Part shown: piece after piece, positions 1-64,000 of the stretch
Position numbering within the stretch: position 1 is the first letter of the stretch
Layout: each line of letters begins with the position of its first letter
From: Elizabethkingia occulta
GTDB lineage: Bacteria > Bacteroidota > Bacteroidia > Flavobacteriales > Weeksellaceae
DNA: 64,000 nt
Reading direction: 5' to 3'
Assembly: GCF_002023715.1 (NCBI RefSeq)
Contig: NZ_MAHX01000005.1
Location: forward strand, 62,001 to 126,000
Position numbers and translations under genes: made by a program
Notes under the pieces: generated by a model
What the model was told of the DNA's origin: nothing
The model's database searches: none
Seen by the model: only the letters and a program-made list of their open reading frames with translations

Positions 1-199
1 ATAATACTGCTGTCAGCCCAAAAGAGACCATAACAATATGAAACAAAAATCCACAAATAACACCTGCAAGGGACGTAAGACCTGCTTTTCTTCCCTGTGT
101 TATGGTTCTGGAGATCAGATAGATCATATTAGGACCCGGACTGATCACTAAGATAAAAGCTGCTATAATAAAAAAGATAAGGTCGTGAATTGGTATCAT
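1..199 (-). CDS. LysE/RhtB-family amino-acid exporter, N-terminal part only
   Basis: The reverse strand reads MIPIHDLIFFIIAAFILVIS followed by PGPNMIYLISRTITQGRKAG. This is the start of a LysE/RhtB-type transporter: a first membrane helix, then the family's PGP-N motif and a basic stretch before the second helix. The family exports amino acids and related small molecules through the inner membrane. Only about 66 residues are present, because the gene runs off the left edge. The start ATG is the complement of 197-199 and opens the frame just before the first hydrophobic helix. The substrate cannot be told from this fragment. Confidence 0.75.
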   Translation of the reverse strand, partial: MIPIHDLIFFIIAAFILVISPGPNMIYLISRTITQGRKAGLTSLAGVICGFLFHIVMVSFGLTAVL

Positions 200-225
200 T
201 TTATTAATATATTTTTAAAAACTAT

Positions 226-2961
226 TTAGCCCCAGCCTGTGCTGTCCTCTTCAACAAAGTCCTTCTCTGGGTTCAGAATATCCAGTATAATAGACTTTAC
301 CGATTTCATTGGCAGTTCGAGATCAGATTTACTGATATAACTGTCTCCGGATATATTCAGCATTTTAGGTCCCTCATCAGGAGCTACAAAGCTCCATATA
401 CCACATTGTACTTCCTGATCCGGAAAAGCCCCGGAAGTCAAGGCACAATGTGCATAGATAGATAGCTGAACTTCCTGCTTGTATTTTTTATCAAATAACT
501 GTGTATCCTCATCCTTTTTAGGGTTAGACTTTACATTCAGATCACCCGCTTTAGCACTTTTGTAGTCTATAATGCGAAGTGCTCCGTTGAAGCGGTCAAT
601 TCTGTCAGCAAAACCATTAAAGCTTATTTTATCCTGCTGCTGATCATCCAGATAAAAATCAGCATATATATTATGCTCAAGAGCCAGAATTTCCAGTGAG
701 TTTCCTTGTTCAACATCGTCCAGGTCTTTCTGAATTATATTCTGAAGTGTTCTTTTAGCAACCGATTTATGAATGTAATTCATTCCGCGTTTATAATAAT
801 CCGGGGAATGTTTTAGTTTTTCTACTATAACATAGTCCAGTGACTCCTCTACTTTATTCTGAGCTTGCTTAAGATCTGCAGTTGTCAGCTTTCTGTTCAG
901 TAAACTCTGGTAAAGATAATCCAGTGTATAGTGCACAAGATTACCAAAGTTACGGACAGAGATTTCTTCTTCCAGTTCATCCGGCAGTCTGGTGTTCAGA
1001 ATCTGATTCAGGTAGAAATCCATTGGATTATAGAGATAGGCATTGAGATGTGAAGGTGAAACTTTCTGTTTCCAAAGTTCCAGCTTTTCCAATACTACTG
1101 GTGTTTTCCTGATGCGTATCGGTTCCTGGCTCACAGGTTCAGAAGAGCTGTCTACAACATAATTTTGTATGTGGTGCTGACTTTCCATTTCGATCTGGGT
1201 GATGAAACGGCTTTTCTCACCAATATTTACCCCACTTGTGAGTCCATTAAAGAGCATGTATACGTTCTTTGCTTCCTGAATAAGTCGGTAAAAATGATAT
1301 GCATAAATAGAATCATTTTCCAGAAAAGTATTCATTCCGAAATTACGGCGGACATCGAAAGGCAGGTAAGTATTCTGGGTTCTTCCCAATGGTAGTTTAC
1401 CTTCGTTTATAGAAAGCATAATAACATTCTCAAAATTCAGCAAACGGGTTTCCAAAAGTCCCATAAGCTGTAATCCCGAAAGAGGCTCCCCTTCAAAATC
1501 TATAGTTTCAGTACTTACGAGTTGGTTTACTAATACTTCCAGAGTAATAATGTCTATGAGAAAATCATATTGTTGTAACTGATTTTTAAGACTTATAAAA
1601 GCTTTCTCGAAGCTCGATATATTTTCATAATCTATATCGTTTATCTTTTCAAACTTACATGAGATGCAAAAGTCGATAAGTGTATCCAGATAGACTTTTG
1701 GATCATTTGGTTTGATCAGTAAATTAATATATGATATGCCTCCTAAAAGCTCATTAAACAGTTTTCTGGAAATATAAACCAGATTCCTTTCTTCCAGTTG
1801 CTCCAGAAAGCCTTTTATAATAGGCTCATCTTCTTTCTTGTATGGTAATTCCTCTAACAGTGGAACAAGGTCTGCATAATAGTAAGATGAACTGTTTTTA
1901 TCCAACTGTTTCTGCAGATAAAAAAGTTTTTTCATGGCTACACTGAATGATAAATTCTTCAGTGGAAATCCCATAGTAATATTCAAACTCTTCACCAGAT
2001 GCTGGAGACTTTCCAGTGTTGGTGGCAGTAGATTTTCGTCCAGAAGAACAACCGCTGTGTTGCTTAGTTCAGGATTTCGTTTCCGAAGATCATCCAGAAT
2101 ATGTGGAAGAAGTTTTGTCTGTGCAATATTTCCGGAAACTTCGAATACCTGAATATTTTTATTTTCTGAAAAGTGATTTTCTATCCAGCTGAAAGGTCTG
2201 TATTCGTTAAACTCTTTCCAATGCTGATGTTCGCGCAGAAATTTCCCGGCTTCCTGACGTCTGTCTTTAATGTAATATTCGTCTGCCTGGAAAAAACATA
2301 ATGCCTTATCCCATTGCAGGAGATTTCTGACCAACTTTTCTTCTACAGGTGTAAAGGCATTGAAACCACAAAATACCAACTGTAGTTTTGTAGTTTCAGC
2401 AAAGTGGCTTACAGTTTCCTTTACCTTTTCATGAATAATTCCGGGAGTTGCGAGATTTTCCTGAAGCAATTCTTTTTTCAGTAGCGGAAGAAAAGAATTC
2501 ATTTTCTGCCAGAAGTTCAGGTTGCGTCGGTGTGGTTTGTCTTCACCAAGCAATTCTCCCCAGTTCTTTATACGCTCGTCAGAAAGCATAAATTCCAGAA
2601 CCGGAGTATCACTTTTAGAAAACTTCAGCATATCGTCCCAATCCTTTAAAAGTGTTGGGAACCATTTCAGAAAAGACTGTATATCCTCTTTTGCATCTAT
2701 TTTACGATAGGTTTTATAAGCGAAAAGCCATAAAGGAATACCCGAGATCTGCTGTAGTCCGGATATTTCTGTAATGAGCTCATCAATAGTCTGAAATTTC
2801 GGTAGTATTCCTTCATATTGTTTCTCTGCCAGTATCTTTTTGATAAAAACTGCCGGACGTTTACCCGGAAGGATAAAGGTATAGGCATGAAGAGGCTTGT
2901 CCTGTTGGAGGAGACTGTCAACAATTTTGTTTAGAAAACTATGTTGGGTAGTTTCAGACAT
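226..2961 (-). CDS. PD-(D/E)XK nuclease family protein (AddB-like)
   Basis: This 911-residue protein has the C-terminal RecB-type nuclease fold. It shows a GNLVHYTLDYL motif (the G-x-x-x-H element), then GFADRID, then IIDYKS near residue 800 (the D...D-x-K catalytic core), then QLSIYAHC (the Q-x-x-x-Y motif). The N-terminal half resembles the inactivated helicase part of AddB-type subunits, which work with an AddA helicase-nuclease in double-strand-break repair. No helicase gene lies in this window, so the partner must be encoded elsewhere if it exists. Its start overlaps the end of the upstream DUF4268 gene by 8 bases, implying co-translation. The family call is firm; the specific repair role is inferred. 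Confidence 0.8.
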   Translation of the reverse strand: MSETTQHSFLNKIVDSLLQQDKPLHAYTFILPGKRPAVFIKKILAEKQYEGILPKFQTIDELITEISGLQQISGIPLWLFAYKTYRKIDAKEDIQSFLKWFPTLLKDWDDMLKFSKSDTPVLEFMLSDERIKNWGELLGEDKPHRRNLNFWQKMNSFLPLLKKELLQENLATPGIIHEKVKETVSHFAETTKLQLVFCGFNAFTPVEEKLVRNLLQWDKALCFFQADEYYIKDRRQEAGKFLREHQHWKEFNEYRPFSWIENHFSENKNIQVFEVSGNIAQTKLLPHILDDLRKRNPELSNTAVVLLDENLLPPTLESLQHLVKSLNITMGFPLKNLSFSVAMKKLFYLQKQLDKNSSSYYYADLVPLLEELPYKKEDEPIIKGFLEQLEERNLVYISRKLFNELLGGISYINLLIKPNDPKVYLDTLIDFCISCKFEKINDIDYENISSFEKAFISLKNQLQQYDFLIDIITLEVLVNQLVSTETIDFEGEPLSGLQLMGLLETRLLNFENVIMLSINEGKLPLGRTQNTYLPFDVRRNFGMNTFLENDSIYAYHFYRLIQEAKNVYMLFNGLTSGVNIGEKSRFITQIEMESQHHIQNYVVDSSSEPVSQEPIRIRKTPVVLEKLELWKQKVSPSHLNAYLYNPMDFYLNQILNTRLPDELEEEISVRNFGNLVHYTLDYLYQSLLNRKLTTADLKQAQNKVEESLDYVIVEKLKHSPDYYKRGMNYIHKSVAKRTLQNIIQKDLDDVEQGNSLEILALEHNIYADFYLDDQQQDKISFNGFADRIDRFNGALRIIDYKSAKAGDLNVKSNPKKDEDTQLFDKKYKQEVQLSIYAHCALTSGAFPDQEVQCGIWSFVAPDEGPKMLNISGDSYISKSDLELPMKSVKSIILDILNPEKDFVEEDSTGWG

Positions 2962-3385
2962 CTTTTATAAAATCTTCAAAGTCCTGATAAAAGTTTTCGA
3001 AGGCAGTCATTTTTTCTACAAAAAACTCAAAAGTTTCCTGCCACGAATTTTTATTGAAGATACTTACATTTTCTTTTTGTACCCAAATACGGCTTATTTC
3101 TTTTCCGCTTTCCAGAAAGTAATGCTCCTCCATAATAGCATCCGGAAGATAATCTTCTCTTAATAAATTTTCCAGAGATTCAGTTTTCTCATAATAGGCA
3201 TTCCTGAAAAGCTCGTCTTTCATTTCTATATCTAATGAAACCTCTGCTTTCTTGTTGTCTGCGTAAAATTTGAAAGAAAAATCTTTGATTTTTGTATCAT
3301 ATAAAAGCCACTTTCGGGGAAATGATTTCCCGAAAGCTATCCAAAATTCTGTCTTCAGTTGTGCTGCTTCTTGTTTGGAGAACAT
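2954..3385 (-). CDS. DUF4268 domain-containing protein
   Basis: This 143-residue acidic protein matches my memory of the DUF4268 family: an N-terminal FSKQEAAQLKTEFW segment, a central strand-rich part and aromatic residues near the C-terminus. DUF4268 also occurs as an appendage of restriction and nuclease proteins, but its function is unknown. It has no signal peptide and no membrane segment, so it is probably cytoplasmic. It is the first gene of a two-gene unit with the AddB-like nuclease, and the stop and start overlap. That coupling suggests a nucleic-acid-related role, which is inference only. Confidence 0.65.
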   Translation of the reverse strand: MFSKQEAAQLKTEFWIAFGKSFPRKWLLYDTKIKDFSFKFYADNKKAEVSLDIEMKDELFRNAYYEKTESLENLLREDYLPDAIMEEHYFLESGKEISRIWVQKENVSIFNKNSWQETFEFFVEKMTAFENFYQDFEDFIKDV

Positions 3386-3448
3386 ATTGAGTGTGAACCT
3401 TTTATTTGTTTTGTTTAATGCTAGCCATTTGTCTGACTATTTTATACT

Positions 3449-3480
3449 AAACCTCACAGGTTTCAGTGCCTATGAGGTTT
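3449..3480. repeat. REP-like hairpin between DUF4268 and parC
   Basis: AAACCTCA-c-AGG is followed eight bases later by CCT-a-TGAGGTTT. This gives an 11-bp imperfect stem in a 129-base intergenic gap. The minus-strand tail has no good T-run, so it is a poor terminator for the gene ending upstream. It resembles dispersed palindromes of flavobacterial intergenic regions. The bases just after it (3493-3505) read actgagcgaagcc, which also looks like a dispersed repeat fragment. Copy number in the genome cannot be seen here. Confidence 0.45.
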
Positions 3481-3513
3481 GTTTTATACTATACTGAGCG
3501 AAGCCAAAATATT

Positions 3514-6090
3514 TTAGTTGTCGTCTCCTTCCTCAAACAGATTTCCTATTGTACCATCATCATCAAAATCCTCAGAAGTATCCGGAATTTCTTCAATTAC
3601 TTCCTCCTCTTCAGGTTCAGGAATTGTAATGTTAATGGTTCGTATTTTGTCTTTTGACAGCTGGTTTCCTAATGCTTTAATACCTTTTACAGTAATAAAA
3701 TCATCTATCAGTATGGTTTCCGGATCTTTATCTTTTCCTTTTTCTTTACTGAAAATCAGCTCGGCTGATGCATTTTTACCGGTACTTACCCACTCTACAA
3801 AAGATTTAGGATGTTCCGACGGGAAGAATAGTTGTGGATTGTTTGTGTTTTCCAGCAAGAAGCGCTTTACAAAATAACGCTCTTTCTCGCCATCATAGTA
3901 AATACAACCTATTGACTGTTCCGGTTTCCATTTTTCAAGGATAATATATTCATCATCGAAACGGTTAGAAAGATCAAAGCTTACAAGGCGGGCTTCTCCT
4001 TTTGGCGTAACCAATAAAATTTTGTCTTCACCTTTGAAAGTTCCAAGGAAAGTACCTCTTGCATCTGCATTCAGCCTTCTTACAGCTTCATCGAACCATA
4101 TTTTACGGGGAGCCAGTGTAGAAACACCTTCCTCCTTCATTTCGATCTTTTTAATCGGATATTTGGTTACCAGATTACCTTTAGAGTCTCTACCCTTTAT
4201 TGCCAGTTCGGAGAAATCTATATCCAGTTTGTTTTTACGGATACGGGCACTTGGTTTCAGTAAAACATTTACAACCTCTGCTTCCCCATTTGCATTAGCA
4301 GAGAAGTAAAGAACTTCCGATCCCTTCTTATCCGATGCCAGGTTGTATTCATTACTTCTGATAACACCGGTAACAAAGAAACGCTTCATGTAATAAGGTC
4401 CCTCTTTACCTTCGCGGTAGATCATGTTATAAACTGTACGTTTATCATTTTTCTTCCAAATGCCAACATGCAGTATGTTTTTGCCGACAAAAGTTTTAGA
4501 TTCTACCTTGGTTACGAGCATCGTACCATCTTTACGGAAGATAATAATGTCGTCGATATCTGAACATTCAAAAAGGAACTGGTCTTTTTTCAGTGAAGTA
4601 CCGATAAAGCCTTCATCGAAATTAGCATAGAACTTCTCATTCGCTACAGCTACCTTGGTTGCATCGATAGTATCAAAAATTCTTAGTTCAGTTCTTCTTT
4701 CTTTATTCTTTCCGTATTTTTTCTGGATGTTCAGGAAATAATCTATTGCATAAGTAATAAGATTCGCCAGATGATGCTTCACCTGCTCTATTTTCCCTTC
4801 CAGTGCTGCAATATTTTCCAGCGCTTTGTCCTGATCATAACGGGATATTCTCATGAAAGGAAGCTCCGTCAATCTGATGATATCTTCAACAGTAACTTTG
4901 CGCATCAGATGCTTGGTAAATGGATTTAGAGCCAGATCAATAGCGCTGTAAACTTCTTCTTTTGAAGCTCTGTTTTTAATCTCCTGATAGATTTCATTTT
5001 CTATGAAGATCTTTTCAAGAGATGCAAAATGCCATTTCTCTTCAAGCTCCCCAAGTTCTATCTCTAACTCCAGTTTTAGTAATGATACTGTATGGTCTGT
5101 ATTCATTTTCAGAATGTCCGAAACATTCAGGAACATTGGTTTATCCCCTACAATAACACAGGCATTTGGTGAAATAGTTACCTGGCAGTCGGTAAATGCA
5201 TATAATGCATCAATTGTTTTATCTGGTGATACATCCGGATGAAGGTGAATCAGAATTTCTACCTTGTCCGAAGTATTATCTTCAATTTTCTTGATTTTAA
5301 TCTTCCCTTTCTCATTCGCCTTAATAATACTATCAATAAGGTCTCCAGTCGTTTTGGAGAAAGGAAGCTCGGTTACAATAAGCGTATGCTTATCTTTCTG
5401 GGTAATTCTTGCTCTTGCCCTTACCTTACCACCACGTTGCCCGTCATTGTATTCAGAAACATCCAGCAGACCTTCTGTAAGAAAGTCAGGAAATACCTGA
5501 AAAGGTTTCTTTTTCAGGTAAGCAACAGATGCGTTGATTAGCTCGTTGAAGTTGTGTGGTAAGATTTTGGTAGAAAGACCTACACCAATCCCTTCTACTC
5601 CCTGTGCTAGAAGCAAAGGGAACTTTACAGGAAGATCAATAGGTTCGTTATTTCTTCCATCATAAGACTTTGCCCATTCAGTAGTTTTCGGATTAAAGAC
5701 TACTTCCAGAGCAAAAGGAGTTAGCCGGGCTTCTATATAACGCGCTGCAGCTGCACTGTCTCCCGTGAATATATTTCCCCAGTTTCCCTGTGTATCTATT
5801 AATAATTCTTTCTGTCCGATTTGTACCATTGCATCGGTAATGGATGCGTCACCATGCGGGTGATATTTCATTGTATTACCTACGATATTGGCAACTTTGT
5901 TATAACGCCCGTCTTCCAGTTCACGCATAGAATGCATAATTCTTCGTTGCACAGGTTTCAGTCCATCATATACGGACGGAATTGCACGGTCAAGAATTAC
6001 ATAAGAGGCATAATCCAGAAACCAGTCCTGATAAAGCCCGGAGACTTTCTTTAATGATTCTTCTGCGTGGTTTAAATTGTTTTCTTCCAT
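3514..6090 (-). CDS. parC: DNA topoisomerase IV subunit A
   Basis: This is the 858-residue A subunit of a type IIA topoisomerase, which cuts and rejoins DNA to separate daughter chromosomes. The N-terminal breakage domain shows YDGLKPVQRRI, KYHPHGDASI and AARYIEARL. The catalytic tyrosine is Y118, directly after R117. The C-terminal half is the beta-pinwheel-type wrapping domain, ending in a long acidic tail. At the site equivalent to quinolone-determining Ser80 in E. coli ParC the residue is alanine (A82), and Glu84 is aspartate (D86). I believe this is normal for Bacteroidetes ParC rather than an acquired mutation. parE lies upstream on the same strand, 126 bases away. Confidence 0.93.
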   Translation of the reverse strand: MEENNLNHAEESLKKVSGLYQDWFLDYASYVILDRAIPSVYDGLKPVQRRIMHSMRELEDGRYNKVANIVGNTMKYHPHGDASITDAMVQIGQKELLIDTQGNWGNIFTGDSAAAARYIEARLTPFALEVVFNPKTTEWAKSYDGRNNEPIDLPVKFPLLLAQGVEGIGVGLSTKILPHNFNELINASVAYLKKKPFQVFPDFLTEGLLDVSEYNDGQRGGKVRARARITQKDKHTLIVTELPFSKTTGDLIDSIIKANEKGKIKIKKIEDNTSDKVEILIHLHPDVSPDKTIDALYAFTDCQVTISPNACVIVGDKPMFLNVSDILKMNTDHTVSLLKLELEIELGELEEKWHFASLEKIFIENEIYQEIKNRASKEEVYSAIDLALNPFTKHLMRKVTVEDIIRLTELPFMRISRYDQDKALENIAALEGKIEQVKHHLANLITYAIDYFLNIQKKYGKNKERRTELRIFDTIDATKVAVANEKFYANFDEGFIGTSLKKDQFLFECSDIDDIIIFRKDGTMLVTKVESKTFVGKNILHVGIWKKNDKRTVYNMIYREGKEGPYYMKRFFVTGVIRSNEYNLASDKKGSEVLYFSANANGEAEVVNVLLKPSARIRKNKLDIDFSELAIKGRDSKGNLVTKYPIKKIEMKEEGVSTLAPRKIWFDEAVRRLNADARGTFLGTFKGEDKILLVTPKGEARLVSFDLSNRFDDEYIILEKWKPEQSIGCIYYDGEKERYFVKRFLLENTNNPQLFFPSEHPKSFVEWVSTGKNASAELIFSKEKGKDKDPETILIDDFITVKGIKALGNQLSKDKIRTINITIPEPEEEEVIEEIPDTSEDFDDDGTIGNLFEEGDDN

Positions 6091-6216
6091 TTATATTGGT
6101 AGCGCTGTATATAATTTAATAAGAATATATTGGGCTTCTACATATTCAGTATTTAATGCTAAAGACTAATAATCTAAATTTTAGCATTCCCATACTGAGT
6201 TTGTTGAAGTTTTTTC

Positions 6217-8118
6217 TTATCCTTCTGTTTCAGTTATCACTTCTTCTTCTTCTTTCAGTTCTTTTCTTTCGATGTCCGTATCTTCTACAACAAGATTTTC
6301 CAGAATGAAGTTCTGTCTGTCCGGTGTATTTTTACCCATATAGAATTCCAGTAGTTGGTCTATTGTGGTATCTTTACCCATTACAACAGGTTCCAGACGG
6401 ATATCCTTTCCGATAAAGTGTTTGAATTCATCCGGAGAAATTTCACCAAGTCCCTTGAATCGTGTGATTTCAGGGTTTTTCCCAAGCTCATTGAGTGCTT
6501 TTACTCTTTCAGCTTCGGTGTAGCAATAGCGGGTTTCTTTTTTATTTCTAACCCTGAATAAAGGTGTTTGAAGGATATATAAGTGTCCGTTCTTGATAAC
6601 ATCCGGGAAGAATTGTAAGAAGAATGTAATCATTAGTAATCGGATATGCATACCATCGACATCGGCATCGGTAGCGATAATAACCTGATTATAACGAAGA
6701 TCTTCCAAACTCTCTTCAATGTTAAGAGCTGCCTGAAGCAGGTTGAATTCTTCATTTTCATAAACTACCTTCTTGGTCAGCCCGTAGCAGTTTAAGGGTT
6801 TACCTTTTAAACTGAATACCGCCTGTGTTTCTACATCACGGCTCTTCGTGATGGATCCTGATGCGGAATCTCCCTCGGTAATAAAGATCATAGTTTCCGA
6901 TTTGCGGTCGGCTTTCTGATCGTTATAATGCTGACGGCAGTCTCTAAGTTTTTTATTGTGAAGCGATACCTTTTTTGCACGCTCACGAGCCAGTTTCTGA
7001 ATACCGGAAAGCTCTTTTCTCTCTCTTTCGGAAACGATAATTTTCTTTAATAAAGCTTCCGATGTTTCTGGTTCTTTATGAAGGAAATTATCAAGTTTGT
7101 TTTTAAGGAAGTCATTTACGAAAGTACGTACAGTAACTTGGCCTGGTCCCATTTCGTTACTTCCCAGTTTGGTTTTGGTCTGAGATTCGAAAACAGGTTC
7201 TTCTACTTTTATGGAAATAGCAGCGATAATAGATTTTCTTACATCGGCAGCTTCATAACTTTTATTATAAAATTCTCGAATAGTCTTTACAAATGCTTCA
7301 CGGAAAGCATTAAGGTGTGTCCCTCCTTGTGTGGTATTCTGTCCGTTAACAAATGAAAAATACGTTTCGGACTGAGATTTATCCGAGTGGGTAATAGCAA
7401 CTTCAATATCATTGTCTTTCAGGTGAATGATTGGATAAAGGATTTCACCGTCAATCTCATCCTGAAGGAGATCTTTAAGACCGTTTTCTGAAACAAATAC
7501 TTGTCCGTTAAATACAATTTTCAGCCCTGGATTCAGATAAGAGTAATTTTTAAGCATCTTCTCGATGTACTCTTTTCTGAAACGATAGTTGGTGAAGATT
7601 GTATCATCTGGTACAAAAGTAATTTCGGTACCATTTCTTTCGGTAGTGTCTGCCTCCGGAAAATCCTGTACAATAACTCCCTGACTAAATTCGGCTACTT
7701 TGGCTTTTCCTTCCCGAACTGACTTTACCTTGAAGAAGTTAGAAAGAGCATTTACAGCCTTGGTACCTACACCGTTCAGACCTACAGATTTTTTGAATGC
7801 TTTAGAATCGTATTTTCCACCGGTATTCATTTTGGATACCGCATCCACAACTTTACCTAAAGGGATACCACGACCATAATCCCGGATAATGGCCTTGCCT
7901 TCATCCAATTTTATTTCGATTCTTTTACCAGAGTTCATGGCAAATTCATCAATCGAGTTATCGATGATTTCTTTTAAGAGAATATAGATACCATCATCGG
8001 CGGAAGAACCATCTCCCAGTTTTCCGATGTACATGCCGGGACGCAATCTTACGTGCTCCTGCCACTCGAGGGATCGTATATTATCTTCGGAATAGTTAAC
8101 AGTAGTGTTTTCAGACAT
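6217..8118 (-). CDS. parE: DNA topoisomerase IV subunit B
   Basis: This 633-residue ATPase subunit partners ParC. The GHKL ATPase motifs are present in order: [16 protein letters not shown] and [14 protein letters not shown]. The TOPRIM domain follows with EGDSASG and [10 protein letters not shown], giving the Glu and DxDxD metal ligands. Its length suits Bacteroidetes ParE rather than the longer GyrB, and the adjacent parC supports this. A TAnnTTTG promoter element lies 21 bases upstream of the ATG. The gene is divergent from the aminotransferase at 8218. Confidence 0.93.
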
Positions 8119-8138
8119 TCTTGAAATTGTAATATCTA

Positions 8139-8146
8139 CAAAAATA
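8139..8146 (-). promoter_or_regulatory. -7 promoter element of parE
   Basis: The minus strand reads TATTTTTG, an exact TAnnTTTG match, 21 bases before the parE ATG. No convincing -33 TTG was identified. Confidence 0.55.
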
Positions 8147-8191
8147 GTGATTTTTTGTGAGTTTTTATGCCTTAGAGTGATGCTTTATAAG

Positions 8192-8199
8192 TATTTTTG
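8192..8199 (+). promoter_or_regulatory. -7 promoter element of the 8218 aminotransferase
   Basis: TATTTTTG matches TAnnTTTG exactly and lies 19 bases before ATG 8218. It overlaps the in-frame TTG at 8197, which argues that translation starts at 8218 and not at 8197. Confidence 0.6.
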
Positions 8200-8217
8200 T
8201 TTGTTAAAAAAAATATA

Positions 8218-9366
8218 ATGCCTTTGCTTTTAAACTCAAAACTTACTGAGGTTCAAACGACTATTTTTACAAGAATGTCTATGTTGGCTCAGCAAGAAAA
8301 TGCTGTAAATCTTTCTCAGGGATTCCCCGATTTTTATCCGGATGAAAAGTTGTTAAAGAATATTGGTAAATATGCTGTAAAAGGTTTTAACCAATATGCT
8401 CCAATGATGGGTATAGAACCCCTGCGCAATGCAATTTCTGAAAAAGTAAAGTATTGTTATAGTATAGATTATAGTCCGGAATCTGAAGTAATGGTTACAG
8501 CAGGCGCAACGGAGGCTCTCTTCTGCTCTATTGCTGCATTGGTAAATGCAGGAGATGAAGTAATCGTCTTTGAACCTGCCTATGATTCTTATATTCCGGT
8601 GATCAGACTTTTTGGAGGAATTCCTAAAACGGTAAAGCTTCATTATCCCAATTATAAGATTGACTGGTCGGTTGTAAAGCAAATGATAACGGATAAAACA
8701 AAAATGATCATTATTAATAATCCGAATAATCCGGCTGGGAATATTCTGGATGCAGAAGACATTTCCCAATTGACAGCTTTGGTTGAAAATACCAACATCG
8801 TTATTCTAAGTGATGATGTGTATGAAAATATTGTGTTTGATGGTAAAAAGCACCTAAGCCTTAGTCAATCCCAATTAAAAGACAGAAGTATAATTGTAGC
8901 CTCTTTTGGGAAGTTGTACCATATTACAGGCTGGAAGCTGGGTTATGTGCTTGCTCCGGAATCTATTATGCAGGAGGTGAAAAAAGTGCATCAGTACAAT
9001 GTGTTTAGTGTAAATACGCCCGCTCAGTATGCTATAGCAGAGCTTTTGCAAAACCCGGAAAGTTATACCGGATTGTCAGGATTCTTCCAGAAGAAAAGAG
9101 ATTTATTAGCAAAAGGTTTGTCAGAAATTGGATTTGATGTTTTAATTCCTGAGGCTACTTATTTTCTGTCTGCATCTTATAAAAAGTTTTCAGATTTGGG
9201 AGATTTGGAATTTGCTCAATGGCTGACCAAAGAACATAAAGTAGCTACAATCCCGTTTTCGTCTTTCTATGAAGATGGTACGGATGAAGCTGTAATACGC
9301 TTCTGCTTTGCGAAAAAGAATGAAACAATAGAACAGGCACTTCAGTATCTTGAAAAACTAAAATAA
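8218..9366 (+). CDS. Class I/II PLP aminotransferase (methionine/kynurenine aminotransferase type)
   Basis: This 382-residue fold-type I aminotransferase is of the YbdL/kynurenine-transaminase type. It likely transaminates methionine or aromatic amino acids with a 2-oxo acid. Visible motifs are NLSQGFPDFYPD near the N-terminus, VTAGATEALF, NNPNNPAG, the aspartate of SDDVYE and the PLP lysine in SFGKLYHITGWKLGY. It has no signal peptide, so it is cytoplasmic. The ATG at 8218 was chosen over the TTG at 8197 because a promoter element overlaps the latter. It is a single-gene unit, divergent from parE and convergent with the lipoprotein at 9377. Substrate specificity is inferred from family resemblance. 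Confidence 0.85.
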   Translation: MPLLLNSKLTEVQTTIFTRMSMLAQQENAVNLSQGFPDFYPDEKLLKNIGKYAVKGFNQYAPMMGIEPLRNAISEKVKYCYSIDYSPESEVMVTAGATEALFCSIAALVNAGDEVIVFEPAYDSYIPVIRLFGGIPKTVKLHYPNYKIDWSVVKQMITDKTKMIIINNPNNPAGNILDAEDISQLTALVENTNIVILSDDVYENIVFDGKKHLSLSQSQLKDRSIIVASFGKLYHITGWKLGYVLAPESIMQEVKKVHQYNVFSVNTPAQYAIAELLQNPESYTGLSGFFQKKRDLLAKGLSEIGFDVLIPEATYFLSASYKKFSDLGDLEFAQWLTKEHKVATIPFSSFYEDGTDEAVIRFCFAKKNETIEQALQYLEKLK

Positions 9367-9376
9367 AGCCATGTTT

Positions 9377-10462
9377 TTAAATGACAATTGAATGGTCTAT
9401 AATTAGATCCCATTTCCCATTTTTGTATTCCGCACGGTAACTGTTTGTATAGCTACTTCCTGCTTTGTCAATATATATAATGTTTGGATTTTTTTTGTCC
9501 TTTTGCATTTTAGAAATTTCTTCTCTAGTTGCTGCCGTAACTTTAATATAATTTGTTTGTTTTTTCTTTTCTTCCGGGATAAATAAAACTCTGATATGAG
9601 GGTTTACCTGATGGAAATAATCACAGTTACTCATATAAATTCCAAAAGTATAATGTAGCTTTTCCGGATTGGAAAATCCGGAATTGACTTGTAATAATTG
9701 TTCGTATAGTTGGGTATACTTATTCTTCTCGGATTTATACATAGGATTCATATCATCAAAATCATTGATTCCGTCATTATCTGTATCTTTGTTATGGGGA
9801 TTTAAACCAAAACTTTTTTCAAAAATGTCATTATAACCATCCTGGTCGGAATCCAGTATCAGATCTTTCAGCTTTATTTTGAAGAATTTTCCGTCCTCTA
9901 TTGCTGAATAATCGTCATAACCGGGAAGTCCCGGAATTTTCACTATTTTTACTAAGCTGCCTTCAATCTGGAAATAATCACCTTTTATAATAGGTTGTTC
10001 CTGAACTTCATTAAAATAATAATGACTAAAACTTAAGCCTAGAAAATATGCTGAAGGTTTGTTGTGCTCGATTTTTAAAAGCCAATAGCCTAATTCATTT
10101 TTGGCAAGAGCATATAAGATATTCCCAATTTGCTGTTTTTTTAGATACCAGAATTGTTCTGAAAACGCTTCGTTGAATAATTTATAATCATTCTTATAGG
10201 CTTTCCATTTTCTTTCCACTTCTTCTTTGGATATATTATGAATGGTATTTCCGATACTATCCGTTTTAAAACTTCTGTAGGTTTTTAGATTTTCAATTTC
10301 AAGATAGTCTGGTTTTTCATTAAGAATTTGCTGTATGGTATAGGTTTTTTCTTCTACATAGGTTTCAAATGAGTTTTCTTTGCCACTCATGAAACATCTG
10401 TCTTCTGTACTTTTGGAGCATGAAAAGATAAATGGTAATAGAAGCCAGTACATTTTTCTCAT
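9377..10462 (-). CDS. Lipoprotein with DxDxDG calcium-binding repeats (second tandem copy)
   Basis: This 361-residue protein starts MRKMYWLLLPFIFSCSKS, a lipoprotein signal with Cys at about residue 15, so it is probably anchored in a membrane facing the periplasm or surface. In the middle are two thrombospondin-type-3-like loops, DSDQDGYND and DTDNDGIND, which usually bind calcium. The N-terminal region (YLEIENLKTYRSF) and the C-terminal region match no function I know. It lies 10 bases downstream of a paralogue (10473-11561) with the same architecture, so the pair is probably one transcript. Function unknown. Confidence 0.75.
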   Translation of the reverse strand: MRKMYWLLLPFIFSCSKSTEDRCFMSGKENSFETYVEEKTYTIQQILNEKPDYLEIENLKTYRSFKTDSIGNTIHNISKEEVERKWKAYKNDYKLFNEAFSEQFWYLKKQQIGNILYALAKNELGYWLLKIEHNKPSAYFLGLSFSHYYFNEVQEQPIIKGDYFQIEGSLVKIVKIPGLPGYDDYSAIEDGKFFKIKLKDLILDSDQDGYNDIFEKSFGLNPHNKDTDNDGINDFDDMNPMYKSEKNKYTQLYEQLLQVNSGFSNPEKLHYTFGIYMSNCDYFHQVNPHIRVLFIPEEKKKQTNYIKVTAATREEISKMQKDKKNPNIIYIDKAGSSYTNSYRAEYKNGKWDLIIDHSIVI

Positions 10463-10472
10463 AGATCATTTT

Positions 10473-11561
10473 TTAAATGACAAATCCTTGACGTATAGTT
10501 ATATCCCACTCTCCATTTTTATATTCTGCTGAACAGCCATCTGAATAACTGTTTCCTGATACCTTAAAATAAAAAATATTTGGATTTTTCTCATCTTTTT
10601 GCATTTTGGAAATATTCTCTCTTGCCACATCCGTTACCTTGGTATAATTGGTTTGCTCTTTCTTATTTTCAGGGATAAATAACGTTTTGATATATGGATT
10701 TACCTGATGAAAATAATCGCAATCATTAATATAAACATTAAAGTAATAATGTAATTTTTCGGGGTTTTCAATACCTGAAGAATTAGCTTGTATTAACTGA
10801 TCATAAAGTTGAGAGAATTTATTTTTCTCTGATTTATACATTGGGTTCATGTCGTTAAAATCGTCGATTCCGTCACCATCTGTGTCTTTATTATTGGGAT
10901 TTAAGCCAAAGCTTTTTTCGAAAATATCATTATAGCCATCCTGGTCGGAATCCAGTATCAGATCTTTCAGCTTTATTTTGAATAATTTTCCGTCCTCTAT
11001 TGCTGAATAATCGTCATAACCGGGAAGTCCCGGAACTTTTACTATTTTTACTAAGCTGCCTTCAATCTGGAAATAATCACCTTTTATAATAGGATTTTCC
11101 TGGATTTTATTGAAGTAATAATGACTAAAGCTTAATCCTAAAAAATAAGCTGAAGGTTTATTTTTTTCAATTTTTAAAAGCCAGTAACCTAGATTATTCT
11201 TTGCAAGTGAATAGAGTGTGTTTTCAATTTGCTGTCTTTGAAGATACCAGAATTGATCGGAAAAGAATTTTTTAAATAATTTATAATCATTCTTATAGGT
11301 TTTTACTCTCTTTTCAGATTCTTCGTCGGATATATTGTGAAAATTGTATTCTGTACTATCTTTTTTAAAGCTTCTGTAGCTTTTCAGGTTTTCAATTTCA
11401 AGGTAGTCAGGTTTTTCATTAAGGATTTGCTGTACAGTATAAGGTATTTCTTCTTTGTAATCTCCATCTCTATTATCCTTTTTGTAAACAAAACACCTGT
11501 CCTCAATATTTTTGGAGCATGAAAAGATAAATGGTAATATAAGCCAGTATATTTTTTTCAT
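10473..11561 (-). CDS. Lipoprotein with DxDxDG calcium-binding repeats (first tandem copy)
   Basis: This 362-residue paralogue of the preceding gene has a lipobox in LILPFIFSCSKN, a QQILNEKPDYLEIENLK block, and TSP3-like loops DSDQDGYND and DTDGDGIDD. The two copies are nearly identical in DNA over about 150 bases in the middle (about 9840-9990 and 10940-11090), while both ends are clearly more diverged. That pattern suggests gene conversion after duplication. It is transcribed first and followed after 10 bases by the second copy. No enzymatic motif is visible; the likely role is surface-associated, but this is unproven. Confidence 0.75.
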   Translation of the reverse strand: MKKIYWLILPFIFSCSKNIEDRCFVYKKDNRDGDYKEEIPYTVQQILNEKPDYLEIENLKSYRSFKKDSTEYNFHNISDEESEKRVKTYKNDYKLFKKFFSDQFWYLQRQQIENTLYSLAKNNLGYWLLKIEKNKPSAYFLGLSFSHYYFNKIQENPIIKGDYFQIEGSLVKIVKVPGLPGYDDYSAIEDGKLFKIKLKDLILDSDQDGYNDIFEKSFGLNPNNKDTDGDGIDDFNDMNPMYKSEKNKFSQLYDQLIQANSSGIENPEKLHYYFNVYINDCDYFHQVNPYIKTLFIPENKKEQTNYTKVTDVARENISKMQKDEKNPNIFYFKVSGNSYSDGCSAEYKNGEWDITIRQGFVI

Positions 11562-11614
11562 AGATTATGATTTCAATAACGTATACAAAAAACGCTCCCA
11601 AATTTATGGAAACG

Positions 11615-11650
11615 TTTAAACCTTGTCAAGGCTTAAAACCTTGACATGGC
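11615..11650. repeat. REP-like palindrome pair built on CCTTGTCAAGG
   Basis: TTTAAACCTTG-T-CAAGGCTTAAA (11615-11637) is a 23-base palindrome with one mismatch. A degenerate second copy, AAAACCTTGACATGGC, follows to 11650. It lies upstream of the lipoprotein start and downstream of the ychF terminator. The form resembles dispersed REP elements of flavobacteria. Confidence 0.45.
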
Positions 11651-11658
11651 TCTATAAT

Positions 11659-11692
11659 ACAATAAAAGCTTCCCACGGGAAGCTTTTATTGT
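11659..11692. terminator. Terminator hairpin downstream of ychF
   Basis: ACAATAAAAGCTTCC and GGAAGCTTTTATTGT form a perfect 15-bp stem around a CACG loop. It lies 17 bases past the ychF stop. The T-runs are inside the stem on both strands. Confidence 0.7.
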
Positions 11693-11708
11693 ATATTTTG
11701 AGGATTAT

Positions 11709-12800
11709 TTACACATTAAATCTGAAGTGCATAATATCACCATCTTGTACGATATATTCCTTTCCTTCTACTCCAAGTTTACCAGCTTCTTTAATTTTAG
11801 CTTCAGTACCATATTGGATATAGTCGTGGTATTTTATTACTTCTGCACGGATAAATCCTTTTTCGAAGTCAGTATGGATAACACCAGCAGCCTGTGGAGC
11901 TGTCCATCCTTTTCCGATAGTCCATGCTCTTACTTCTTTTACCCCGGCAGTAAAGTAAGTCTGAAGATTTAATAAAGTATATGCAGCACGGATAAGACGG
12001 TTTACACCTGGTTCTTCTAATCCAAGTTCTTCAAGGAATATCTGTCTTTCTTCAAAAGTTTCCAATTCGTTTATATCAGCTTCAATCTGAGCTGCTAAAA
12101 CAATAGTCTCAGCACTTTCGGCTTTTGCCATAGCTTCTATCTTTTCAATCCAAGGATTACCGTTTTTTACAGAATTCTCGTCCACATTGCAAACATAAAG
12201 AACCGGCTTGTTTGTCAATAACTGAATTTCAGAAATAATCCCTGCCTGAAAATCATCCATAGGAAATTCTCTTGCATTTCTTCCGCTTTCAATAAATTCA
12301 GAAAGCTTTACTAAAGTTTCATAAGCCAAAATATCATCTCTCTTACCAGATTTTGTTAATTTTTTAGCTTTATCTACTGCTTTAGATACGGCTTCTAAGT
12401 CCTTAAGCTGTAACTCGATATCGATAATGTCTTTGTCTCTTAACGGATCAACAGTGCCTTCTACGTGAGTAATGTTGTCGTTTTCAAAACATCTTAGTAC
12501 GTGAATAATTGCTTCACATTCGCGGATGTTAGCCAGGAACTGGTTTCCTAGACCTTCACCTTTACTTGCTCCTTTTACAAGTCCTGCGATATCTACAATC
12601 TCTACAACTGCAGGTAAAACTCTCTCTGGTTTTACAAGCTTTTCCAGTTCGAATAAACGCTGATCCGGAACAGAAACAGTCCCTACGTTTGGTTCTATAG
12701 TACAGAATGGATAGTTAGCGCTCTGAGCTTTAGCGTTACTTAAACAGTTAAAAAGAGTTGATTTACCTACATTGGGTAAACCTACGATACCACATTTCAT
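11709..12800 (-). CDS. ychF: Redox-regulated ATPase YchF
   Basis: This 363-residue member of the OBG family binds ATP rather than GTP. It associates with ribosomes and has been linked to oxidative-stress control. The P-loop is GLPNVGKST (residues 7-15), followed by DIAGLVKGASKGEGLGNQFL (switch II) and NVDENS at the nucleotide-specificity loop. The C-terminal TGS-like domain contains FTAGVKEVRAWTI and the family's typical ending DGDIMHFRFNV. The length is normal. A TAnnTTTG promoter lies just upstream and a strong hairpin just downstream, so it looks monocistronic. Confidence 0.95.
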   Translation of the reverse strand: MKCGIVGLPNVGKSTLFNCLSNAKAQSANYPFCTIEPNVGTVSVPDQRLFELEKLVKPERVLPAVVEIVDIAGLVKGASKGEGLGNQFLANIRECEAIIHVLRCFENDNITHVEGTVDPLRDKDIIDIELQLKDLEAVSKAVDKAKKLTKSGKRDDILAYETLVKLSEFIESGRNAREFPMDDFQAGIISEIQLLTNKPVLYVCNVDENSVKNGNPWIEKIEAMAKAESAETIVLAAQIEADINELETFEERQIFLEELGLEEPGVNRLIRAAYTLLNLQTYFTAGVKEVRAWTIGKGWTAPQAAGVIHTDFEKGFIRAEVIKYHDYIQYGTEAKIKEAGKLGVEGKEYIVQDGDIMHFRFNV

Positions 12801-12816
12801 TAAAAAATAATTTGTG

Positions 12817-12824
12817 CAAAGATA
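12817..12824 (-). promoter_or_regulatory. -7 promoter element of ychF
   Basis: The minus strand reads TATCTTTG, an exact TAnnTTTG match, 17 bases before the ychF ATG. This implies a very short leader. Confidence 0.55.
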
Positions 12825-12873
12825 AGGTTTAAACTGTTTATTTGAAAATCAGGTTTTCAGGAGTGTACTAAAT

Positions 12874-12903
12874 ATAAAAAATCCCAACATAAAGTCAGGA
12901 TTT
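12874..12903 (-). terminator. Terminator of the DUF493 gene
   Basis: On the minus strand AAATCC and GGATTT enclose a 13-base loop and are followed by a T-run. It lies 21 bases past the stop. The stem is short, so strength is uncertain. Confidence 0.5.
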
Positions 12904-12923
12904 AAATATTTTAAAGTTCAGGT

Positions 12924-13232
12924 TTATAGCATAATAACCCCTTCTATCTTAGCTGTTTCTTTATATAGCTTTATTACATGCTCTGCATCCAGGACGAATG
13001 CTACGATGGTGCAACTCATGTATTTTCCGTTGCTGCTTTCCCGCGTTGAAAACGTATTTTTGGTTTCATCGAAAACTTTATAAATATCAGTCAGCAGACT
13101 CGGATTGTTTTCGATAATAAATTTGAAAGTATAGTCCTCCGGGAAATTATGATGCTCTTCCAGCTGTGTATGCAGCTTTTTGTAAAATTCTTCCGGGTTA
13201 GGTGCTTTGTTAATATTGTTTTCCTTGTTCAT
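12924..13232 (-). CDS. DUF493 family protein (YbeD-like)
   Basis: This 102-residue cytoplasmic protein has the DUF493/YbeD pattern: FPEDYTFKFIIENN, the central SSNGKYMSCTIVAFVLDAEH and the alternating strand-helix order of an ACT-like fold. E. coli YbeD is encoded near lipoate synthesis genes, but its function is not established, and no lipoate genes are present here. It is preceded by the DUF4197 lipoprotein gene on the same strand, 63 bases upstream, and followed by a weak terminator. The family call is fairly sure; the role is unknown. Confidence 0.75.
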   Translation of the reverse strand: MNKENNINKAPNPEEFYKKLHTQLEEHHNFPEDYTFKFIIENNPSLLTDIYKVFDETKNTFSTRESSNGKYMSCTIVAFVLDAEHVIKLYKETAKIEGVIML

Positions 13233-13295
13233 GATCTTTATGTAAAACCTTATAAAAGGTTAGTGAAATAATGCTGCAATTTAATAAAACTTAGA

Positions 13296-13973
13296 TTATT
13301 TCCATGCATTGGGATTGGTAACGTTGTTTACTTCGTAATTTTCAATTACATAGAATAGTCCGTTTACCATCTGTTCGGAAGCTAATCTGGTGATTGGTGA
13401 TGCGGCATTTACATTATTTTTCTTATCCGTACCAAGAATTGTACCCAAAATACCACTGATGCTGCTTCCGCTTAACGCTGTATTTACACTTTTTACAATT
13501 CCATATTCGTTAAGCTTTGCATCTACCTGTGGCTGAATAGCGTCAATTAATTTTTCCCTTGTTTTGTTTTTCAGGTAAGCCGTTGCAGCTCCTTTTCCAC
13601 CGGAAGCAATGTTAATTGCATCTGTAACGGTCATTTCTTTGATGGCCTGAGTTACGATTGGTTTAGAAGTATTAACGGTAAGCTTTGCTGCTTCAGCAAT
13701 ATATTGTTTTTCTTTTTTTACAAGATTGCCTAATCCTACAGACTCCAGAGTATTGTTTACTTTGCGGAGTTCTTCCGGCATTGCAGACTGAATCAGTGCA
13801 TTGGTCATGAATTCCTGTGGATTTCCTAATATACTGAATCCTTGGCTGCTGGCATTGAAAAGAAGATTTTGTAATGCACCAACCCCCATTGTTCCGCCTA
13901 AATTTGAACCACACGACATAAGGCCTCCCGCCATTATTACACCTGCAGTGAGTACAAAAACTGTTTTTTTCAT
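13296..13973 (-). CDS. DUF4197 domain-containing lipoprotein
   Basis: This 225-residue protein has a lipoprotein signal (MKKTVFVLTAGVIMAGGLMSCG, Cys about residue 21). The mature part matches DUF4197: a helical protein with LKNKTREKLIDAIQPQVD in the middle and a C-terminal VNGLFYVIENYE. DUF4197 proteins are widespread exported proteins of unknown function. The 208-base gap upstream separates it from the divergent DoxX gene and must hold both promoters. No partner is evident. Confidence 0.75.
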   Translation of the reverse strand: MKKTVFVLTAGVIMAGGLMSCGSNLGGTMGVGALQNLLFNASSQGFSILGNPQEFMTNALIQSAMPEELRKVNNTLESVGLGNLVKKEKQYIAEAAKLTVNTSKPIVTQAIKEMTVTDAINIASGGKGAATAYLKNKTREKLIDAIQPQVDAKLNEYGIVKSVNTALSGSSISGILGTILGTDKKNNVNAASPITRLASEQMVNGLFYVIENYEVNNVTNPNAWK

Positions 13974-14084
13974 AAGTGACTTATTTTTGCTGTTTGTGAC
14001 AAATAGTATTCCAAACTCTAAATCTGTATAAAGTTTTATATAGCTTTTAACGATTATTAAACAAAATTAGTACTTGTTTTTAGT

Positions 14085-14092
14085 TATATTTG
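14085..14092 (+). promoter_or_regulatory. -7 promoter element of the DoxX gene
   Basis: TATATTTG matches TAnnTTTG. It lies 89 bases before ATG 14182, so the leader would be about 80 bases. An AAGGAG stretch at 14153-14158 lies in that leader but is too far from the start to act as a normal ribosome-binding site. Confidence 0.5.
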
Positions 14093-14181
14093 TTAGGTGC
14101 CTGGTCTTGGGTTATTTGTGATAATTGGTATCCGGCTCTTTTGTCTTTTAAGAAGGAGATAACAGATTAAAATGTATAGAA

Positions 14182-14676
14182 ATGAAACCAGAAAGTTTAA
14201 ACAAAGCAGGGAATGTATTTTATTTAATATGCCGGATGAGTATAGGCCTATTCTTTTTTATTACAGGCCTCAATAAATTGTTCCATCCAGTTTTTCAGGG
14301 CTACATGCTGAATACAATGATTAAAATTGGTTTTTCAGACCCACAGCTTATGGCTCATTTTGTAGCATTTAATGAGGCCCTGTGGGGATTATTGCTGTTA
14401 CTGGGTTTACTTACAAGGCTTAGCTCTTTCTCGCTCATCATCATTATGATCGTAGCAATTACCACTAAAGATATCCACTCTATTCCTACAGAACTTATTC
14501 CGATTGATCCTAAAACAGGCGTCCATCCAATGGATAATTTTACATGGCTTACTTATTTCTTTTTTCTTCCACAGGTCTTATATATTATGCTGTTGGGTAT
14601 GTTTTCCTTCTACGGATATAAAGTTTTCGGACTGGATTATTTCCTTAAAAAGAAAAAAGCATACTCTTCCTGGTAG
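14182..14676 (+). CDS. DoxX family membrane protein
   Basis: This 164-residue protein has four predicted membrane helices (around residues 13-30, 60-78, 82-95 and 125-148). It carries DoxX-family features: GLFFITGLNKLFHP in the first helix and EALWGLLLLLGLLTRLSS in the middle. DoxX proteins are small quinone- or redox-associated inner-membrane proteins whose exact role varies. The last codons and stop lie inside a hairpin that appears to terminate the convergent rsmG gene. The membrane location is firm; the function is only a family-level statement. Confidence 0.75.
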   Translation: MKPESLNKAGNVFYLICRMSIGLFFFITGLNKLFHPVFQGYMLNTMIKIGFSDPQLMAHFVAFNEALWGLLLLLGLLTRLSSFSLIIIMIVAITTKDIHSIPTELIPIDPKTGVHPMDNFTWLTYFFFLPQVLYIMLLGMFSFYGYKVFGLDYFLKKKKAYSSW

Positions 14677-14687
14677 AAGAATATGCT
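14651..14687 (-). terminator. rsmG terminator embedded in the 3' end of the DoxX gene
   Basis: On the minus strand AGCATA-t-TCTTC pairs with GAAGA-g-TATGCT around a 6-base loop, then TTTTTTCTTTTT follows. It lies 28 bases after the rsmG stop. The stem spans the stop codon of the convergent DoxX gene (14674-14676), so one hairpin uses coding DNA of the opposite gene. Confidence 0.65.
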
Positions 14688-14714
14688 GATATTTTATCTA
14701 AAGTTACTGAATAC

Positions 14715-15344
14715 TTAAACGTGTCCTTTAGAAATGTACACTACTTTTTTGGTATCGAAAAATTCACCCTCAAAATAATTTTTCAGATTAAAGATTTCTG
14801 CTTTAATTCCTGCTAATTCCTCCGCTAAATATCCTCCTTTAAGATACAGAACGCCATTATGTTTTGCGTTGAAATTTTCTTTCTCAAACTTTCCTTTTAG
14901 CCATGTAAGAAAAACAGGCATTTGGGTAACAGCACGGCTAACTACAAAATGGAATTTTTCGTTCACCTGCTCAGCCCTTGCATGATATGTTTTTACATTT
15001 TGTAGTCCAAGACCTTCTGCAACAGCATTTACTACTGTAATTTTCTTTCCGATGCTGTCCACTAATGTAAAATGAGCTTCCGGGAATAGAATGGCTAACG
15101 GAATACCCGGAAATCCTCCACCAGTACCAATATCCAGTATTTTAGTATTTTCAGCAAAAGGCATTACTTTAGCAATTCCCAAAGAATGTAAAATGTGCTT
15201 TTCATATAAAGCATCCATATCTTTTCTGGATATTACATTTATTTTCTGGTTCCATTCTGTATACAGATTTTCTAGTTTTTGGAACTGTTCTTTCTGTTTC
15301 TCAGTTATATTGGGGAAATGCTTTAAGATAAGGTCTGCTGACAT
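14715..15344 (-). CDS. rsmG: 16S rRNA (guanine-527-N7)-methyltransferase
   Basis: This 209-residue SAM-dependent methyltransferase modifies G527 in the 530 loop of 16S rRNA. Loss of RsmG gives low-level streptomycin resistance in other bacteria. The SAM-binding motif is ILDIGTGGGFPGIPLAI at about residues 68-84, followed by VDSIGKK, and FVVSRAV lies further on. Length and motif spacing are normal for the family. The start ATG lies 18 bases after a TAnnTTTG element. The gene is divergent from the aminotransferase at 15434. Confidence 0.92.
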   Translation of the reverse strand: MSADLILKHFPNITEKQKEQFQKLENLYTEWNQKINVISRKDMDALYEKHILHSLGIAKVMPFAENTKILDIGTGGGFPGIPLAILFPEAHFTLVDSIGKKITVVNAVAEGLGLQNVKTYHARAEQVNEKFHFVVSRAVTQMPVFLTWLKGKFEKENFNAKHNGVLYLKGGYLAEELAGIKAEIFNLKNYFEGEFFDTKKVVYISKGHV

Positions 15345-15361
15345 ACTTTGTTTTTAGAGCA

Positions 15362-15369
15362 CAAAAATA
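15362..15369 (-). promoter_or_regulatory. -7 promoter element of rsmG
   Basis: The minus strand reads TATTTTTG, matching TAnnTTTG, 18 bases before the start codon. Confidence 0.5.
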
Positions 15370-15403
15370 ATGATAATTCCACGAAAAATTTCGGATAATC
15401 CTT

Positions 15404-15411
15404 TACCTTTG
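15404..15411 (+). promoter_or_regulatory. -7 promoter element of the 15434 aminotransferase
   Basis: TACCTTTG matches TAnnTTTG and lies 23 bases before ATG 15434. It is divergent from the rsmG promoter 35 bases away. Confidence 0.55.
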
Positions 15412-15433
15412 TTAACAATAAAAATTAAAAACT

Positions 15434-16624
15434 ATGGAAAAATATTCGGATCGACTGAACAGATTAAGTTATTCTCAGACATTTGTAATGTCTAACAAAG
15501 TAAGAGAAATGCGCGCGCAAGGGGTTAATGTAATAGGTTTAACTTTGGGAGAACCAGACTTCGATATTCCGGATAATATAAAACAAGCAGCATTCGATGC
15601 TATCAATGAAAACTTTAGCCACTACTCTCCTGTTCCGGGGTTTTTGGAACTTCGTGAGGCTATTTCCAGAAAACTGAAGAGAGATAACAATCTGGATTAT
15701 AAAGCAAATCAGATCGTAGTATCAAACGGTGCAAAACAATCTATTGTTAATGTACTTTTTGCTATTATTAATGATGGAGATGAAGTTATCCTGCCTACTC
15801 CTTATTGGGTAAGCTACGATGAAATGGTAAAAGTAGTTGGCGGAACAAGTGTTTTTATTGAAACTTCAATAGATACTGAATTCAAAATGACTGCAGAGCA
15901 GCTGGAAGCAGTAATTACTCCAAAAACAAAAGCAATTTTATATAGTTCGCCTTGTAATCCTTCTGGTAGTTATTATACCCATGAAGAATTAGAAGCGATC
16001 GCAAATGTTGTAGCTAAATATCCTCAGATTACTATTATCTCTGATGAGATCTATGAATATCTTAATTATGAAGGAGAACATACAAGTATTGCAGAATTCC
16101 CTCAGGTATATGAACAAACAGCGGTAATCAACGGAATGTCTAAAGCTTTCGCTATGACAGGATGGAGAATTGGTTACTGTGCTGCACCAACATGGTTGGC
16201 TTCAGCTTGTGATAAAGTACAGGGACAGATGACTTCTGGTGCTAATACAATGGCTCAAAGAGCTTCTATTGTAGCATTAGATGCAGGAAAAGAACATTAT
16301 CAGTCTATGATCGATTCTTTCCAGAAAAGAAGAGATCTTGTATACGATCTGATGAAAGAAATTCCTGGTTTTAAAGTAAACAAGCCTAAGAGTGCTTTCT
16401 ATATCTTCCCTGAAATTTCCTATTATATTGGAAAAACACTAAACGGGAAAGAAATTAAAGATTCAGACGACTTTGCAATGTTTTTATTAGACGAAGCTAA
16501 AGTTGCTTGTGTAGGCGGCGTTTCATTTGGAGCTCCGGAATGTATACGTTTCTCATATGCATCTTCCGAAGCAGACCTTATAGAAGCCGCTAAAAGGATG
16601 AAAGAAACCCTATCCAAATATTAA
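15434..16624 (+). CDS. Pyridoxal-phosphate aminotransferase, aspartate aminotransferase type
   Basis: This 396-residue class I aminotransferase most resembles the aspartate/prephenate aminotransferase group (I-gamma). Visible elements are LTLGEPDFDIPDNIKQAA at the N-terminus, VSNGAKQSI, PCNPSGSYY, SDEIYEYL, the PLP lysine in NGMSKAFAMTGWRIGY and the carboxylate-binding arginine region ECIRFSYASS near the C-terminus. It would interconvert aspartate and oxaloacetate in the cytoplasm, feeding the aspartate family of amino acids. It is followed after 3 bases by an M16 peptidase gene, so the two are probably co-transcribed; no functional tie is obvious. Confidence 0.88.
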   Translation: MEKYSDRLNRLSYSQTFVMSNKVREMRAQGVNVIGLTLGEPDFDIPDNIKQAAFDAINENFSHYSPVPGFLELREAISRKLKRDNNLDYKANQIVVSNGAKQSIVNVLFAIINDGDEVILPTPYWVSYDEMVKVVGGTSVFIETSIDTEFKMTAEQLEAVITPKTKAILYSSPCNPSGSYYTHEELEAIANVVAKYPQITIISDEIYEYLNYEGEHTSIAEFPQVYEQTAVINGMSKAFAMTGWRIGYCAAPTWLASACDKVQGQMTSGANTMAQRASIVALDAGKEHYQSMIDSFQKRRDLVYDLMKEIPGFKVNKPKSAFYIFPEISYYIGKTLNGKEIKDSDDFAMFLLDEAKVACVGGVSFGAPECIRFSYASSEADLIEAAKRMKETLSKY

Positions 16625-16627
16625 TAT

Positions 16628-19570
16628 ATGAATTTTTTTAAGAAAATTACTATTGCAACTACTATTGCTGCAACATTCAGCAATATGTACTTTGCTCAAA
16701 GCCAGGAACATGACTGGAAAGAGGCTACTTCAGCCGGATATACTTATAAATATGTAACGAATGATCCTACTTCAGCAAGGTATTATACACTGAAGAATGG
16801 ATTAACCGTTATTTTAAGTCCAACTAAAAAAGAACCCCGTATTCAGGCATATATTGCTACAAAAGCTGGTAGTAAAACCGATCCTGCAGATCATACCGGA
16901 TTAGCTCACTATCTGGAGCATATGCTTTTTAAAGGGACAGATAAATTTGGTACAAAAGACTGGTCTAAGGAAAAACCGCTTTTAGATAAAATAGATGCAT
17001 TATATGATGAGTATAATAAAACGACAGATGTTGAAAAGCGTAAAACTATTTACAAGCAGATAGACCAGGTATCAGGAGAAGCGGCAAAATTTGCAATTGC
17101 TAACGAATACGACAAAATGATGGGTGCTATGGGCGGACAAGGTACTAATGCTTTTACATCTTTTGAACAGACGGTTTATACTGAGGATATCCCTGCTAAT
17201 GCTATGGATAAATTTTTAGCATTACAGTCTGAGCGTTTCCGTGCTCCGGTATTACGTATTTTCCATACCGAGCTGGAGGCCGTTTATGAAGAGAAGAATC
17301 GTGGATTGGATGACGACAGACGTAAAGTTTTTGAAACGATGTTTGCTGGACTTTTCCCAGAGAATAATTATGGTAAACAAACTACCATTGGTACTATCGA
17401 ACATTTGAAGAATCCTTCTTTAAAAGCAATTCGCGAATATTATAACACCTATTATGTACCTAACAATATGGGGGTTATTATGTCTGGAGATTTTAATCCG
17501 GACGAGCTTATAGCTAAAATAGATAAGGCTTTCTCTTATATGCAGACAAAGCAAATCCCTGAATATAATCCTGGAAAGGAAAATCCTATTTCTGCACCTG
17601 TGGTAAAAGAAGTATGGGGACCTAATCCGGAGAATATTATGATAGGATTCCGTTTCCCTGGTGCTTCTACTAAAGATGCCCGTTTACTTTCGTTAGTCGG
17701 TGAAATGTTGACCAATGGACAAGCCGGACTTATTGATCTGGATCTGATTAAAAAACAAAAACTTCTGGGAGCATCAGCATTTGCATATCCTTTAAAAGAT
17801 TATTCTGTAATGCTTTTACAAGGGAATCCTGTTGAAGGACAAACTTTGGATCAGGTTAGAGAATTATTGCTTCAGGAAATTAACAAACTTAAAAAAGGAG
17901 ATTTCCCGGATGATCTAATCCCGTCTATTGTAAATAACGTAAAGAAAAATACAATTCAGGGTGATGAGAGCTACACCTCCCGTGCAGGTAATCTGATGAA
18001 TGAATTTACATCCGGTGTGGATCATAAATCTACATTGGATTATATCGGTGAGATTTCTGCTCTTACCAAACAGGATATTGTAAATTTTGCCAATAAATAT
18101 TTTAATGATAATAATTATGTGGCTGTTTACAAGAGAAAAGGTGCAGACAAAAATGTAGTGAAAGTTGAGAAACCACCTATCACTCCGGTAGAAGTTAATC
18201 GCGATGCACAATCTCCTTTCCTTATAAAGGTTAATAATATGCCTGAATCTCCTATAAAACCAGTATGGCTGGATTATAACAAAGACATTCAGAAATCTAA
18301 ATTGGGCGAATTAAATATCCTTTCTGTAAAAAATACAGATAATGACTTATTCCGCCTGCATTATTATTTCGGTGTAGGAAAATGGAATAATAAACTATTG
18401 CCTTTAGCAGCAAGTTATCTGGAATTCCTGGGGACTAAAAATAAATCTTCAGAAGATATAAGTAAAGATTTCTATAAGTTGGCAGCCAGTTTCAATGTAA
18501 GTGCTGGTAATGAAGAAACCTATATTACATTAGATGGTCTTAATTCAAATTTTGCGCAGACTATAAGTCTTTTTGAAGATCTTCTTAAAAACTGTCAGCC
18601 GGATGAAGAAGCTTTACAGGCATTCAAAGCAAGATTGAAAAAAGGAAGACAAAATGCTAAGCAGAATAAAAGTGCTATTATGGCCGGATTAAGAAGTTAT
18701 GCTCAGTATGGCGCTCAGAATCCATTTAATAATGTATTGACAGATGCTGAATTAGATGCATTGAAAGCTGAGGATCTTGTTGCAATCTTACATGATCTGT
18801 TCAACTACAAGCATGAAGTTCTTTATTATGGACCAAAAGCCGGGGCAGAGCTTGTAGCAACATTGAAACCTCTTCATAAGTCTCCGTCTGCATTCAAAAA
18901 CTTTACTCAGAGTAAAACATTTACTCAAACTACTTCAGATAAGAATAAAGTGCTTTTTGCTGACTATGATATGGTTCAGTCGGAAGTAGCATGGTCCAGA
19001 AATTCCGATTTCTATAATGCTAAAGAAGTTCCGACAATTAGCTTATTCAATAATTATTTTGGTGGCGGAATGGGATCAATTGTATTCCAGACAATAAGAG
19101 AATCTAAAGCTTTGGCTTACTCTACTTCATCATACTACTCTACTCCTGGTAAAAAAGGAGACAGAGATGTTATTATGGCGTATGTAGGAACGCAGGCAGA
19201 TAAATTCAATGAGGCAACTGCTGCTATGAATGAATTGCTTACTACACTGCCACAATCTGAAAAACTATTTGTTACGGCTAAAGACGGATTAAAGAAAACA
19301 TTAGCATCAGAAAGAATCTCTCAGGACGGAATTATTTTCAATTATATCAAAGCTCAGAAATTAGGAAACAATTTTGATATTCGTAAGAATATATATGAGC
19401 AAACCCAGACTATGAGTTTTAATGATATTAAAAATTTCCATTCCAAGGAGCTTAGTGGTAAGAATTATACCTATTGTATAGTGGCTAGTGAAAATAAAGT
19501 AAAAGAAGAAGATATGAAGAAGCTTGGTGAGTTTAAAAAGCTTACACTTGCTGAAATATTTGGTTATTAA
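16628..19570 (+). CDS. Exported M16 (insulinase-type) zinc metallopeptidase, two-domain
   Basis: This 980-residue protein has a signal peptide (about residues 1-23, ending MYFAQ). The first M16 domain carries the inverted zinc motif H-Y-L-E-H at H94, E97 and H98, with a second glutamate in ELEAVYEEKNRGLDDDRRK. The second half (from about residue 520) is the inactive M16 partner domain. Such pitrilysin-like enzymes clip peptides in a closed chamber in the periplasm. It follows the aminotransferase with only 3 bases between stop and start. About 145 bases separate it from the peroxiredoxin gene, which has its own promoter. Substrates are unknown. Confidence 0.9.
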   Translation: MNFFKKITIATTIAATFSNMYFAQSQEHDWKEATSAGYTYKYVTNDPTSARYYTLKNGLTVILSPTKKEPRIQAYIATKAGSKTDPADHTGLAHYLEHMLFKGTDKFGTKDWSKEKPLLDKIDALYDEYNKTTDVEKRKTIYKQIDQVSGEAAKFAIANEYDKMMGAMGGQGTNAFTSFEQTVYTEDIPANAMDKFLALQSERFRAPVLRIFHTELEAVYEEKNRGLDDDRRKVFETMFAGLFPENNYGKQTTIGTIEHLKNPSLKAIREYYNTYYVPNNMGVIMSGDFNPDELIAKIDKAFSYMQTKQIPEYNPGKENPISAPVVKEVWGPNPENIMIGFRFPGASTKDARLLSLVGEMLTNGQAGLIDLDLIKKQKLLGASAFAYPLKDYSVMLLQGNPVEGQTLDQVRELLLQEINKLKKGDFPDDLIPSIVNNVKKNTIQGDESYTSRAGNLMNEFTSGVDHKSTLDYIGEISALTKQDIVNFANKYFNDNNYVAVYKRKGADKNVVKVEKPPITPVEVNRDAQSPFLIKVNNMPESPIKPVWLDYNKDIQKSKLGELNILSVKNTDNDLFRLHYYFGVGKWNNKLLPLAASYLEFLGTKNKSSEDISKDFYKLAASFNVSAGNEETYITLDGLNSNFAQTISLFEDLLKNCQPDEEALQAFKARLKKGRQNAKQNKSAIMAGLRSYAQYGAQNPFNNVLTDAELDALKAEDLVAILHDLFNYKHEVLYYGPKAGAELVATLKPLHKSPSAFKNFTQSKTFTQTTSDKNKVLFADYDMVQSEVAWSRNSDFYNAKEVPTISLFNNYFGGGMGSIVFQTIRESKALAYSTSSYYSTPGKKGDRDVIMAYVGTQADKFNEATAAMNELLTTLPQSEKLFVTAKDGLKKTLASERISQDGIIFNYIKAQKLGNNFDIRKNIYEQTQTMSFNDIKNFHSKELSGKNYTYCIVASENKVKEEDMKKLGEFKKLTLAEIFGY

Positions 19571-19652
19571 TAAGTAAGAGTAAGAGATTTTCGAAAATTA
19601 TTTTGATAGATTTTATTTATTAAAAAATATTTTATCAATAGAATTTATATTA

Positions 19653-19660
19653 TATCTTTG
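19653..19660 (+). promoter_or_regulatory. -7 promoter element of the peroxiredoxin gene
   Basis: TATCTTTG matches TAnnTTTG and lies 54 bases before ATG 19715. The preceding bases (about 19600-19645) are AT-rich with TTGATAG and ATCAATAG, a loose inverted pattern that could be a regulator site. No consensus could be assigned. Confidence 0.55.
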
Positions 19661-19714
19661 TATCACAAAATTAGATAATCAATAATTATTAATTAATAAA
19701 AAAACAGAAGAATT

Positions 19715-20350
19715 ATGGCATTAGTAGGAAAGAAATTCCCAAATGTAACAGTAGACGCAATCTCCGATATGGGCGATAACTTAAGAATTAATATTCTTGA
19801 AGAGGCTGTAAATAAGCAAACTAAAGTATTATTATTCTGGTATCCAAAAGATTTCACTTTTGTATGTCCTACGGAACTTCACGCTTTCCAGGAAGCTACT
19901 GAAGAATTTGCAAAAAGAAATACTATGATCATTGGTGCATCTTGTGATACTAACGAAGTTCACTTTGCATGGTTAAATACTCCAAAAGACAATGGTGGTA
20001 TTGAAGGGGTAACTTATCCAATCTTAGCAGATACACACAGACATCTTTCTTCTATCTTAGGTATTTTAGATCAGGATGTAGACTATGATGATGAAACTGG
20101 TGAAGAAGTTTACTCAGGAGGTAATGTTACTTACAGAGCAACTTACTTAATCGATGAAACGGGAAAAATTTTCCACGAAAGTGTAAACGATATGCCATTA
20201 GGAAGAAATGTACAAGAGTACATTAGACTAATCGATGCTTATACACACGTACAAAAGCACGGAGAAGTTTGTCCTGCAAACTGGGAAGAAGGTAAAGATG
20301 CAATGAATGCAGACAGAAAAGGAGTAGCTGAGTACCTTAGCAAGCACTAA
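19715..20350 (+). CDS. Typical 2-Cys peroxiredoxin (AhpC type)
   Basis: This 211-residue peroxidase reduces hydrogen peroxide and organic peroxides. The peroxidatic cysteine is C51 in FVCPTELHAF, with the threonine and downstream arginine of the active site. The resolving cysteine is C186 in GEVCPANW, so it is a typical 2-Cys enzyme forming head-to-tail dimers. Codon usage looks highly adapted, which fits an abundant protein. A terminator hairpin follows at 20369, then a thioredoxin-like gene that could supply electrons. No ahpF is next to it, so thioredoxin is the probable reductant (inference). Confidence 0.92.
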   Translation: MALVGKKFPNVTVDAISDMGDNLRINILEEAVNKQTKVLLFWYPKDFTFVCPTELHAFQEATEEFAKRNTMIIGASCDTNEVHFAWLNTPKDNGGIEGVTYPILADTHRHLSSILGILDQDVDYDDETGEEVYSGGNVTYRATYLIDETGKIFHESVNDMPLGRNVQEYIRLIDAYTHVQKHGEVCPANWEEGKDAMNADRKGVAEYLSKH

Positions 20351-20368
20351 TCCGTAAAAATAAAATAT

Positions 20369-20415
20369 AATGTGATAATTGGTTAAGTTAGCTTTTGCTG
20401 ATTATCACATTTTTT
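20369..20415 (+). terminator. Terminator after the peroxiredoxin gene
   Basis: AATGTGATAAT and ATTATCACATT form an 11-bp stem around a 21-base loop, followed by a T-run. It lies between the peroxiredoxin and thioredoxin genes and may allow partial read-through. Confidence 0.7.
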
Positions 20416-20445
20416 ATACCCAAATTTTAACAAAAAAATACAACG

Positions 20446-20757
20446 ATGTTTTTAGAATTAACAGAAGATAAGTTACAAGAAATTATAAACAGCAATGCAA
20501 AAGTGATGGTACAATATGGTGCGTCATGGTGTGGTAATTGCAGAATTATGAAGCCTAAATTTAAAAAACTGGCTTCTGAAAATGAAGATGTTCCATTCTA
20601 CTATGTAGATGCAGAAAAACTTCCTGAATCCAGAAAATTAGCGAATGTAGACAACTTACCTACTTTTGCGGCTTTTGAAGGAGGTCAGTTAAAAAATCAG
20701 GTTCAGACGAATAAAGCTGAAGTTTTAAACGAATTGTTCAACGAAATTAAAGCTTAA
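20446..20757 (+). CDS. Thioredoxin-family protein with WCGNC active site
   Basis: This 103-residue single-domain thioredoxin fold has its active site at W28-C29-G30-N31-C32 and a cis-proline-type turn in NLPTFAAF. The CGNC pair differs from the CGPC of classical thioredoxin, which should shift its redox potential. It has no signal peptide, so it is cytoplasmic. It is followed after 3 bases by a small conserved gene and preceded by the peroxiredoxin, so a role in recycling the peroxiredoxin is likely but inferred from position. Confidence 0.88.
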   Translation: MFLELTEDKLQEIINSNAKVMVQYGASWCGNCRIMKPKFKKLASENEDVPFYYVDAEKLPESRKLANVDNLPTFAAFEGGQLKNQVQTNKAEVLNELFNEIKA

Positions 20758-20760
20758 GAC

Positions 20761-21009
20761 ATGAAATTACCAATTATAAGACAGCTATACCAAAACTGTA
20801 CAGAGGAGCAATTAGATGCTACTCTGGAAGTACTGGAAAAATTCACTGAGTTCAGAGGTGTTTCTGATGAGGATTTAGATGTTACCGGAGAGCTTATTAC
20901 CAATATTTGCGGAGCACAGGAAGTACACGCACAGGTAAAGGCCGGAGCGTCAGAAAAAGATGCGTTAAATGGTTTTGCCCAGAAAGTAATGGGAAGTATC
21001 GACAGATAA
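20761..21009 (+). CDS. Small conserved protein (DUF6952-like)
   Basis: This 82-residue, mostly helical cytoplasmic protein starts MKLPIIRQLYQNCTEEQLDA and contains DVTGELITNICGAQEVHAQV in the middle. I recall a Bacteroidetes family (DUF6952) of this size beside thioredoxin genes; that assignment is from memory. Two cysteines (C13 and C50 by count) could be redox-active. It starts 3 bases after the thioredoxin stop, so the two are almost certainly co-translated, and a strong terminator follows. The function is unknown, but an oxidative-stress accessory role fits the context. Confidence 0.6.
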   Translation: MKLPIIRQLYQNCTEEQLDATLEVLEKFTEFRGVSDEDLDVTGELITNICGAQEVHAQVKAGASEKDALNGFAQKVMGSIDR

Positions 21010-21024
21010 CCCCGATATCTATAT

Positions 21025-21052
21025 AAAAGCAACCTGAACGGTTGCTTTTTTT
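21025..21052 (+). terminator. Terminator of the peroxiredoxin-thioredoxin cluster
   Basis: AAAAGCAACC and GGTTGCTTTT form a 10-bp stem with a TGAAC loop, followed by a T-run. It lies 15 bases after the small-protein stop codon. Confidence 0.85.
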
Positions 21053-21064
21053 ATGTCTAAAAAT

Positions 21065-21072
21065 TAACTTTG
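21065..21072 (+). promoter_or_regulatory. -7 promoter element of mgsA
   Basis: TAACTTTG matches TAnnTTTG and lies 19 bases before ATG 21092. Confidence 0.6.
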
Positions 21073-21091
21073 TATAACTAACTAATAATTT

Positions 21092-21553
21092 ATGAAAAGC
21101 ATAAGAACTCTGCCAGAAAGAAAAACTATCGCCCTCGTAGCGCATGATCATAAGAAAGATGATTTGGTAAGGTGGGTGCAAAAACATGCAGAGAAATTAA
21201 CGAAGCATAATCTTATTGCTACCGGAACAACGGGGAAACTTATTGAGGAGCATTTGGGTGTAGAAGTTAAAAGAGTAATGAGTGGTCCGCTGGGAGGAGA
21301 TCAGCAACTTGGATCTATGATTGCACAGCGTCAGATAGATATTGTAATCTTCTTTTGGGATCCTATGGAAGCACAACCACACGACAGCGATGTAAAAGCC
21401 TTTATCAGACTTTGTGTTGTATGGAATACACCAATGGCATGTGATAGTGCTACCGCAGACTTTATACTCTCCTCTCCTTTTATGGAAACTGAATATCAGG
21501 CAGAAATACCGGATTATGAAGGTTATTTGAAAAGAAATATTCCAGAAGTATAA
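21092..21553 (+). CDS. mgsA: Methylglyoxal synthase
   Basis: This 153-residue enzyme converts dihydroxyacetone phosphate to methylglyoxal and phosphate, a bypass that relieves sugar-phosphate stress. Visible motifs are IALVAHDHKKDDL near the N-terminus, TGTTG (phosphate-binding), SGPLGGDQQLG with the catalytic aspartate, and FFWDPMEAQPHDSDVKA. Length and motifs match the family closely. It has its own promoter element and follows a terminator, so it is monocistronic. It is convergent with the NTF2-like gene at 21583. Confidence 0.93.
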   Translation: MKSIRTLPERKTIALVAHDHKKDDLVRWVQKHAEKLTKHNLIATGTTGKLIEEHLGVEVKRVMSGPLGGDQQLGSMIAQRQIDIVIFFWDPMEAQPHDSDVKAFIRLCVVWNTPMACDSATADFILSSPFMETEYQAEIPDYEGYLKRNIPEV

Positions 21554-21582
21554 GCAGTACTTCAAATAAACAAAATATCATA

Positions 21583-22059
21583 TCAGTTCCTGTCAAAAGT
21601 TTTAGGAATTCTGTTGCTGTCCAGTTCTTTATCGAAAATCCAGGATATAATATACCAACGGTTGTTTTCAAAGAAAAGTTGGATGCTATTGATTCCCCTT
21701 CTTATGACGGGACCATCTTTTTCTAATTGGGTTTCGTAAGTACTCCATACATGGGCTATATTTCCGAAAATCCTTACTTCCCGGTTAATCTCCTTTTCAT
21801 AGAAAGCAGTTTCTAAAACCATTTCGTCTGTTTCATGCTGAAATTCTCCGATTGACATAACGACTTGTTCCTGTTTTTCGCCAGATCGATCTGTGAAAGA
21901 ATAAACTGCTTTAGGATGATGCAGAAACTTGTCTCTTTGCCATTGTCTTTTAGCACCCTTTTCACCAGATACGACTTCGTATGAAGCTTTTATTATTGAG
22001 TCAACAGACAGAACATCTGCCATAAAAGAATTGTTTTCTGAACTTGATGGTGAGGACAT
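21583..22059 (-). CDS. NTF2-like / DUF4440-type protein
   Basis: This 158-residue protein has the pattern of a SnoaL/DUF4440 domain: alternating helices at the start, then HVWSTYETQ, RRGINSIQLFF and RWYIISWIFD as the last strands of the cone fold. It has no signal peptide and no obvious catalytic residues. Such domains serve as small enzymes or binding modules, so no reaction can be named. It is convergent with mgsA, and a region of REP-like hairpins lies upstream. Confidence 0.65.
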   Translation of the reverse strand: MSSPSSSENNSFMADVLSVDSIIKASYEVVSGEKGAKRQWQRDKFLHHPKAVYSFTDRSGEKQEQVVMSIGEFQHETDEMVLETAFYEKEINREVRIFGNIAHVWSTYETQLEKDGPVIRRGINSIQLFFENNRWYIISWIFDKELDSNRIPKTFDRN

Positions 22060-22234
22060 AATTTGTTTTATTTTTCAACAAAACTAGTGTGCTTTCAGAT
22101 GCTGGGAAAAGTTATTATTTACCTGCTGTATTTTTTTATTCAGCCGTAAGGTTTTATTATTTAAACTGATTTTAGGTAAGAAAGCCTGGAACAGATATAA
22201 TCAGAGAAGAGTGAAAATAATCCTGTTATGAGAT

Positions 22235-22429
22235 AGTATTCCTCCGGAATACTCATTTTCTGGGGCATTTGTTTTCTACACAAATTAGGCTCCTCCGGAG
22301 CATATTTCTAATTTTTCATACCTTGAATTGATACAGAGCATGTAATGTATTATATAAGTTCCTTTAGGAACTTTATATCTGTAGTAGAGCATATAATTAT
22401 GAAAATTCACAGCGTTCCGGAGGAACGCT
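22235..22429. repeat. Cluster of four REP-like hairpins with a TCC/GGA core
   Basis: Within the 563-base gap 22060-22622, which holds no gene I can support, there are four short palindromes. AGTATTCC-TCC-GGAATACT is at 22235-22253. GCTCC-TCC-GGAGC is at 22289-22301. AAGTTCCT-TT-AGGAACTT is at 22356-22373 and is lengthened by flanking ATATA/TATAT. AGCGTTCC-GGA-GGAACGCT is at 22411-22429, with the loop in the opposite orientation. A phrase AGAGCAT recurs between them. This looks like a REP/BIME-type array. I see nothing else in the gap. Confidence 0.65.
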
Positions 22430-22622
22430 ATCTTAATTGCTTTTTCTAACTTTTTGTTTCTAATGCAAAAGTGCTTTGTATCAAAATCAGTTTAAGCGAT
22501 TCTTGCCTCAAAAATTGTATTGAAAACTATTTGTAGGTAAGGAAAAAGACAATATTTTGATTATTTTTTCTTCTAGGAAAGCTTAACATGATATTAATTT
22601 TCTTATCCCGAACCGAGGTTAT

Positions 22623-22949
22623 TTAGAGCAATAATTTCTCTATACTCTTCAGCAGACAGTCTTTGTAGCTTTTTGCAACAGAAATTTTCTGATCATTTAT
22701 AATCAAATGGTTGTCCTCAAAGTAATCTACATTTCTGAGATTGATGATAAACGAATTATGAACTCTCATAAATTCTTCCGGAAGATTTTCAATAAGGTCT
22801 TTTAGCGATTTATAATATACCAGTTTTTTATTGTGTGTTGTAATAATTTCCACATAATTGCCAAGTCCCTTAATGATAGAGATTTCGTCAAAATTTAATT
22901 TGATTAACCTTTTTCCGGACTTTATAAAGGTATATTGCTTTTCAGACAT
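22623..22949 (-). CDS. Stand-alone LytTR DNA-binding protein
   Basis: This 108-residue protein consists almost entirely of a LytTR domain. It shows SIIKGLGNYVEII at the start of the domain, LKDLIENLPEEFMRVHNSFIINL (the family's F-x-R-x-H-x-S-x-I-N motif) and the final ISVAKSYKDCLL strand. LytTR domains bind DNA and normally sit behind a response-regulator receiver domain. Here no receiver is present and no histidine kinase lies nearby. It may be a constitutive or peptide-controlled regulator. Its target is unknown; the REP-rich gap lies downstream. Confidence 0.8.
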   Translation of the reverse strand: MSEKQYTFIKSGKRLIKLNFDEISIIKGLGNYVEIITTHNKKLVYYKSLKDLIENLPEEFMRVHNSFIINLRNVDYFEDNHLIINDQKISVAKSYKDCLLKSIEKLLL

Positions 22950-22982
22950 ATTTTAAATTCTATTCCTATGGTGTTTATAAAG

Positions 22983-23010
22983 CAGGCACAAACGGAAAGT
23001 CTGTGCCTGT
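22983..23010. terminator. Hairpin between the GNAT and LytTR genes
   Basis: CAGGCACA and TGTGCCTG form an 8-bp stem around a 12-base loop. It lies after the GNAT stop on the minus strand. The T-run is poor, so it may be a weak terminator or an RNA 3' end stabiliser. Confidence 0.45.
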
Positions 23011-23044
23011 ATATAGTTTATGATGAATCAGAAGCTAGATAATA

Positions 23045-23539
23045 TTAATCTTCTTTTCTTTTTTCAACCAATATAATATCTCTCCAGGTTCCATCAGGCA
23101 TCTTGCCTATTTTCTCACGGGTACCAACAACTTTGAAACCACATTTCTGGTGAGTATTCATGCTTGCTTTATTTTCTGGGAAAATACCGGATTGCAAGGT
23201 CCAAAAGCCATTTTCCTCGCTTTCGTTAACAAGTCTGCGAAGAAGAAGTGTACCAAGCCCCTGCCCTTTTACAGCATTAGACAGATAAATGCTTACTTCT
23301 GCAACACCACTGAAGCAAGGTCTTTTACTTACAGGAGACAAAGCTGCCCATCCTATAACCGTGTTGTTTTCATCAGTTATTACGAGCCTGCAGTTCTCAA
23401 AATGATTGATTTTCCAGGCTTCCCAGGTTGGAACATTTTCTTCAAATGTTGCATTATTTCCGTCAATTCCTTCTTTGAAAATATCTAATACCAACTGACC
23501 GTCGGTTTCCTGCATGTTTCTGATTTCAAAATTATCCAT
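23045..23539 (-). CDS. GNAT-family N-acetyltransferase (phosphinothricin-acetyltransferase type)
   Basis: This 164-residue acetyltransferase uses acetyl-CoA to acetylate an amine. Visible features are IRNMQETDGQLVLDIF at the N-terminus, GWAALSPVSKRPCFSGVAEVSIY, the CoA-binding motif AVKGQGLGTLLLRRLV and the final GFKVVGTREKIGKM with W-R-D. These match the PAT/MddA subgroup that acetylates phosphinothricin-like or methionine-analogue compounds. The substrate remains an inference. It starts 8 bases after the uvrA stop, so the two are co-transcribed. Confidence 0.85.
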   Translation of the reverse strand: MDNFEIRNMQETDGQLVLDIFKEGIDGNNATFEENVPTWEAWKINHFENCRLVITDENNTVIGWAALSPVSKRPCFSGVAEVSIYLSNAVKGQGLGTLLLRRLVNESEENGFWTLQSGIFPENKASMNTHQKCGFKVVGTREKIGKMPDGTWRDIILVEKRKED

Positions 23540-23547
23540 AATCCAAA

Positions 23548-26373
23548 TTACAATTCTTTTTTCAAAAATTTAGCTGTAAGGCTGTTTTTGTTTTTAATAA
23601 TCTGTTCAGGAGTTCCTTCTGCAACAATCTTACCACCATGTTTACCCCCTTCCGGTCCTATATCTATAATATGGTCTGCCATTTTTATAACATCCATATT
23701 GTGCTCTATAATGATAAAAGAATTACCCATATCCACCAACTGCTCTATTGCATTTAGCAAGACCTTTACATCCTCAAAATGTAGTCCGGTAGTAGGTTCG
23801 TCTAATATATAAAGTGTATTTCCGGTTTGTTTTTTAGCCAGTTCTGTAGCTAGCTTTATACGCTGAGCTTCTCCACCCGAAAGTGTTGTAGACTGCTGTC
23901 CCAGGGTAATATAACCTAAACCAACATCCTGTAAAGTTTTAACCTTTGCAAAAATTTTAGGTATTGGCTGGAAGAATTCCACTGCCTCATTAATGGTCAT
24001 GTCCAGTACATCGGAAATAGATTTTCCTTTGTAACGAACCTCCAGTGTTTCTCTGTTGAAGCGCTTCCCGTTGCAGGTTTCACAGTGTACATAAACATCC
24101 GGAAGGAAATGCATTTCAATAAGCTTTAATCCTGCCCCCTGACAGGTCTCACATCTTCCACCTTTTACATTAAAAGAGAATCTTCCCGGTTTATAACCAC
24201 GTATTTTGGCTTCAGGAAGTTCTGCAAACAAGTTCCGTATATCTGTAAATACTCCTGTATAAGTTGCAGGATTAGAACGTGGTGTCCTTCCGATTGGGGA
24301 CTGATCTACATCTACAATTTTGTCAATATTCTCTATTCCCTCAATACTTTTATATGGTAAAGGTTCCTGTACACTTCTGTAGAAATGTCTGTTAAGAATC
24401 GGATACAATGTTCCGTTAATCAGAGAAGATTTTCCGCTTCCGGAGATACCAGTTACCACAACCAGTTGTCCTAATGGTACTTCAAGATTTACATTTTTAA
24501 GATTGTTTCCTTTTGCTCCTTTTAAAACAATTGATTTACCATTTCCTTTTCTTCTTTCTGCAGGAATTTCTATTTTTCTTTTACCAGTAATATAGTCAGC
24601 CGTTATAGTATCTGCTTTTATCAGTTCATCCGGTTTTCCCTGCCATAGAATCTCTCCACCGAATTTTCCTGCTTTAGGGCCAATATCCAGTACATGATCT
24701 GCTTCCAGAATCATATCTTTATCGTGTTCTACCACAATAACGGAGTTACCAATATCTCTAAGATTTTTAAGAGAGTTGATAAGTCTTTCGTTATCACGCT
24801 GATGAAGACCGATAGAAGGCTCATCCAGAATATAAAGAACATTTACCAGTTGAGACCCGATTTGCGTTGCCAGACGGATACGTTGAGATTCTCCTCCTGA
24901 AAGTGTACGGGTTGCACGGCTAAGGCTTAGGTAATCTAATCCTACATCCAGAAGGAAGCCCAGGCGGCTCTGAATTTCTTTCAGAATTTCGTGGGCAATA
25001 ATTTTATTCTTTTCAGAGAATTTATCTTTAACCGCTTCCAGCCATTCCTGAAGTTCGGAAAGCGAAAGAGCGCTGACTTCTGAAATATTTTTACCGTCGA
25101 TTTTAAACTGTAAGCTGGAAGGCTGTAATCTTGCGCCATGGCAGTCCGGACATATTTCATCGGTAGTAAAATGCCTTTCTATTAATGTAGCTTCATAGCT
25201 TTCTTTATCTTCTACAACCTGTTCCAGGAAAGGAATAAGACCTTCGAAGTTTATTTTAATCTTCTTACTGATTCCCGCATGCTTAAGATCTTTTACAATG
25301 TCCTGATGACAGCCATTGTAGATAAGCTCTAATGCTTCTTCAGGAATTTTATTAAAAGACGTTGATAAATCCAGATCATAAAGCTCTAAAATAGATTTGA
25401 TCTGAGTAAGAAGCCATTTATTGTTCTTAATATCTTCAAGTGGTAATAAAGCACCCTGATTAATAGAAAGTTTAGGATTTTCTACAAAAAAGTCTGTATT
25501 AATCTTCTTTATATTTCCCAGTCCCTTACAGGTTGGGCAACTCCCCTTTGGTGAGTTAAAAGAAAAAGTATTAGGTTCCGGTAAAGGTATTGACTCTCCC
25601 GTTACCGCATCCATTAAATTTTTACTGAAGTATCTGAAATTATCTTCTCCAAACTTCTGTATCATTACAATCCCCTCTCCAAGATGTAATGCTGTAAACA
25701 GAGACTTCTGAATTCTTGCTTCAGAGGCGGCTTCTCCTATAATCAGGCGGTCCACAACAATTTCTATATCGTGAGTTTTGTATCTGTCCAGCTTTAGGTC
25801 GGGTTCTATATCAATTAATTCACCATCTACTCTGGCCTGTAAATATCCTTTTTTGGAATATTGCGCAAAAAGCTCACGATAATGTCCTTTTCTAGATCTT
25901 ACAACCGGAGATAGTAATAATATTTTTTGACCGCTGTAGCTTTCACGGATTGCCTCCAGAATTTGATCCTCGGAGTAACCAATCATTTTATCTCCGGAAT
26001 CTGCCGAATAAGCATCCGAAACTCTTGCAAAAAGCAAACGGAGATAATCATACAGTTCGGTAACTGTACCTACTGTAGAACGTGGGTTTTTAGACGTTGT
26101 TTTCTGTTCGATAGCAATAACCGGAGATAAACCTTCTATTTTGTCAACATCAGGTCTTTCCAAGCCACCTAAAAATTGTCGGGCATAAGCCGAAAAAGTT
26201 TCGATATATCTTCTTTGACCTTCTGCAAATATTGTATCAAAAGCCAGCGATGATTTTCCGCTACCAGAAAGCCCAGTAATAACCACTAATTCGTTACGTG
26301 GAATTTTTACGTTAATGTCTTTCAGGTTGTGCTCGCGGGCACCATACACTTCAATGAAATCTGTGTTTTCCAT
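23548..26373 (-). CDS. uvrA: Excinuclease ABC subunit A
   Basis: This 941-residue damage-recognition ATPase of nucleotide excision repair has two ABC modules. The first Walker A is GLSGSGKSS (K40) and the second is GISGSGKSS; the signatures are [12 protein letters not shown] and [12 protein letters not shown]. Zinc-finger cysteines appear as [16 protein letters not shown] and CETCNG. The protein scans DNA as a dimer with UvrB and then hands lesions over to UvrBC. A promoter element ends only 8 bases before the ATG, suggesting an almost leaderless transcript. The GNAT gene follows in the same unit. Confidence 0.96.
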
Positions 26374-26380
26374 AAGGTTA

Positions 26381-26388
26381 CAAAGATA
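26381..26388 (-). promoter_or_regulatory. -7 promoter element of uvrA
   Basis: The minus strand reads TATCTTTG, an exact TAnnTTTG match, ending 8 bases before the uvrA ATG. Transcription would begin within a few bases of the start codon. Confidence 0.55.
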
Positions 26389-26426
26389 ATGATGATTTGT
26401 GAAATTTCAGGAATAGATATGCTTTT

Positions 26427-26459
26427 AAAAATAAAAATCCCGGCAAGTCCGGGATTTTT
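26427..26459 (-). terminator. Terminator of the DUF3829 lipoprotein gene
   Basis: AAAAATCCCGG and CCGGGATTTTT form an 11-bp stem with a CAAGT loop, followed on the minus strand by a T-rich tail. It lies 22 bases past the stop. Confidence 0.8.
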
Positions 26460-26480
26460 TATTTAACTATAGATATGTTA

Positions 26481-27410
26481 CTAATTAACAAATGTATTGT
26501 AACTGGAAATAATAGAGTCATAGTAGTTGTCCAGTGTTCTCATATCGCTGTCGGATATTTTTCCGGAACCTTTAGCATCTCTCATCAGTTTTCTAAGATT
26601 ATCCATATAATTTCCTACATTTTTATTCAGATTATCATAGCTTGTACCTTTGTATTTGCTTTGTGAATCACTGGTTTCAAATTTAAGTGCCTTATTGGCC
26701 TCCCATAATTTGTTTACTTCATCATAAGCTTTCTGACTTTCAGCTTCGTTATACTTTCCATCTGTATACTGCTTATTGAAGGCTTCATAAGAATTGTCGA
26801 TACTGTTAAGCATTGACTTGGAAGAGAGGATATATTTTTTCAGCGGATGATCTTTTAGTGTAATCTCCTCAGCAGCATCAGCAGCAGGTTTTATTTTAAC
26901 CAGAATTCTTTCGGCAGCATCAACAAAATCTTTTGCCGTGGCTTCTATTTCTGTCTGAATTTTTTTTGCTTTAGATCCTTTGTCATCTTTATAGTCTTCA
27001 GCAGACATATAAGACTTTAATTCTTCATACTTACTTTTAATAGAAGCACTAGTCTCATTAAAAATTTTAAAATCTTTTTCGATATCTCCTTTTACTTTAC
27101 CAAATCCTGCTGGTACAGATTCTATCTTATCCATTGCACTTTCGAATGACGGAGACACCATAGACATAATTAATACATCTCCGCCACTGGATTTTTTCAC
27201 AGCATCATTAGCGTATTTTATAATACTTTCTATGCTACTTGTACGGCTTTTATACTGCTTGAGAAACTTATTGTTAAAGTCTATTACAGCATTAGCATCA
27301 TCCTCTTTTACTTCAACCGTACTATTTTTAGTGCCTGTAGCATCTTTTTTACAACTTGTCATAAATAAAGGTAATGCAGCTAAAACAGCTATGGTTATGG
27401 TCTTTTTCAT
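26481..27410 (-). CDS. DUF3829 domain-containing lipoprotein
   Basis: This 309-residue exported lipoprotein has its lipobox at LPLFMTSCKKD (Cys about residue 20). The mature part is almost entirely helical and rich in charged residues, matching DUF3829 (YiiG-like). Segments such as AVIDFNNKFLKQYKS near the start and DSDMRTLDNYYDSIISSYN at the end fit that family as I know it. The function is unknown. The gene is flanked by its own terminator and lies divergent from rpoD, with 163 bases between the starts. Confidence 0.7.
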   Translation of the reverse strand: MKKTITIAVLAALPLFMTSCKKDATGTKNSTVEVKEDDANAVIDFNNKFLKQYKSRTSSIESIIKYANDAVKKSSGGDVLIMSMVSPSFESAMDKIESVPAGFGKVKGDIEKDFKIFNETSASIKSKYEELKSYMSAEDYKDDKGSKAKKIQTEIEATAKDFVDAAERILVKIKPAADAAEEITLKDHPLKKYILSSKSMLNSIDNSYEAFNKQYTDGKYNEAESQKAYDEVNKLWEANKALKFETSDSQSKYKGTSYDNLNKNVGNYMDNLRKLMRDAKGSGKISDSDMRTLDNYYDSIISSYNTFVN

Positions 27411-27573
27411 AATGGAATTTGTTTTGTGAGAGCCAATCTACAAAAAAACTTGGTCAAAATAAAATTTACAGGGATAAAGAAAAATGAAAATAAAATAAAA
27501 AAGTTGTAACCTTTTTGTTGTTTCATACGTATATATAATTGTAGCCCATAATTCGTGGGTGAGTATTTATACT

Positions 27574-28440
27574 ATGAGACAACTTAAAATTACCAAGCAG
27601 GTTACCAACAGGGAAACTGCATCGTTGGACAAGTACCTTCAGGAAATCGGAAAAGTAGAATTGATTACAGCTGATGAAGAGGTAGATTTAGCACAGAAAA
27701 TTCGCGCAGGAGACAGAGTAGCTTTAGAAAAATTAATTAAAGCTAACCTTCGTTTCGTGGTTTCTGTATCTAAGCAATACCAGAATCAGGGACTTTCTCT
27801 TCCCGATTTGATTAACGAAGGAAATCTTGGTTTAATGAAAGCTGCGAAACGTTATGACGAGACCAGAGGGTTTAAGTTTATTTCCTACGCGGTATGGTGG
27901 ATTCGTCAGTCTATTCTTCAGGCTTTGGCAGAACAGTCCAGAATTGTTCGTCTTCCTTTAAACAAGATTGGTTCTATTAATAAAATTAATAAAGCCTACG
28001 CTCACTTGGAGCAGGAAAATGAAAGACCGCCTTCACCAGAAGAATTGGCAGAAGTATTGGATATGAGTGAAGAGGATATTAAAGAATCCATGAAGAACTC
28101 AGGTCGTCACCTTTCTATGGATGCTCCATTAGTTGAAGGTGAAGATTCTAACCTTTACGACGTTCTTCGCTCAGGTGAATCTCCTTCTCCGGATAAAGAT
28201 TTGATGCTTGAATCTCTACAGATTGAAATAGAAAGAGCACTGAATACTTTAACGCCAAGAGAAGCTGATTTAGTAAGATTGTACTTCGGGTTAAACGGAA
28301 AACATCCTATGACTCTTGAAGAGATCGGAGAAACATTTGATCTGACCAGAGAACGTGTGCGTCAGATTAAAGAAAAAGCTATTAAGAGATTAAAGCATAA
28401 CAGCAGAAGTAAAATTCTTAAATCTTATTTAGGAAAGTAA
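27574..28440 (+). CDS. rpoD: RNA polymerase primary sigma factor (RpoD/SigA)
   Basis: This 288-residue housekeeping sigma factor has the short form typical of Bacteroidetes, lacking region 1.1. It begins MRQLKITKQ, with [18 protein letters not shown] as region 1.2. Region 2 shows [36 protein letters not shown] and the core [16 protein letters not shown]. Region 4 contains [21 protein letters not shown], the -33 reading helix. ATG 27574 was chosen over the GTG at 27559 because the family starts there. The unusual TAnnTTTG promoters across this window are what this sigma factor is known to read. Confidence 0.95.
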
Positions 28441-28479
28441 TTCTGACTGAAACAATGACAAGATTGTAAATTTAATATG

Positions 28480-28514
28480 GGACAAAGTTTTTAATAAGCT
28501 TTGTCCTCTTTTTT
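28480..28514 (+). terminator. Terminator of rpoD
   Basis: GGACAAAG and CTTTGTCC form an 8-bp stem around an 11-base loop, followed by TCTTTTTT. It lies 39 bases past the stop. Confidence 0.75.
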
Positions 28515-28545
28515 ATCTAAGAATATAAATAAGTAAAAAGTAAAA

Positions 28546-29196
28546 ATGAAAAACAAACTAATTGCTCCGTCGGTACTTTCGGCAGACTTCGGAAATCTGC
28601 AGAGAGATATTGAAATGATTAACAATAGCGAGGCAGACTGGTTTCATGTGGATGTTATGGACGGACGTTTTGTACCTAACATTTCTTTTGGCTTTCCTGT
28701 AATGAAGGCTATTAAAAAACATGCTAAGAAGTTTATCGATGTGCATTTAATGATTGTAGAGCCTGAAAAGTATGTAGAAGAGTTTGTAAAAGAAGGTGCA
28801 GATTTGGTTACTGTTCATTATGAGGCTTGTACTCACCTGCACAGAGTAATTCACCAGATTAAAGATTTAGGCGCAAAAGCTGGTGTAGTACTAAATCCTG
28901 CTACTCCGGTGTCTGTTTTAGAAGATACTATTAGAGATGTAGACTTAGTACTTTTAATGAGTGTAAATCCTGGTTTCGGAGGACAGAAATTTATAGAAAA
29001 TACTTATAAAAAGATCCATCAGACAAAAGCATTGATTGGGAAATACAATTCTAATGCTTTAATTGAAATTGATGGCGGTGTAAACCAGCATAATGCAGCT
29101 CAGCTTTTTGAAGCCGGAGCTGATGTACTTGTCGCCGGAAATGCTGTATTCTCGGCGGAGAACCCTTCAGCCATGATTGAAGAACTGAAGAAGTAA
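28546..29196 (+). CDS. rpe: Ribulose-phosphate 3-epimerase
   Basis: This 216-residue TIM-barrel enzyme interconverts ribulose 5-phosphate and xylulose 5-phosphate in the pentose phosphate pathway. Motifs include SVLSADFGNL at the N-terminus, HVDVMDGRFVPNISFG with a metal-binding histidine and aspartate, DVHLMIVEP, LLMSVNPGFGGQKF and the final IDGGVN and AGNAVF phosphate-binding loops. Length is normal and all catalytic residues are visible. It lies 105 bases after rpoD and is followed by its own strong terminator. Confidence 0.95.
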   Translation: MKNKLIAPSVLSADFGNLQRDIEMINNSEADWFHVDVMDGRFVPNISFGFPVMKAIKKHAKKFIDVHLMIVEPEKYVEEFVKEGADLVTVHYEACTHLHRVIHQIKDLGAKAGVVLNPATPVSVLEDTIRDVDLVLLMSVNPGFGGQKFIENTYKKIHQTKALIGKYNSNALIEIDGGVNQHNAAQLFEAGADVLVAGNAVFSAENPSAMIEELKK

Positions 29197-29230
29197 CTTT
29201 TGACAGTATAAATGTGTCTTTATGACATAA

Positions 29231-29264
29231 AAAAACCGGAAGAGAATATTTTTTCCGGTTTTTT
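29231..29264. terminator. Bidirectional terminator between rpe and the PepSY-like gene
   Basis: AAAAACCGGAA and TTCCGGTTTTT form an 11-bp stem around an 11-base loop, with T-runs on both strands. It serves the convergent genes ending at 29196 and 29279. Confidence 0.85.
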
Positions 29265-29278
29265 CATTAATTTAAAGA

Positions 29279-29743
29279 TTACCAGTCGTTGCTTACGAAG
29301 TTTCCGTTAACATCGAAGCTTAACTTGATATTAGTTGTAAGTTTAACAAAGTAGCCTTTAACATTTTTGTTAATGTACATAATGTCCTTAGAAGGATAAT
29401 TTGTTTTTACATAAGAAGAAATATTTGCAGGTACTGCAGCTGCGGGAACTGCTTTTACTTTACTATCAATTGTTACCCAATCTCCGTTTGTATCAAAATC
29501 TAGTCTGCTACCATCAGCTAATTCAACTGCATAGAAAAACTTGTTATCCCCCAAATCAGCCCTTCTTACTTCTTTAACCTGAACATCTGCATACGATGTT
29601 CTGATAAGCGCCTGAGCCTTTGCAGGTAAATCAGTTGATTTTACTTCCTGAGTCTCAATTGCAATATCTCCACCATCATTGCAGGAAATAAATGCTGTAC
29701 TTAGGGTAAAAACGCTTAAAAGGGTCAAAAATACTTTTTTCAT
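29279..29743 (-). CDS. Exported PepSY-like (DUF2874-type) protein
   Basis: This 154-residue protein has a signal peptide with a probable lipobox (STAFISC, Cys about residue 21). The mature part holds two repeats of the PepSY-like fold: one around VKEVRRADLGDNKFFYAVELADGSRLDFDTNG and one around NKNVKGYFVKLTTNIKLSFDVNG. Bacteroidetes carry many such periplasmic proteins, resembling beta-lactamase-inhibitor folds, with no established role. It stands alone between terminators, with an AT-rich upstream region. Its domain pattern is clear, but the function is unknown. Confidence 0.75.
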   Translation of the reverse strand: MKKVFLTLLSVFTLSTAFISCNDGGDIAIETQEVKSTDLPAKAQALIRTSYADVQVKEVRRADLGDNKFFYAVELADGSRLDFDTNGDWVTIDSKVKAVPAAAVPANISSYVKTNYPSKDIMYINKNVKGYFVKLTTNIKLSFDVNGNFVSNDW

Positions 29744-29850
29744 AATTCTAATTTTAATGCTTTTTTATACAGATATAACATTATTTAATGCTTTTTATTG
29801 TGCAGAATATTGAAAGTGAGCAAAAATAAACGATAAAAAAATAAAGAAAT

Positions 29851-29880
29851 AAAAAAAAACGACCTCATAATGAGATCGTT
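29851..29880 (-). terminator. Terminator of ndk
   Basis: On the minus strand AACGA-t-CTCAT and ATGAG-g-TCGTT form an imperfect stem with a minimal loop, followed by a run of nine or more T. It lies 27 bases past the ndk stop. Confidence 0.75.
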
Positions 29881-29906
29881 ATTTTATTTTTTCTGAAAGA
29901 AATTAA

Positions 29907-30326
29907 TTAGAAAATTTCTCTTCCAGCAAAATGGAAAGAAGCTTCTATTAAAGCATTCTCATCAGAATCTGATCCGTGTACTGCATTTTCACCAACTGAT
30001 CTTGCAAACATTTTTCTGATTGTTCCTTCAGCAGCTTCAGCAGGGTTTGTAGCACCGATAAGTTTTCTGAAGTCTTCTACAGCGTTTTCTTTTTCAAGAA
30101 CAGCAGCAACGATAGGCCCAGAAGACATGAAGTCTACTAATTCTCCGTAAAAAGGTCTTTCTGCGTGTACTTCATAGAATTTTTTGGCATCAGCAACAGT
30201 AAGTTGAGTTAACTTCATTGCTTTGATCTTAAATCCTGCTTCTGTAATTTTTCCTAAAATTGCTCCGATGTGACCGTCTGCTACTGCATCCGGCTTAATC
30301 ATCGTAAAGGTAATTTGTCCTGACAT
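29907..30326 (-). CDS. ndk: Nucleoside-diphosphate kinase
   Basis: This 139-residue enzyme transfers the gamma phosphate of ATP to other nucleoside diphosphates through a phosphohistidine. The catalytic histidine is H117 in NAVHGSDS, and the nucleotide-binding residues are in TMIKPDAV and [11 protein letters not shown]. Length and motif order match the family fully. A TAnnTTTG element is 22 bases upstream and a T-rich terminator follows, so it is monocistronic. Confidence 0.95.
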
Positions 30327-30347
30327 TGTGTATTAAATTTTACAGGG

Positions 30348-30355
30348 CAAAAATA
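30348..30355 (-). promoter_or_regulatory. -7 promoter element of ndk
   Basis: The minus strand reads TATTTTTG, matching TAnnTTTG, 22 bases before the ndk ATG. Confidence 0.55.
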
Positions 30356-30501
30356 CAAAAATCATTTATTTTTTGGCGAATAAAATTCTGTTAGGGAAAG
30401 AATAATAAATTTTTTGAAAATTATTTTTTTATTGGCACAAATTTTGTTAATTTGTACTCGATTCTCATGTTTAATTTGAGTTTTCATGGTTATTAGTTTT
30501 T

Positions 30502-30530
30502 ACCCTGGCTTCGGCCAGGGTTTTTGTTTT
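30502..30530 (+). terminator. Orphan plus-strand terminator with UUCG tetraloop
   Basis: ACCCTGGC-TTCG-GCCAGGGT is a perfect 8-bp stem capped by a stable UUCG tetraloop, followed by TTTTTGTTTT on the plus strand only. No plus-strand gene ends nearby: the last one is rpe, 1.3 kb upstream and already terminated. It therefore probably closes a short untranslated transcript starting in the AT-rich stretch 30420-30490. I could not identify a convincing promoter for it. Confidence 0.7.
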
Positions 30531-30541
30531 TATAAGGCATT

Positions 30542-30565
30542 AAAAAAGAGCCTTTTAAAGGCTCT
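30542..30565 (-). terminator. Terminator of the UMF1-type MFS gene
   Basis: On the minus strand AGAGCCTTT-A-AAAGGCTCT is a 9-bp stem, followed by TTTTT. It lies 29 bases past the MFS stop. Confidence 0.8.
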
Positions 30566-30593
30566 CTCTTATTATTTAATCTTTATATTTTTC

Positions 30594-32051
30594 TTATTTC
30601 TTTGTTTTTAGCTTCAGAAAACGGATAAATATTAACCCAATTCCAAAGAAGATTGTCATAGAAAGAGCTGCAAATCTCATATTATTGTACTTTTCTATAA
30701 GCGTAGCAAATATAAAAGTACCTAAAATGATCGCCACTTTTTCCAGTACATCATAAAAACTAAAGTAAGTTGTATTCTCCATACTATCCTGTGGCAGTAG
30801 TTTACTGAATGTAGAACGGGACATGGCCTGCAGACCACCCATTACAAGCCCTACAATTCCGGCAACGCCATAGAACTGATATTCTACATTAGGATTTTCT
30901 TTGTTCAGGTAATAAGCAGATAAACATGCCACCATCCATAATATAACAGCAATACTGATTACATTCTTGTTTCCTATTTTTCTGGACAGCCATGAGAAGA
31001 ATATAGCTCCTATAATTGCTTCAATCTGGATGACAATAAGAGTAAGGATTAATTTTTCCTGAGAAAGATTAATTTCACTTTTACCAAATAATGTTGCCAT
31101 TAAGAAGATTGTCTGCATTCCTACACTATAAAAGAAGAAACTTATAAGGAAGTATTTCAGGTTGGGCGTTGTGAACAGTTTGTTCCCTGCTCTGAACAAT
31201 TCTCTGAAACTTTCTTTTGTAATCTCCTTATAGAAAAGAATATTTTCCTTTACAACATGTGCGTAACCTCCATTATCCTTATGGGTTTTGAAGAAGTTTT
31301 TGATATTAAGTAATACTATATCTTTTGGCAGCTTGTCAGTTAGTTTTCCGAATTTTGGAAGATGCTTAAAAGTGTATTGGGAGAAACCAAACCACCATGC
31401 TCCTGTTAGAAGGAAACTAATACGTGTAAGTATCATTGCCTGTTTTGGTGTCTGTGCTACTACCATGATCAGTAATAAACAGATTACAACAAGGATTACA
31501 GAACCTATATAGCCATAGATATATCCTTTAGCGGAAAGTGCATCCTGCTGATCAGGTGTTGCAATATCCGGTAAAAATGAATTATAAAATACCAAACTTC
31601 CCCAGAAACCTACACTGGCTGTAATACTGAATAATAATCCAAGGAAAACAGTGTGCATACTGGTAAACAATGCTAATCCCATACAAGAAGTAGCGCCCAG
31701 ATAACAGAAGAACTGGAGGAAAGATTTTTTATTCCCTATAGTATCTGCTAATGCGGACAAAATAGGTGATAACAATACCACGATCAGAAATGATATGGTA
31801 AGAGAATAGCCGTAAACAGCATCCGGATGATATTCGTTGCCAAAAAGTTTAATGGTATTCCTTACCGGAACTTTTATCCACTTATGACTGGCTGCAACAT
31901 ATTCATTTTTCTCATATGCTGTTGTAAGAATAGCATAATAAATAGGAAAAATAGTTGATGTTATAACTAATGAATATACTGAATTTGCCCAATCATAGAA
32001 GGCCCAGGCCTTCATTACCTTTTTGTTGTTTTTGGTATTCTCTGTTATCAT
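30594..32051 (-). CDS. MFS transporter, UMF1/Atg22 family
   Basis: This 485-residue inner-membrane protein has about 12 membrane helices. The N-terminal AWAFYDWANSVYSLVITSTIFPIYY is the hallmark of the UMF1 group, related to the yeast vacuolar effluxer Atg22. The conserved GLQAMSRSTFSKLLP loop and FSFYDVLEKVAIILG lie in the second half. Members probably export small metabolites or amino acids, but the substrates are poorly known. It is 24 bases downstream of the thiolase gene on the same strand and may be co-transcribed with it. Confidence 0.85.
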   Translation of the reverse strand: MITENTKNNKKVMKAWAFYDWANSVYSLVITSTIFPIYYAILTTAYEKNEYVAASHKWIKVPVRNTIKLFGNEYHPDAVYGYSLTISFLIVVLLSPILSALADTIGNKKSFLQFFCYLGATSCMGLALFTSMHTVFLGLLFSITASVGFWGSLVFYNSFLPDIATPDQQDALSAKGYIYGYIGSVILVVICLLLIMVVAQTPKQAMILTRISFLLTGAWWFGFSQYTFKHLPKFGKLTDKLPKDIVLLNIKNFFKTHKDNGGYAHVVKENILFYKEITKESFRELFRAGNKLFTTPNLKYFLISFFFYSVGMQTIFLMATLFGKSEINLSQEKLILTLIVIQIEAIIGAIFFSWLSRKIGNKNVISIAVILWMVACLSAYYLNKENPNVEYQFYGVAGIVGLVMGGLQAMSRSTFSKLLPQDSMENTTYFSFYDVLEKVAIILGTFIFATLIEKYNNMRFAALSMTIFFGIGLIFIRFLKLKTKK

Positions 32052-32075
32052 GGAATAGTTTATAATTTGATAATT

Positions 32076-33254
32076 TTAGATGTTCTCTATAACAATAGCA
32101 GATGCTCCGCCTCCACCATTGCAAATAGCAGCAGCTCCATACTTAGCATTGTTTTGTTTAAGTACATTGATAAGGGTTACAATAATTCTTGAACCTGAAC
32201 TTCCTAGTGGATGACCTAGTGCTACTGCTCCACCGTTTACGTTTACTTTAGCAGCATCCAGACCTAAGATTTTATTGTTAGCCAGCCCAACAACGGAAAA
32301 CGCTTCGTTAAACTCGAAGAAGTCGATATCATTAACTGTTAAGTTAGCTTTCTCTAATGCTATTGGTAAAGCTTTTGCCGGAGCTGTAGTAAACCATTCA
32401 GGAGCCTGCGCAGCATCTGCATAAGAAACTATTTTTGCCAATGGCTTTAGTCCCAGGCTTTCCATTTTTTCTTTGGACATCAATACTAAAGCTGAAGCTC
32501 CGTCATTTAATGTAGAAGCATTAGCCGCTGTAACAGTACCGTTTTCTTTTTGGAATACAGTTGGCAATGTAGGAATTCTGTCGAATTTCACATTTTTATA
32601 TTCTTCATCTTCGGCGAAGATTATAGGCTCTCCTTTTCTTTGTGGAATACTAACAGGAACAACTTCCTCTTTGAATTTTCCTTCTGACCAGGCTTTTGCA
32701 GAACGCTCATAAGACTGAATAGCAAATGCATCCTGTTCTTCGCGGGTAATATTGTATTCTTTAGCACACAGTTCAGCACAGTTTCCCATGTGTTGTTTGC
32801 TGTATACGTCGGTAAGACCATCTTTCAGAAGACCATCCTGTAATTTGATATCTCCTAGTTTTACACCATTTCTTCCGTCGATATAATGAGGAACCTGAGA
32901 CATATTTTCCATACCTCCTGCTACGATAGCTTCAACATCTCCAGCCTTAATGGACTGTGCTGCCATCATAACCGCTTTCATACCAGATGCACAAACTTTG
33001 TTTACTGCTGTAGTTGGTGTAGTATTCGGAAGACCTGCTCCTAATGCAGCCTGTTTTGCAGGCGCTTGTCCTTCTCCAGCCTGTAATACATTTCCCATGT
33101 AAACATCCTGAATTTCTGCAGGATTTAAATTTATTTTATCTAAAGCACCTTTTATGGCTACTGCTCCCAACTGAGTAGCAGGAACACCTGAAAGGCTCCC
33201 CATAAAACTTCCCATAGGAGTTCTTACTGCAGATACGATGAATACTTCTTTCAT
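32076..33254 (-). CDS. Acetyl-CoA C-acyltransferase (thiolase)
   Basis: This 392-residue thiolase condenses or cleaves acyl-CoA thioesters. The acylated cysteine is C88 in NKVCASGMKAV. The second active-site motif is NGGAVALGHPLGSSGSR, and the C-terminal general-base cysteine is in AAICNGGGGAS. The N-terminal FIVSAVRTPMGSF is typical. It resembles biosynthetic acetyl-CoA acetyltransferases (AtoB/PhaA), so it may make or use acetoacetyl-CoA. The palindrome seen before marR and etfBA is not found upstream. Two genes on the same strand flank it closely. Confidence 0.92.
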   Translation of the reverse strand: MKEVFIVSAVRTPMGSFMGSLSGVPATQLGAVAIKGALDKINLNPAEIQDVYMGNVLQAGEGQAPAKQAALGAGLPNTTPTTAVNKVCASGMKAVMMAAQSIKAGDVEAIVAGGMENMSQVPHYIDGRNGVKLGDIKLQDGLLKDGLTDVYSKQHMGNCAELCAKEYNITREEQDAFAIQSYERSAKAWSEGKFKEEVVPVSIPQRKGEPIIFAEDEEYKNVKFDRIPTLPTVFQKENGTVTAANASTLNDGASALVLMSKEKMESLGLKPLAKIVSYADAAQAPEWFTTAPAKALPIALEKANLTVNDIDFFEFNEAFSVVGLANNKILGLDAAKVNVNGGAVALGHPLGSSGSRIIVTLINVLKQNNAKYGAAAICNGGGGASAIVIENI

Positions 33255-33274
33255 TACTATTTTATTTTTAGGGT

Positions 33275-33673
33275 TTATAAATTTTGATTTTCTATCTTGT
33301 TGTTTTTCGCTAAAAGCATTAGTAAGGCTCCTGAGAATTCAAAAAGCCATCCCCATGACAATTTTACAATTCCTGCCATGGTGTTTTGAAGCCCTTTAAA
33401 AGGAATAAAGCTGAAAAAGTTCAGTGATTTGGCTTTTATAGCAAATAATGTGATAGCGAAGAGGCATAATAAAATTATAGCCAGAATGCGGGTAAATTTT
33501 ACTTTATTGAATATTATACTTGCAAGTGCAACAGATGATACAGACCATACCATAATGGCCATGGTGTGATCCAACTTCCAGTAACCCCAGTTGCCTACGA
33601 GAGGGATATGAACTAAGGGAAGAAAACTACCTGCAAATACTAATAAACAACCTACTAAAGGCACATTCTTCAT
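33275..33673 (-). CDS. Four-helix integral membrane protein of unknown function
   Basis: This protein of about 132 residues starts at the ATG complementary to 33671-33673, because an upstream in-frame extension adds only 22 non-family-like residues. Four hydrophobic stretches are visible: VPLVGCLLVFAGSFLPLV, MAIMVWSVSSVALASIIF, ILAIILLCLFAITLFAI and WGWLFEFSGALLMLLA. No catalytic motif is seen, and I do not recognise the family. It lies 20 bases upstream of the thiolase gene, so the three genes 33673 to 30594 may form an operon. Confidence 0.6.
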   Translation of the reverse strand: MKNVPLVGCLLVFAGSFLPLVHIPLVGNWGYWKLDHTMAIMVWSVSSVALASIIFNKVKFTRILAIILLCLFAITLFAIKAKSLNFFSFIPFKGLQNTMAGIVKLSWGWLFEFSGALLMLLAKNNKIENQNL

Positions 33674-33757
33674 AGCTAAATTTATCCCACTAAAATACAA
33701 AAAATACTTATTTGTAAGGTATAGTGTTTCTGTCGGCATTAAATGGTGTGGTATAAA

Positions 33758-33787
33758 GAAAGCATTGCGCTATTGCACAATGCTTTC
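33758..33787 (-). terminator. Hairpin downstream of thrC
   Basis: GAAAGCATTG and CAATGCTTTC form a 10-bp stem around a 10-base loop. The minus-strand tail is only moderately T-rich (CTTTCTTTATA). It lies about 150 bases past thrC and probably ends the threonine operon. Confidence 0.55.
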
Positions 33788-33821
33788 CGTGGTAGATAAA
33801 TTAAACTTAAATTTTATTTTG

Positions 33822-33918
33822 AATGAATCAGAGTTTATACAAAGACACCAAATATATTCATCATACTACTGAATGGTTATGCTACAGAAAAATGATTCAT
33901 TTTTAGTTTGTGTCTTTG
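33822..33918. other. Interlocked inverted repeats, possible pseudoknot RNA in the thrC 3' region
   Basis: Two complementary pairs are interleaved. AATGAATCA (33822-33830) pairs with TGATTCATT (33893-33901). CAAAGACAC (33840-33848) pairs with GTGTCTTTG (33910-33918). The order is A, B, A', B', which is the topology of a pseudoknot and not of a simple nested hairpin. It lies in the non-coding gap between thrC and the membrane protein gene at 33673. Both pairs are 9 bp without mismatch. Function unknown. Confidence 0.5.
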
Positions 33919-33938
33919 GAAGTAGTAATCTCTTTATT

Positions 33939-35228
33939 TTAATTATGTTTTATAAATGCTTTTATCTGCTGAAAATCTACGGGGAACAGTGTTGCTACTT
34001 TTTCCTTTTTTCCAAAAGCTAAAAGCTTTTCCGGAACCTCAATCTTTTCCAAAATGCTTTCTTCCACAGTTTCTATAAATTTTGCAGGATGAGCAGTTTC
34101 TAGTAAAATACCATTAAAATCTTCCTGTTGTTCTTTTTGGTATTGTACTAATCCAAGATAGGCAACAGCGCCGTGCGGATCCAAAAGATAACCAGATTCT
34201 TTATATACTTTCTGAACTGTAGCTTTTGTCTCTTCATCGGTAAAGTAATAGCCAGATATAATCTTTCTGAATTTAGCAACATCTTCCTGAAACAAATCTT
34301 TCATTCTTTCAAAATTGCTTGGATTTCCTACATCCATAGCGTTGCTGACAGTAGAAAGAGATGGTCTGGCTTCGTATGTGCCACTCTCTAGATACTGAGG
34401 TACAACATTGTTGATATTGGTAGAAGCGATAAAGCGATCCACCGGCAATCCCATTTTATAAGCGAGTAGTCCCGCTGTAAGATTCCCGAAGTTTCCGCTT
34501 GGTACACTAAAGACAATCTTTTTATTCTCTTTTTTTAGTTGTGCATAAGCCCAGAAATAGTAAAAGCTCTGTGGGATAAGCCTTGCAATATTAATACTAT
34601 TGGCAGAAGTTACCTGATGTTCCTGTAATTCTTCATCGGCTAAAAGTTGTTTGGCAAGCGCCTGACAATCGTCGAAAGTTCCCTCGATTTCCAATGCTTT
34701 TATATTGCCTCCCCATGTTGTAAGCTGCTTTTCCTGCAAGGGACTTACTTTACCTTTAGGATACAGAATATAGACATTAATTCCTGGTACATTGTAGAAG
34801 CCTGCTGCAACAGCACTACCCGTATCTCCGGAAGTTGCTGCAATTACCTTCATAGCGTTTCCATCTGCATAATAGGACATCAGTCGCGCCATAAACCTTG
34901 CCCCCACATCTTTAAATGCTAACGTAGGACCATGGAAAAGCTCTAAACTGTAAATGTTATGATGAACCGGCACTACTGGAATATCAAAGTTGAGAACCTC
35001 ATCGATCATTTCCTTTAAAACCTCATCCGGAACAGAATCTTCTAAAAATAACTTTGCTACTTCAAAGCCAATTTCCGGCAAAGATTTATTCTCAATATTT
35101 TCAAAAAAAGATGCAGGTAATTGCGGGATATATGCCGGCATATAGAGCCCGCCATCATCTGCTAAGCCATTGAGTACGGCTTGTTGTATATTGACACTGT
35201 GTTTTCCTCTTGTGGAATAATATTTCAT
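33939..35228 (-). CDS. thrC: Threonine synthase
   Basis: This 429-residue PLP enzyme converts O-phosphohomoserine to threonine, the last step of the pathway. The N-terminal MKYYSTRGKHSVNIQQAVLN is typical, the PLP lysine is K106 in HGPTLAFKDVGARFM, and phosphate binding is in ATSGDTGSAVAAGF. FSVPSGNFGNLTAGLLA is the conserved middle segment. It is the third gene of thrA-thrB-thrC on the minus strand, 18 bases after thrB. The order A-B-C and the leader upstream match the classical threonine operon. Confidence 0.95.
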   Translation of the reverse strand: MKYYSTRGKHSVNIQQAVLNGLADDGGLYMPAYIPQLPASFFENIENKSLPEIGFEVAKLFLEDSVPDEVLKEMIDEVLNFDIPVVPVHHNIYSLELFHGPTLAFKDVGARFMARLMSYYADGNAMKVIAATSGDTGSAVAAGFYNVPGINVYILYPKGKVSPLQEKQLTTWGGNIKALEIEGTFDDCQALAKQLLADEELQEHQVTSANSINIARLIPQSFYYFWAYAQLKKENKKIVFSVPSGNFGNLTAGLLAYKMGLPVDRFIASTNINNVVPQYLESGTYEARPSLSTVSNAMDVGNPSNFERMKDLFQEDVAKFRKIISGYYFTDEETKATVQKVYKESGYLLDPHGAVAYLGLVQYQKEQQEDFNGILLETAHPAKFIETVEESILEKIEVPEKLLAFGKKEKVATLFPVDFQQIKAFIKHN

Positions 35229-35246
35229 TGTTATTTAGTTTGGTGG

Positions 35247-36173
35247 TTATAGTATTACTGCTCCTTCATTATTGATTTTAGTAACTAAAGATTCACAACT
35301 TATATTCTGAGCTGAAAGTAGCTTGTGAAGTTCGATAGCAATTTTTTCGGCTTCATCTTTATTTTTACATAAAGCAAATACAGAAGGCCCAGAACCTGAA
35401 ATTCCAAATCCAATTGCATTATGATTAAGTGCTGTCTGCTTCATTTCAGCAAAATAAGGAATCAGCATAGAGCGGATCGGCTCTATAATTACATCTTTCA
35501 TGCTGCGACCGATAAGATCAGTATCATTTGTACAAAAACCCGCCACAAGACCAGCTACATTCCCCCACTGCTCCACAGCTTTCTTCAATGGAACCTGCTG
35601 ACGGATAATTTTTCTGGCTTCTCCTGTTGGTACATCTACATGCGGATGTACAGATACAACATGCAGATCCATTTCAGTAGGAAGTTTGACAACATCCAAA
35701 GGTTCATAACTGCGAATAAGAACCAAACCACCTAATAAAGATGGAGCAACATTGTCTGCATGAGCATTTCCGGAAGCAAGCCGCTCTCCTTCCATAGCCA
35801 AAGGCAGAAGTTCCTGTCGGGATAATGGATTGTCAAATAATTCGTTTACAGCTACTAATGCTCCTACACTACTGGCAGCACTAGAACCTAAACCGCTATT
35901 CAGAGGCATCTTTTTGTATAATTCTATATCAACACCCTGATTGGAGTCTATCTTTTCTAAAAACAGATTCACCACATGTCCAACCACATTTTTTTCGGCA
36001 TCAAGCGGTAACTTTCCCTGGTCACCTTCTATTTTTGTAATTAGCGTTTTATTACTGTTGTTGAATGATACAACAACTTCATCTCCCGGATTATCTATAG
36101 CAAAGCCTAATACATCGTAACCACATACTACATTGGCTACTGTTGCAGGGGCATAACATTTTATTTTTTTCAT
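35247..36173 (-). CDS. thrB: Homoserine kinase
   Basis: This 308-residue GHMP-family kinase phosphorylates homoserine with ATP. The N-terminal APATVANVVCGYDVLGFA and the ATP-binding loop PLNSGLGSSAASSVG (about residues 90-104) are the GHMP motifs, and GFGISGSGPSVFALC is motif 3. All are intact and the length is normal. It lies between thrA (113 bases upstream) and thrC (18 bases downstream). The gap before it contains an imperfect AT-rich inverted repeat but no clear promoter. Confidence 0.95.
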   Translation of the reverse strand: MKKIKCYAPATVANVVCGYDVLGFAIDNPGDEVVVSFNNSNKTLITKIEGDQGKLPLDAEKNVVGHVVNLFLEKIDSNQGVDIELYKKMPLNSGLGSSAASSVGALVAVNELFDNPLSRQELLPLAMEGERLASGNAHADNVAPSLLGGLVLIRSYEPLDVVKLPTEMDLHVVSVHPHVDVPTGEARKIIRQQVPLKKAVEQWGNVAGLVAGFCTNDTDLIGRSMKDVIIEPIRSMLIPYFAEMKQTALNHNAIGFGISGSGPSVFALCKNKDEAEKIAIELHKLLSAQNISCESLVTKINNEGAVIL

Positions 36174-36286
36174 TTGAATAGTTTATTTTATTTAAACCAC
36201 ATAAGGATATAGATTTTCTACTGTCCAGGTTTCATCTATATTTTCTTATTTCCTATGTAGAGTATTTTGTTATATTTTCTATATGG

Positions 36287-38737
36287 TTATAATGTGGTAA
36301 CTCTTACTAAATCTGCGAAAACGCCAGCCGCTGTAACCGAAGCTCCGGCTCCCGGACCTTTAACTACTAAAGGGGTATTCTGGTATCTGGCAGTTGTAAA
36401 TGATATGATATTGTCACTACCAGAAAGATTGAAGAACGGATGTGTATTGTCGACCAGCATTACTTCAACTTTAATTTCATTGTTTTCCAAAATACCAATT
36501 AACCTTAGTTTTTTATTCTCCTTTGCAGCTTGCTCCTTGTATGATGCAAAATGAGGTTCGCTGTTTTTAAGTTCTTTATAAAAGTCTTCTACAGAATCTG
36601 CTTTCAGACAAGCCTCCGGAAGAAAACTACTGATGTTGACATCAGAAAGCTCCAATGGCAATCCATTTTCTCTGGCCAGAATCAGCATTTTTCTGGAAAA
36701 GTCCAGCCCATTCAGATCATCTCTTGGGTCAGGTTCTGTATAGCCTAGCTCCTGAGCTTCTCTTACAACCTCTTCAAAAGTCCTATCTCCTGTATAATTA
36801 TTGAAGATATAAGATATAGTTCCGGAAAGTATAGCTTCTATTTTTACAACCTCATCTCCGCTTATTACCAAATCATTGAGTGTTTTTATAATAGGCAACC
36901 CAGCTCCCACATTGGTTTCATACAAAAAACTAACACCATTTTTAGCGGCCAGATGTTTCAGATTTAGATACTGAGCATAGCTTTCAGAATTACTAATCTT
37001 GTTACAGGTAACTACCGAGATATTATTCCTAAAAAGGTTTTCGTATTCTTCTACCACAAACTTGCTGGAAGTATTATCTATAAATACGGTATTGGGTAAT
37101 TCGTATTTTTTTACTTCCTGTATAAATGTTTTTAAATCGGCTTGCAATCCTTTTTCTTCAAGTTGGTCTTTCCATCCGGCAATATTAACAGGGCTACCAT
37201 TCGCTAAAAGCATTTTTCGGGTATTGGCTATTCCCAGTACTTTAATCTCTATTTTATGCTTCTCGATCAGATTATCTGTTTCCTGACAAATTTGTCCCAG
37301 GAATTCCTGACCGATGTTCCCTGTACCTGCACAAAAGACATGGTAGGTCTTAACCGGAGAGAGTAAAAATGCATCGTGAATAACGTTCAGTGCTTTTGTA
37401 AGATCATCTTTAGAAATAACTGTAGATATATTAAGTTCGGAAGAACCTTGTGCGATTGCTATAATATTGATGCTATTCTTTCCAAGGGTACTGAATAATT
37501 TACCACTAATACCTTTTGTCTTCTTCATACGTTCCCCAACAATAGCTACAATACTGATATTGGTGTCTATTTCCGGATGCTGTAGTTTCTCAGTAGTAAT
37601 TTCAGAATGGAACTCGTCTTCTATTGCCAATCGAGCTTTAGCAACATCTTCTGATGCAACTACGAATGAAATACTATGTTCAGAACTAGCCTGTGTAATC
37701 AGGATGATATTAATATCATGACGGGATAAAGTACCAAATAATCTGGCACTGAAGCCTTTTAGTCGGATCATGGTACCTACAACATTTATGAGTGCCACAT
37801 TATTGATAGAGGATATTCCTGTAATCAATGCTTTATCCTGAGCTTCTCTTTCTACATGAATCATAGTGCCCGGATGTTCTGGCTCGAAAGTATTCTTAAT
37901 CCATATCGGAATTTCTTTAGAAATTACAGGAACTAATGAAGGCGGGTAAATTACTTTTGCTCCAAAATATGAAAGTTCCATAGCTTCCTGATAGCTTAAG
38001 TACTCAAGAGAATAAGCATTTCTTACAAGTCTCGGATCGGCGGTCATAAAACCATTGACATCCGTCCATATCTGTACCTCCTGAACATTGAGTGCTGCAC
38101 CAAGAATAGCCGCAGTATAATCTGAACCTCCTCTTCCCAGAGTAGTTGTTATTTTATCTTTATCAGTAGCTATAAAACCAGTGACAACATACACTTTGTT
38201 TTCCAAATTTTGTGCCCATTGCTGAATATTCCGATTGGTTGCATCAAAATTAACTTCAGCTTTCAGATAGTTGGAATTGGTATTGATTAAGTCTCTTGCA
38301 TCTTTAAATTCTGCAGGCATGGAGGTATTTAGGTAGGCAGCTATAATTGGACAGGATAGCTGTTCGCCTAGTGAAACAATTTTTGCTTTTGTTCTGTCGG
38401 AAAGCTCACCTAAATGTGCAACACTGGAAAGTAAATCTTCCAGAATATTAAAATTGCCTTTAACGAGCATAAGTAAAGGATTTTGAACGGATACAGGCAG
38501 CGTTTCTTTTATCATGTCATAATGACGCTGCTCTATACCATCCAGAATACTTTGATAGTCCCGGTTGTGTAATGCTTCTTCAGTTGCTTCCAGTAAAGAA
38601 TTGGTAATTCCTGAGAATGCTGAACATACGACAAACAAAGGTTTATCATTTTCCTTTTCTCTTTCAACAATAAGCCTGAGATTTTTTACGGCTTCTGTAC
38701 TTCCGACTGAAGTACCTCCAAATTTTAAAACTTTCAT
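36287..38737 (-). CDS. thrA: Bifunctional aspartokinase / homoserine dehydrogenase I
   Basis: This 816-residue fusion carries out the first and third steps from aspartate to homoserine. The kinase domain starts KFGGTSVGS (residues 5-13) and contains TTLGRGGSDYTAA. Two ACT domains follow (around residues 315-460), with LKGFSARLFGTLSRHDINI and the paired SGKLFSTLGKNSINI, which would mediate threonine feedback inhibition. The dehydrogenase begins at about residue 465 with FCAGTGNIG (NADP loop) and contains ETNVGAGLPII and GTISYIFNN. A leader peptide and attenuator hairpin lie in the 160 bases upstream. Confidence 0.96.
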   Translation of the reverse strand: MKVLKFGGTSVGSTEAVKNLRLIVEREKENDKPLFVVCSAFSGITNSLLEATEEALHNRDYQSILDGIEQRHYDMIKETLPVSVQNPLLMLVKGNFNILEDLLSSVAHLGELSDRTKAKIVSLGEQLSCPIIAAYLNTSMPAEFKDARDLINTNSNYLKAEVNFDATNRNIQQWAQNLENKVYVVTGFIATDKDKITTTLGRGGSDYTAAILGAALNVQEVQIWTDVNGFMTADPRLVRNAYSLEYLSYQEAMELSYFGAKVIYPPSLVPVISKEIPIWIKNTFEPEHPGTMIHVEREAQDKALITGISSINNVALINVVGTMIRLKGFSARLFGTLSRHDINIILITQASSEHSISFVVASEDVAKARLAIEDEFHSEITTEKLQHPEIDTNISIVAIVGERMKKTKGISGKLFSTLGKNSINIIAIAQGSSELNISTVISKDDLTKALNVIHDAFLLSPVKTYHVFCAGTGNIGQEFLGQICQETDNLIEKHKIEIKVLGIANTRKMLLANGSPVNIAGWKDQLEEKGLQADLKTFIQEVKKYELPNTVFIDNTSSKFVVEEYENLFRNNISVVTCNKISNSESYAQYLNLKHLAAKNGVSFLYETNVGAGLPIIKTLNDLVISGDEVVKIEAILSGTISYIFNNYTGDRTFEEVVREAQELGYTEPDPRDDLNGLDFSRKMLILARENGLPLELSDVNISSFLPEACLKADSVEDFYKELKNSEPHFASYKEQAAKENKKLRLIGILENNEIKVEVMLVDNTHPFFNLSGSDNIISFTTARYQNTPLVVKGPGAGASVTAAGVFADLVRVTTL

Positions 38738-38762
38738 ATCAATATCTATGGTTATCAGGAAT

Positions 38763-38792
38763 AAAAAAAGCCTTTCTGAATCTCAGAAAGGC
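38763..38792 (-). terminator. Attenuator terminator of the threonine operon
   Basis: On the minus strand GCCTTTCTGA-GAT-TCAGAAAGGC is a perfect 10-bp stem followed by seven T. It starts 25 bases after the stop of the leader peptide and ends 25 bases before thrA. Its 5' arm can instead pair with CAGAAGG at 38841-38835 inside the leader coding region (7 bp with one bulged T), giving a competing antiterminator. Confidence 0.88.
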
Positions 38793-38817
38793 CTTGTGTA
38801 ATTTATATTTTTTGTCG

Positions 38818-38898
38818 TCAAATACTAATACAACCCTTCTGCGGCAATTGAATAATTGTCGTTGTGGAAGTGGATGTAATAATAGTATTTACTCTCAT
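38818..38898 (-). CDS. thrL: Threonine operon leader peptide (attenuator peptide)
   Basis: This 26-codon reading frame begins MRVNTIITSTSTTTIIQLP and ends GCISI before TGA. It has 6 Thr and 6 Ile codons, with TIITSTSTTTII between codons 5 and 16. That is the composition of threonine-operon leaders of enterobacteria, where a stalled ribosome at Thr or Ile codons prevents termination. Codons 12-13 (38865-38861 and next base) overlap ACAAC, which can pair with GTTGT at 38834-38830; stalling there would free CAGAAGG to form the antiterminator. It is too short for ordinary gene calling. The sequence evidence is strong; expression is inferred. Confidence 0.88.
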   Translation of the reverse strand: MRVNTIITSTSTTTIIQLPQKGCISI

Positions 38899-38917
38899 TT
38901 GTTCTCTAAAAACAGTA

Positions 38918-38947
38918 TAAAAGTATAGACAAAAAATGATTCCACAA
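38918..38947 (-). promoter_or_regulatory. Probable promoter of the threonine operon
   Basis: On the minus strand TTG (38947-38945) is followed after 19 bases by TACTTTTA (38925-38918), close to the Bacteroidetes -33 TTG / -7 TAnnTTTG pair with the last base changed. Transcription would begin about 15 bases before the leader-peptide ATG. Confidence 0.55.
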
Positions 38948-38960
38948 AATATTTATCTGA
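38928..38960. promoter_or_regulatory. Conserved upstream element shared with the isoaspartyl-peptidase operon (copy 1)
   Basis: ACAAAAAATGATT-CCA followed by AAAATATTTATCT recurs at 45232-45264 upstream of the isoaspartyl peptidase gene, with two single-base gaps and few changes over about 33 bases. Here it overlaps the predicted -33 element of the threonine operon. It may be a regulator site or a shared promoter upstream region. Confidence 0.45.
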
Positions 38961-39008
38961 AAAAAATGAAAATTTAATGTTTTTAATTTTTCAGTATATA
39001 GCTCAATA

Positions 39009-40358
39009 TTAGTTATATCCGGGGTTCTGAATGAGTTTTGGATTCACCTGCATTTCTCTTACAGGTATTGGGAAAACTAATTTATCACTATTCCACTGTA
39101 AGGAGCCTACAGAACCTTTAGTTCTTTTTATATCATGCAAAAGAAAACCTTCAAAAGCTAATTCTTTTCTTCTCTCCATCAGAATATCATCTAATGATAC
39201 TGAGCTTAATATTGTGGCTTTGGCTCTGTTTCTTATGGTATTAATATCATCTAAAGGAACAGCTCCTAAGGAAGTGTTTTCTCTGAAATTAGATTCGGCT
39301 CTTATCAGATATATTTCGGCAAGTCTTATTACATGGAGATTTCCAAATCTGTTTGTGTATTTACTGGTAAGTTTGTCATCGTAAGGATTGAGATAATAAA
39401 ATGAGCCTCTTATATCATTTGCCTCGAATAAATTAAGGAAATCATCTTTCAGAGCAATATCTCCGCCACGTCCACCATTGGCTTCAGATGCATAAAACGT
39501 TATAAGATCATTGATCCCGGATTGGGAAGTTACTTGTATGGCAAACAGATCTTCCGGAGTATTTTCAGAGGTGTTGAATATATCTTTGTAATTGGGTATT
39601 AGGCTTTTTCCACTATTAGTGATAATATCATGAGCCATATCCCGGGCTTTCTTATAATCTCCTTTTTGTAAGTATACTCTTGCAAGTAATGCTTTTGCCG
39701 AATAAACATCGGCGTAATAAGAATTATTTACAGGTATTACTGTAATGGCATCTGTAAGATCCTTTATAACCTGAGTGTATATTTCTTCTACTGTACTTCT
39801 GGGAACGGATAAGTTTCCGTTATAATTAATTTTTCCTGAGAGAATCAAGGGTACACCAAGTTGGGTATTGTTGATTCCTTCTATATATGCTTTACCATAG
39901 TAACGCACCAATTCAAAATAGTTTATAGCCCGTAGAAATTTAGCTTCGCCCTCTATCCTTTTTCTATCGTTTTCAATAGTTATTATATTCAAATTGTCAA
40001 GGATCAAATTAGTCCCGAATATAACTTTGTATGCAGTACGCCATGAATCTCTTACATAAACATTATCGGATATTATATTCTTACTATAAATAGTACGAAG
40101 ATCAGGATAAGTCCCAAACCATGACAAATAACCTGAGTCCCCCAGCAAGTCAGCATACATTTGCAAGTTGCCACCGAATAGATCCGACTTACCAGTATTG
40201 GCATATGCACCTATCAGTATATTGTTTATATTTTCCGGTGTAGATACAGCCTTTTCAGTTGTTATACTTTGTTCAGGATTGATATCTAGCTCTCTATTGC
40301 AAGAGATGAAAAATAATAACCCGAACAAGCCTAAAATAATATATTTAATACTTTTCAT
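39009..40358 (-). CDS. SusD/RagB-family nutrient-binding lipoprotein
   Basis: This 449-residue outer-membrane surface lipoprotein forms the lid of a SusC channel and binds the imported nutrient. The lipobox is GLLFFISCNRE (Cys about residue 20). The tetratricopeptide-like helical core contains FLRAINYFELVRYYG, the conserved SusD helix, and the C-terminal SusD motif has MERRKELAFEG and PIPVREMQVNPKLIQNPGY. It is the last gene of the isoaspartyl peptidase-cyanophycinase-SusC-SusD unit, 11 bases after susC. The threonine promoter follows directly, with no strong terminator between. Confidence 0.92.
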   Translation of the reverse strand: MKSIKYIILGLFGLLFFISCNRELDINPEQSITTEKAVSTPENINNILIGAYANTGKSDLFGGNLQMYADLLGDSGYLSWFGTYPDLRTIYSKNIISDNVYVRDSWRTAYKVIFGTNLILDNLNIITIENDRKRIEGEAKFLRAINYFELVRYYGKAYIEGINNTQLGVPLILSGKINYNGNLSVPRSTVEEIYTQVIKDLTDAITVIPVNNSYYADVYSAKALLARVYLQKGDYKKARDMAHDIITNSGKSLIPNYKDIFNTSENTPEDLFAIQVTSQSGINDLITFYASEANGGRGGDIALKDDFLNLFEANDIRGSFYYLNPYDDKLTSKYTNRFGNLHVIRLAEIYLIRAESNFRENTSLGAVPLDDINTIRNRAKATILSSVSLDDILMERRKELAFEGFLLHDIKRTKGSVGSLQWNSDKLVFPIPVREMQVNPKLIQNPGYN

Positions 40359-40369
40359 TTTTAATTGTT

Positions 40370-43156
40370 TTAGAAGTTAACATTAAGACCGAAGGTAAAT
40401 GTTCTGGCTGGCGGAGCCGAATAAAAGGTTGCACCACCTCCACCTCTTCCTGTATCTGCTAAAGCTTCAGGATCATAACCTTTGTATTTTGTAAATGTCA
40501 GAAGGTTGATTGCTGACAAATAGATTCTCAGCTTATTGACACCTAGCGATTTTACTAAGTTTTTATCGAATGTATAGCCGAGACTAAAATTTCTTAATCT
40601 TATAAAATCTCTCTTTTCAAGATATCTGGTAGATTCCTGAGTCCCATTTTCTTCACCTAATCTGGCCTGAGGTACATTGGTAATATCACCAGGCTTTTTC
40701 CATCTATTCATCTGATCAGCAGTTTGATTATCGAACCAGCTGCCGGCTGTGGACATGAATTTTCCACCGGAATTGTACATACTTGCTCCAAATTCTCCGT
40801 ATAAAGTGAAGGATAAATCAAAATTTTTATATTCCAGGGTATTGGTAAGACCTCCTATCCATACAGGAGTAAAAGTACCAACAACAATTCTGTTGGCCTG
40901 ACTGTATTGATTGGTAGTAGATTTGTCTAATGTACCATCTGGTTTTAGTATATTTTTGTAATACAACGCATCTCCATTGGCCGGATCTACGCCAGCATAT
41001 TCTGCCAAATAGAAAGAGGTTAATCTCTCACCAACTCTTAGTATGGTATTTCCTATAATCTGATCAGCATTATTGTCTGGTAATGCTGTTATCTTATTAT
41101 CGTTTCTGGCAATATTAAAGCTGGTGCTCCATGTGAAATTTTCTTTTCTGAAATTTTGGGTATTTAGTACTACTTCAAAGCCTTTGTTATTCATATCTCC
41201 AACATTTCTGTATATACTGGCATATCCTGATGTGTAAGGAATATTCTGCTGGAATAATAGACCGCTTGTCTTTTTATTGTAATAATCCAGTTCTCCTGAA
41301 ATTCTGTTGTTGAATAAGCCAAAATCTACACCGATATCTGTCTGGGTAGATTTTTCCCAGGTCAAATCTGCATTAGCAGGTTGGAAGGGCTCTATCCCGG
41401 GGATTTGTTTATATTTAGTGGCTTGCCACTGGTCTCTTGCTGCAAAATCTCCTATTTCAGCATTTCCGGTTTTTCCCCAGCTTGCTCTTAGTTTTAGCAA
41501 GGAAAAAGTATTGGATTCCGACAAAAAACTTTCTTTGGAAATTATCCATCCGGCGGAGAAAGCTGGAAATGTCCCATATCGATTTGACTGCCCAAATCTG
41601 GATGAGCCATCTCTGCGTATAGAGCCTTTTAATAAATATTTGCCTTTGTAGTCATAATTTACTCTGGCAAAATAAGAAAAAAATGTATATTCACTAGCTT
41701 CGCCTTTTCCTTCGGTAATCTCCCCTGCACTATTTATATTCTGAAAATCATCCGAAGGGAATCTTATACCTGTTACACTTCCGAATTCTCTTCTGTTTTT
41801 ATTGTATTCTGTACCTGCTACTACACTAATATTGTTGGAATCAAACTTTAGATTATAGGAAAAGTAATTGGTGAAAACTAAGTTTTCGGTATCTACTCGG
41901 GAATTATAAGCATAACCATCTGTAGACATCTGTGGTGCTTTTCTTCCTCTGTAGTTCTTCTCCTTCTGATTATAATAGTCGTAGCCTAAATCTGAGTTAA
42001 AAGCTAAGTTTTTCAGTATTTTATATTCTGCGGATAATTTACCTGTTATCCTTTTTACTAAAGTATTATAACTGGCATATTTATCTTCCAGTAGAAAGTT
42101 TGCATAGGTTGTTCCGGCAAAGGGCTCTCCATCAATAAAAGCAGGTGATATAGGAGCTTGTGCTACAGCCTGCATAGGGGTGGTAAATTCATTGTCATTT
42201 GCAACTCTTTCTATATCTGTCCTGGAAAAGCCTAAATTCATGGCTAATTTTAATTTATCAGTAACCTTAGCACTTACATTAAGCCTTGCAGTATTCCTTC
42301 CCAAATCATTTCCTCGGATAATACCTTTGCTGTCATTGTTGGATGCGGTGAACATATAGTTATAATTATCATCTCCACCCGAAACAGAGAAATCAGCATC
42401 CCGTACAGAGCCTTGCCGGAAAATATATTTCTGCCAATTGGTATCTATAGCTCTGTTTCTCCAGTCCGTATTATTAGAATATCTGTTGAATCTGCGGATT
42501 ACAAAATCTTCATCATTTACATTTCTTCCAGCTTCCAGCAATAATTCTACATACTCTTTTGCATTTAAGAATCTCACTTTATTGGTAGGACTGCTAAATC
42601 CCTGAGAAACATTAAAATTGAGCTTTGGTTTTCCTTTCTTTCCGGTTTTAGTAGTAATCAGCACTACTCCATTGCTCCCCCGGGCACCGTATATAGCAGC
42701 AGAAGAGGCATCTTTCAGTATTTCTACAGATTCAATTTCCGAGGCACTTAGTGTCACCAATGGATTAACAGGAGCAGCGTTTGTAGATTCATCACGGTTA
42801 ATCATTGGGATTCCGTCTATTACATATAGCGGACCAGTACCTGCACCTATACTTGCAGATCCGCGGATGTTGACATTGAATCCGGCTTCCAACTTGCCAT
42901 TGATCTGGCTAATTTGTACGCCAGCAGCTTTTCCTACAAGTGCATTTTGGAAGTTGGCATTAGGAATTTCTTTAATAGATTCTGTGCTTATCTTAGCAAC
43001 ATTATCTGTCATTCTGGATTTGGTTGACTTTCCATAGCCGACAACTATTACTTCATCAATTTTCTTTTCTTTAAGTAGGGTATCTTTTTTCTGACCATAG
43101 ACACACGTTCCTATAAAAAATAATGATGCAGTAAATACTTTGTAATTTACTTTCAT
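40370..43156 (-). CDS. SusC/RagA-family TonB-dependent outer-membrane transporter
   Basis: This 928-residue TonB-linked beta-barrel has a signal peptide ending CVYGQ. It goes directly into the TonB-box-like KKIDEVIVVGYGKS, lacking the N-terminal carboxypeptidase-like domain found in many SusC proteins. The plug contains SASIGAGTGPLYVIDGIP and SSAAIYGARGSNGVVLITTK, both SusC signatures. The barrel ends in ARTFTFGLNVNF with a terminal phenylalanine, as expected for BAM insertion. It pairs with the adjacent SusD. The upstream cyanophycinase and isoaspartyl peptidase suggest a peptide ligand rather than a glycan (inference). Confidence 0.93.
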   Translation of the reverse strand: MKVNYKVFTASLFFIGTCVYGQKKDTLLKEKKIDEVIVVGYGKSTKSRMTDNVAKISTESIKEIPNANFQNALVGKAAGVQISQINGKLEAGFNVNIRGSASIGAGTGPLYVIDGIPMINRDESTNAAPVNPLVTLSASEIESVEILKDASSAAIYGARGSNGVVLITTKTGKKGKPKLNFNVSQGFSSPTNKVRFLNAKEYVELLLEAGRNVNDEDFVIRRFNRYSNNTDWRNRAIDTNWQKYIFRQGSVRDADFSVSGGDDNYNYMFTASNNDSKGIIRGNDLGRNTARLNVSAKVTDKLKLAMNLGFSRTDIERVANDNEFTTPMQAVAQAPISPAFIDGEPFAGTTYANFLLEDKYASYNTLVKRITGKLSAEYKILKNLAFNSDLGYDYYNQKEKNYRGRKAPQMSTDGYAYNSRVDTENLVFTNYFSYNLKFDSNNISVVAGTEYNKNRREFGSVTGIRFPSDDFQNINSAGEITEGKGEASEYTFFSYFARVNYDYKGKYLLKGSIRRDGSSRFGQSNRYGTFPAFSAGWIISKESFLSESNTFSLLKLRASWGKTGNAEIGDFAARDQWQATKYKQIPGIEPFQPANADLTWEKSTQTDIGVDFGLFNNRISGELDYYNKKTSGLLFQQNIPYTSGYASIYRNVGDMNNKGFEVVLNTQNFRKENFTWSTSFNIARNDNKITALPDNNADQIIGNTILRVGERLTSFYLAEYAGVDPANGDALYYKNILKPDGTLDKSTTNQYSQANRIVVGTFTPVWIGGLTNTLEYKNFDLSFTLYGEFGASMYNSGGKFMSTAGSWFDNQTADQMNRWKKPGDITNVPQARLGEENGTQESTRYLEKRDFIRLRNFSLGYTFDKNLVKSLGVNKLRIYLSAINLLTFTKYKGYDPEALADTGRGGGGATFYSAPPARTFTFGLNVNF

Positions 43157-43192
43157 ATCAAGTGGTTTTTATTGTGTTGATTAGTATATATA

Positions 43193-43209
43193 CAGCCAGA
43201 TAATGGCTG
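43193..43209. other. Hairpin between the cyanophycinase and susC genes
   Basis: CAGCCA-gataa-TGGCTG is a 6-bp stem without a T-run, in the 140-base gap before susC. It could protect or separate the susCD part of the message rather than terminate it. Confidence 0.35.
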
Positions 43210-43296
43210 CGAAATAAGTATCAAAACTGTTTTTCATGTAAATAATATCCCCTTAGCAATAGCAGAAGAGGTTATTAAATTAGTATAGAGCAGATA

Positions 43297-44127
43297 TTAT
43301 AATTTAAATCTTTCTCCGTTCAGATAAATGTCCAATACAATAGCTTTTGCACCCAGTTTATCTTTCAGGCTGGATTTGGATTGTTTAGGGTTTTTAAAAA
43401 CAATTACCTGAGCTTTTCCTACAACTTCTGCTTCTCCATTTTTTACAAGTATGGCCGTAGATTCATCTATACCAATTCCTTTTAATTTGGGATTGTCTAT
43501 AACAAGAGATAGCAATCTGTTGTATCTGCTTCTTATAATGAAATGCTGGTCTATAACAGCAGAATTAATAAAGCCAAGTCCTTTTTGGGTTTCGACATTA
43601 TTAGTTTCTATATTATCGAAAGTACTATTGTATTCTTTATGCCTGAGTTGATTTCCGGTAATCATAATCTCACTCATTACAGCAGCTCCGGCACTGGTTC
43701 CTGCAATCATATTCCCATTGAAATAAGATTCTTTTATTATGTTCTTTACTTCCGGGTAAGAATTGATTAGTTCCATAAATTTAGTCTGATCGCCACCACT
43801 AATGAAAATTAGTTTAGCTTTCTTGAGAGAATCTAGTCTGGGTTTTGAAAGTTTTTCGCCTTTAGTAAAATAATAGTTAAGAGGTTTCAGGATTCTTTTT
43901 TCAAAATCTTCAGAAGTATAAATAAATGAAGAATCCGGAATAGCACTAGCTTGTGGAAAAATGGCTACATACTCTCCTTTTTTTAATCCGGCTTCTTTTA
44001 CCATTCTGTCAATGAGAAAATCAGGGCTGTCTCCGCCTCCAATTATAAACAGTTTACCTTTTGATGTCTGGGCTGGTACTAATCCATAAATGAGAATTAA
44101 GATTAAAATAAATGTATTTTTCATCAT
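43297..44127 (-). CDS. Exported cyanophycinase-type S51 peptidase
   Basis: This 276-residue peptidase of family S51 has a signal peptide (about residues 1-20, ending LVPAQ), so it acts outside the cytoplasm. The nucleophile elbow is GTSAGAAVMSE, with the serine at S145. FIIGGGDSPDFLIDRM and FISGGDQTKFMEL are the conserved cyanophycinase strands. Cyanophycinases cut multi-L-arginyl-poly-L-aspartate into beta-Asp-Arg dipeptides. The length is like intracellular CphB, but with an export signal. The isoaspartyl peptidase gene ends 4 bases upstream. Peptidase E (alpha-aspartyl dipeptidase) is a family relative, but the motif context fits cyanophycinase better. Confidence 0.85.
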   Translation of the reverse strand: MMKNTFILILILIYGLVPAQTSKGKLFIIGGGDSPDFLIDRMVKEAGLKKGEYVAIFPQASAIPDSSFIYTSEDFEKRILKPLNYYFTKGEKLSKPRLDSLKKAKLIFISGGDQTKFMELINSYPEVKNIIKESYFNGNMIAGTSAGAAVMSEIMITGNQLRHKEYNSTFDNIETNNVETQKGLGFINSAVIDQHFIIRSRYNRLLSLVIDNPKLKGIGIDESTAILVKNGEAEVVGKAQVIVFKNPKQSKSSLKDKLGAKAIVLDIYLNGERFKL

Positions 44128-44131
44128 GTAC

Positions 44132-45136
44132 TTATTTATAAATTTCTACTTCGATTTCACCTTTATTGGTTATGGCACCTCTATACATGCCTTCGGTATT
44201 AAAGATCATTGCCATATTTCCATTCATGTCCAAAGCAATTAGGCCACCGTCTCCACCCATATTTTCAATTTCAGACATTACTTCCTGTATAGCAGTCTTT
44301 ACATCTTTATTCTGATATTCATACTTGGCGGCTACAGTTCTGGCTGCTGCTGTTCGGATGTAAAATTCACCCCATCCTGTTCCTGATACACCTATATTCT
44401 TGTCAGCGTAGGTTCCGGCTCCAATAATGGGTGAATCTCCTACTCTTCCATATCTTTTATTGGTCATTCCTCCTGTTGAGGTTCCGGCTGCCAGATTACC
44501 ATCCTTATCTAATGCAACACAGCCTACTGTTCCAAACTTCTTGTCAATCTGGTAATGGACAGGATATTGTTGATTAGAAGCATTGGGCTGATTTACTTTT
44601 AACTCTGCCTTTTTGACTTTCTGAAGAGCATCCCATCTGTGTTTTGTCCAAAAGTATTTTGGATTTACAATTTCTAATTTCTGAGTTTTTGCAAATTGTT
44701 CAGCTCCTTTTCCCATTAACATAACATGCTCAGATTTCTGCATAACAGCTATGGCTGCTTTTATAGGATTTTTAATAGTAGTAACTCCAGCTACAGCACC
44801 GGCTGTTTTATCTTTGCCATACATGATGGAAGCATCGAGTTCGTTCCTACCATCATTAGTAAAAACAGCACCTTTGCCTGCATTAAAAAGCGGACTATCT
44901 TCCAAAATTACAATTGCAGATTCTACAGCTTCTACAGCAGTTCTTCCTTGTTGCAGTTTTTCATAAGCTTTATATAAAGCTTCTTTTATTTTTTCTTTGT
45001 ATTGTTGTTCTAGTTCAGGTGGCATATCTTTTTTCAGAATAGTACCGGCTCCGCCATGAATGACGACAATGTATCTTTTTTGTGCATGAGAAAGCAGTGA
45101 AAGACAACACACAAATAGTAATGTAACTTTTTTCAT
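44132..45136 (-). CDS. Exported isoaspartyl peptidase / plant-type L-asparaginase
   Basis: This 334-residue Ntn-hydrolase has a signal peptide (about residues 1-18, MKKVTLLFVCCLSLLSHAQ). It self-cleaves before the catalytic threonine T203 in FGTVGCVALD. Other family motifs are VIHGGAGTI, FNAGKGAVFTNDGRNELDAS, GTSTGGMTNKRYGRVGDSP and GAGTYAD. Such enzymes cleave beta-aspartyl dipeptides, including the beta-Asp-Arg product of cyanophycinase, and often asparagine. It is the first gene of the four-gene operon and has its own upstream region with a conserved element at 45232-45264. Periplasmic location is predicted. Confidence 0.9.
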   Translation of the reverse strand: MKKVTLLFVCCLSLLSHAQKRYIVVIHGGAGTILKKDMPPELEQQYKEKIKEALYKAYEKLQQGRTAVEAVESAIVILEDSPLFNAGKGAVFTNDGRNELDASIMYGKDKTAGAVAGVTTIKNPIKAAIAVMQKSEHVMLMGKGAEQFAKTQKLEIVNPKYFWTKHRWDALQKVKKAELKVNQPNASNQQYPVHYQIDKKFGTVGCVALDKDGNLAAGTSTGGMTNKRYGRVGDSPIIGAGTYADKNIGVSGTGWGEFYIRTAAARTVAAKYEYQNKDVKTAIQEVMSEIENMGGDGGLIALDMNGNMAMIFNTEGMYRGAITNKGEIEVEIYK

Positions 45137-45231
45137 TAGTATAGTTTAAGTTATGTTTATAAATAATTCTATTAATTCAAATAGAACATGTCTTTATATG
45201 CATTACTTGTTTGTGGTGAAATAAATATAGT

Positions 45232-45264
45232 TACAAAAAATGATTTCCAAAAATATTTATCTAA
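45232..45264. promoter_or_regulatory. Conserved upstream element shared with the threonine operon (copy 2)
   Basis: TACAAAAAATGATTTCC then AAAAATATTTATCTAA closely matches 38928-38960. On the minus strand it contains a TTG followed after 18 bases by TATATTTA, a near match to the -33/-7 promoter pair. It lies about 95 bases before the isoaspartyl peptidase ATG. Confidence 0.45.
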
Positions 45265-45308
45265 TAAAATAATAAATGAGACTATTATTTTATTTAAATA
45301 GCCTCATT
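45262..45308. terminator. Hairpin upstream of the isoaspartyl-peptidase operon
   Basis: AATGAG-ac-TATT (275-286) pairs with AATA-gc-CTCATT (297-308) over 12 positions including one wobble. T-rich tails exist on both strands. It likely ends minus-strand transcription from the small ORF at 45358-45606 before the operon promoter. Confidence 0.5.
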
Positions 45309-45357
45309 TTGGTTTTTATAGTCTAAGTATAGAAATTAAAAATATTATAGTATTTTT

Positions 45358-45606
45358 TTAATCAGTTCTTGTAAGTGTCATAATGTAATTGAAATTGTTA
45401 TTTCCATAGCCTTTTTGAAGTATAAGCTTGTCTTTGCTCACCTCAAAAGCCAGCCAATCTCCGGATAACTGGGGCGATGCCCAAGTCCAGCTTATTGAAA
45501 GCATACCTTTATCCACCAAATATGGTCTTGTGCCTCTGGATTGAAACCCTCCAACTCTATCTATCAAGAAGACCACCTCTCCCAATCTGAAATTTTTATC
45601 ATTCAT
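45358..45606 (-). CDS. Small hypothetical protein, possibly the C-terminal remnant of a larger gene
   Basis: This 82-residue frame starts MNDKNFRLGEVVFLIDRVGG and contains SISWTWASPQLSGDWLAFEV. The reading frame stays open for 41 further codons upstream, back to 45729, without an ATG; that stretch includes VNFIYGDCHNILDFKDKIVL. This suggests a longer ancestral gene that has lost its start. It has no signal peptide or recognised domain. It sits in a patch of broken small genes, so it may be a decayed remnant rather than an active gene. Confidence 0.4.
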   Translation of the reverse strand: MNDKNFRLGEVVFLIDRVGGFQSRGTRPYLVDKGMLSISWTWASPQLSGDWLAFEVSKDKLILQKGYGNNNFNYIMTLTRTD

Positions 45607-45669
45607 TGCATTATTTTTGAGGACTATTTTGTCTTTGAAATCAAGAATATTGTGACAATCACCATAAAT

Positions 45670-45705
45670 GAAATTGACTGTTGTTTTTTCATAGCAATTT
45701 TGATT
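45670..45705. repeat. Direct repeat, copy 1: degenerate MKKQQSI signal-peptide start
   Basis: This 36-base segment matches 46302-46337 at 33 positions. On the minus strand it encodes a start MKKQQSISFMVIVTIF that stops after 22 codons (frame 45624-45692), so this copy seems to be a broken signal-peptide gene. Confidence 0.5.
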
Positions 45706-45840
45706 AAATATTAAATAATGGCCATTCTTTCACTTTAGATATAACTTTCATTAATATGCTCTTATATAACTTAAATCGATAGGATAATTAAATAGTTTTG
45801 TAGATATCTATATAATATCGAATTCCTAGGTGGCAATTTA

Positions 45841-46126
45841 TTATTTCCATTCAACGTTGGTATTGGCACCAGCATTATCCCAAGTATACCATCATAGTAT
45901 GATAAGTTATCATTTTCTTCTAGTGATTTTTATTGCAAGGAGATAGGATCATATCACCACCAAATAAATTAAGATCCCTTATTCTTTCAACTGTAATATC
46001 CGATTTAAGTGTAACCAATTCAGCATTTGCTATTGGTTTTTGCTGATTTATAGAGTTGTCATCCATAATGTCCTTACAGGAAAGTATTAATATGCTTGTA
46101 AGAAATAAAAGTAGTGCTCTCTTCAT
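45841..46126 (-). pseudogene. Frameshifted lipoprotein gene remnant
   Basis: The intact part (45920-46126) encodes 68 residues: a lipoprotein signal (LTSILILSCKD, Cys about residue 17), then ITVERIRDLNLFGGDMILS. After that stop, plausible protein sequence continues in a second frame (SLEENDNLSYYDG) and then in a third frame (WYTWDNAGANTNVEWK) ending in a double stop at 45838-45843. This looks like one exported protein broken by two frameshifts. The GGDMILS phrase faintly recalls the propeptide/start region of astacin-type M12 peptidases, but this is a weak hint only. Confidence 0.4.
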
Positions 46127-46237
46127 GATAAATATTATTAATGATTTTATTAAATAATGATCATACTTTTAAATGTTGTTTTTAAAGCTTTAATCTGTGT
46201 TAAATTAAGTTTGTAAAAAATCTGTTTAACCTAATAG

Positions 46238-46324
46238 TCAATTTTTATGAAGATTACGCTGACATGCAGCAAAAATCATCATGATGGCTAGCATCACAAG
46301 TGGAATTGATTGTTGTTTTTTCAT
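46238..46324 (-). CDS. Very short lipoprotein (28 residues)
   Basis: The frame reads MKKQQSIPLVMLAIMMIFAA then CQRNLHKN and stop. It has a good lipobox (IFAAC) and leaves a mature peptide of about 8 residues, like entericidin- or lysis-type small lipoproteins. Its first 12 codons are repeated in a broken copy at 45624-45692. A TATCTTTG promoter-like element lies at 46445-46452. It may be real, or the surviving signal-peptide stub of a truncated gene. Confidence 0.4.
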   Translation of the reverse strand: MKKQQSIPLVMLAIMMIFAACQRNLHKN

Positions 46325-46337
46325 AACAATTTTGATT
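46302..46337. repeat. Direct repeat, copy 2: intact MKKQQSI start
   Basis: This 36-base segment matches 45670-45705 at 33 positions and covers the start of the 28-residue lipoprotein frame plus 13 upstream bases. It points to a local duplication. Confidence 0.5.
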
Positions 46338-46616
46338 TTGGTTAAAAAATAAATTAACTGTTGTAATACATTAATGTTATTGCAAAATCATTATTTGTTA
46401 TGTTGTAGTGCTTTGCATATAAGGTTATAGGAACCTTACGCTATCAAAGATAAAATATCTTCATTTGCTAAATGAAGTATAAATGTTTGTAATTCAAATA
46501 TATAAAATAAATTTATAGTTTATAAAAAAAATAATTTAATTTATGTTATTTGTTTAAAATATTTCTTTTTATCGATTGTTTTTGGTGTATGATTTGAGCT
46601 ATTGGCTTATTATTAA
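46325..46616. other. AT-rich intergenic stretch without genes
   Basis: I see no supportable gene here. It holds a small hairpin AAGGTT-atagg-AACCTT at 46421-46437, a second hairpin CTTCATTT-gct-AAATGAAG near 46460-46480, and a minus-strand TATCTTTG (46445-46452) that could be the -7 element for the short lipoprotein frame. Confidence 0.4.
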
Positions 46617-46650
46617 AGCAAAAGCCTTTCTGGATCTCAGAAAGGCTTTG
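46617..46650 (-). terminator. Terminator of the nucleoside permease gene
   Basis: AAAGCCTTTCTG-GATCT-CAGAAAGGCTTT is a 12-bp stem just after the permease stop at 46676. Its sequence is almost the same as the threonine attenuator hairpin, including the flanking ACACAA, but the T-run is shorter. Confidence 0.75.
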
Positions 46651-46675
46651 TGTTATTTTTAATGTTTGTTATAAA

Positions 46676-48052
46676 TTAATGCCCTGCATCTTTTATTTCC
46701 TGTGGATCATGCTTATGCTTGAAGAAAATAGCAAATAATACAGCAATTACAAGAGAATAAGCAGCAAAAGTCAACCAGATATCATGCCAGTCACGCAGCA
46801 TAACAGGCTGAGACAATATACCATCAGCTAATACATCTATTTTTTGTTTAGATAAGAAACTTAAAAAATGAGAATTATCTGCGGTTGTATCCAGATGTTG
46901 AGCCAGATCAGAAACCTTATTGTAACTCTGAGTAAAGTATTTGTCAATTAGCCATCCTGAGGTTAAGCTTCCAAATACGGCACCAAAACCATTAGTCATC
47001 ATCATAAACAGACCTTGTGCAGACGAACGCATTTTAGCATCTGTATTGGTTTCTACGAATAAAGATCCTGAAATATTGAAGAAGTCAAATGCCATTCCGT
47101 ACACGATACATGATAAGATAATCATCCATAGTCCTGTAGATGGATCTCCTAATCCAAATAAGCCGAAACGCAATACCCATGCAAGCATAGAAATTAGCAT
47201 TACCTTTTTAATACCATATTTTTTCAGGAAGAAAGGAATTGCAAGAATAAAAAGCGTTTCCGAAACCTGAGAAATAGACATGATAATGGTAGAATATTTC
47301 ACTACAAAAGATTCTGCAAATTTTGGATAGTGTCTGAATTCATCTAGGAAAACATCTCCATAAGCATTGGTTAGCTGTAACGCACCACCAAGAAACATAG
47401 AGAAAAAGAAGAATAAAGCCATTTTGTAATTTGCAAATAGCTTAAAAGCATCTAATCCTAGTGTCTGGAATATATTAGCATTTTTGTCCAGAAGCTTTTT
47501 AGGAGGACATTTAGGCAGGGAAAATGCATAAAGTCCTAAAAGCAGAGCCGATGCACCAGCTATATAGAATTGGTACTCATTGGATTTGCTTCCTGTAAGA
47601 TTGGTAATCCACATTGCTGCAATAAAACCAATTGTACCCCATACACGGATTGGTGGGAAATCTTTAACAACATCCTTTCCTTCGTTTTTTAAAACGGTAT
47701 AAGATATAGAGTTGTTCAGGGCAATCGTAGGCATATAAAAGCACATAGCTATAAGCATTACCCAAAAGAAAGTTCCCGGATCTGTTACCTGCGGAAGAAA
47801 GAATAATACTGCTGCATACAGTATTTGTAATATTCCGTAAAGACGTTCTGCATTGATCCATCTGTCAGCAATGATACCGGAGAGTGTCGGCATAAAAATA
47901 GAGGCAAATCCCATAGTACTGAAGACAGCGCCAAACTTGGTTCCGTCCCACTGTTTTGTACCGAACCAATAATTGGCAATGGTAATTAACCAGGCACCCC
48001 AAACAAAAAATTGGAAAAAATTGAGTAGGGTTAATCGTAATTTTATATTCAT
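46676..48052 (-). CDS. Nucleoside:proton symporter, NupG/XapB family (MFS)
   Basis: This inner-membrane protein of about 458 residues has 12 predicted helices. The N-terminal LTLLNFFQFFVWGAWLITIA and SGIIADRWINAERLYGILQ are characteristic of the nucleoside permease NupG group of the major facilitator superfamily, which imports nucleosides with protons. The ATG complementary to 48050-48052 was chosen because an earlier in-frame start adds nine non-family residues. It lies 29 bases after the bifunctional nuclease gene on the same strand. Substrate is inferred from the family. Confidence 0.82.
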   Translation of the reverse strand: MNIKLRLTLLNFFQFFVWGAWLITIANYWFGTKQWDGTKFGAVFSTMGFASIFMPTLSGIIADRWINAERLYGILQILYAAVLFFLPQVTDPGTFFWVMLIAMCFYMPTIALNNSISYTVLKNEGKDVVKDFPPIRVWGTIGFIAAMWITNLTGSKSNEYQFYIAGASALLLGLYAFSLPKCPPKKLLDKNANIFQTLGLDAFKLFANYKMALFFFFSMFLGGALQLTNAYGDVFLDEFRHYPKFAESFVVKYSTIIMSISQVSETLFILAIPFFLKKYGIKKVMLISMLAWVLRFGLFGLGDPSTGLWMIILSCIVYGMAFDFFNISGSLFVETNTDAKMRSSAQGLFMMMTNGFGAVFGSLTSGWLIDKYFTQSYNKVSDLAQHLDTTADNSHFLSFLSKQKIDVLADGILSQPVMLRDWHDIWLTFAAYSLVIAVLFAIFFKHKHDPQEIKDAGH

Positions 48053-48081
48053 AAGTTTATTAATAGGGCAGAATATCAATA

Positions 48082-48687
48082 TTAATCAATATTCTTTTTT
48101 CGTTTCTTTATTTCTTGCTGAAGTTCAAGAGCTGTATCGAAATCCTCTTCCTGAACTGCTTTGTCAAGCATTTCCTGGATTTCTTCAAGTGTGTAAACTT
48201 CATAACCTTTTATTTCAGGAGCCTCCTCTTCGTCTTCAGCTTTGTATTCTGTTTTATCATCGTTATCGGACAATTCCAACATAATACCTGCTTCTGTAAG
48301 AACTTCGTCTGTGGTATAAATAGGTGCATCAAAACGAACTGCCATAGCAACAGCATCGGATGTACGTGCATCCAGAATCAGTTTTTCGTTCTGATCGTTT
48401 TTAAGAATTAAATTGGAGAAAAATACTCCGTCTATAATCTGATAAATGATAATACTCTCCAATGCATAACCTACAGTGGTGATAAATTTTGAAAAGAGAT
48501 CATGGGTTAAGGGTCTCGGTGGCTGAATGTCTTTTTCTAGCCCCAGAGAAATAGATTGTGCTTCATAATTACCTATAACAACAGGCAGTTTTATCCCTGT
48601 TTCTTCCTGTTCCAGGATCAGTGCATAAGCTCCCATTTGGGTTTGGCTGTATGAAATGCCTCTTATGATTAGTTTCTTATAATCCAT
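48082..48687 (-). CDS. Bifunctional nuclease family protein (DUF151) with UVR motif
   Basis: This 201-residue protein starts MDYKKLIIRGISYSQTQMGA. The DUF151 domain covers about residues 1-135 and includes LPVVIGNYEAQSISLGLE and ILDARTSDAVAMAVRFDAPIYT. Plant and Thermotoga members of the family have RNase and DNase activity. The C-terminal part (about residues 165-201) is a UvrB/UvrC motif, LEEIQEMLDKAVQEEDFDTA, a helical-hairpin interaction module. An upstream in-frame ATG would add 12 residues and is less likely. A terminator separates it from etfA. Confidence 0.88.
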   Translation of the reverse strand: MDYKKLIIRGISYSQTQMGAYALILEQEETGIKLPVVIGNYEAQSISLGLEKDIQPPRPLTHDLFSKFITTVGYALESIIIYQIIDGVFFSNLILKNDQNEKLILDARTSDAVAMAVRFDAPIYTTDEVLTEAGIMLELSDNDDKTEYKAEDEEEAPEIKGYEVYTLEEIQEMLDKAVQEEDFDTALELQQEIKKRKKNID

Positions 48688-48697
48688 AGCTACAAAT

Positions 48698-48732
48698 ATA
48701 AAAACATCGTAGCAATAAGCCACGATGTTTTA
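48698..48732 (-). terminator. Terminator of etfA
   Basis: On the minus strand AAACATCGT and ACGATGTTT form a 9-bp stem around an 11-base loop, followed by TTATATTT. It lies 31 bases after the etfA stop. Confidence 0.75.
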
Positions 48733-48762
48733 TATGATTTTGAAATTTTTACCTCAAAATTA

Positions 48763-49710
48763 TTATCCTTTGAAAGCTTTTAACTTTTCAGTTAAAGCAG
48801 GAATAATCTGAAAAGCGTCTCCAACTACCCCGTAATCAGCAGCTTTGAAGAAAGGTGCTTCAGGATCGTTGTTAATAACTACAATTGTTTTAGAACCATT
48901 AACACCTGCTAAGTGCTGGATTGCACCTGAGATACCTACAGCGATGTAGAGGTTTGGAGAAATTGCCTTACCTGTTTGTCCAACGTGCTCAGCGTGAGGT
49001 CTCCAGCCAATATCTGCTACAGGCTTAGAGCTTGCAGTAGCAGCTCCTAAAACATTAGCAAGATCTTCAATCATTCCCCAGTTTTCTGGTCCTTTCATAC
49101 CACGACCTGCTGAAACAACGATTTCAGCTTCTTTTAGGTCTAGTTTACCTGAAGATTGTTCGTGGTTAATTACCTTAGTATCTTCATTAGCTACTGAAAG
49201 GTTTTTAACTTCTTCAGAACCTGAAGCAGGATTTTCTTTTATACCGAATGCATTCTGAGAAACAGTAATTACAACATTTGAAGCATCTGCTTTTGCATGC
49301 ATGTAACCTTTACCAGAGAAAGCTTTTCTTTTTACCTGGAAAGGAGAAATAGATTCTGGTGCTGCAATTACATTTGTAATTAATGAAGCTCCTTTAGAAA
49401 TAGCCAGCATTGGTGCAACTGAAGAAGCATCTGTAGTGTGAGGGAAAACAATAACGTTACCATCCAAAACTTCACCAACAGCTTGTGCATAAGCTTTAGC
49501 GCTGAAGTTTTTAAGACCTTCATCTTTTACATTGATTACTTTATCTGCTCCATACTTGTAAAGAACATCAGAAGAATCTGTAGGGTTAATTGCAATAACA
49601 GTTACGCTGTCGCCAGCCTTATCTGCAACCGCTTTAGCGTAAGAAACTGCTTCGAAAGCTGCCTTTTTGTAAACGCCATTTATATTTTCTGCATATACGA
49701 ATATTGCCAT
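48763..49710 (-). CDS. etfA: Electron transfer flavoprotein, alpha subunit
   Basis: This 315-residue subunit carries the FAD of the ETF heterodimer, which takes electrons from acyl-CoA dehydrogenases. The C-terminal FAD domain shows [39 protein letters not shown] and the signature [16 protein letters not shown] followed by [11 protein letters not shown]. The N-terminal domain ([12 protein letters not shown]) pairs with EtfB. It follows etfB after 53 bases on the same strand. A candidate MarR operator precedes the pair. Confidence 0.95.
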
Positions 49711-49763
49711 TTTCTTAAATTTTTAAAATTATAAATTTTGAATTTTAGATGAAAAATAGATAA

Positions 49764-50510
49764 TTAGATAACTTTTGCTTCTTCATGAAGTAATCTTACC
49801 AATTCATCTAAGTTGTCCGGAGAAACTAATTTTACAGCAGCTCTTGGCGGAACACTGTCAAATGAAACAGCTTCAACCTTAACTTCTGTAGATGTAGGTT
49901 CAACAACTTGCAAAGGCTTTGTTCTTGCAGACATAATACCTCTCATATTCGGGATAATAAGGTCTTTCTCTTCTACCATTCCTTTTTGTCCGGCAATAAC
50001 CGCAGGAAGTTTTACAGAGATTGTTTCTTTACCACCTTCAATTTCTCTTACAGCAGTAGCTTCGCCACCATTAACTTCAAGACCTACGCAAGCGTTAACA
50101 AATGGCTGGTTAAGAATTTGTGCAACCATTCCTGGTACAGCTCCACCATTATAGTCGATAGACTCTTTACCAGCGATAACTAAATCGTAACCACCTTCCT
50201 GAGCAATCTTAGCAATTTCTTTTGCTGTAGAATAGCTATCTTTAGCTTCGATATTTACTCTTACTGCATCATTAGCTCCGATAGCTAATGCTTTTCTTAT
50301 AACAGGCTCTGTTCCTGCGTCTCCTACATTGATCACAGTAACTGTAGCGCCCTGAGATTCTTGTAATTTTATAGCTTTTGTTAAAGCAAATTCATCAAGT
50401 GGATTAATTACCCACTGAATTCCATTTTTATCGAATGCAGATTTATCTGCTGTGAAGTTTATTTTTGCAGTTGTATCTGGTACACTGCTGATACATACTA
50501 ATATTTTCAT
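49764..50510 (-). CDS. etfB: Electron transfer flavoprotein, beta subunit
   Basis: This 248-residue subunit binds AMP and completes the ETF heterodimer. Typical segments are MKILVCISSVPDTTAKI at the start, WVINPLDEFALTKAIKL, DLVIAGKESIDYNGGAVPGM and the C-terminal recognition loop region that docks dehydrogenases. It is the first gene of etfB-etfA. The upstream 200 bases hold the palindrome TATGCATGCATA 48 bases before the ATG, the same sequence found twice before the MarR gene at 63522. Confidence 0.95.
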   Translation of the reverse strand: MKILVCISSVPDTTAKINFTADKSAFDKNGIQWVINPLDEFALTKAIKLQESQGATVTVINVGDAGTEPVIRKALAIGANDAVRVNIEAKDSYSTAKEIAKIAQEGGYDLVIAGKESIDYNGGAVPGMVAQILNQPFVNACVGLEVNGGEATAVREIEGGKETISVKLPAVIAGQKGMVEEKDLIIPNMRGIMSARTKPLQVVEPTSTEVKVEAVSFDSVPPRAAVKLVSPDNLDELVRLLHEEAKVI

Positions 50511-50557
50511 AATTAGAAATTGTGTATTGAATTTTGGCTAAGTTAATAAAAAAATGT

Positions 50558-50569
50558 TATGCATGCATA
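50558..50569. promoter_or_regulatory. Candidate MarR operator upstream of etfBA
   Basis: TATGCATGCATA is a perfect 12-base palindrome, 48 bases before the etfB ATG. It is the same as the core of two sites upstream of marR. A TAACTTAG, near the -7 consensus, lies 12 bases downstream on the minus strand. Confidence 0.65.
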
Positions 50570-50711
50570 CTAAATTTATCAAAATATATACATAGCATAT
50601 TAATTACCATATAGTTCGCAGATTACAATGACTTGCTTTTAATTAATGATCAATATTGCGTTTTGCAGCTTTTAATGTGTAGTTTTTGTAATCCTGAATC
50701 AGGTTTTCCAA

Positions 50712-51416
50712 TTACTTTGGAAGTGTAGGTCTGATTTCGATTTTAGATGGTAATGTTCTTGGGTTCATTTTCATCATATCAACAATCAGTTCCCCAATAT
50801 CTTCCGGCTGAATTTTCCATTCATCATTATCTCCAGGATCATGGTTATTAAAGTGTGATTTTACAGATCCCGGCATAATAGTGGAAACTTTTACATTATA
50901 CTTTCTAAGATCCAGCATTGCTGCTTGTGTAAAACCTACAACGCCGAACTTGGAAGCATTATATCCTGATCCGTTAGCAAAGAAATTAGTTCCTGCCAGG
51001 CTGGCAATGGAAATAAAATAACCTTCAGATTTTTTCAATGCTTCTACAGATGCTTTCAGGGTGTAAAAAACACCTGTAAGATTTGTATCTATCATATCCT
51101 GCCATGCTTCAACAGAAAGTTCATCTACGGGGGCAAAATGACCCAGTCCGGCATTTGCCACTACAAGATCAACTTGTCCGAAGTGATTTTTAATTTCCTG
51201 AAGTGCTTTGTCTTCATCTTCAAAGTTGCGTACATTGGATTGTATCGCTAAAACTTTTGAAGGATCGCTGGAAAGTTGCGCTGCCGCAGCTTTTGCATCA
51301 TCCAGATTTCGGCCACTAATGGCCACTCTCATTCCTGCATTTAACAAAACACTGGCGATACCCAAGCCTATGCCTTTGGTACCGCCAGTGATGTATGCTA
51401 CTTTATTGTTTAGCAT
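50712..51416 (-). CDS. Short-chain dehydrogenase/reductase
   Basis: This 234-residue classical SDR has the cofactor loop TGGTKGIGLG (residues 11-20), the NAG motif in VVANAGLGHF, the catalytic serine in SIASLAG and the Tyr/Lys pair in YNASKFG. It would reduce a carbonyl or oxidise an alcohol with NAD(P)H in the cytoplasm; the substrate is not evident. It lies 8 bases after the M20 dipeptidase gene and is likely co-transcribed. The frame stays open for 22 codons after its TAA, which I take as chance because the C-terminus already looks complete. Confidence 0.88.
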   Translation of the reverse strand: MLNNKVAYITGGTKGIGLGIASVLLNAGMRVAISGRNLDDAKAAAAQLSSDPSKVLAIQSNVRNFEDEDKALQEIKNHFGQVDLVVANAGLGHFAPVDELSVEAWQDMIDTNLTGVFYTLKASVEALKKSEGYFISIASLAGTNFFANGSGYNASKFGVVGFTQAAMLDLRKYNVKVSTIMPGSVKSHFNNHDPGDNDEWKIQPEDIGELIVDMMKMNPRTLPSKIEIRPTLPK

Positions 51417-51424
51417 AAATTTTA

Positions 51425-52813
51425 TTATTTTTTTAAATCCGTATAGTATTCAAAGAAATATGGAATAGACTCAATGCCTTTGTAGAAGTTAAATAGTCCG
51501 TAGTGCTCATTTGGAGAGTGGATTGCATCTGAATCCAGTCCAAAGCCCATTAATACAGATTTACTTCCCAATACCTTTTCGAATAACGCTGTGATAGGAA
51601 TACTACCACCGCTTCTGTAAGGTAATACTTCTTTTCCGAAAGCTTTTTCCATTGCTTTTTTTGCCGCCAGGAATTCTTCTGAATCACTTGGTAAAACGTA
51701 TGGCATACCTCCATGGTGTGGAGTAACTTTTACTTTTACGTTTTCAGGAGCAATTTTATGGAAATATTTGGTAAACTTCTCAGTAATCTCTTCAGGTGTC
51801 TGATATGGAACCAAACGCATAGAAATTTTAGCAAAAGCTTTTGAAGGAATTACCGTTTTAGCACCTTCACCAGTATAACCTCCCCAGATGCCGTTTGCAT
51901 CCAACGTTGGTCTTATAGATGTTCTTTCCAGAGTTGTATAACCTTTCTCACCTTCTACTCCATTTAAACCGATAGATTTTTTAAAACCTTCCGGATCATC
52001 TTTCAGTTTATTCATTTCTGCTCTTTCTTCCAAAGAAACTTCTTCTACATTATCGTAGAATCCATCTATTGTAATTCTTCCGTCTTCGTCGATCAGTTGA
52101 GCAATCATTCTTGAAAGAACATGGATAGGATTTGGTACTGCACCACCATAAAGCCCGGAATGCAAATCTCTGTTAGGTCCTTCAACTTCAACCTCTACAT
52201 AACTAAGACCTCTTAGTCCTGTAGTTACAGTTGGCTGTTCGTTTGAATAGATGTGAGTATCAGAAATTAATATTACATCATTTTTCAGCTTCTCTTTATT
52301 CTCAGAAATCCAGTCTCCAAGGCTTTCAGATCCTACTTCTTCTTCTCCTTCGATAATGAATTTTACATTACATGGCAAAGAATTAGTTTTCATCATTGCT
52401 TCAAAAGCTTTTACATGCATGAAGAACTGACCTTTGTCGTCCGCAGAACCTCTTGCAAATACAGCCCCTTCAGGGTGTAAAGGTGTAGTTTTTATTACTG
52501 GTTCGAATGGGCCACTCTCCCATAACTCTAACGGATCTGGTGGTTGTACATCGTAATGACCATATACTAATACAGTCGGAAGTTTAGGATCAATGATCTT
52601 TTCACCATAAACGATTGGGTAACCTTTGGTTTCACAAACTTCAACCTGATCTGCACCTGCTTCTTTTAAATGTTTGGCTACAGCATCTGCGCAGTTAAGA
52701 ACATCTTTACTGTATGCAGGATCAGCGCTGATAGAAGCTATCTTTAATAGATCACAAAGTTCATCCAGAAAGCGTTGTTTATTCTCCTGAATGTAATTTT
52801 GGGTTTCTGACAT
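51425..52813 (-). CDS. M20-family dipeptidase
   Basis: This 462-residue zinc dipeptidase is of the CNDP/DapE-like M20A group. It shows YGHYDVQPPDPLELW (metal-binding His and catalytic Asp), RGSADDKGQF (bridging Asp), IIEGEEEVGSESL (catalytic Glu followed by metal-binding Glu) and a C-terminal SDAIHSPNEHYG (last metal His). The lid domain lies between about residues 205 and 320. The start MSETQNYIQ was chosen because an upstream in-frame extension of 16 residues is not family-like and overlaps a terminator region. No signal peptide is seen, so it is cytoplasmic. The SDR gene follows. Confidence 0.9.
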   Translation of the reverse strand: MSETQNYIQENKQRFLDELCDLLKIASISADPAYSKDVLNCADAVAKHLKEAGADQVEVCETKGYPIVYGEKIIDPKLPTVLVYGHYDVQPPDPLELWESGPFEPVIKTTPLHPEGAVFARGSADDKGQFFMHVKAFEAMMKTNSLPCNVKFIIEGEEEVGSESLGDWISENKEKLKNDVILISDTHIYSNEQPTVTTGLRGLSYVEVEVEGPNRDLHSGLYGGAVPNPIHVLSRMIAQLIDEDGRITIDGFYDNVEEVSLEERAEMNKLKDDPEGFKKSIGLNGVEGEKGYTTLERTSIRPTLDANGIWGGYTGEGAKTVIPSKAFAKISMRLVPYQTPEEITEKFTKYFHKIAPENVKVKVTPHHGGMPYVLPSDSEEFLAAKKAMEKAFGKEVLPYRSGGSIPITALFEKVLGSKSVLMGFGLDSDAIHSPNEHYGLFNFYKGIESIPYFFEYYTDLKK

Positions 52814-52834
52814 AATAATTTTTAATTTAGGTAA

Positions 52835-52871
52835 ATATAAAAAATGTCCTGCGAAGCGCAAGACATTTTAG
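52835..52871 (-). terminator. Terminator between the small lipoprotein and the dipeptidase genes
   Basis: On the minus strand AAAATGTC and GACATTTT flank a GC-rich loop that can itself pair (TGCG/CGCA), followed by TTTATATTT. It lies about 20 bases past the lipoprotein stop. Confidence 0.75.
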
Positions 52872-52890
52872 TATGATAAATGTTATCTGA

Positions 52891-53160
52891 TTATTTTTTA
52901 GCTTCTGCTGCCGGCTTAGCTGTAGCAGAGTCTTTCACTGCTTTCACTTCTGCAGTTTTAGCAACTTTAGTACTGTCAGTCATTGCTGGCTTTTCAGCTT
53001 GTGAAGGTGCAAAGTTTGGTTCTGTTTCAGAAGGCTCCATATTATCTGAATAACGAGCAACATCCTCAGTTCTCTTTATCGTGTTTTTGTTTCCTCCTTG
53101 TGGAGCGCTACAAGATGCTATGGCAACAATTGCTACTGCAGATAAAATATATTTTTTCAT
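52891..53160 (-). CDS. Small Ala/Lys-rich lipoprotein
   Basis: This 89-residue exported lipoprotein has its lipobox at IVAIASCSAP (Cys about residue 17). The mature part is hydrophilic and low in complexity, with a tail rich in Lys, Ala, Thr and Val (VAKTAEVKAVKDSATAKPAA) that is probably disordered. I do not recognise a family. The segment EDVARYSDNMEPSETEPNFA is the only distinctive part. It has its own terminator and may act as a cell-envelope linker protein, which is speculation. Confidence 0.65.
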   Translation of the reverse strand: MKKYILSAVAIVAIASCSAPQGGNKNTIKRTEDVARYSDNMEPSETEPNFAPSQAEKPAMTDSTKVAKTAEVKAVKDSATAKPAAEAKK

Positions 53161-53278
53161 ATATCTATTTTTTATTATTCTTTATCGTTATAGAATCAGC
53201 ATAGCTGATTTTATGCTCTTTTATTAACCGGTGTCAAAATTAACAATTCTACATTTCTAAGCCAAATAATGAAGCAAT

Positions 53279-54433
53279 TTAAATTGATTTTAAAATAATT
53301 TTTCCTTTTTGGCTTTGTGTGAAGATCAAATACTGATTTCCACCATCTTTAATTTTGTATTTCTTCTTAATTTCATCCGGAGTTAATGGATAGTTTTTAG
53401 AAATGATATTAAAACGTTCTCCTTTTCCTATTTTCTTTGCTTCTACAGGTACTACTTTTAGTACTCGCCCCGGAAAATCTTCAATAAAATCAGGTGAAGT
53501 GTAAAGATGAGTATTAGGATGAAGTTTATCCAGATTATAGTACTCAGAGATAAAATTAAATGCTCCGGATTTTAATACAGCATTATTTGGAATGTATAAA
53601 TATTCGGATGCTTCACCAAAAATAGGTTTTGATTGCTGGATAGTGCTGAAAGTAACTTCCAATGATGGTTCACTGCTTTCCAGATTATGAATTTTTACTG
53701 CAGGACTCTGGTTAAAGTCTTTCTCGATAACAATTAGAAGTTCTTTAACTTCATTCTTTACAGCAATAATATAGATTTCTGAAATACCCGGTACCTGAGA
53801 TACGAGCATAGAAATATCCATAAGTGGTGATAGTTTTACCACTACTTTATCTGTGAACTCAAATAATTTATTTTGGATTTCAGTAATATCGGGAGACAGA
53901 TCTTCCAGTAAGAATTTCTTTCGATTGTGTGTGTCTCTTCTGGCTGGATCCAAATAAATCAGAGAAAATTTTTGATCATTTTTCTCTAAAAAATCACCTA
54001 AATCTGAGTTTATATAATCAGTGTTAATTTTATTTAAAATCAACCAGTTATGTGATACTATTTCAAGTAATTTTTTATTCTGTTCTACAAGAGTTGTTTT
54101 ACTGAAATTTGCTGAAAGATAGTAGGCATCTATACCATAGCCACTGGTAAGGTCTAATAAGCTTTCACCAGAAAATAAATTTGCCTTGAAGGCTGCAGTT
54201 GTTTCGGAGGAGGCTTGCTCCAAATTCAATTGAGGTGGAAAAATGATCCCATCCTGTAATAAGAATGGAAATTTCTTTTCCGCGGCTTGTCTGCCTTTTA
54301 TCTGCTGGGCAATTTCCTGAATACTAACATCACTGAAAGGCGAACCGGACAGTAATAATTTTGTAATATCCTGTTGGCTGTTGTCTTTTATGAATTGTTG
54401 TACTTCAGGACGAAGAATATGGTTAAACTCCAT
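53279..54433 (-). CDS. Class I SAM methyltransferase with THUMP-like C-terminal domain
   Basis: This 384-residue protein has a central Rossmann methyltransferase domain. SAM binding is in LLDLTSGYGIDAYYLS (about residues 93-108), and YLDPARRD matches the D/N-P-P-Y-type motif IV of nucleic-acid methyltransferases. The C-terminal part (about residues 300-384), with FNIISKNYPLTPDEIKKKYK, resembles the THUMP-like domain annotated in Bacteroidetes. An RNA substrate is plausible but unproven. Its start overlaps the end of the mutase gene by 11 bases. Confidence 0.8.
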   Translation of the reverse strand: MEFNHILRPEVQQFIKDNSQQDITKLLLSGSPFSDVSIQEIAQQIKGRQAAEKKFPFLLQDGIIFPPQLNLEQASSETTAAFKANLFSGESLLDLTSGYGIDAYYLSANFSKTTLVEQNKKLLEIVSHNWLILNKINTDYINSDLGDFLEKNDQKFSLIYLDPARRDTHNRKKFLLEDLSPDITEIQNKLFEFTDKVVVKLSPLMDISMLVSQVPGISEIYIIAVKNEVKELLIVIEKDFNQSPAVKIHNLESSEPSLEVTFSTIQQSKPIFGEASEYLYIPNNAVLKSGAFNFISEYYNLDKLHPNTHLYTSPDFIEDFPGRVLKVVPVEAKKIGKGERFNIISKNYPLTPDEIKKKYKIKDGGNQYLIFTQSQKGKIILKSI

Positions 54434-55598
54434 AACGTTCGGCTAACCGGACTGGCTTTATCACAGATTCATTATAGAGCTTTTCCGGTGCTATTTTAGC
54501 GTCTAATGCCGGATAAAGATTAACGCCTAAAAGTTTTATCTTACCCTCATCCAGCCAATTTTGCTCTTTGATCGCTTGATTGTATACCTGCTTCTGAATA
54601 TTTCCGGATTTCAGATTACTAATATAGCCTCCAGATTTTTCAAGTTCAAGGAAAAGCTCCCATGCTCTTTCAGCTATATCTTTTGTTGCATCTTCTACAA
54701 AGAAACTGCCGGAAGTTGCATCTTCAAAAACATTGATAATACTTTCATAAGCCAGTACAATCTGTTGTTTGAAAGATATTTCCTCGGAGACTGAATTTGT
54801 TTCTGAAAGTTTGTAATCGTTTGCATAAACTGCATCTGCTCCACCAATCATTGCCGAAGCTAATTCTAATGTACTTCGGATAAGATTATTCTCGGGATCA
54901 TTAAGACTTTTATTTCGTAAAGATGTTTCTGTAAAAATATAAGGAATAGCTTCTTTGTTATATTCTTTAGACAGCTGATTGATTAAAATTTTCAGGGCAC
55001 GAATCTTTGCAATTTCCAGAAAGTACTGACTGCCAACTGCTACTCTGAATACAGTCTGCTCGAATACATCTTCTCCGTACAATTCTGCAAGTTCTTTAGT
55101 CTTAAGAAGTGCAATAGCAAGTTGTTGAACTATAGAGGCTCCTGCATTCTGATAAATTGAAATGTCGACTCCTATTTTTCTTTTTGCCTCAGTATTTAAG
55201 AGTTCTTTCCCTGTTTGCGGGCTAAAAGTCTCTCCTTGTTCTATCCCTTTGAAGATATCCTGGAGACAGAAATAATTATTGTTTTTATCTTTTGCAGCAG
55301 CTGTATTTAAAGCAGAATCTTCATAAAAGAATGCCTTGTCCTGTAATTGTAAGGGTTCTTCTTTGATGAGAAATGCATAAGCATCTTCCAATAAATAATC
55401 ATTGTAAGGTGCAACCAAATGCATGTTTTCTTCCAGACGGGGAAGTTTTACTGGTACGATATTCTCTAAAGTATAAAAAGGCTTGATTTCCAAGCCTTCA
55501 ATATTTTCTTTTTCCAGTACTTTATAGATATCTTCTGTTTTCAACTGTTTAGCAACCAGTTTTTCCCAATCCTGAAGATTCGTTTTTGCAAAAGACAT
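54423..55598 (-). CDS. Methylmalonyl-CoA mutase family protein (small subunit type)
   Basis: This 391-residue protein matches the TIM-barrel part of the methylmalonyl-CoA mutase small subunit. It includes KPFYTLENIV, RKIGVDISIYQNAGASIVQQLA, TVFRVAVGSQYFLEIAKIRAL and LNDPENNLIRSTLELASAMIGGADAV. The cobalamin-binding domain is absent, as expected for an MutA-type subunit that pairs with a catalytic MutB. No mutB lies next to it in this window, although the two are usually adjacent. It starts 3 bases after the DivIC-like gene and overlaps the methyltransferase gene. Confidence 0.85.
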   Translation of the reverse strand: MSFAKTNLQDWEKLVAKQLKTEDIYKVLEKENIEGLEIKPFYTLENIVPVKLPRLEENMHLVAPYNDYLLEDAYAFLIKEEPLQLQDKAFFYEDSALNTAAAKDKNNNYFCLQDIFKGIEQGETFSPQTGKELLNTEAKRKIGVDISIYQNAGASIVQQLAIALLKTKELAELYGEDVFEQTVFRVAVGSQYFLEIAKIRALKILINQLSKEYNKEAIPYIFTETSLRNKSLNDPENNLIRSTLELASAMIGGADAVYANDYKLSETNSVSEEISFKQQIVLAYESIINVFEDATSGSFFVEDATKDIAERAWELFLELEKSGGYISNLKSGNIQKQVYNQAIKEQNWLDEGKIKLLGVNLYPALDAKIAPEKLYNESVIKPVRLAERYGV

Positions 55599-55601
55599 AT
55601 T

Positions 55602-55952
55602 TTATTTTTTTACACTGTTAGCGCTGTCAACTACCAAAATAAAGATTTCTTCATTCTTTTTCTTCATGAAGTAGTTCTCGCGGGCAAATTTTTCACGTTC
55701 AGATTTGTTGAACATTAGCTTCTTATAAAAATTATCATTTTTCTGATATTCCTTTTTATAATAGTCTAATTGTTCTTCATATTTCTTGATCTCTCCATTT
55801 AGTTCATTAATAACTAAAAAAGATGTACTGTCGAAAAATGTCATCCATACCAGAAATACGGTTATAGTAATTACATATTTGTTCAGAACATATTTCCGGA
55901 GAAATCTGAATCCTGAAGATGGCTTTTTGATATCTTTAATAAGATTATCCAT
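55602..55952 (-). CDS. Septum formation initiator family protein (FtsB/DivIC)
   Basis: This 116-residue single-pass membrane protein has a short basic N-terminus, one helix (about residues 27-48, ITVFLVWMTFFDSTSFLV) and a periplasmic coiled coil rich in Glu, Lys and Tyr (GEIKKYEEQLDYYKKEYQKN). The following KSEREKFARENYFMKKKNEE is the conserved FtsB/DivIC segment. These proteins bridge FtsQ and FtsL in the divisome. It sits between udk (2 bases) and the mutase gene (3 bases), a tight operon with no obvious functional theme. Confidence 0.85.
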   Translation of the reverse strand: MDNLIKDIKKPSSGFRFLRKYVLNKYVITITVFLVWMTFFDSTSFLVINELNGEIKKYEEQLDYYKKEYQKNDNFYKKLMFNKSEREKFARENYFMKKKNEEIFILVVDSANSVKK

Positions 55953-55954
55953 TT

Positions 55955-56575
55955 TTATACACTTTGTTTCTTTAACGAGTTATTGATAACAGTTGTTAAA
56001 AAATCAATTGCAACAGTATTGTGTCGCATATTAGGTACGATAAGGTCGGCTTCATTTTTAGACGGCTCTATAAACTCATTGTGCATAGGTTTCAGAGTTG
56101 TCTGATAACGATGCAGAACCTCTTCCAGATCACGGCCTCTCTCCTGGGTGTCACGCTTAATTCTTCTGATTAATCTCTCATCTGAATCTGCATGAACAAA
56201 TACCTTAAGGTCGAACTCTTTCAATAATTCCTTATTCGTAAGAACCAAAATACCTTCTACAATAAGAACGTTTTTAGGCTCTATAAGAATATGATCTCCT
56301 GTTCTGGAATGGGTTACAAAAGAATAAACCGGCTGATCGATCTCCTCATGATTTTTTAACTTCTTTACATGATCTAAAAGTAAGTCAAAATCTATAGACT
56401 TTGGATGATCATAGTTAAGTTTTTCTCTTTCCGCTAAATTAAGATGTTGATTATCTAAATAATAATTGTCCTGGGAAAGGACATTTACACCTTCAATATT
56501 AAGTTGCTGAAGGATTTTGTTGACTACAGTTGTTTTTCCTGAGCCTGTACCACCTGCGATACCTATTACGAGCAT
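55955..56575 (-). CDS. udk: Uridine kinase
   Basis: This 206-residue kinase phosphorylates uridine and cytidine to their monophosphates in pyrimidine salvage. The P-loop is GIAGGTGSGKTT (K14), followed by LSQDNYYLD with the substrate-binding Asp and FDHP-like NYDHPKSIDFDLL. RRIKRDTQERGRDLEEVL forms the lid region. Length and motifs match the family. It is the first gene of a tight operon: udk, divIC-like, mutase subunit, methyltransferase. Confidence 0.95.
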   Translation of the reverse strand: MLVIGIAGGTGSGKTTVVNKILQQLNIEGVNVLSQDNYYLDNQHLNLAEREKLNYDHPKSIDFDLLLDHVKKLKNHEEIDQPVYSFVTHSRTGDHILIEPKNVLIVEGILVLTNKELLKEFDLKVFVHADSDERLIRRIKRDTQERGRDLEEVLHRYQTTLKPMHNEFIEPSKNEADLIVPNMRHNTVAIDFLTTVINNSLKKQSV

Positions 56576-56639
56576 TTACTTTTGATTTTGGCAAAGATAG
56601 AAAAAATGTCAATTACGATGAAAGTAATTATGTGCGAAA

Positions 56640-57476
56640 TCATTTTAGTAAATCTAATTCGAGAATATTATTATCCTTTTTTATCTTGTTTTTCAGCAAA
56701 GCGTCAAGCTCTTTTAATTTTTGCTGTGGAGTTTCAATATTTCCGTTGTCGTCCAGACTGTCGAATATATTTCCTTTCATTACCTCTATTCTGTAGTCCT
56801 TAGCAGGATCTCTTCGATACTCTTTGTAAATCTCAATATACTTTTCAAATGATATATCAATTTTGGGGCTCCTTGTGTTTAGTATCGGATAGTTATAATC
56901 AGGAATATTATTTTTTATCCCTATTAAATTAAATTTATGGCTACCAGTATTGTCTTCAAGTTTTAATATTAAACCAGGCAAACCGTAAAACTTATAAGGA
57001 CCGTCGGGAATTGGAATGTCACTTGTAAACCATGCAACCCATTTTCGACCGGCAAAATTAGTTGTAGCCTTCTGTATAGAGAAACCTTTATATTTATCCG
57101 TGTTTTTTTCTATATGCCATAGCTGCTTTCTAATATCAATTACAGAAAGCTTCTTATTATAAGTGCTAACAAGGAAGGTTAATTTATAAGAAGGATATTC
57201 TTTTGTTATTCTGTAGTCAATAAATTTAGAATCTCTTGGAGGCATCATAAACTGATTTTTTTTAGCCATGCTTGTTAGTGTGGAATCTGATATATATTTC
57301 TGCCCATCAAAAAAACCGGAGCCTTTTTGGCTAATATCAAGATACATTATGTTTGTCTTTTTGTTTATGCTATTTGTAGAATCGGGAACTGTTGTATATT
57401 CATATATGAAGCGCCTAATTTGCCCATTTGAAATAAAATAAATACAGTTTAATATAATAAAGAATATGTTTTTCAT
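56640..57476 (-). CDS. GLPGLI family protein (second copy)
   Basis: This protein of about 278 residues has a signal peptide (MKNIFFIILNCIYFISNGQ) and is probably exported to the periplasm. The diagnostic segment is WVAWFTSDIPIPDGPYKFYG followed by LPGLILKLED, the GLPGLI motif that names the Bacteroidetes family (Porph_ging). The motif lies about halfway along. The function is unknown. The ATG at 57476 was preferred over a TTG at 57503 because it directly starts the signal peptide. It lies 43 bases after a paralogue and downstream of a double-glycine leader peptide gene. Confidence 0.82.
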   Translation of the reverse strand: MKNIFFIILNCIYFISNGQIRRFIYEYTTVPDSTNSINKKTNIMYLDISQKGSGFFDGQKYISDSTLTSMAKKNQFMMPPRDSKFIDYRITKEYPSYKLTFLVSTYNKKLSVIDIRKQLWHIEKNTDKYKGFSIQKATTNFAGRKWVAWFTSDIPIPDGPYKFYGLPGLILKLEDNTGSHKFNLIGIKNNIPDYNYPILNTRSPKIDISFEKYIEIYKEYRRDPAKDYRIEVMKGNIFDSLDDNGNIETPQQKLKELDALLKNKIKKDNNILELDLLK

Positions 57477-57519
57477 TATTGATATAGATTTGGAAAATAA
57501 CAATGCTGACTGATTTATT

Positions 57520-58344
57520 TTAGGGTTTATATTCTATGTTGTGGTTGATTTCTATAGGATTATTATTTTCTCTTATTCTTTCTCTAATGGCTTGGGTCAT
57601 TTCTCTAAAATCTAATTTTTTAGTTCCTCCCATTCCGTCGTCAGTTACAGTTTTTAAATTTTGAGATTTAACAAAAGCAAAAGGGTCATTGTAATAATCG
57701 ATTTGTATTTTTTCATATTCATTCTGGGTTATTTCTTTACCCATTTTGGTTGTATATAATTCTTTGTGATAGTATTTTTTGATTTTGACCAGTTGAAATA
57801 CATATTCTTTATTTTTGTCAGAAATCTGAATTATTAATCCGGGTAGGTTATTGAATATATATGGTCCTTCAGGTGTGCTAATTTCTTCAGTGAACCATGC
57901 AATCCAGTCCCTCCCACCATATTCAACTTCAGCTTTCTGACATCTGAACTTTTCAATTACTTTTGTATCAGAAGAAAGCTTCCAGTTCAGTGGATCAGTC
58001 ATTTTAATATTAAATTTATCGGTACTTAAAGGCACAGATATAAACTTATAAACTGAATTATTATTCATGTTTTTCTTTATATAGAAATAATCATTAAAAA
58101 TTGTTGATCCGCTGCCGCTGTAACCTGTTTTATTTTGTATTGAATCAGAATCTCTTGATTTTTCAGACCGAAATAATGATTCATTATTCAGAATATCCAA
58201 AAAATATAACTGAGAAATTTTTTTATTATTTTCTAATGAAGGTTTATAAGTCATTATATACTCAATGGAATGACCTTGTCCATATGTAATTAATATTCGT
58301 AATAATAATACCTGAATCATTAACTTTTTTATAGGAATATTCAT
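57520..58344 (-). CDS. GLPGLI family protein (first copy)
   Basis: This 274-residue exported protein has a signal peptide (KKLMIQVLLLRILITYGQ, about residues 6-23) and the family core WIAWFTEEISTPEGPYIFNN then LPGLIIQIS. The similarity to the next gene is clear in the core but weak elsewhere, so the duplication is old. The C-terminal part has MTQAIRERIRENNNPIEI. Its role is unknown. It starts 68 bases after the stop of the double-glycine peptide gene (58412), on the same strand, which suggests one transcript with that peptide. Confidence 0.82.
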   Translation of the reverse strand: MNIPIKKLMIQVLLLRILITYGQGHSIEYIMTYKPSLENNKKISQLYFLDILNNESLFRSEKSRDSDSIQNKTGYSGSGSTIFNDYFYIKKNMNNNSVYKFISVPLSTDKFNIKMTDPLNWKLSSDTKVIEKFRCQKAEVEYGGRDWIAWFTEEISTPEGPYIFNNLPGLIIQISDKNKEYVFQLVKIKKYYHKELYTTKMGKEITQNEYEKIQIDYYNDPFAFVKSQNLKTVTDDGMGGTKKLDFREMTQAIRERIRENNNPIEINHNIEYKP

Positions 58345-58411
58345 AGGAAGTATAATTAAAAAATGCCATCTAAAACGAAAACTGATCTTTTTAGATAGTA
58401 TTTTATAGTAG

Positions 58412-58588
58412 TTAACTTGGCTTTATACATCTCATAGCATACCATTCTTTTGTTATGTATAGGCCACATTCAAGTCCCATTGCTTTACAGTCATCATTAG
58501 ATCCTGTAGAGCACATTGCCTTTTCTTCTCTCCTTCCGCCTAATACGTTTTTCAAATCTGCTCTTGAGAGCTTTTTTAAAGTTTTCAT
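58412..58588 (-). CDS. Double-glycine leader peptide (bacteriocin-like / RiPP precursor candidate)
   Basis: This 58-residue frame begins MKTLKKLSRADLKNVLGG, a leader of the LSR-x-x-L-K-x-x-x-GG type cut by C39 peptidase-containing ABC exporters. After the GG the 40-residue core starts RREEKAMCSTGSNDDC and has four cysteines (about positions 26, 34, 41 and 54 of the precursor), enough for two disulfides. Such peptides are frequent in Chryseobacterium-like genomes as bacteriocin-like proteins. No exporter or modifying enzyme is next to it. Two GLPGLI genes lie downstream and a broken XRE regulator lies divergently upstream. Confidence 0.8.
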   Translation of the reverse strand: MKTLKKLSRADLKNVLGGRREEKAMCSTGSNDDCKAMGLECGLYITKEWYAMRCIKPS

Positions 58589-58636
58589 TTTAAAATTATT
58601 TTAGGTTCTCCTACTCTATAAGCTTTTCGGATTTCG

Positions 58637-58678
58637 CTACTTAGTAAATGCTCTTTGTAATTCGAGCTTTGTAAGTAG
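58637..58678. promoter_or_regulatory. Inverted repeat in the divergent region between the peptide and XRE genes
   Basis: CTACTTA (58637-58643) and TAAGTAG (58672-58678) form a 7-base inverted repeat with 28 bases between. It lies between two divergent starts and could be an operator for the adjacent XRE protein. Confidence 0.3.
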
Positions 58679-58760
58679 TTTAAAATTAAATGCATATATT
58701 AGTATAAATTACTTTAATTTGAATAAAATAATTAAAAATATAAATAAAAATATCTAGAAT

Positions 58761-59081
58761 ATGAATATTGTTGGATCCAGAATAAAAAGAATCCGTGAAG
58801 AAAAAGGTATTAAGCAAGAGTATATGGCCTATGAGCTCGATATTTCTCAAAGCAACTATGGGAGATTAGAAAAGCAGGACAGTAGACTTACTGTTCCAAA
58901 AATTCAAAAGATTGCTTAAGTTTTAGGTGTTTCTGTTGCCTTATTGTTTGGTGAAAAAAGCAATAATATTACGAATGTGAACGAGGATAGTAACAGCTTT
59001 GGGGAAAACCTAAAGCACATTGAATCTTTAAAAGAAGAAATAAATTTTTTAAGAAAGATGCTAAAGGAACAGGGAAAGTAA
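58761..59081 (+). pseudogene. XRE-family regulator interrupted by an in-frame stop
   Basis: The frame starts MNIVGSRIKRIREEKGIKQE and continues YMAYELDISQSNYGRLEK, a Cro/CI-type helix-turn-helix. TAA at 58917-58919 stops it after 52 codons at IQKIA. The same frame then continues VLGVSVALLFGEK and on to a Leu/Lys-rich helical tail (ESLKEEINFLRKMLKEQGK) before the true stop at 59079-59081. A single base change, probably GAA or AAA to TAA, explains this. The full 106-residue form would be a normal HTH plus coiled-coil regulator. It could be a recent pseudogene or a sequencing error. Confidence 0.75.
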
Positions 59082-59093
59082 GTTATTTGAAAA

Positions 59094-59681
59094 CTAATCT
59101 ATTTTCACCTTTTCCCCCGAAATTTCCGGAGAGATATTAAATACATAAAGAACCACGGCTTTTACCCGTGCTAAAAACTCACGGGCATGATTCCTGTAAA
59201 AGCTCTCGTTGCTGTTTACATCCTGAGCATCGAAAGCATAAGCGTTCATTCCCTCATTTCGTGCCATAAATAAGGCTCTCAAATTATGGAATCCCTGAGA
59301 TACAATGATAACATTGTTTTCCTGGTAGATATATTTACATCTGAAAATACTGGCCTGGGTATTAAACCCCTTAGGATCTTCAATAATTGCTGACTGTGGT
59401 ATCCCGCCATTAAAGATAAGATAGTTTCTCATCGCTTTAGGTTCATCATAATTCTTACTTTTTTCGCCACTTACAATAATGCGTTTTACTTTTCCGATAT
59501 TGTATAAAGCTGTTACAGCATCCATACGGGTTATGAAATATGGATTAGCTCTTCCTCCTACCGTTTTTGGAGAAGTTCCGAGTACTAATGCACATTTCTG
59601 TGCCGGAATTTTGCTCAGTTTTGTAAAAGTACGTCCGTCAGTAAGCGCAACAACCCATATGTTGGCTAAAAACATTAGCAA
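59094..59681 (-). CDS. SanA/YdcF-like DUF218 membrane-anchored protein
   Basis: This protein of about 195 residues belongs to DUF218. It shows CALVLGTSPKTVGGRANPYF, RIIVSGEKSKNYDEPKAMRNYL and VIIVSQGFHNLRALFMARNE, the SanA (vancomycin high-temperature exclusion) pattern. SanA affects envelope permeability by an unknown mechanism. The start is uncertain: the listed TTG is in the middle of a hydrophobic helix, and the frame remains open for 18 codons upstream (including SSEILILLMFLANIW) without an ATG. A non-ATG start nearer 59735 is likely. It is 56 bases after the reductase gene. Confidence 0.8.
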   Translation of the reverse strand: MLMFLANIWVVALTDGRTFTKLSKIPAQKCALVLGTSPKTVGGRANPYFITRMDAVTALYNIGKVKRIIVSGEKSKNYDEPKAMRNYLIFNGGIPQSAIIEDPKGFNTQASIFRCKYIYQENNVIIVSQGFHNLRALFMARNEGMNAYAFDAQDVNSNESFYRNHAREFLARVKAVVLYVFNISPEISGEKVKID

Positions 59682-59737
59682 AATAAGGATTTCTGAACTG
59701 CGGATAATCGCCTTTATTAATATGTAAATCTTTCTTC

Positions 59738-60850
59738 TCAGATATTATCGAAGTTTAAATTAATTTTCCTGGATAAAGCTACGCCAACGCAGGGTAAAAT
59801 CAAACCAGATTGTGTTTCTTTTTCTGTTAAATATTCATTTTCTACCATGTAGACCTCTCCTTCTTCCAAATGACATCTGCACGATCCGCATAATCCAGAC
59901 TTACAGGAATATGGTATATCATATCCTGCTTCTAACAGAGAACTTAATACCCTGGTTTCATTAGAAGGAATATGATGTTCATATTCTTTACCAAAAAGAG
60001 TGAATTTTACCTCAATATCTTTTACTACAGGTAGCTCCTCTTCTATTTCATATATATCTTCATTAAACTCATCAAAAAGTTCAAAATGAATATTTTGTTT
60101 TCTTATACCATGTTGATAGCAGGCATTAGCAATAGATTTAATCATCTCACCAGGACCACAGATAAGAACTTCATCGGTAGCATCCCATATAGTAGATTCT
60201 TCATCTTCTTCATCCTGATCAAGAATCTGGTTGATAATAAGACTCACCTTTTTTGCATCCAGTCTCCCCTGGAACATTAGATTTTTAGCTTTATCTCTGG
60301 AGAAAAAGAAAAATGAATGAAATCTGTCTGCATATTGTGTTTGCAAATCAGACAGTTCATCTATAAAAGCAATATTTTCTTTATCTCTGTTTCCATAAAA
60401 CAGGAATAATCTTGTATTGATTTCATTATGAAGAATGTTCTTCATGTGACTAAGAATAGGTGTAATTCCTATTCCTGAAGCAAAACAAAGAATAGTTCTT
60501 TTCTCATTTGGTCTGGATCTGATTGTAAAACGTCCCTGTGGTTCCGAAATTTCAACAAGATCGCCAGGTTCCAGACCCTGATAAAGGTGGTATGCAAAAC
60601 TCTCTTCACTACTATATTTAATTCCAAAGCTTAACTCATTTTCATAAGGCGCCGAGGTATAAGAGTAATCATTTTGCCTGTTTCCTAGTTTTATAGCAGA
60701 ATATTGTCCGGATTCATATTGATATTTTTCCTTTAAATGTTCCGGAATTTCGAAGGTCAGGGAAAAGCTTGTTTTTGTCAATCGCTTTTTTTTGACTATT
60801 TTTAGCCAATGAAATTGAACTGTGTTTCTTATGGTAACGTTTTCTAACAT
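59738..60850 (-). CDS. FAD/2Fe-2S oxidoreductase (PaaE/ferredoxin-NADP reductase type)
   Basis: This 370-residue protein has three parts. The FAD-binding barrel contains YSYTSAPYENELSFGIK, the NAD(P)-binding domain contains CFASGIGITPILSHMKNIL, and the C-terminal plant-type ferredoxin domain contains CKSGLCGSCRC with a further cysteine in LILPCVGVAL. It passes electrons from NAD(P)H to a partner oxygenase or desaturase, as PaaE does for phenylacetyl-CoA oxygenase. No paa genes lie nearby, so a fatty-acid desaturase or hydroxylase partner is possible (inference). Start MLENV was taken at the ATG complementary to 60848-60850. Confidence 0.9.
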   Translation of the reverse strand: MLENVTIRNTVQFHWLKIVKKKRLTKTSFSLTFEIPEHLKEKYQYESGQYSAIKLGNRQNDYSYTSAPYENELSFGIKYSSEESFAYHLYQGLEPGDLVEISEPQGRFTIRSRPNEKRTILCFASGIGITPILSHMKNILHNEINTRLFLFYGNRDKENIAFIDELSDLQTQYADRFHSFFFFSRDKAKNLMFQGRLDAKKVSLIINQILDQDEEDEESTIWDATDEVLICGPGEMIKSIANACYQHGIRKQNIHFELFDEFNEDIYEIEEELPVVKDIEVKFTLFGKEYEHHIPSNETRVLSSLLEAGYDIPYSCKSGLCGSCRCHLEEGEVYMVENEYLTEKETQSGLILPCVGVALSRKINLNFDNI

Positions 60851-60874
60851 TAACACAAAAATATATAAAAAAAG

Positions 60875-61441
60875 ATGAAAAAGCTATTCTTTGGGATTAC
60901 AATACTATCAGCAATTGTTGCTTGTAAAAAAACAGATTCCCCTGTAACAGGAAATAAAAATAACGACAGAACTGAAATGGTTCCGAATCCGGAAGGGGAA
61001 GTTAAAGATTCCGGAAAAGCATTGCAGATCTTTGGAGAGGATAAAGTAGCAGAGCTTTTAAAGACTAAAGATAATGATACACTGTATGTTACTAATTTCT
61101 TTGCAACATGGTGCGGACCTTGTATGATTGAGATTCCGTATTTTAAAACTGAAATGGAAAAACTAAAAGGTGAGAAAGTTAAATTCACTTTTGTAAGTGT
61201 AGACCAGCCGGAAGATTGGAATACTAAAGTTAAAGAATTTGGAAATATCCAGGGACTAAGTAGTAATATAGTATTGTTTGATATGGTGAATGCTGCCCCT
61301 GGATTTGCTAAAAGCAATACCAATACATGGGATGGTGGTGCTATACCATTTACCAGAATGTCTAAAGGAAATAAAGTATTCGAGAAAGTTGGTACACTTT
61401 CCGAAGAAGAGATGCAGAGTAAACTTAACGAGTTTAAATAA
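60875..61441 (+). CDS. TlpA-like thioredoxin lipoprotein
   Basis: This 188-residue protein has a lipoprotein signal (ILSAIVACKKT, Cys about residue 17), so it is anchored on the periplasmic side. The thioredoxin active site is WCGPC in FFATWCGPCMIEIPYF, followed by FVSVDQPEDW and a cis-proline region AIPFTRMSKG. TlpA/ResA-like proteins reduce disulfides in cytochrome c or other exported proteins. It stands first in a unit with a FecCD permease (8 bases away) and an ATPase. A redox role in metal or haem handling is suggested by context only. Confidence 0.87.
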   Translation: MKKLFFGITILSAIVACKKTDSPVTGNKNNDRTEMVPNPEGEVKDSGKALQIFGEDKVAELLKTKDNDTLYVTNFFATWCGPCMIEIPYFKTEMEKLKGEKVKFTFVSVDQPEDWNTKVKEFGNIQGLSSNIVLFDMVNAAPGFAKSNTNTWDGGAIPFTRMSKGNKVFEKVGTLSEEEMQSKLNEFK

Positions 61442-61449
61442 CCGACTGA

Positions 61450-62430
61450 ATGTCAGTGAAATTTAGAAATATAAGTATAGGGCTTCTGGCCCTATTCTTT
61501 ATCTTAGCCTTTATCAATCTGAATATAGGCTTTACTGATTTGAATTTTACTGATTTCTTTTCTTCTGATGAAAGCACTTCATTAATAGCTCAGTTACGTA
61601 TTAACAGAGTTGTTATAATATTTCTGGCAGGAATATCCATTCCTACAAGTGGCTTTCTTATGCAGGAGTATTTTCAGAATCCACTGGCAGGGCCTGAAGT
61701 TTTAGGAATAACCTCTGTTGCTTCTCTGGCTGTTGCTAGCTATATTTTTCTTACTAAAGATTTTACATTACCCGAATTTTTGCAAAGTGGCCTTATCAGT
61801 ATGGCTGCATTTGCTGGCAGTCTTTTGTTAATGCTTATATTATTGGCATATTCCAAAGCCTTTACAGATAAAACCTACCTCATTATTTTTGGCTTTCTTA
61901 TATCTGCCTTGGCCAGTGCTATTGTAAGCCTTATGCAGGTATATGCACAAAACGAATCTTTAAAAAGTTATGTTTTATGGTCATTTGGTGCCAATAATCA
62001 GGTAACACTTTCTCAGATTGCTATTGTGAGTGCTTTGGTTGTAATCGGAATGTTTTTATGTTTCAGATCGATAAAACCATTAATGGGAAATGCATTGGGC
62101 GAGAGTTATGCTAAGTCTTTTGGAGTAAATCTGGAAAGACTAAAATACCTTGTTATTATTTGCTCTTCTCTGTTATCAGCAAGTATTACGGCATTTTTGG
62201 GACCTGTTTTGTTTATCGGAATTGTAGTTCCTCATTTTTGCAGAATGTTATGGAATCCTGCCCAACTATGGCAGCAATGGATTCTTAATATATTATTTGG
62301 TGCCTGCTTGTTAGAGTTGTTTTCCATTATCTCGGAACTGGCTCATTGGCCTATTAATATTATATCATCTTTGTTTGGAGTTCCTGTTATTCTGACCATG
62401 CTTGTTAAAATGAACCGCCGTGCAGTCTGA
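61450..62430 (+). CDS. FecCD-family ABC transporter permease
   Basis: This 326-residue inner-membrane permease is of the BtuC/FecCD type with about 9-10 helices. Typical family sequence includes RINRVVIIFLAGISIPTSGF, LMQEYFQNPLAGPEVLGITS (the coupling-loop region) and the C-terminal GPVLFIGIVVPHFCRMLW. These importers take up ferric siderophores, haem or cobalamin from a periplasmic binding protein. No binding protein or TonB receptor lies here. It overlaps the ATPase gene by 11 bases and follows the TlpA-like gene, so the three form an operon. The substrate is unknown. Confidence 0.9.
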   Translation: MSVKFRNISIGLLALFFILAFINLNIGFTDLNFTDFFSSDESTSLIAQLRINRVVIIFLAGISIPTSGFLMQEYFQNPLAGPEVLGITSVASLAVASYIFLTKDFTLPEFLQSGLISMAAFAGSLLLMLILLAYSKAFTDKTYLIIFGFLISALASAIVSLMQVYAQNESLKSYVLWSFGANNQVTLSQIAIVSALVVIGMFLCFRSIKPLMGNALGESYAKSFGVNLERLKYLVIICSSLLSASITAFLGPVLFIGIVVPHFCRMLWNPAQLWQQWILNILFGACLLELFSIISELAHWPINIISSLFGVPVILTMLVKMNRRAV

Positions 62431-63352
62431 AGTTATTTTAAAATTAGAACATCTTGATATTGGCTACCAGAAAGTTTTGGTAAAAGATATCTGTGCGGAG
62501 TTAAAGCTGGGAGAAGTTTGCCTGTTGATGGGAAATAACGGACAGGGAAAAACAACTCTTATTAAAAGTATCCTTGGTGAAAACAAATTGCTAAATGGTG
62601 ATATTCTACTCGCAGAAAAGTCAATAAACACATTGTCTGCACTCCAAATTGCTAAAAAAATTTCAGTAGTATTTTCCAAAGCAACTATTCCAAACGGATT
62701 TACAGTAAAAGACCTGATAAGTTTAGGAAAGTACATACATTACCCCTATTATTTTTCCCTTAATAAAAAAGATCAAGAAGAGGTTGTTGATATAATTAAT
62801 AAGATTGGATTGCAGGAATATACAGATATGCCTCTTCAGCAGCTATCAGACGGAAACCTGCAAAAGGCTTTTATTGGCCGTGCATTAGTACAGAATACCT
62901 CAGTTATTATTCTTGATGAGCCTACAACGCATTTGGATGAGAAGAACAAAACTATTGTTCTTACCACACTTCGTATGCTGGCAAAAGAATATCATAAAAC
63001 AATTCTGTTCTCCTCTCATGATTGGAGACTGGCAAAAGAATTTTCAGATAAGATATGGTATATTAAAGAAGGAGGATTATATTCTGGTATTGCCGAGGAT
63101 ATACTGTCCAACCATCCGGAATTGACAGCTCCTGCCCTTTTTCATTTTAATGAAGCATTTGTAACTCCTCATATTGAAGCATCCCAGTTACATAAAGAAA
63201 TGCTCTTCTCCGTGCTTCAAAAAAACTTCAAAAAAGACCTTTCTCAATTCAAATTTATCTTTCAGGATGGTATTTGGGATGTTTCTTCAGATACATTTCA
63301 AAAAAAAGCTAAAAGTTTTGAAGAAATTATTCAATTAATCAGAAACCTTTAA
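62420..63352 (+). CDS. ABC transporter ATP-binding protein (FecE/BtuD type)
   Basis: This 310-residue ATPase partners the FecCD permease. Walker A is LMGNNGQGKTTLIKS, the signature is LSDGNLQKAFIGRAL (a variant of LSGGQ) and Walker B is VIILDEPTTHLDE, with the switch histidine in LFSSHDWRLA. Translation appears to start at GTG 62420, inside the permease gene, giving an 11-base overlap and translational coupling. The C-terminal 70 residues (from about 240) extend beyond the usual ATPase and have no motif I recognise. Confidence 0.9.
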   Translation: MQSEVILKLEHLDIGYQKVLVKDICAELKLGEVCLLMGNNGQGKTTLIKSILGENKLLNGDILLAEKSINTLSALQIAKKISVVFSKATIPNGFTVKDLISLGKYIHYPYYFSLNKKDQEEVVDIINKIGLQEYTDMPLQQLSDGNLQKAFIGRALVQNTSVIILDEPTTHLDEKNKTIVLTTLRMLAKEYHKTILFSSHDWRLAKEFSDKIWYIKEGGLYSGIAEDILSNHPELTAPALFHFNEAFVTPHIEASQLHKEMLFSVLQKNFKKDLSQFKFIFQDGIWDVSSDTFQKKAKSFEEIIQLIRNL

Positions 63353-63384
63353 TAATCTGATAGTTCGGAAGCTTCAAATTAATA

Positions 63385-63397
63385 TTATGCATGCATA
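63385..63397. promoter_or_regulatory. Candidate MarR operator, distal site
   Basis: TTATGCATGCATA contains the perfect palindrome TATGCATGCATA. A further TATTATGC half-site follows directly (63398-63405), making GCATA-gtat-TATGC. The centre lies 84 bases from the centre of the proximal site, close to eight helical turns. Confidence 0.65.
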
Positions 63398-63466
63398 GTA
63401 TTATGCTTTTCATAGTTTTTAAAGTACTGGTTTCGAATATTTTAACAAAAATTAACTTTCCTGTGA

Positions 63467-63484
63467 TATTATGCATGCATAATA
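63467..63484. promoter_or_regulatory. Candidate MarR operator, proximal site
   Basis: TATTATGCATGCATAATA is a perfect 18-base palindrome. It lies just upstream of the -7 element at 63490, in the -33 to -7 spacer, where a bound repressor would block RNA polymerase. It fits autoregulation by the adjacent MarR protein. Confidence 0.75.
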
Positions 63485-63489
63485 ATTAT

Positions 63490-63497
63490 TAAATTTG
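63490..63497 (+). promoter_or_regulatory. -7 promoter element of marR
   Basis: TAAATTTG matches TAnnTTTG and lies 24 bases before ATG 63522. It overlaps the in-frame TTG at 63495, so translation is more likely from 63522. Confidence 0.65.
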
Positions 63498-63521
63498 AGA
63501 AGACCAGAATTTAATATTGAT

Positions 63522-63971
63522 ATGGATAATAACAAAGGAAGAGTTGATAACATTGATCTTATTCTGAAGCAGACCTGGCTGGCCGTTTCCAAAATGTATT
63601 CGGAGCGCGCTCAGGAATATGATTCAACAGCTGTTCAGGCTTTAACACTTTTAAAGATCGATCCTAAAGAAGGAACAAGGAGCACTAACCTTGGACCAAA
63701 GATGGCTATCGAGCCAACATCACTTACAAGAATCATTAAACTTCTTGAAGACAACGGTTATATCTATAAAGAAAAAACAACTACAGATAAAAGGGAGGTT
63801 ATAATAAAGCTTACCGATAAAGGACTTAATTCCAGAAACCTTTCAAAAGAAGTAGTAGTTAATTTCAACAAAAGAGTAATCGAAACCATTAATCCTGAAA
63901 AACTGGAAACTTTCAAGGAAGTAATGCGTGATATTTTGAATATAGCAAACGATTTAAATAACAAGAAATAA
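63522..63971 (+). CDS. MarR-family transcriptional regulator
   Basis: This 149-residue winged-helix repressor is of the MarR type. Helices that would form the dimer interface are at both ends, and the DNA-binding core is STNLGPKMAIEPTSLTRIIK followed by LLEDNGYIYKEKTTTDKREV, the recognition helix and wing with the conserved D-K-R. MarR proteins bind palindromes as dimers and are released by ligands such as acyl-CoAs or phenolics. Three matching palindromes (two here, one before etfBA) suggest its regulon. The next gene starts 14 bases after its stop and probably encodes a beta-oxidation enzyme. Confidence 0.9.
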   Translation: MDNNKGRVDNIDLILKQTWLAVSKMYSERAQEYDSTAVQALTLLKIDPKEGTRSTNLGPKMAIEPTSLTRIIKLLEDNGYIYKEKTTTDKREVIIKLTDKGLNSRNLSKEVVVNFNKRVIETINPEKLETFKEVMRDILNIANDLNNKK

Positions 63972-63985
63972 AATTCCAAATCTTT

Positions 63986-64000
63986 ATGAAAAGAAGAATA
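63986..64000 (+). CDS. Start of a gene cut by the window edge, probably 3-hydroxyacyl-CoA dehydrogenase
   Basis: Only ATGAAAAGAAGAATA (MKRRI) is present, starting 14 bases after the MarR stop. From memory, related genomes carry a fadB-like 3-hydroxyacyl-CoA dehydrogenase beginning MKRRIK directly after such a marR gene. Five residues cannot prove this. The position in the same transcript as marR is clear from the spacing. Confidence 0.4.

Follow-up and report, generated by a model that had tools for sequence, protein, structure and literature searches.

The thrABC operon of Elizabethkingia raises the question of how its transcription is controlled, and whether a short reading frame rich in threonine and isoleucine codons, followed by a hairpin immediately upstream of thrA, constitutes a ribosome-mediated transcription attenuator. 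We have addressed this in a window comprising 64,000 nucleotides of Elizabethkingia occulta (contig NZ_MAHX01000005.1, positions 62,001 to 126,000), a genome that falls in the miricola group of the genus and whose ThrA is 99% identical to that of E. miricola. The layout of the region and its modelled folds indicate that thrABC is very probably controlled by such an attenuator, arranged in the manner of thrL. The relevant features are listed in Table 1; they are all on the minus strand, in the order leader frame, terminator, thrA, thrB and thrC.

Table 1. Features of the Elizabethkingia thr leader and operon, in window coordinates.
Feature	Coordinates	Strand	Basis
Promoter-like pair: TTG (38947-38945), 19-nt spacer, TACTTTTA (38925-38918)	38918..38947	(-)	Sequence
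Leader frame, 26 codons plus TGA, MRVNTIITSTSTTTIIQLPQKGCISI	38818..38898	(-)	Sequence; top Thr/Ile score; congeners identical
Control codons 5-16, TIITSTSTTTII, 6 Thr and 4 Ile	38851..38886	(-)	Sequence; Thr run kept across phylum
Segment 2, CAGAAGGG, codons 20-22, antiterminator 5' strand	38834..38841	(-)	Stalled-state fold, pair counts, swap test
Segment 3, CCUUUCUG, terminator 5' arm core, common to antiterminator and terminator	38784..38791	(-)	Sequence, folds, pair counts
Intrinsic terminator, 13-bp stem 38795-38783/38779-38767, GAU loop, seven T 38769-38763	38763..38795	(-)	Fold, -17.4 kcal/mol
thrA, bifunctional aspartate kinase/homoserine dehydrogenase I, 816 aa	36287..38737	(-)	NCBIfam NF006959, 1017 bits
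thrB, homoserine kinase	35247..36173	(-)	NCBIfam NF002288, TIGR00191
thrC, threonine synthase	33939..35228	(-)	NCBIfam TIGR00260, 311 bits

The leader frame, its start and its terminator

In a ranking by Thr and Ile codons of the small frames in the window (ATG start, 8-45 codons, both strands; 994 in all), the leader frame comes first with a score of 13.0, the next best having 10.0. Its Thr codons are at positions 5, 8, 10, 12, 13 and 14 and its Ile codons at positions 6, 7, 15, 16, 24 and 26, and the stop codon is at 38820-38818. The peptide is identical in three congeners and has relatives elsewhere in the phylum. Thr codons predominate in the leaders of all lineages, and Ile codons abound in those of Elizabethkingia and family f3, with few in the run of genus g9. 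The best reading is that threonine is the main signal, with co-control by isoleucine plausible in Elizabethkingia; because the g9 run has few Ile codons, isoleucine is likely to act as a co-signal in certain lineages only. Of the six Ile codons, two are excluded as control codons because they lie behind the pairing segment, the other four preceding segment 2. The original prediction of a Thr/Ile leader stands with respect to the Thr run, which is conserved in the phylum, and is weakened on both of these counts with respect to isoleucine. Outside the Thr/Ile run the residues vary freely except at positions where the RNA is paired. The C-terminal residues are QKG here, RKV in genus g9 and GGR or GGK in family f3, and they are best read as constrained by the pairing of the RNA, and not by any function of the peptide itself.

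The promoter-like pair is close to the Bacteroidota consensus TTG/TAnnTTTG and would place the transcription start around 38911, just ahead of the leader frame. The arrangement TTTG-N16-21-TAnnTT lies ahead of 35 of 59 leaders of the same terminator type as that of the window (type A), compared to 6% of shuffles. The Bacteroidota mostly initiate translation without a Shine-Dalgarno sequence. Adenine is the prevailing base of the leader starts at -1, -3 and -6; at the last two positions, among others, it promotes initiation in F. johnsoniae (PMC6847099). The window's own leader start has A at -1, but C at -3 and G at -6.

The terminator has a core of 10 bp, GCCUUUCUGA/UCAGAAAGGC, which reaches the 13 bp of Table 1 when the A-U and G-U ends are counted. 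The leader RNA (146 nt) folds with z = -5.2 relative to dinucleotide shuffles, and with the ribosome at the stop codon the terminator is predicted to form alone. The anatomy described in the original prediction, with a 26-codon frame containing six Thr and six Ile codons, a 10-bp stem with seven T, and then thrA-thrB-thrC, is confirmed throughout, the gene identities being borne out by the NCBIfam matches. A search of the genome for second copies of the attenuator yielded only a look-alike, a plain terminator at 46669-46620 (minus strand) that is near-identical to the thr terminator and stands behind an unrelated gene.

Upstream of the leader is a SusC/SusD-like pair (43156-39009), on the same strand as the thr operon and ending at 39009. 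Frames resembling a cyanophycinase and an isoaspartyl peptidase, as judged by eye from sequence, are found beside this pair within 39009-45136 (minus strand), and this region is possibly an uptake locus for beta-aspartyl peptide or cyanophycin.

Alternative pairings in the leader RNA

For the stalled state the model left the RNA free between 38847, taking the ribosome to be on the Thr codons, and 38784, taking the polymerase to be just beyond arm 3. In this fold CAGAAGGGU pairs with GCCUUUCUG, together with UGUA/UACA, at -14.4 kcal/mol. The core of the 2:3 pairing is an ungapped helix of 8 bp with one G-U, formed by CAGAAGGG (38841-38834) and CCUUUCUG (38791-38784), and is extended by U38833:G38792 and the UGUA/UACA helix. 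A pairing between a segment in the last codons and the 5' arm of the terminator had been proposed from the outset, and is upheld by the folds, the pair counts and the swap test described below; it is its extent that has changed, to these ungapped 8 bp.

Across 25 sequences from Elizabethkingia and genus g9 the 2:3 core has 99% of its cells paired, compared to 28-66% when one strand is slid against the other. Changes within this group convert A-U to G-U pairs, the outermost pair excepted, and a search for covariation in it found none, because arm 3 is invariant there. In more divergent groups the two sides have both changed and yet match, as in UAGAGAGG/CCUCUCUA (L022), GGAGGAAG/CUUCCUCC (L073), UGGGGG/CCCCCA (L210) and CGGGGC/GUCCCG (L071). 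When segments were swapped among 15 representatives, the sum for their own pairings was -169.1 kcal/mol, compared to -128.7+-7.8 for swapped partners, a value reached in 0 of 50,000 permutations; the representatives are treated without correction for relatedness, and some taken alone are not significant. An earlier version of this test with 10 representatives gave p = 5e-5.

The 1:2 protector pairing is less secure. The minimum free energy fold of the full-length RNA contains it as AAAUACUAU:AUUAGUAUUU with additional shorter helices, and for about half of the representatives 1:2 pairing exceeds that of shuffles. If no ribosome is present and arm 4 has yet to be transcribed, the model favours 2:3 over 1:2. 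The ACAAC:GUUGU helix originally put forward as the 1:2 pairing is absent from the predicted folds. The proposed correspondence to the 1:2, 2:3 and 3:4 logic of E. coli thr attenuation thus holds for the 2:3 and 3:4 stems, which survive two-sided changes in divergent families, and is partly supported for 1:2.

The leader frame of the region has a run of codons specifying the amino acid that the operon makes, and between the leader stop and the first structural gene is an intrinsic terminator that is conserved with the leader. Computed folds, pair counts and the swap test indicate an antiterminator that excludes the terminator and would become available when a ribosome stalls on the control codons. 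Regulation may then proceed as follows. Transcription would begin just before the leader frame. When threonyl-tRNA is charged, the ribosome would pass through the Thr and Ile codons to the stop codon, segment 2 would be masked or pulled back into the 1:2 pairing, and arms 3 and 4 would form the terminator, such that transcription stops before thrA. When threonyl-tRNA is scarce, and here probably isoleucyl-tRNA too, the ribosome would stall on codons 5-16, leaving segment 2 ahead of it open for pairing with segment 3 once this has been made; this predicted and conserved pairing would block the terminator, and thrABC would be transcribed by read-through.

Threonine-codon leaders across the Bacteroidota

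Regions upstream of thrA were taken from throughout the phylum, 230 of which were usable, with a leader called at a frame score of 9 or more. A Thr/Ile-rich leader frame is present in 60.4% of these regions, compared to 0.6% of shuffles. Type A leaders occur in Elizabethkingia, in genera g9, g22 and g29 of its family, and in families f3 and f4 of its class, and in a ThrA tree the proteins from these operons form one clade (clade A; 19 rows, support 100/100), which also includes a few leaderless genomes (genus g17 and G170). Among the 66 regions of clade A, leader and terminator are both present in 55 (6 of which are repeat fetches of the same genome), both absent in 11, and in no region is one present alone. 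There is thus no instance in this clade of a hairpin kept with the Thr/Ile frame lost, the pattern which the original prediction had named as counting against it. Genus g17 has lost the whole device, and the attenuator is therefore not essential. In three regions of genus g9 (L011, L018 and L236) repeats with the palindromic core AGCTCCGTAGGAGCG lie in the leader region, between the terminator or the upstream gene and thrA; in L236 the leader and terminator are gone and the repeats are present.

A different kind of leader is found in a second ThrA clade (clade B), consisting of Flavobacterium, Chryseobacterium-type genera and others. Like that of the window, these leaders contain a run of Thr codons in a short frame immediately upstream of thrA, but here the run takes up the final codons of the frame and enters an ACCCC-loop-GGGGU hairpin at or around the stop codon, followed after 2-14 nt by CATAT, often within CACATAT(A/C)ATCC; the ATCC behind CATAT is conserved. 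The motif is present in 79 thrA upstream regions (e.g. L131:3878-3994, L047:125-241 and L038:114-230) and in none when these are reversed, although the invariance of CATAT in 49 aligned sequences arises by selection, the search pattern itself having required it. A longer pattern occurs once per genome, at thrA, in five genomes of the order. In the genome of the window the motif has one match, which is inside a coding frame and was judged to be due to chance. Nearly all clade B leaders lack a strong intrinsic terminator before thrA; the examples scanned have no Rfam match, and their consensus fold has two pairs only and no covariation. Two contigs with Flavobacterium-like thr operons, L170 and L173, are filed as Klebsiella pneumoniae and Bifidobacterium breve MAGs, and these records are mislabelled or contaminated.

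The family of Elizabethkingia is divided by two well-supported ThrA clades, with Elizabethkingia, g9, g22, g29 and g17 in one, and the Chryseobacterium-type genera g21, g11 and g7 in the other; genus g26 is on both sides. Because the family holds both kinds of leader, each with its own ThrA clade, the thr operon was likely replaced together with its leader in this family. A broader proposal, which we advance tentatively and at slightly less than even chances, is that the Thr-codon leaders of the Bacteroidota are of two kinds that follow the two ThrA clades: the textbook terminator attenuator of the window, and in clade B a new class of ribosome-dependent switch, with a Thr run entering a stop-codon hairpin, CATAT and no strong intrinsic terminator, the family of Elizabethkingia having swapped kinds along with the operon.

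Other explanations of the locus have been considered. The hairpin could be an ordinary terminator for the SusC/SusD-like pair and the Thr/Ile frame a chance occurrence in an AT-rich spacer, as the upstream genes share the strand and end at 39009, and a near-identical hairpin serves as a plain terminator at 46669-46620. We regard this as very unlikely, given that leader and terminator have been retained as a unit in different families, that the frame fits the product of the operon far beyond chance, and that segment 2 tracks arm 3; it is possible that the thr terminator additionally serves upstream termination. It is similarly improbable that the leader acts mainly at another level, with its ribosome controlling translation or Rho-dependent termination, or with the peptide itself being functional. 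The many clade B leaders with Thr codons and no strong terminator suggest that a mode without a terminator operates in the phylum, but in the clade of the window a terminator always accompanies the leader, and the freely varying residues outside the Thr/Ile run argue against a functional peptide.

A structured 5' leader with a terminator is also what would be expected if the terminator were controlled by a T-box, a riboswitch or a protein-binding element ahead of thrA and the frame were incidental. This we consider extremely unlikely: no T-box or riboswitch family matches the stretch at gathering or permissive thresholds, a PyrR site is matched only weakly (22.8 bits, with a cut-off of 54), and the element that is conserved is a frame with codons for the product. 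Control of thrABC by a ribosome-mediated attenuator thus remains the preferred reading.

Other leaders of the genome and known attenuation systems

Other attenuators of the genome were sought gene by gene. hisG is preceded by the leader frame MKFNAVHHHHHHSCNRRVD and a terminator (L197), trpE by a frame starting MKFNTNNTNWWWLSK and a terminator (L199), and ilvD by a GTG-start frame, read by eye and starting VARLVINIIVIIIQ, and a terminator (L198); no leader was found before pheA. When modelled in the stalled state, the his and trp leaders form pairings that resemble an antiterminator. With leader and terminator pairs at his, trp and ilv beside that at thr, attenuation thus looks to be a general device of this flavobacterium. 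Attenuation by ribosome stalling works only if the first ribosome advances in step with RNA polymerase, and the conserved thr leaders, together with those of his, trp and ilv in the same genome, would imply that the two are coupled at these leaders, in a phylum where Shine-Dalgarno initiation is mostly absent. The leaders offer natural reporters for testing coupling in the Bacteroidota, and allow short genes that are easily missed to be found and named across the phylum.

Leader-peptide systems were described by Naville and Gautheret (2010; PMC2965389) as known only in the Proteobacteria and Actinobacteria, in addition to their own finding in the Firmicutes. A transcriptome study of F. psychrophilum (PMC9723704) reports strong clues for leader-peptide attenuation ahead of amino-acid biosynthesis operons, as found here in the same phylum; the conserved elements named in its main text precede pheA and hisG, and thr is not among them. 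The suggestion that attenuation is less well known in Bacteroidetes accordingly makes the leader look newer than it is, attenuation in flavobacteria having already been inferred there. No published thr leader for the Bacteroidota was found in the literature searched, which covered few subscription papers. A survey of attenuation by Lopatovskaya et al. in 2010, a paper cited in PMC4833913, was reportedly broad and may include Bacteroidetes. This kind of attenuation is already known in principle in flavobacteria, and the thr leader adds to it.

The anatomy matches that of E. coli thrL (RF00506), with which the Elizabethkingia leader shares a Thr/Ile-rich peptide, a pairing segment in the last codons, a terminator before thrA and the thrABC order; it differs in having no Shine-Dalgarno start, and no sequence kinship between the leaders is shown. 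E. coli ThrA sits on a very long branch in the ThrA tree, which precludes any claim that the two switches share an ancestor. Rfam has no match at the thr leader at the gathering threshold; the best family for the stretch is Thr_leader (RF00506), matched over its full length (1-118) with 23.5 bits and an E-value of 0.017, below the cut-off of 55, and none of the leaders in the regions scanned clears the cut-off of any Rfam family. By analogy the Elizabethkingia leader would work like thrL, and by the cut-off it is not a member of the Rfam family. The sole Rfam match of the window at the gathering threshold is a DUF805b RNA (RF02914) at 58608-58640 on the minus strand.
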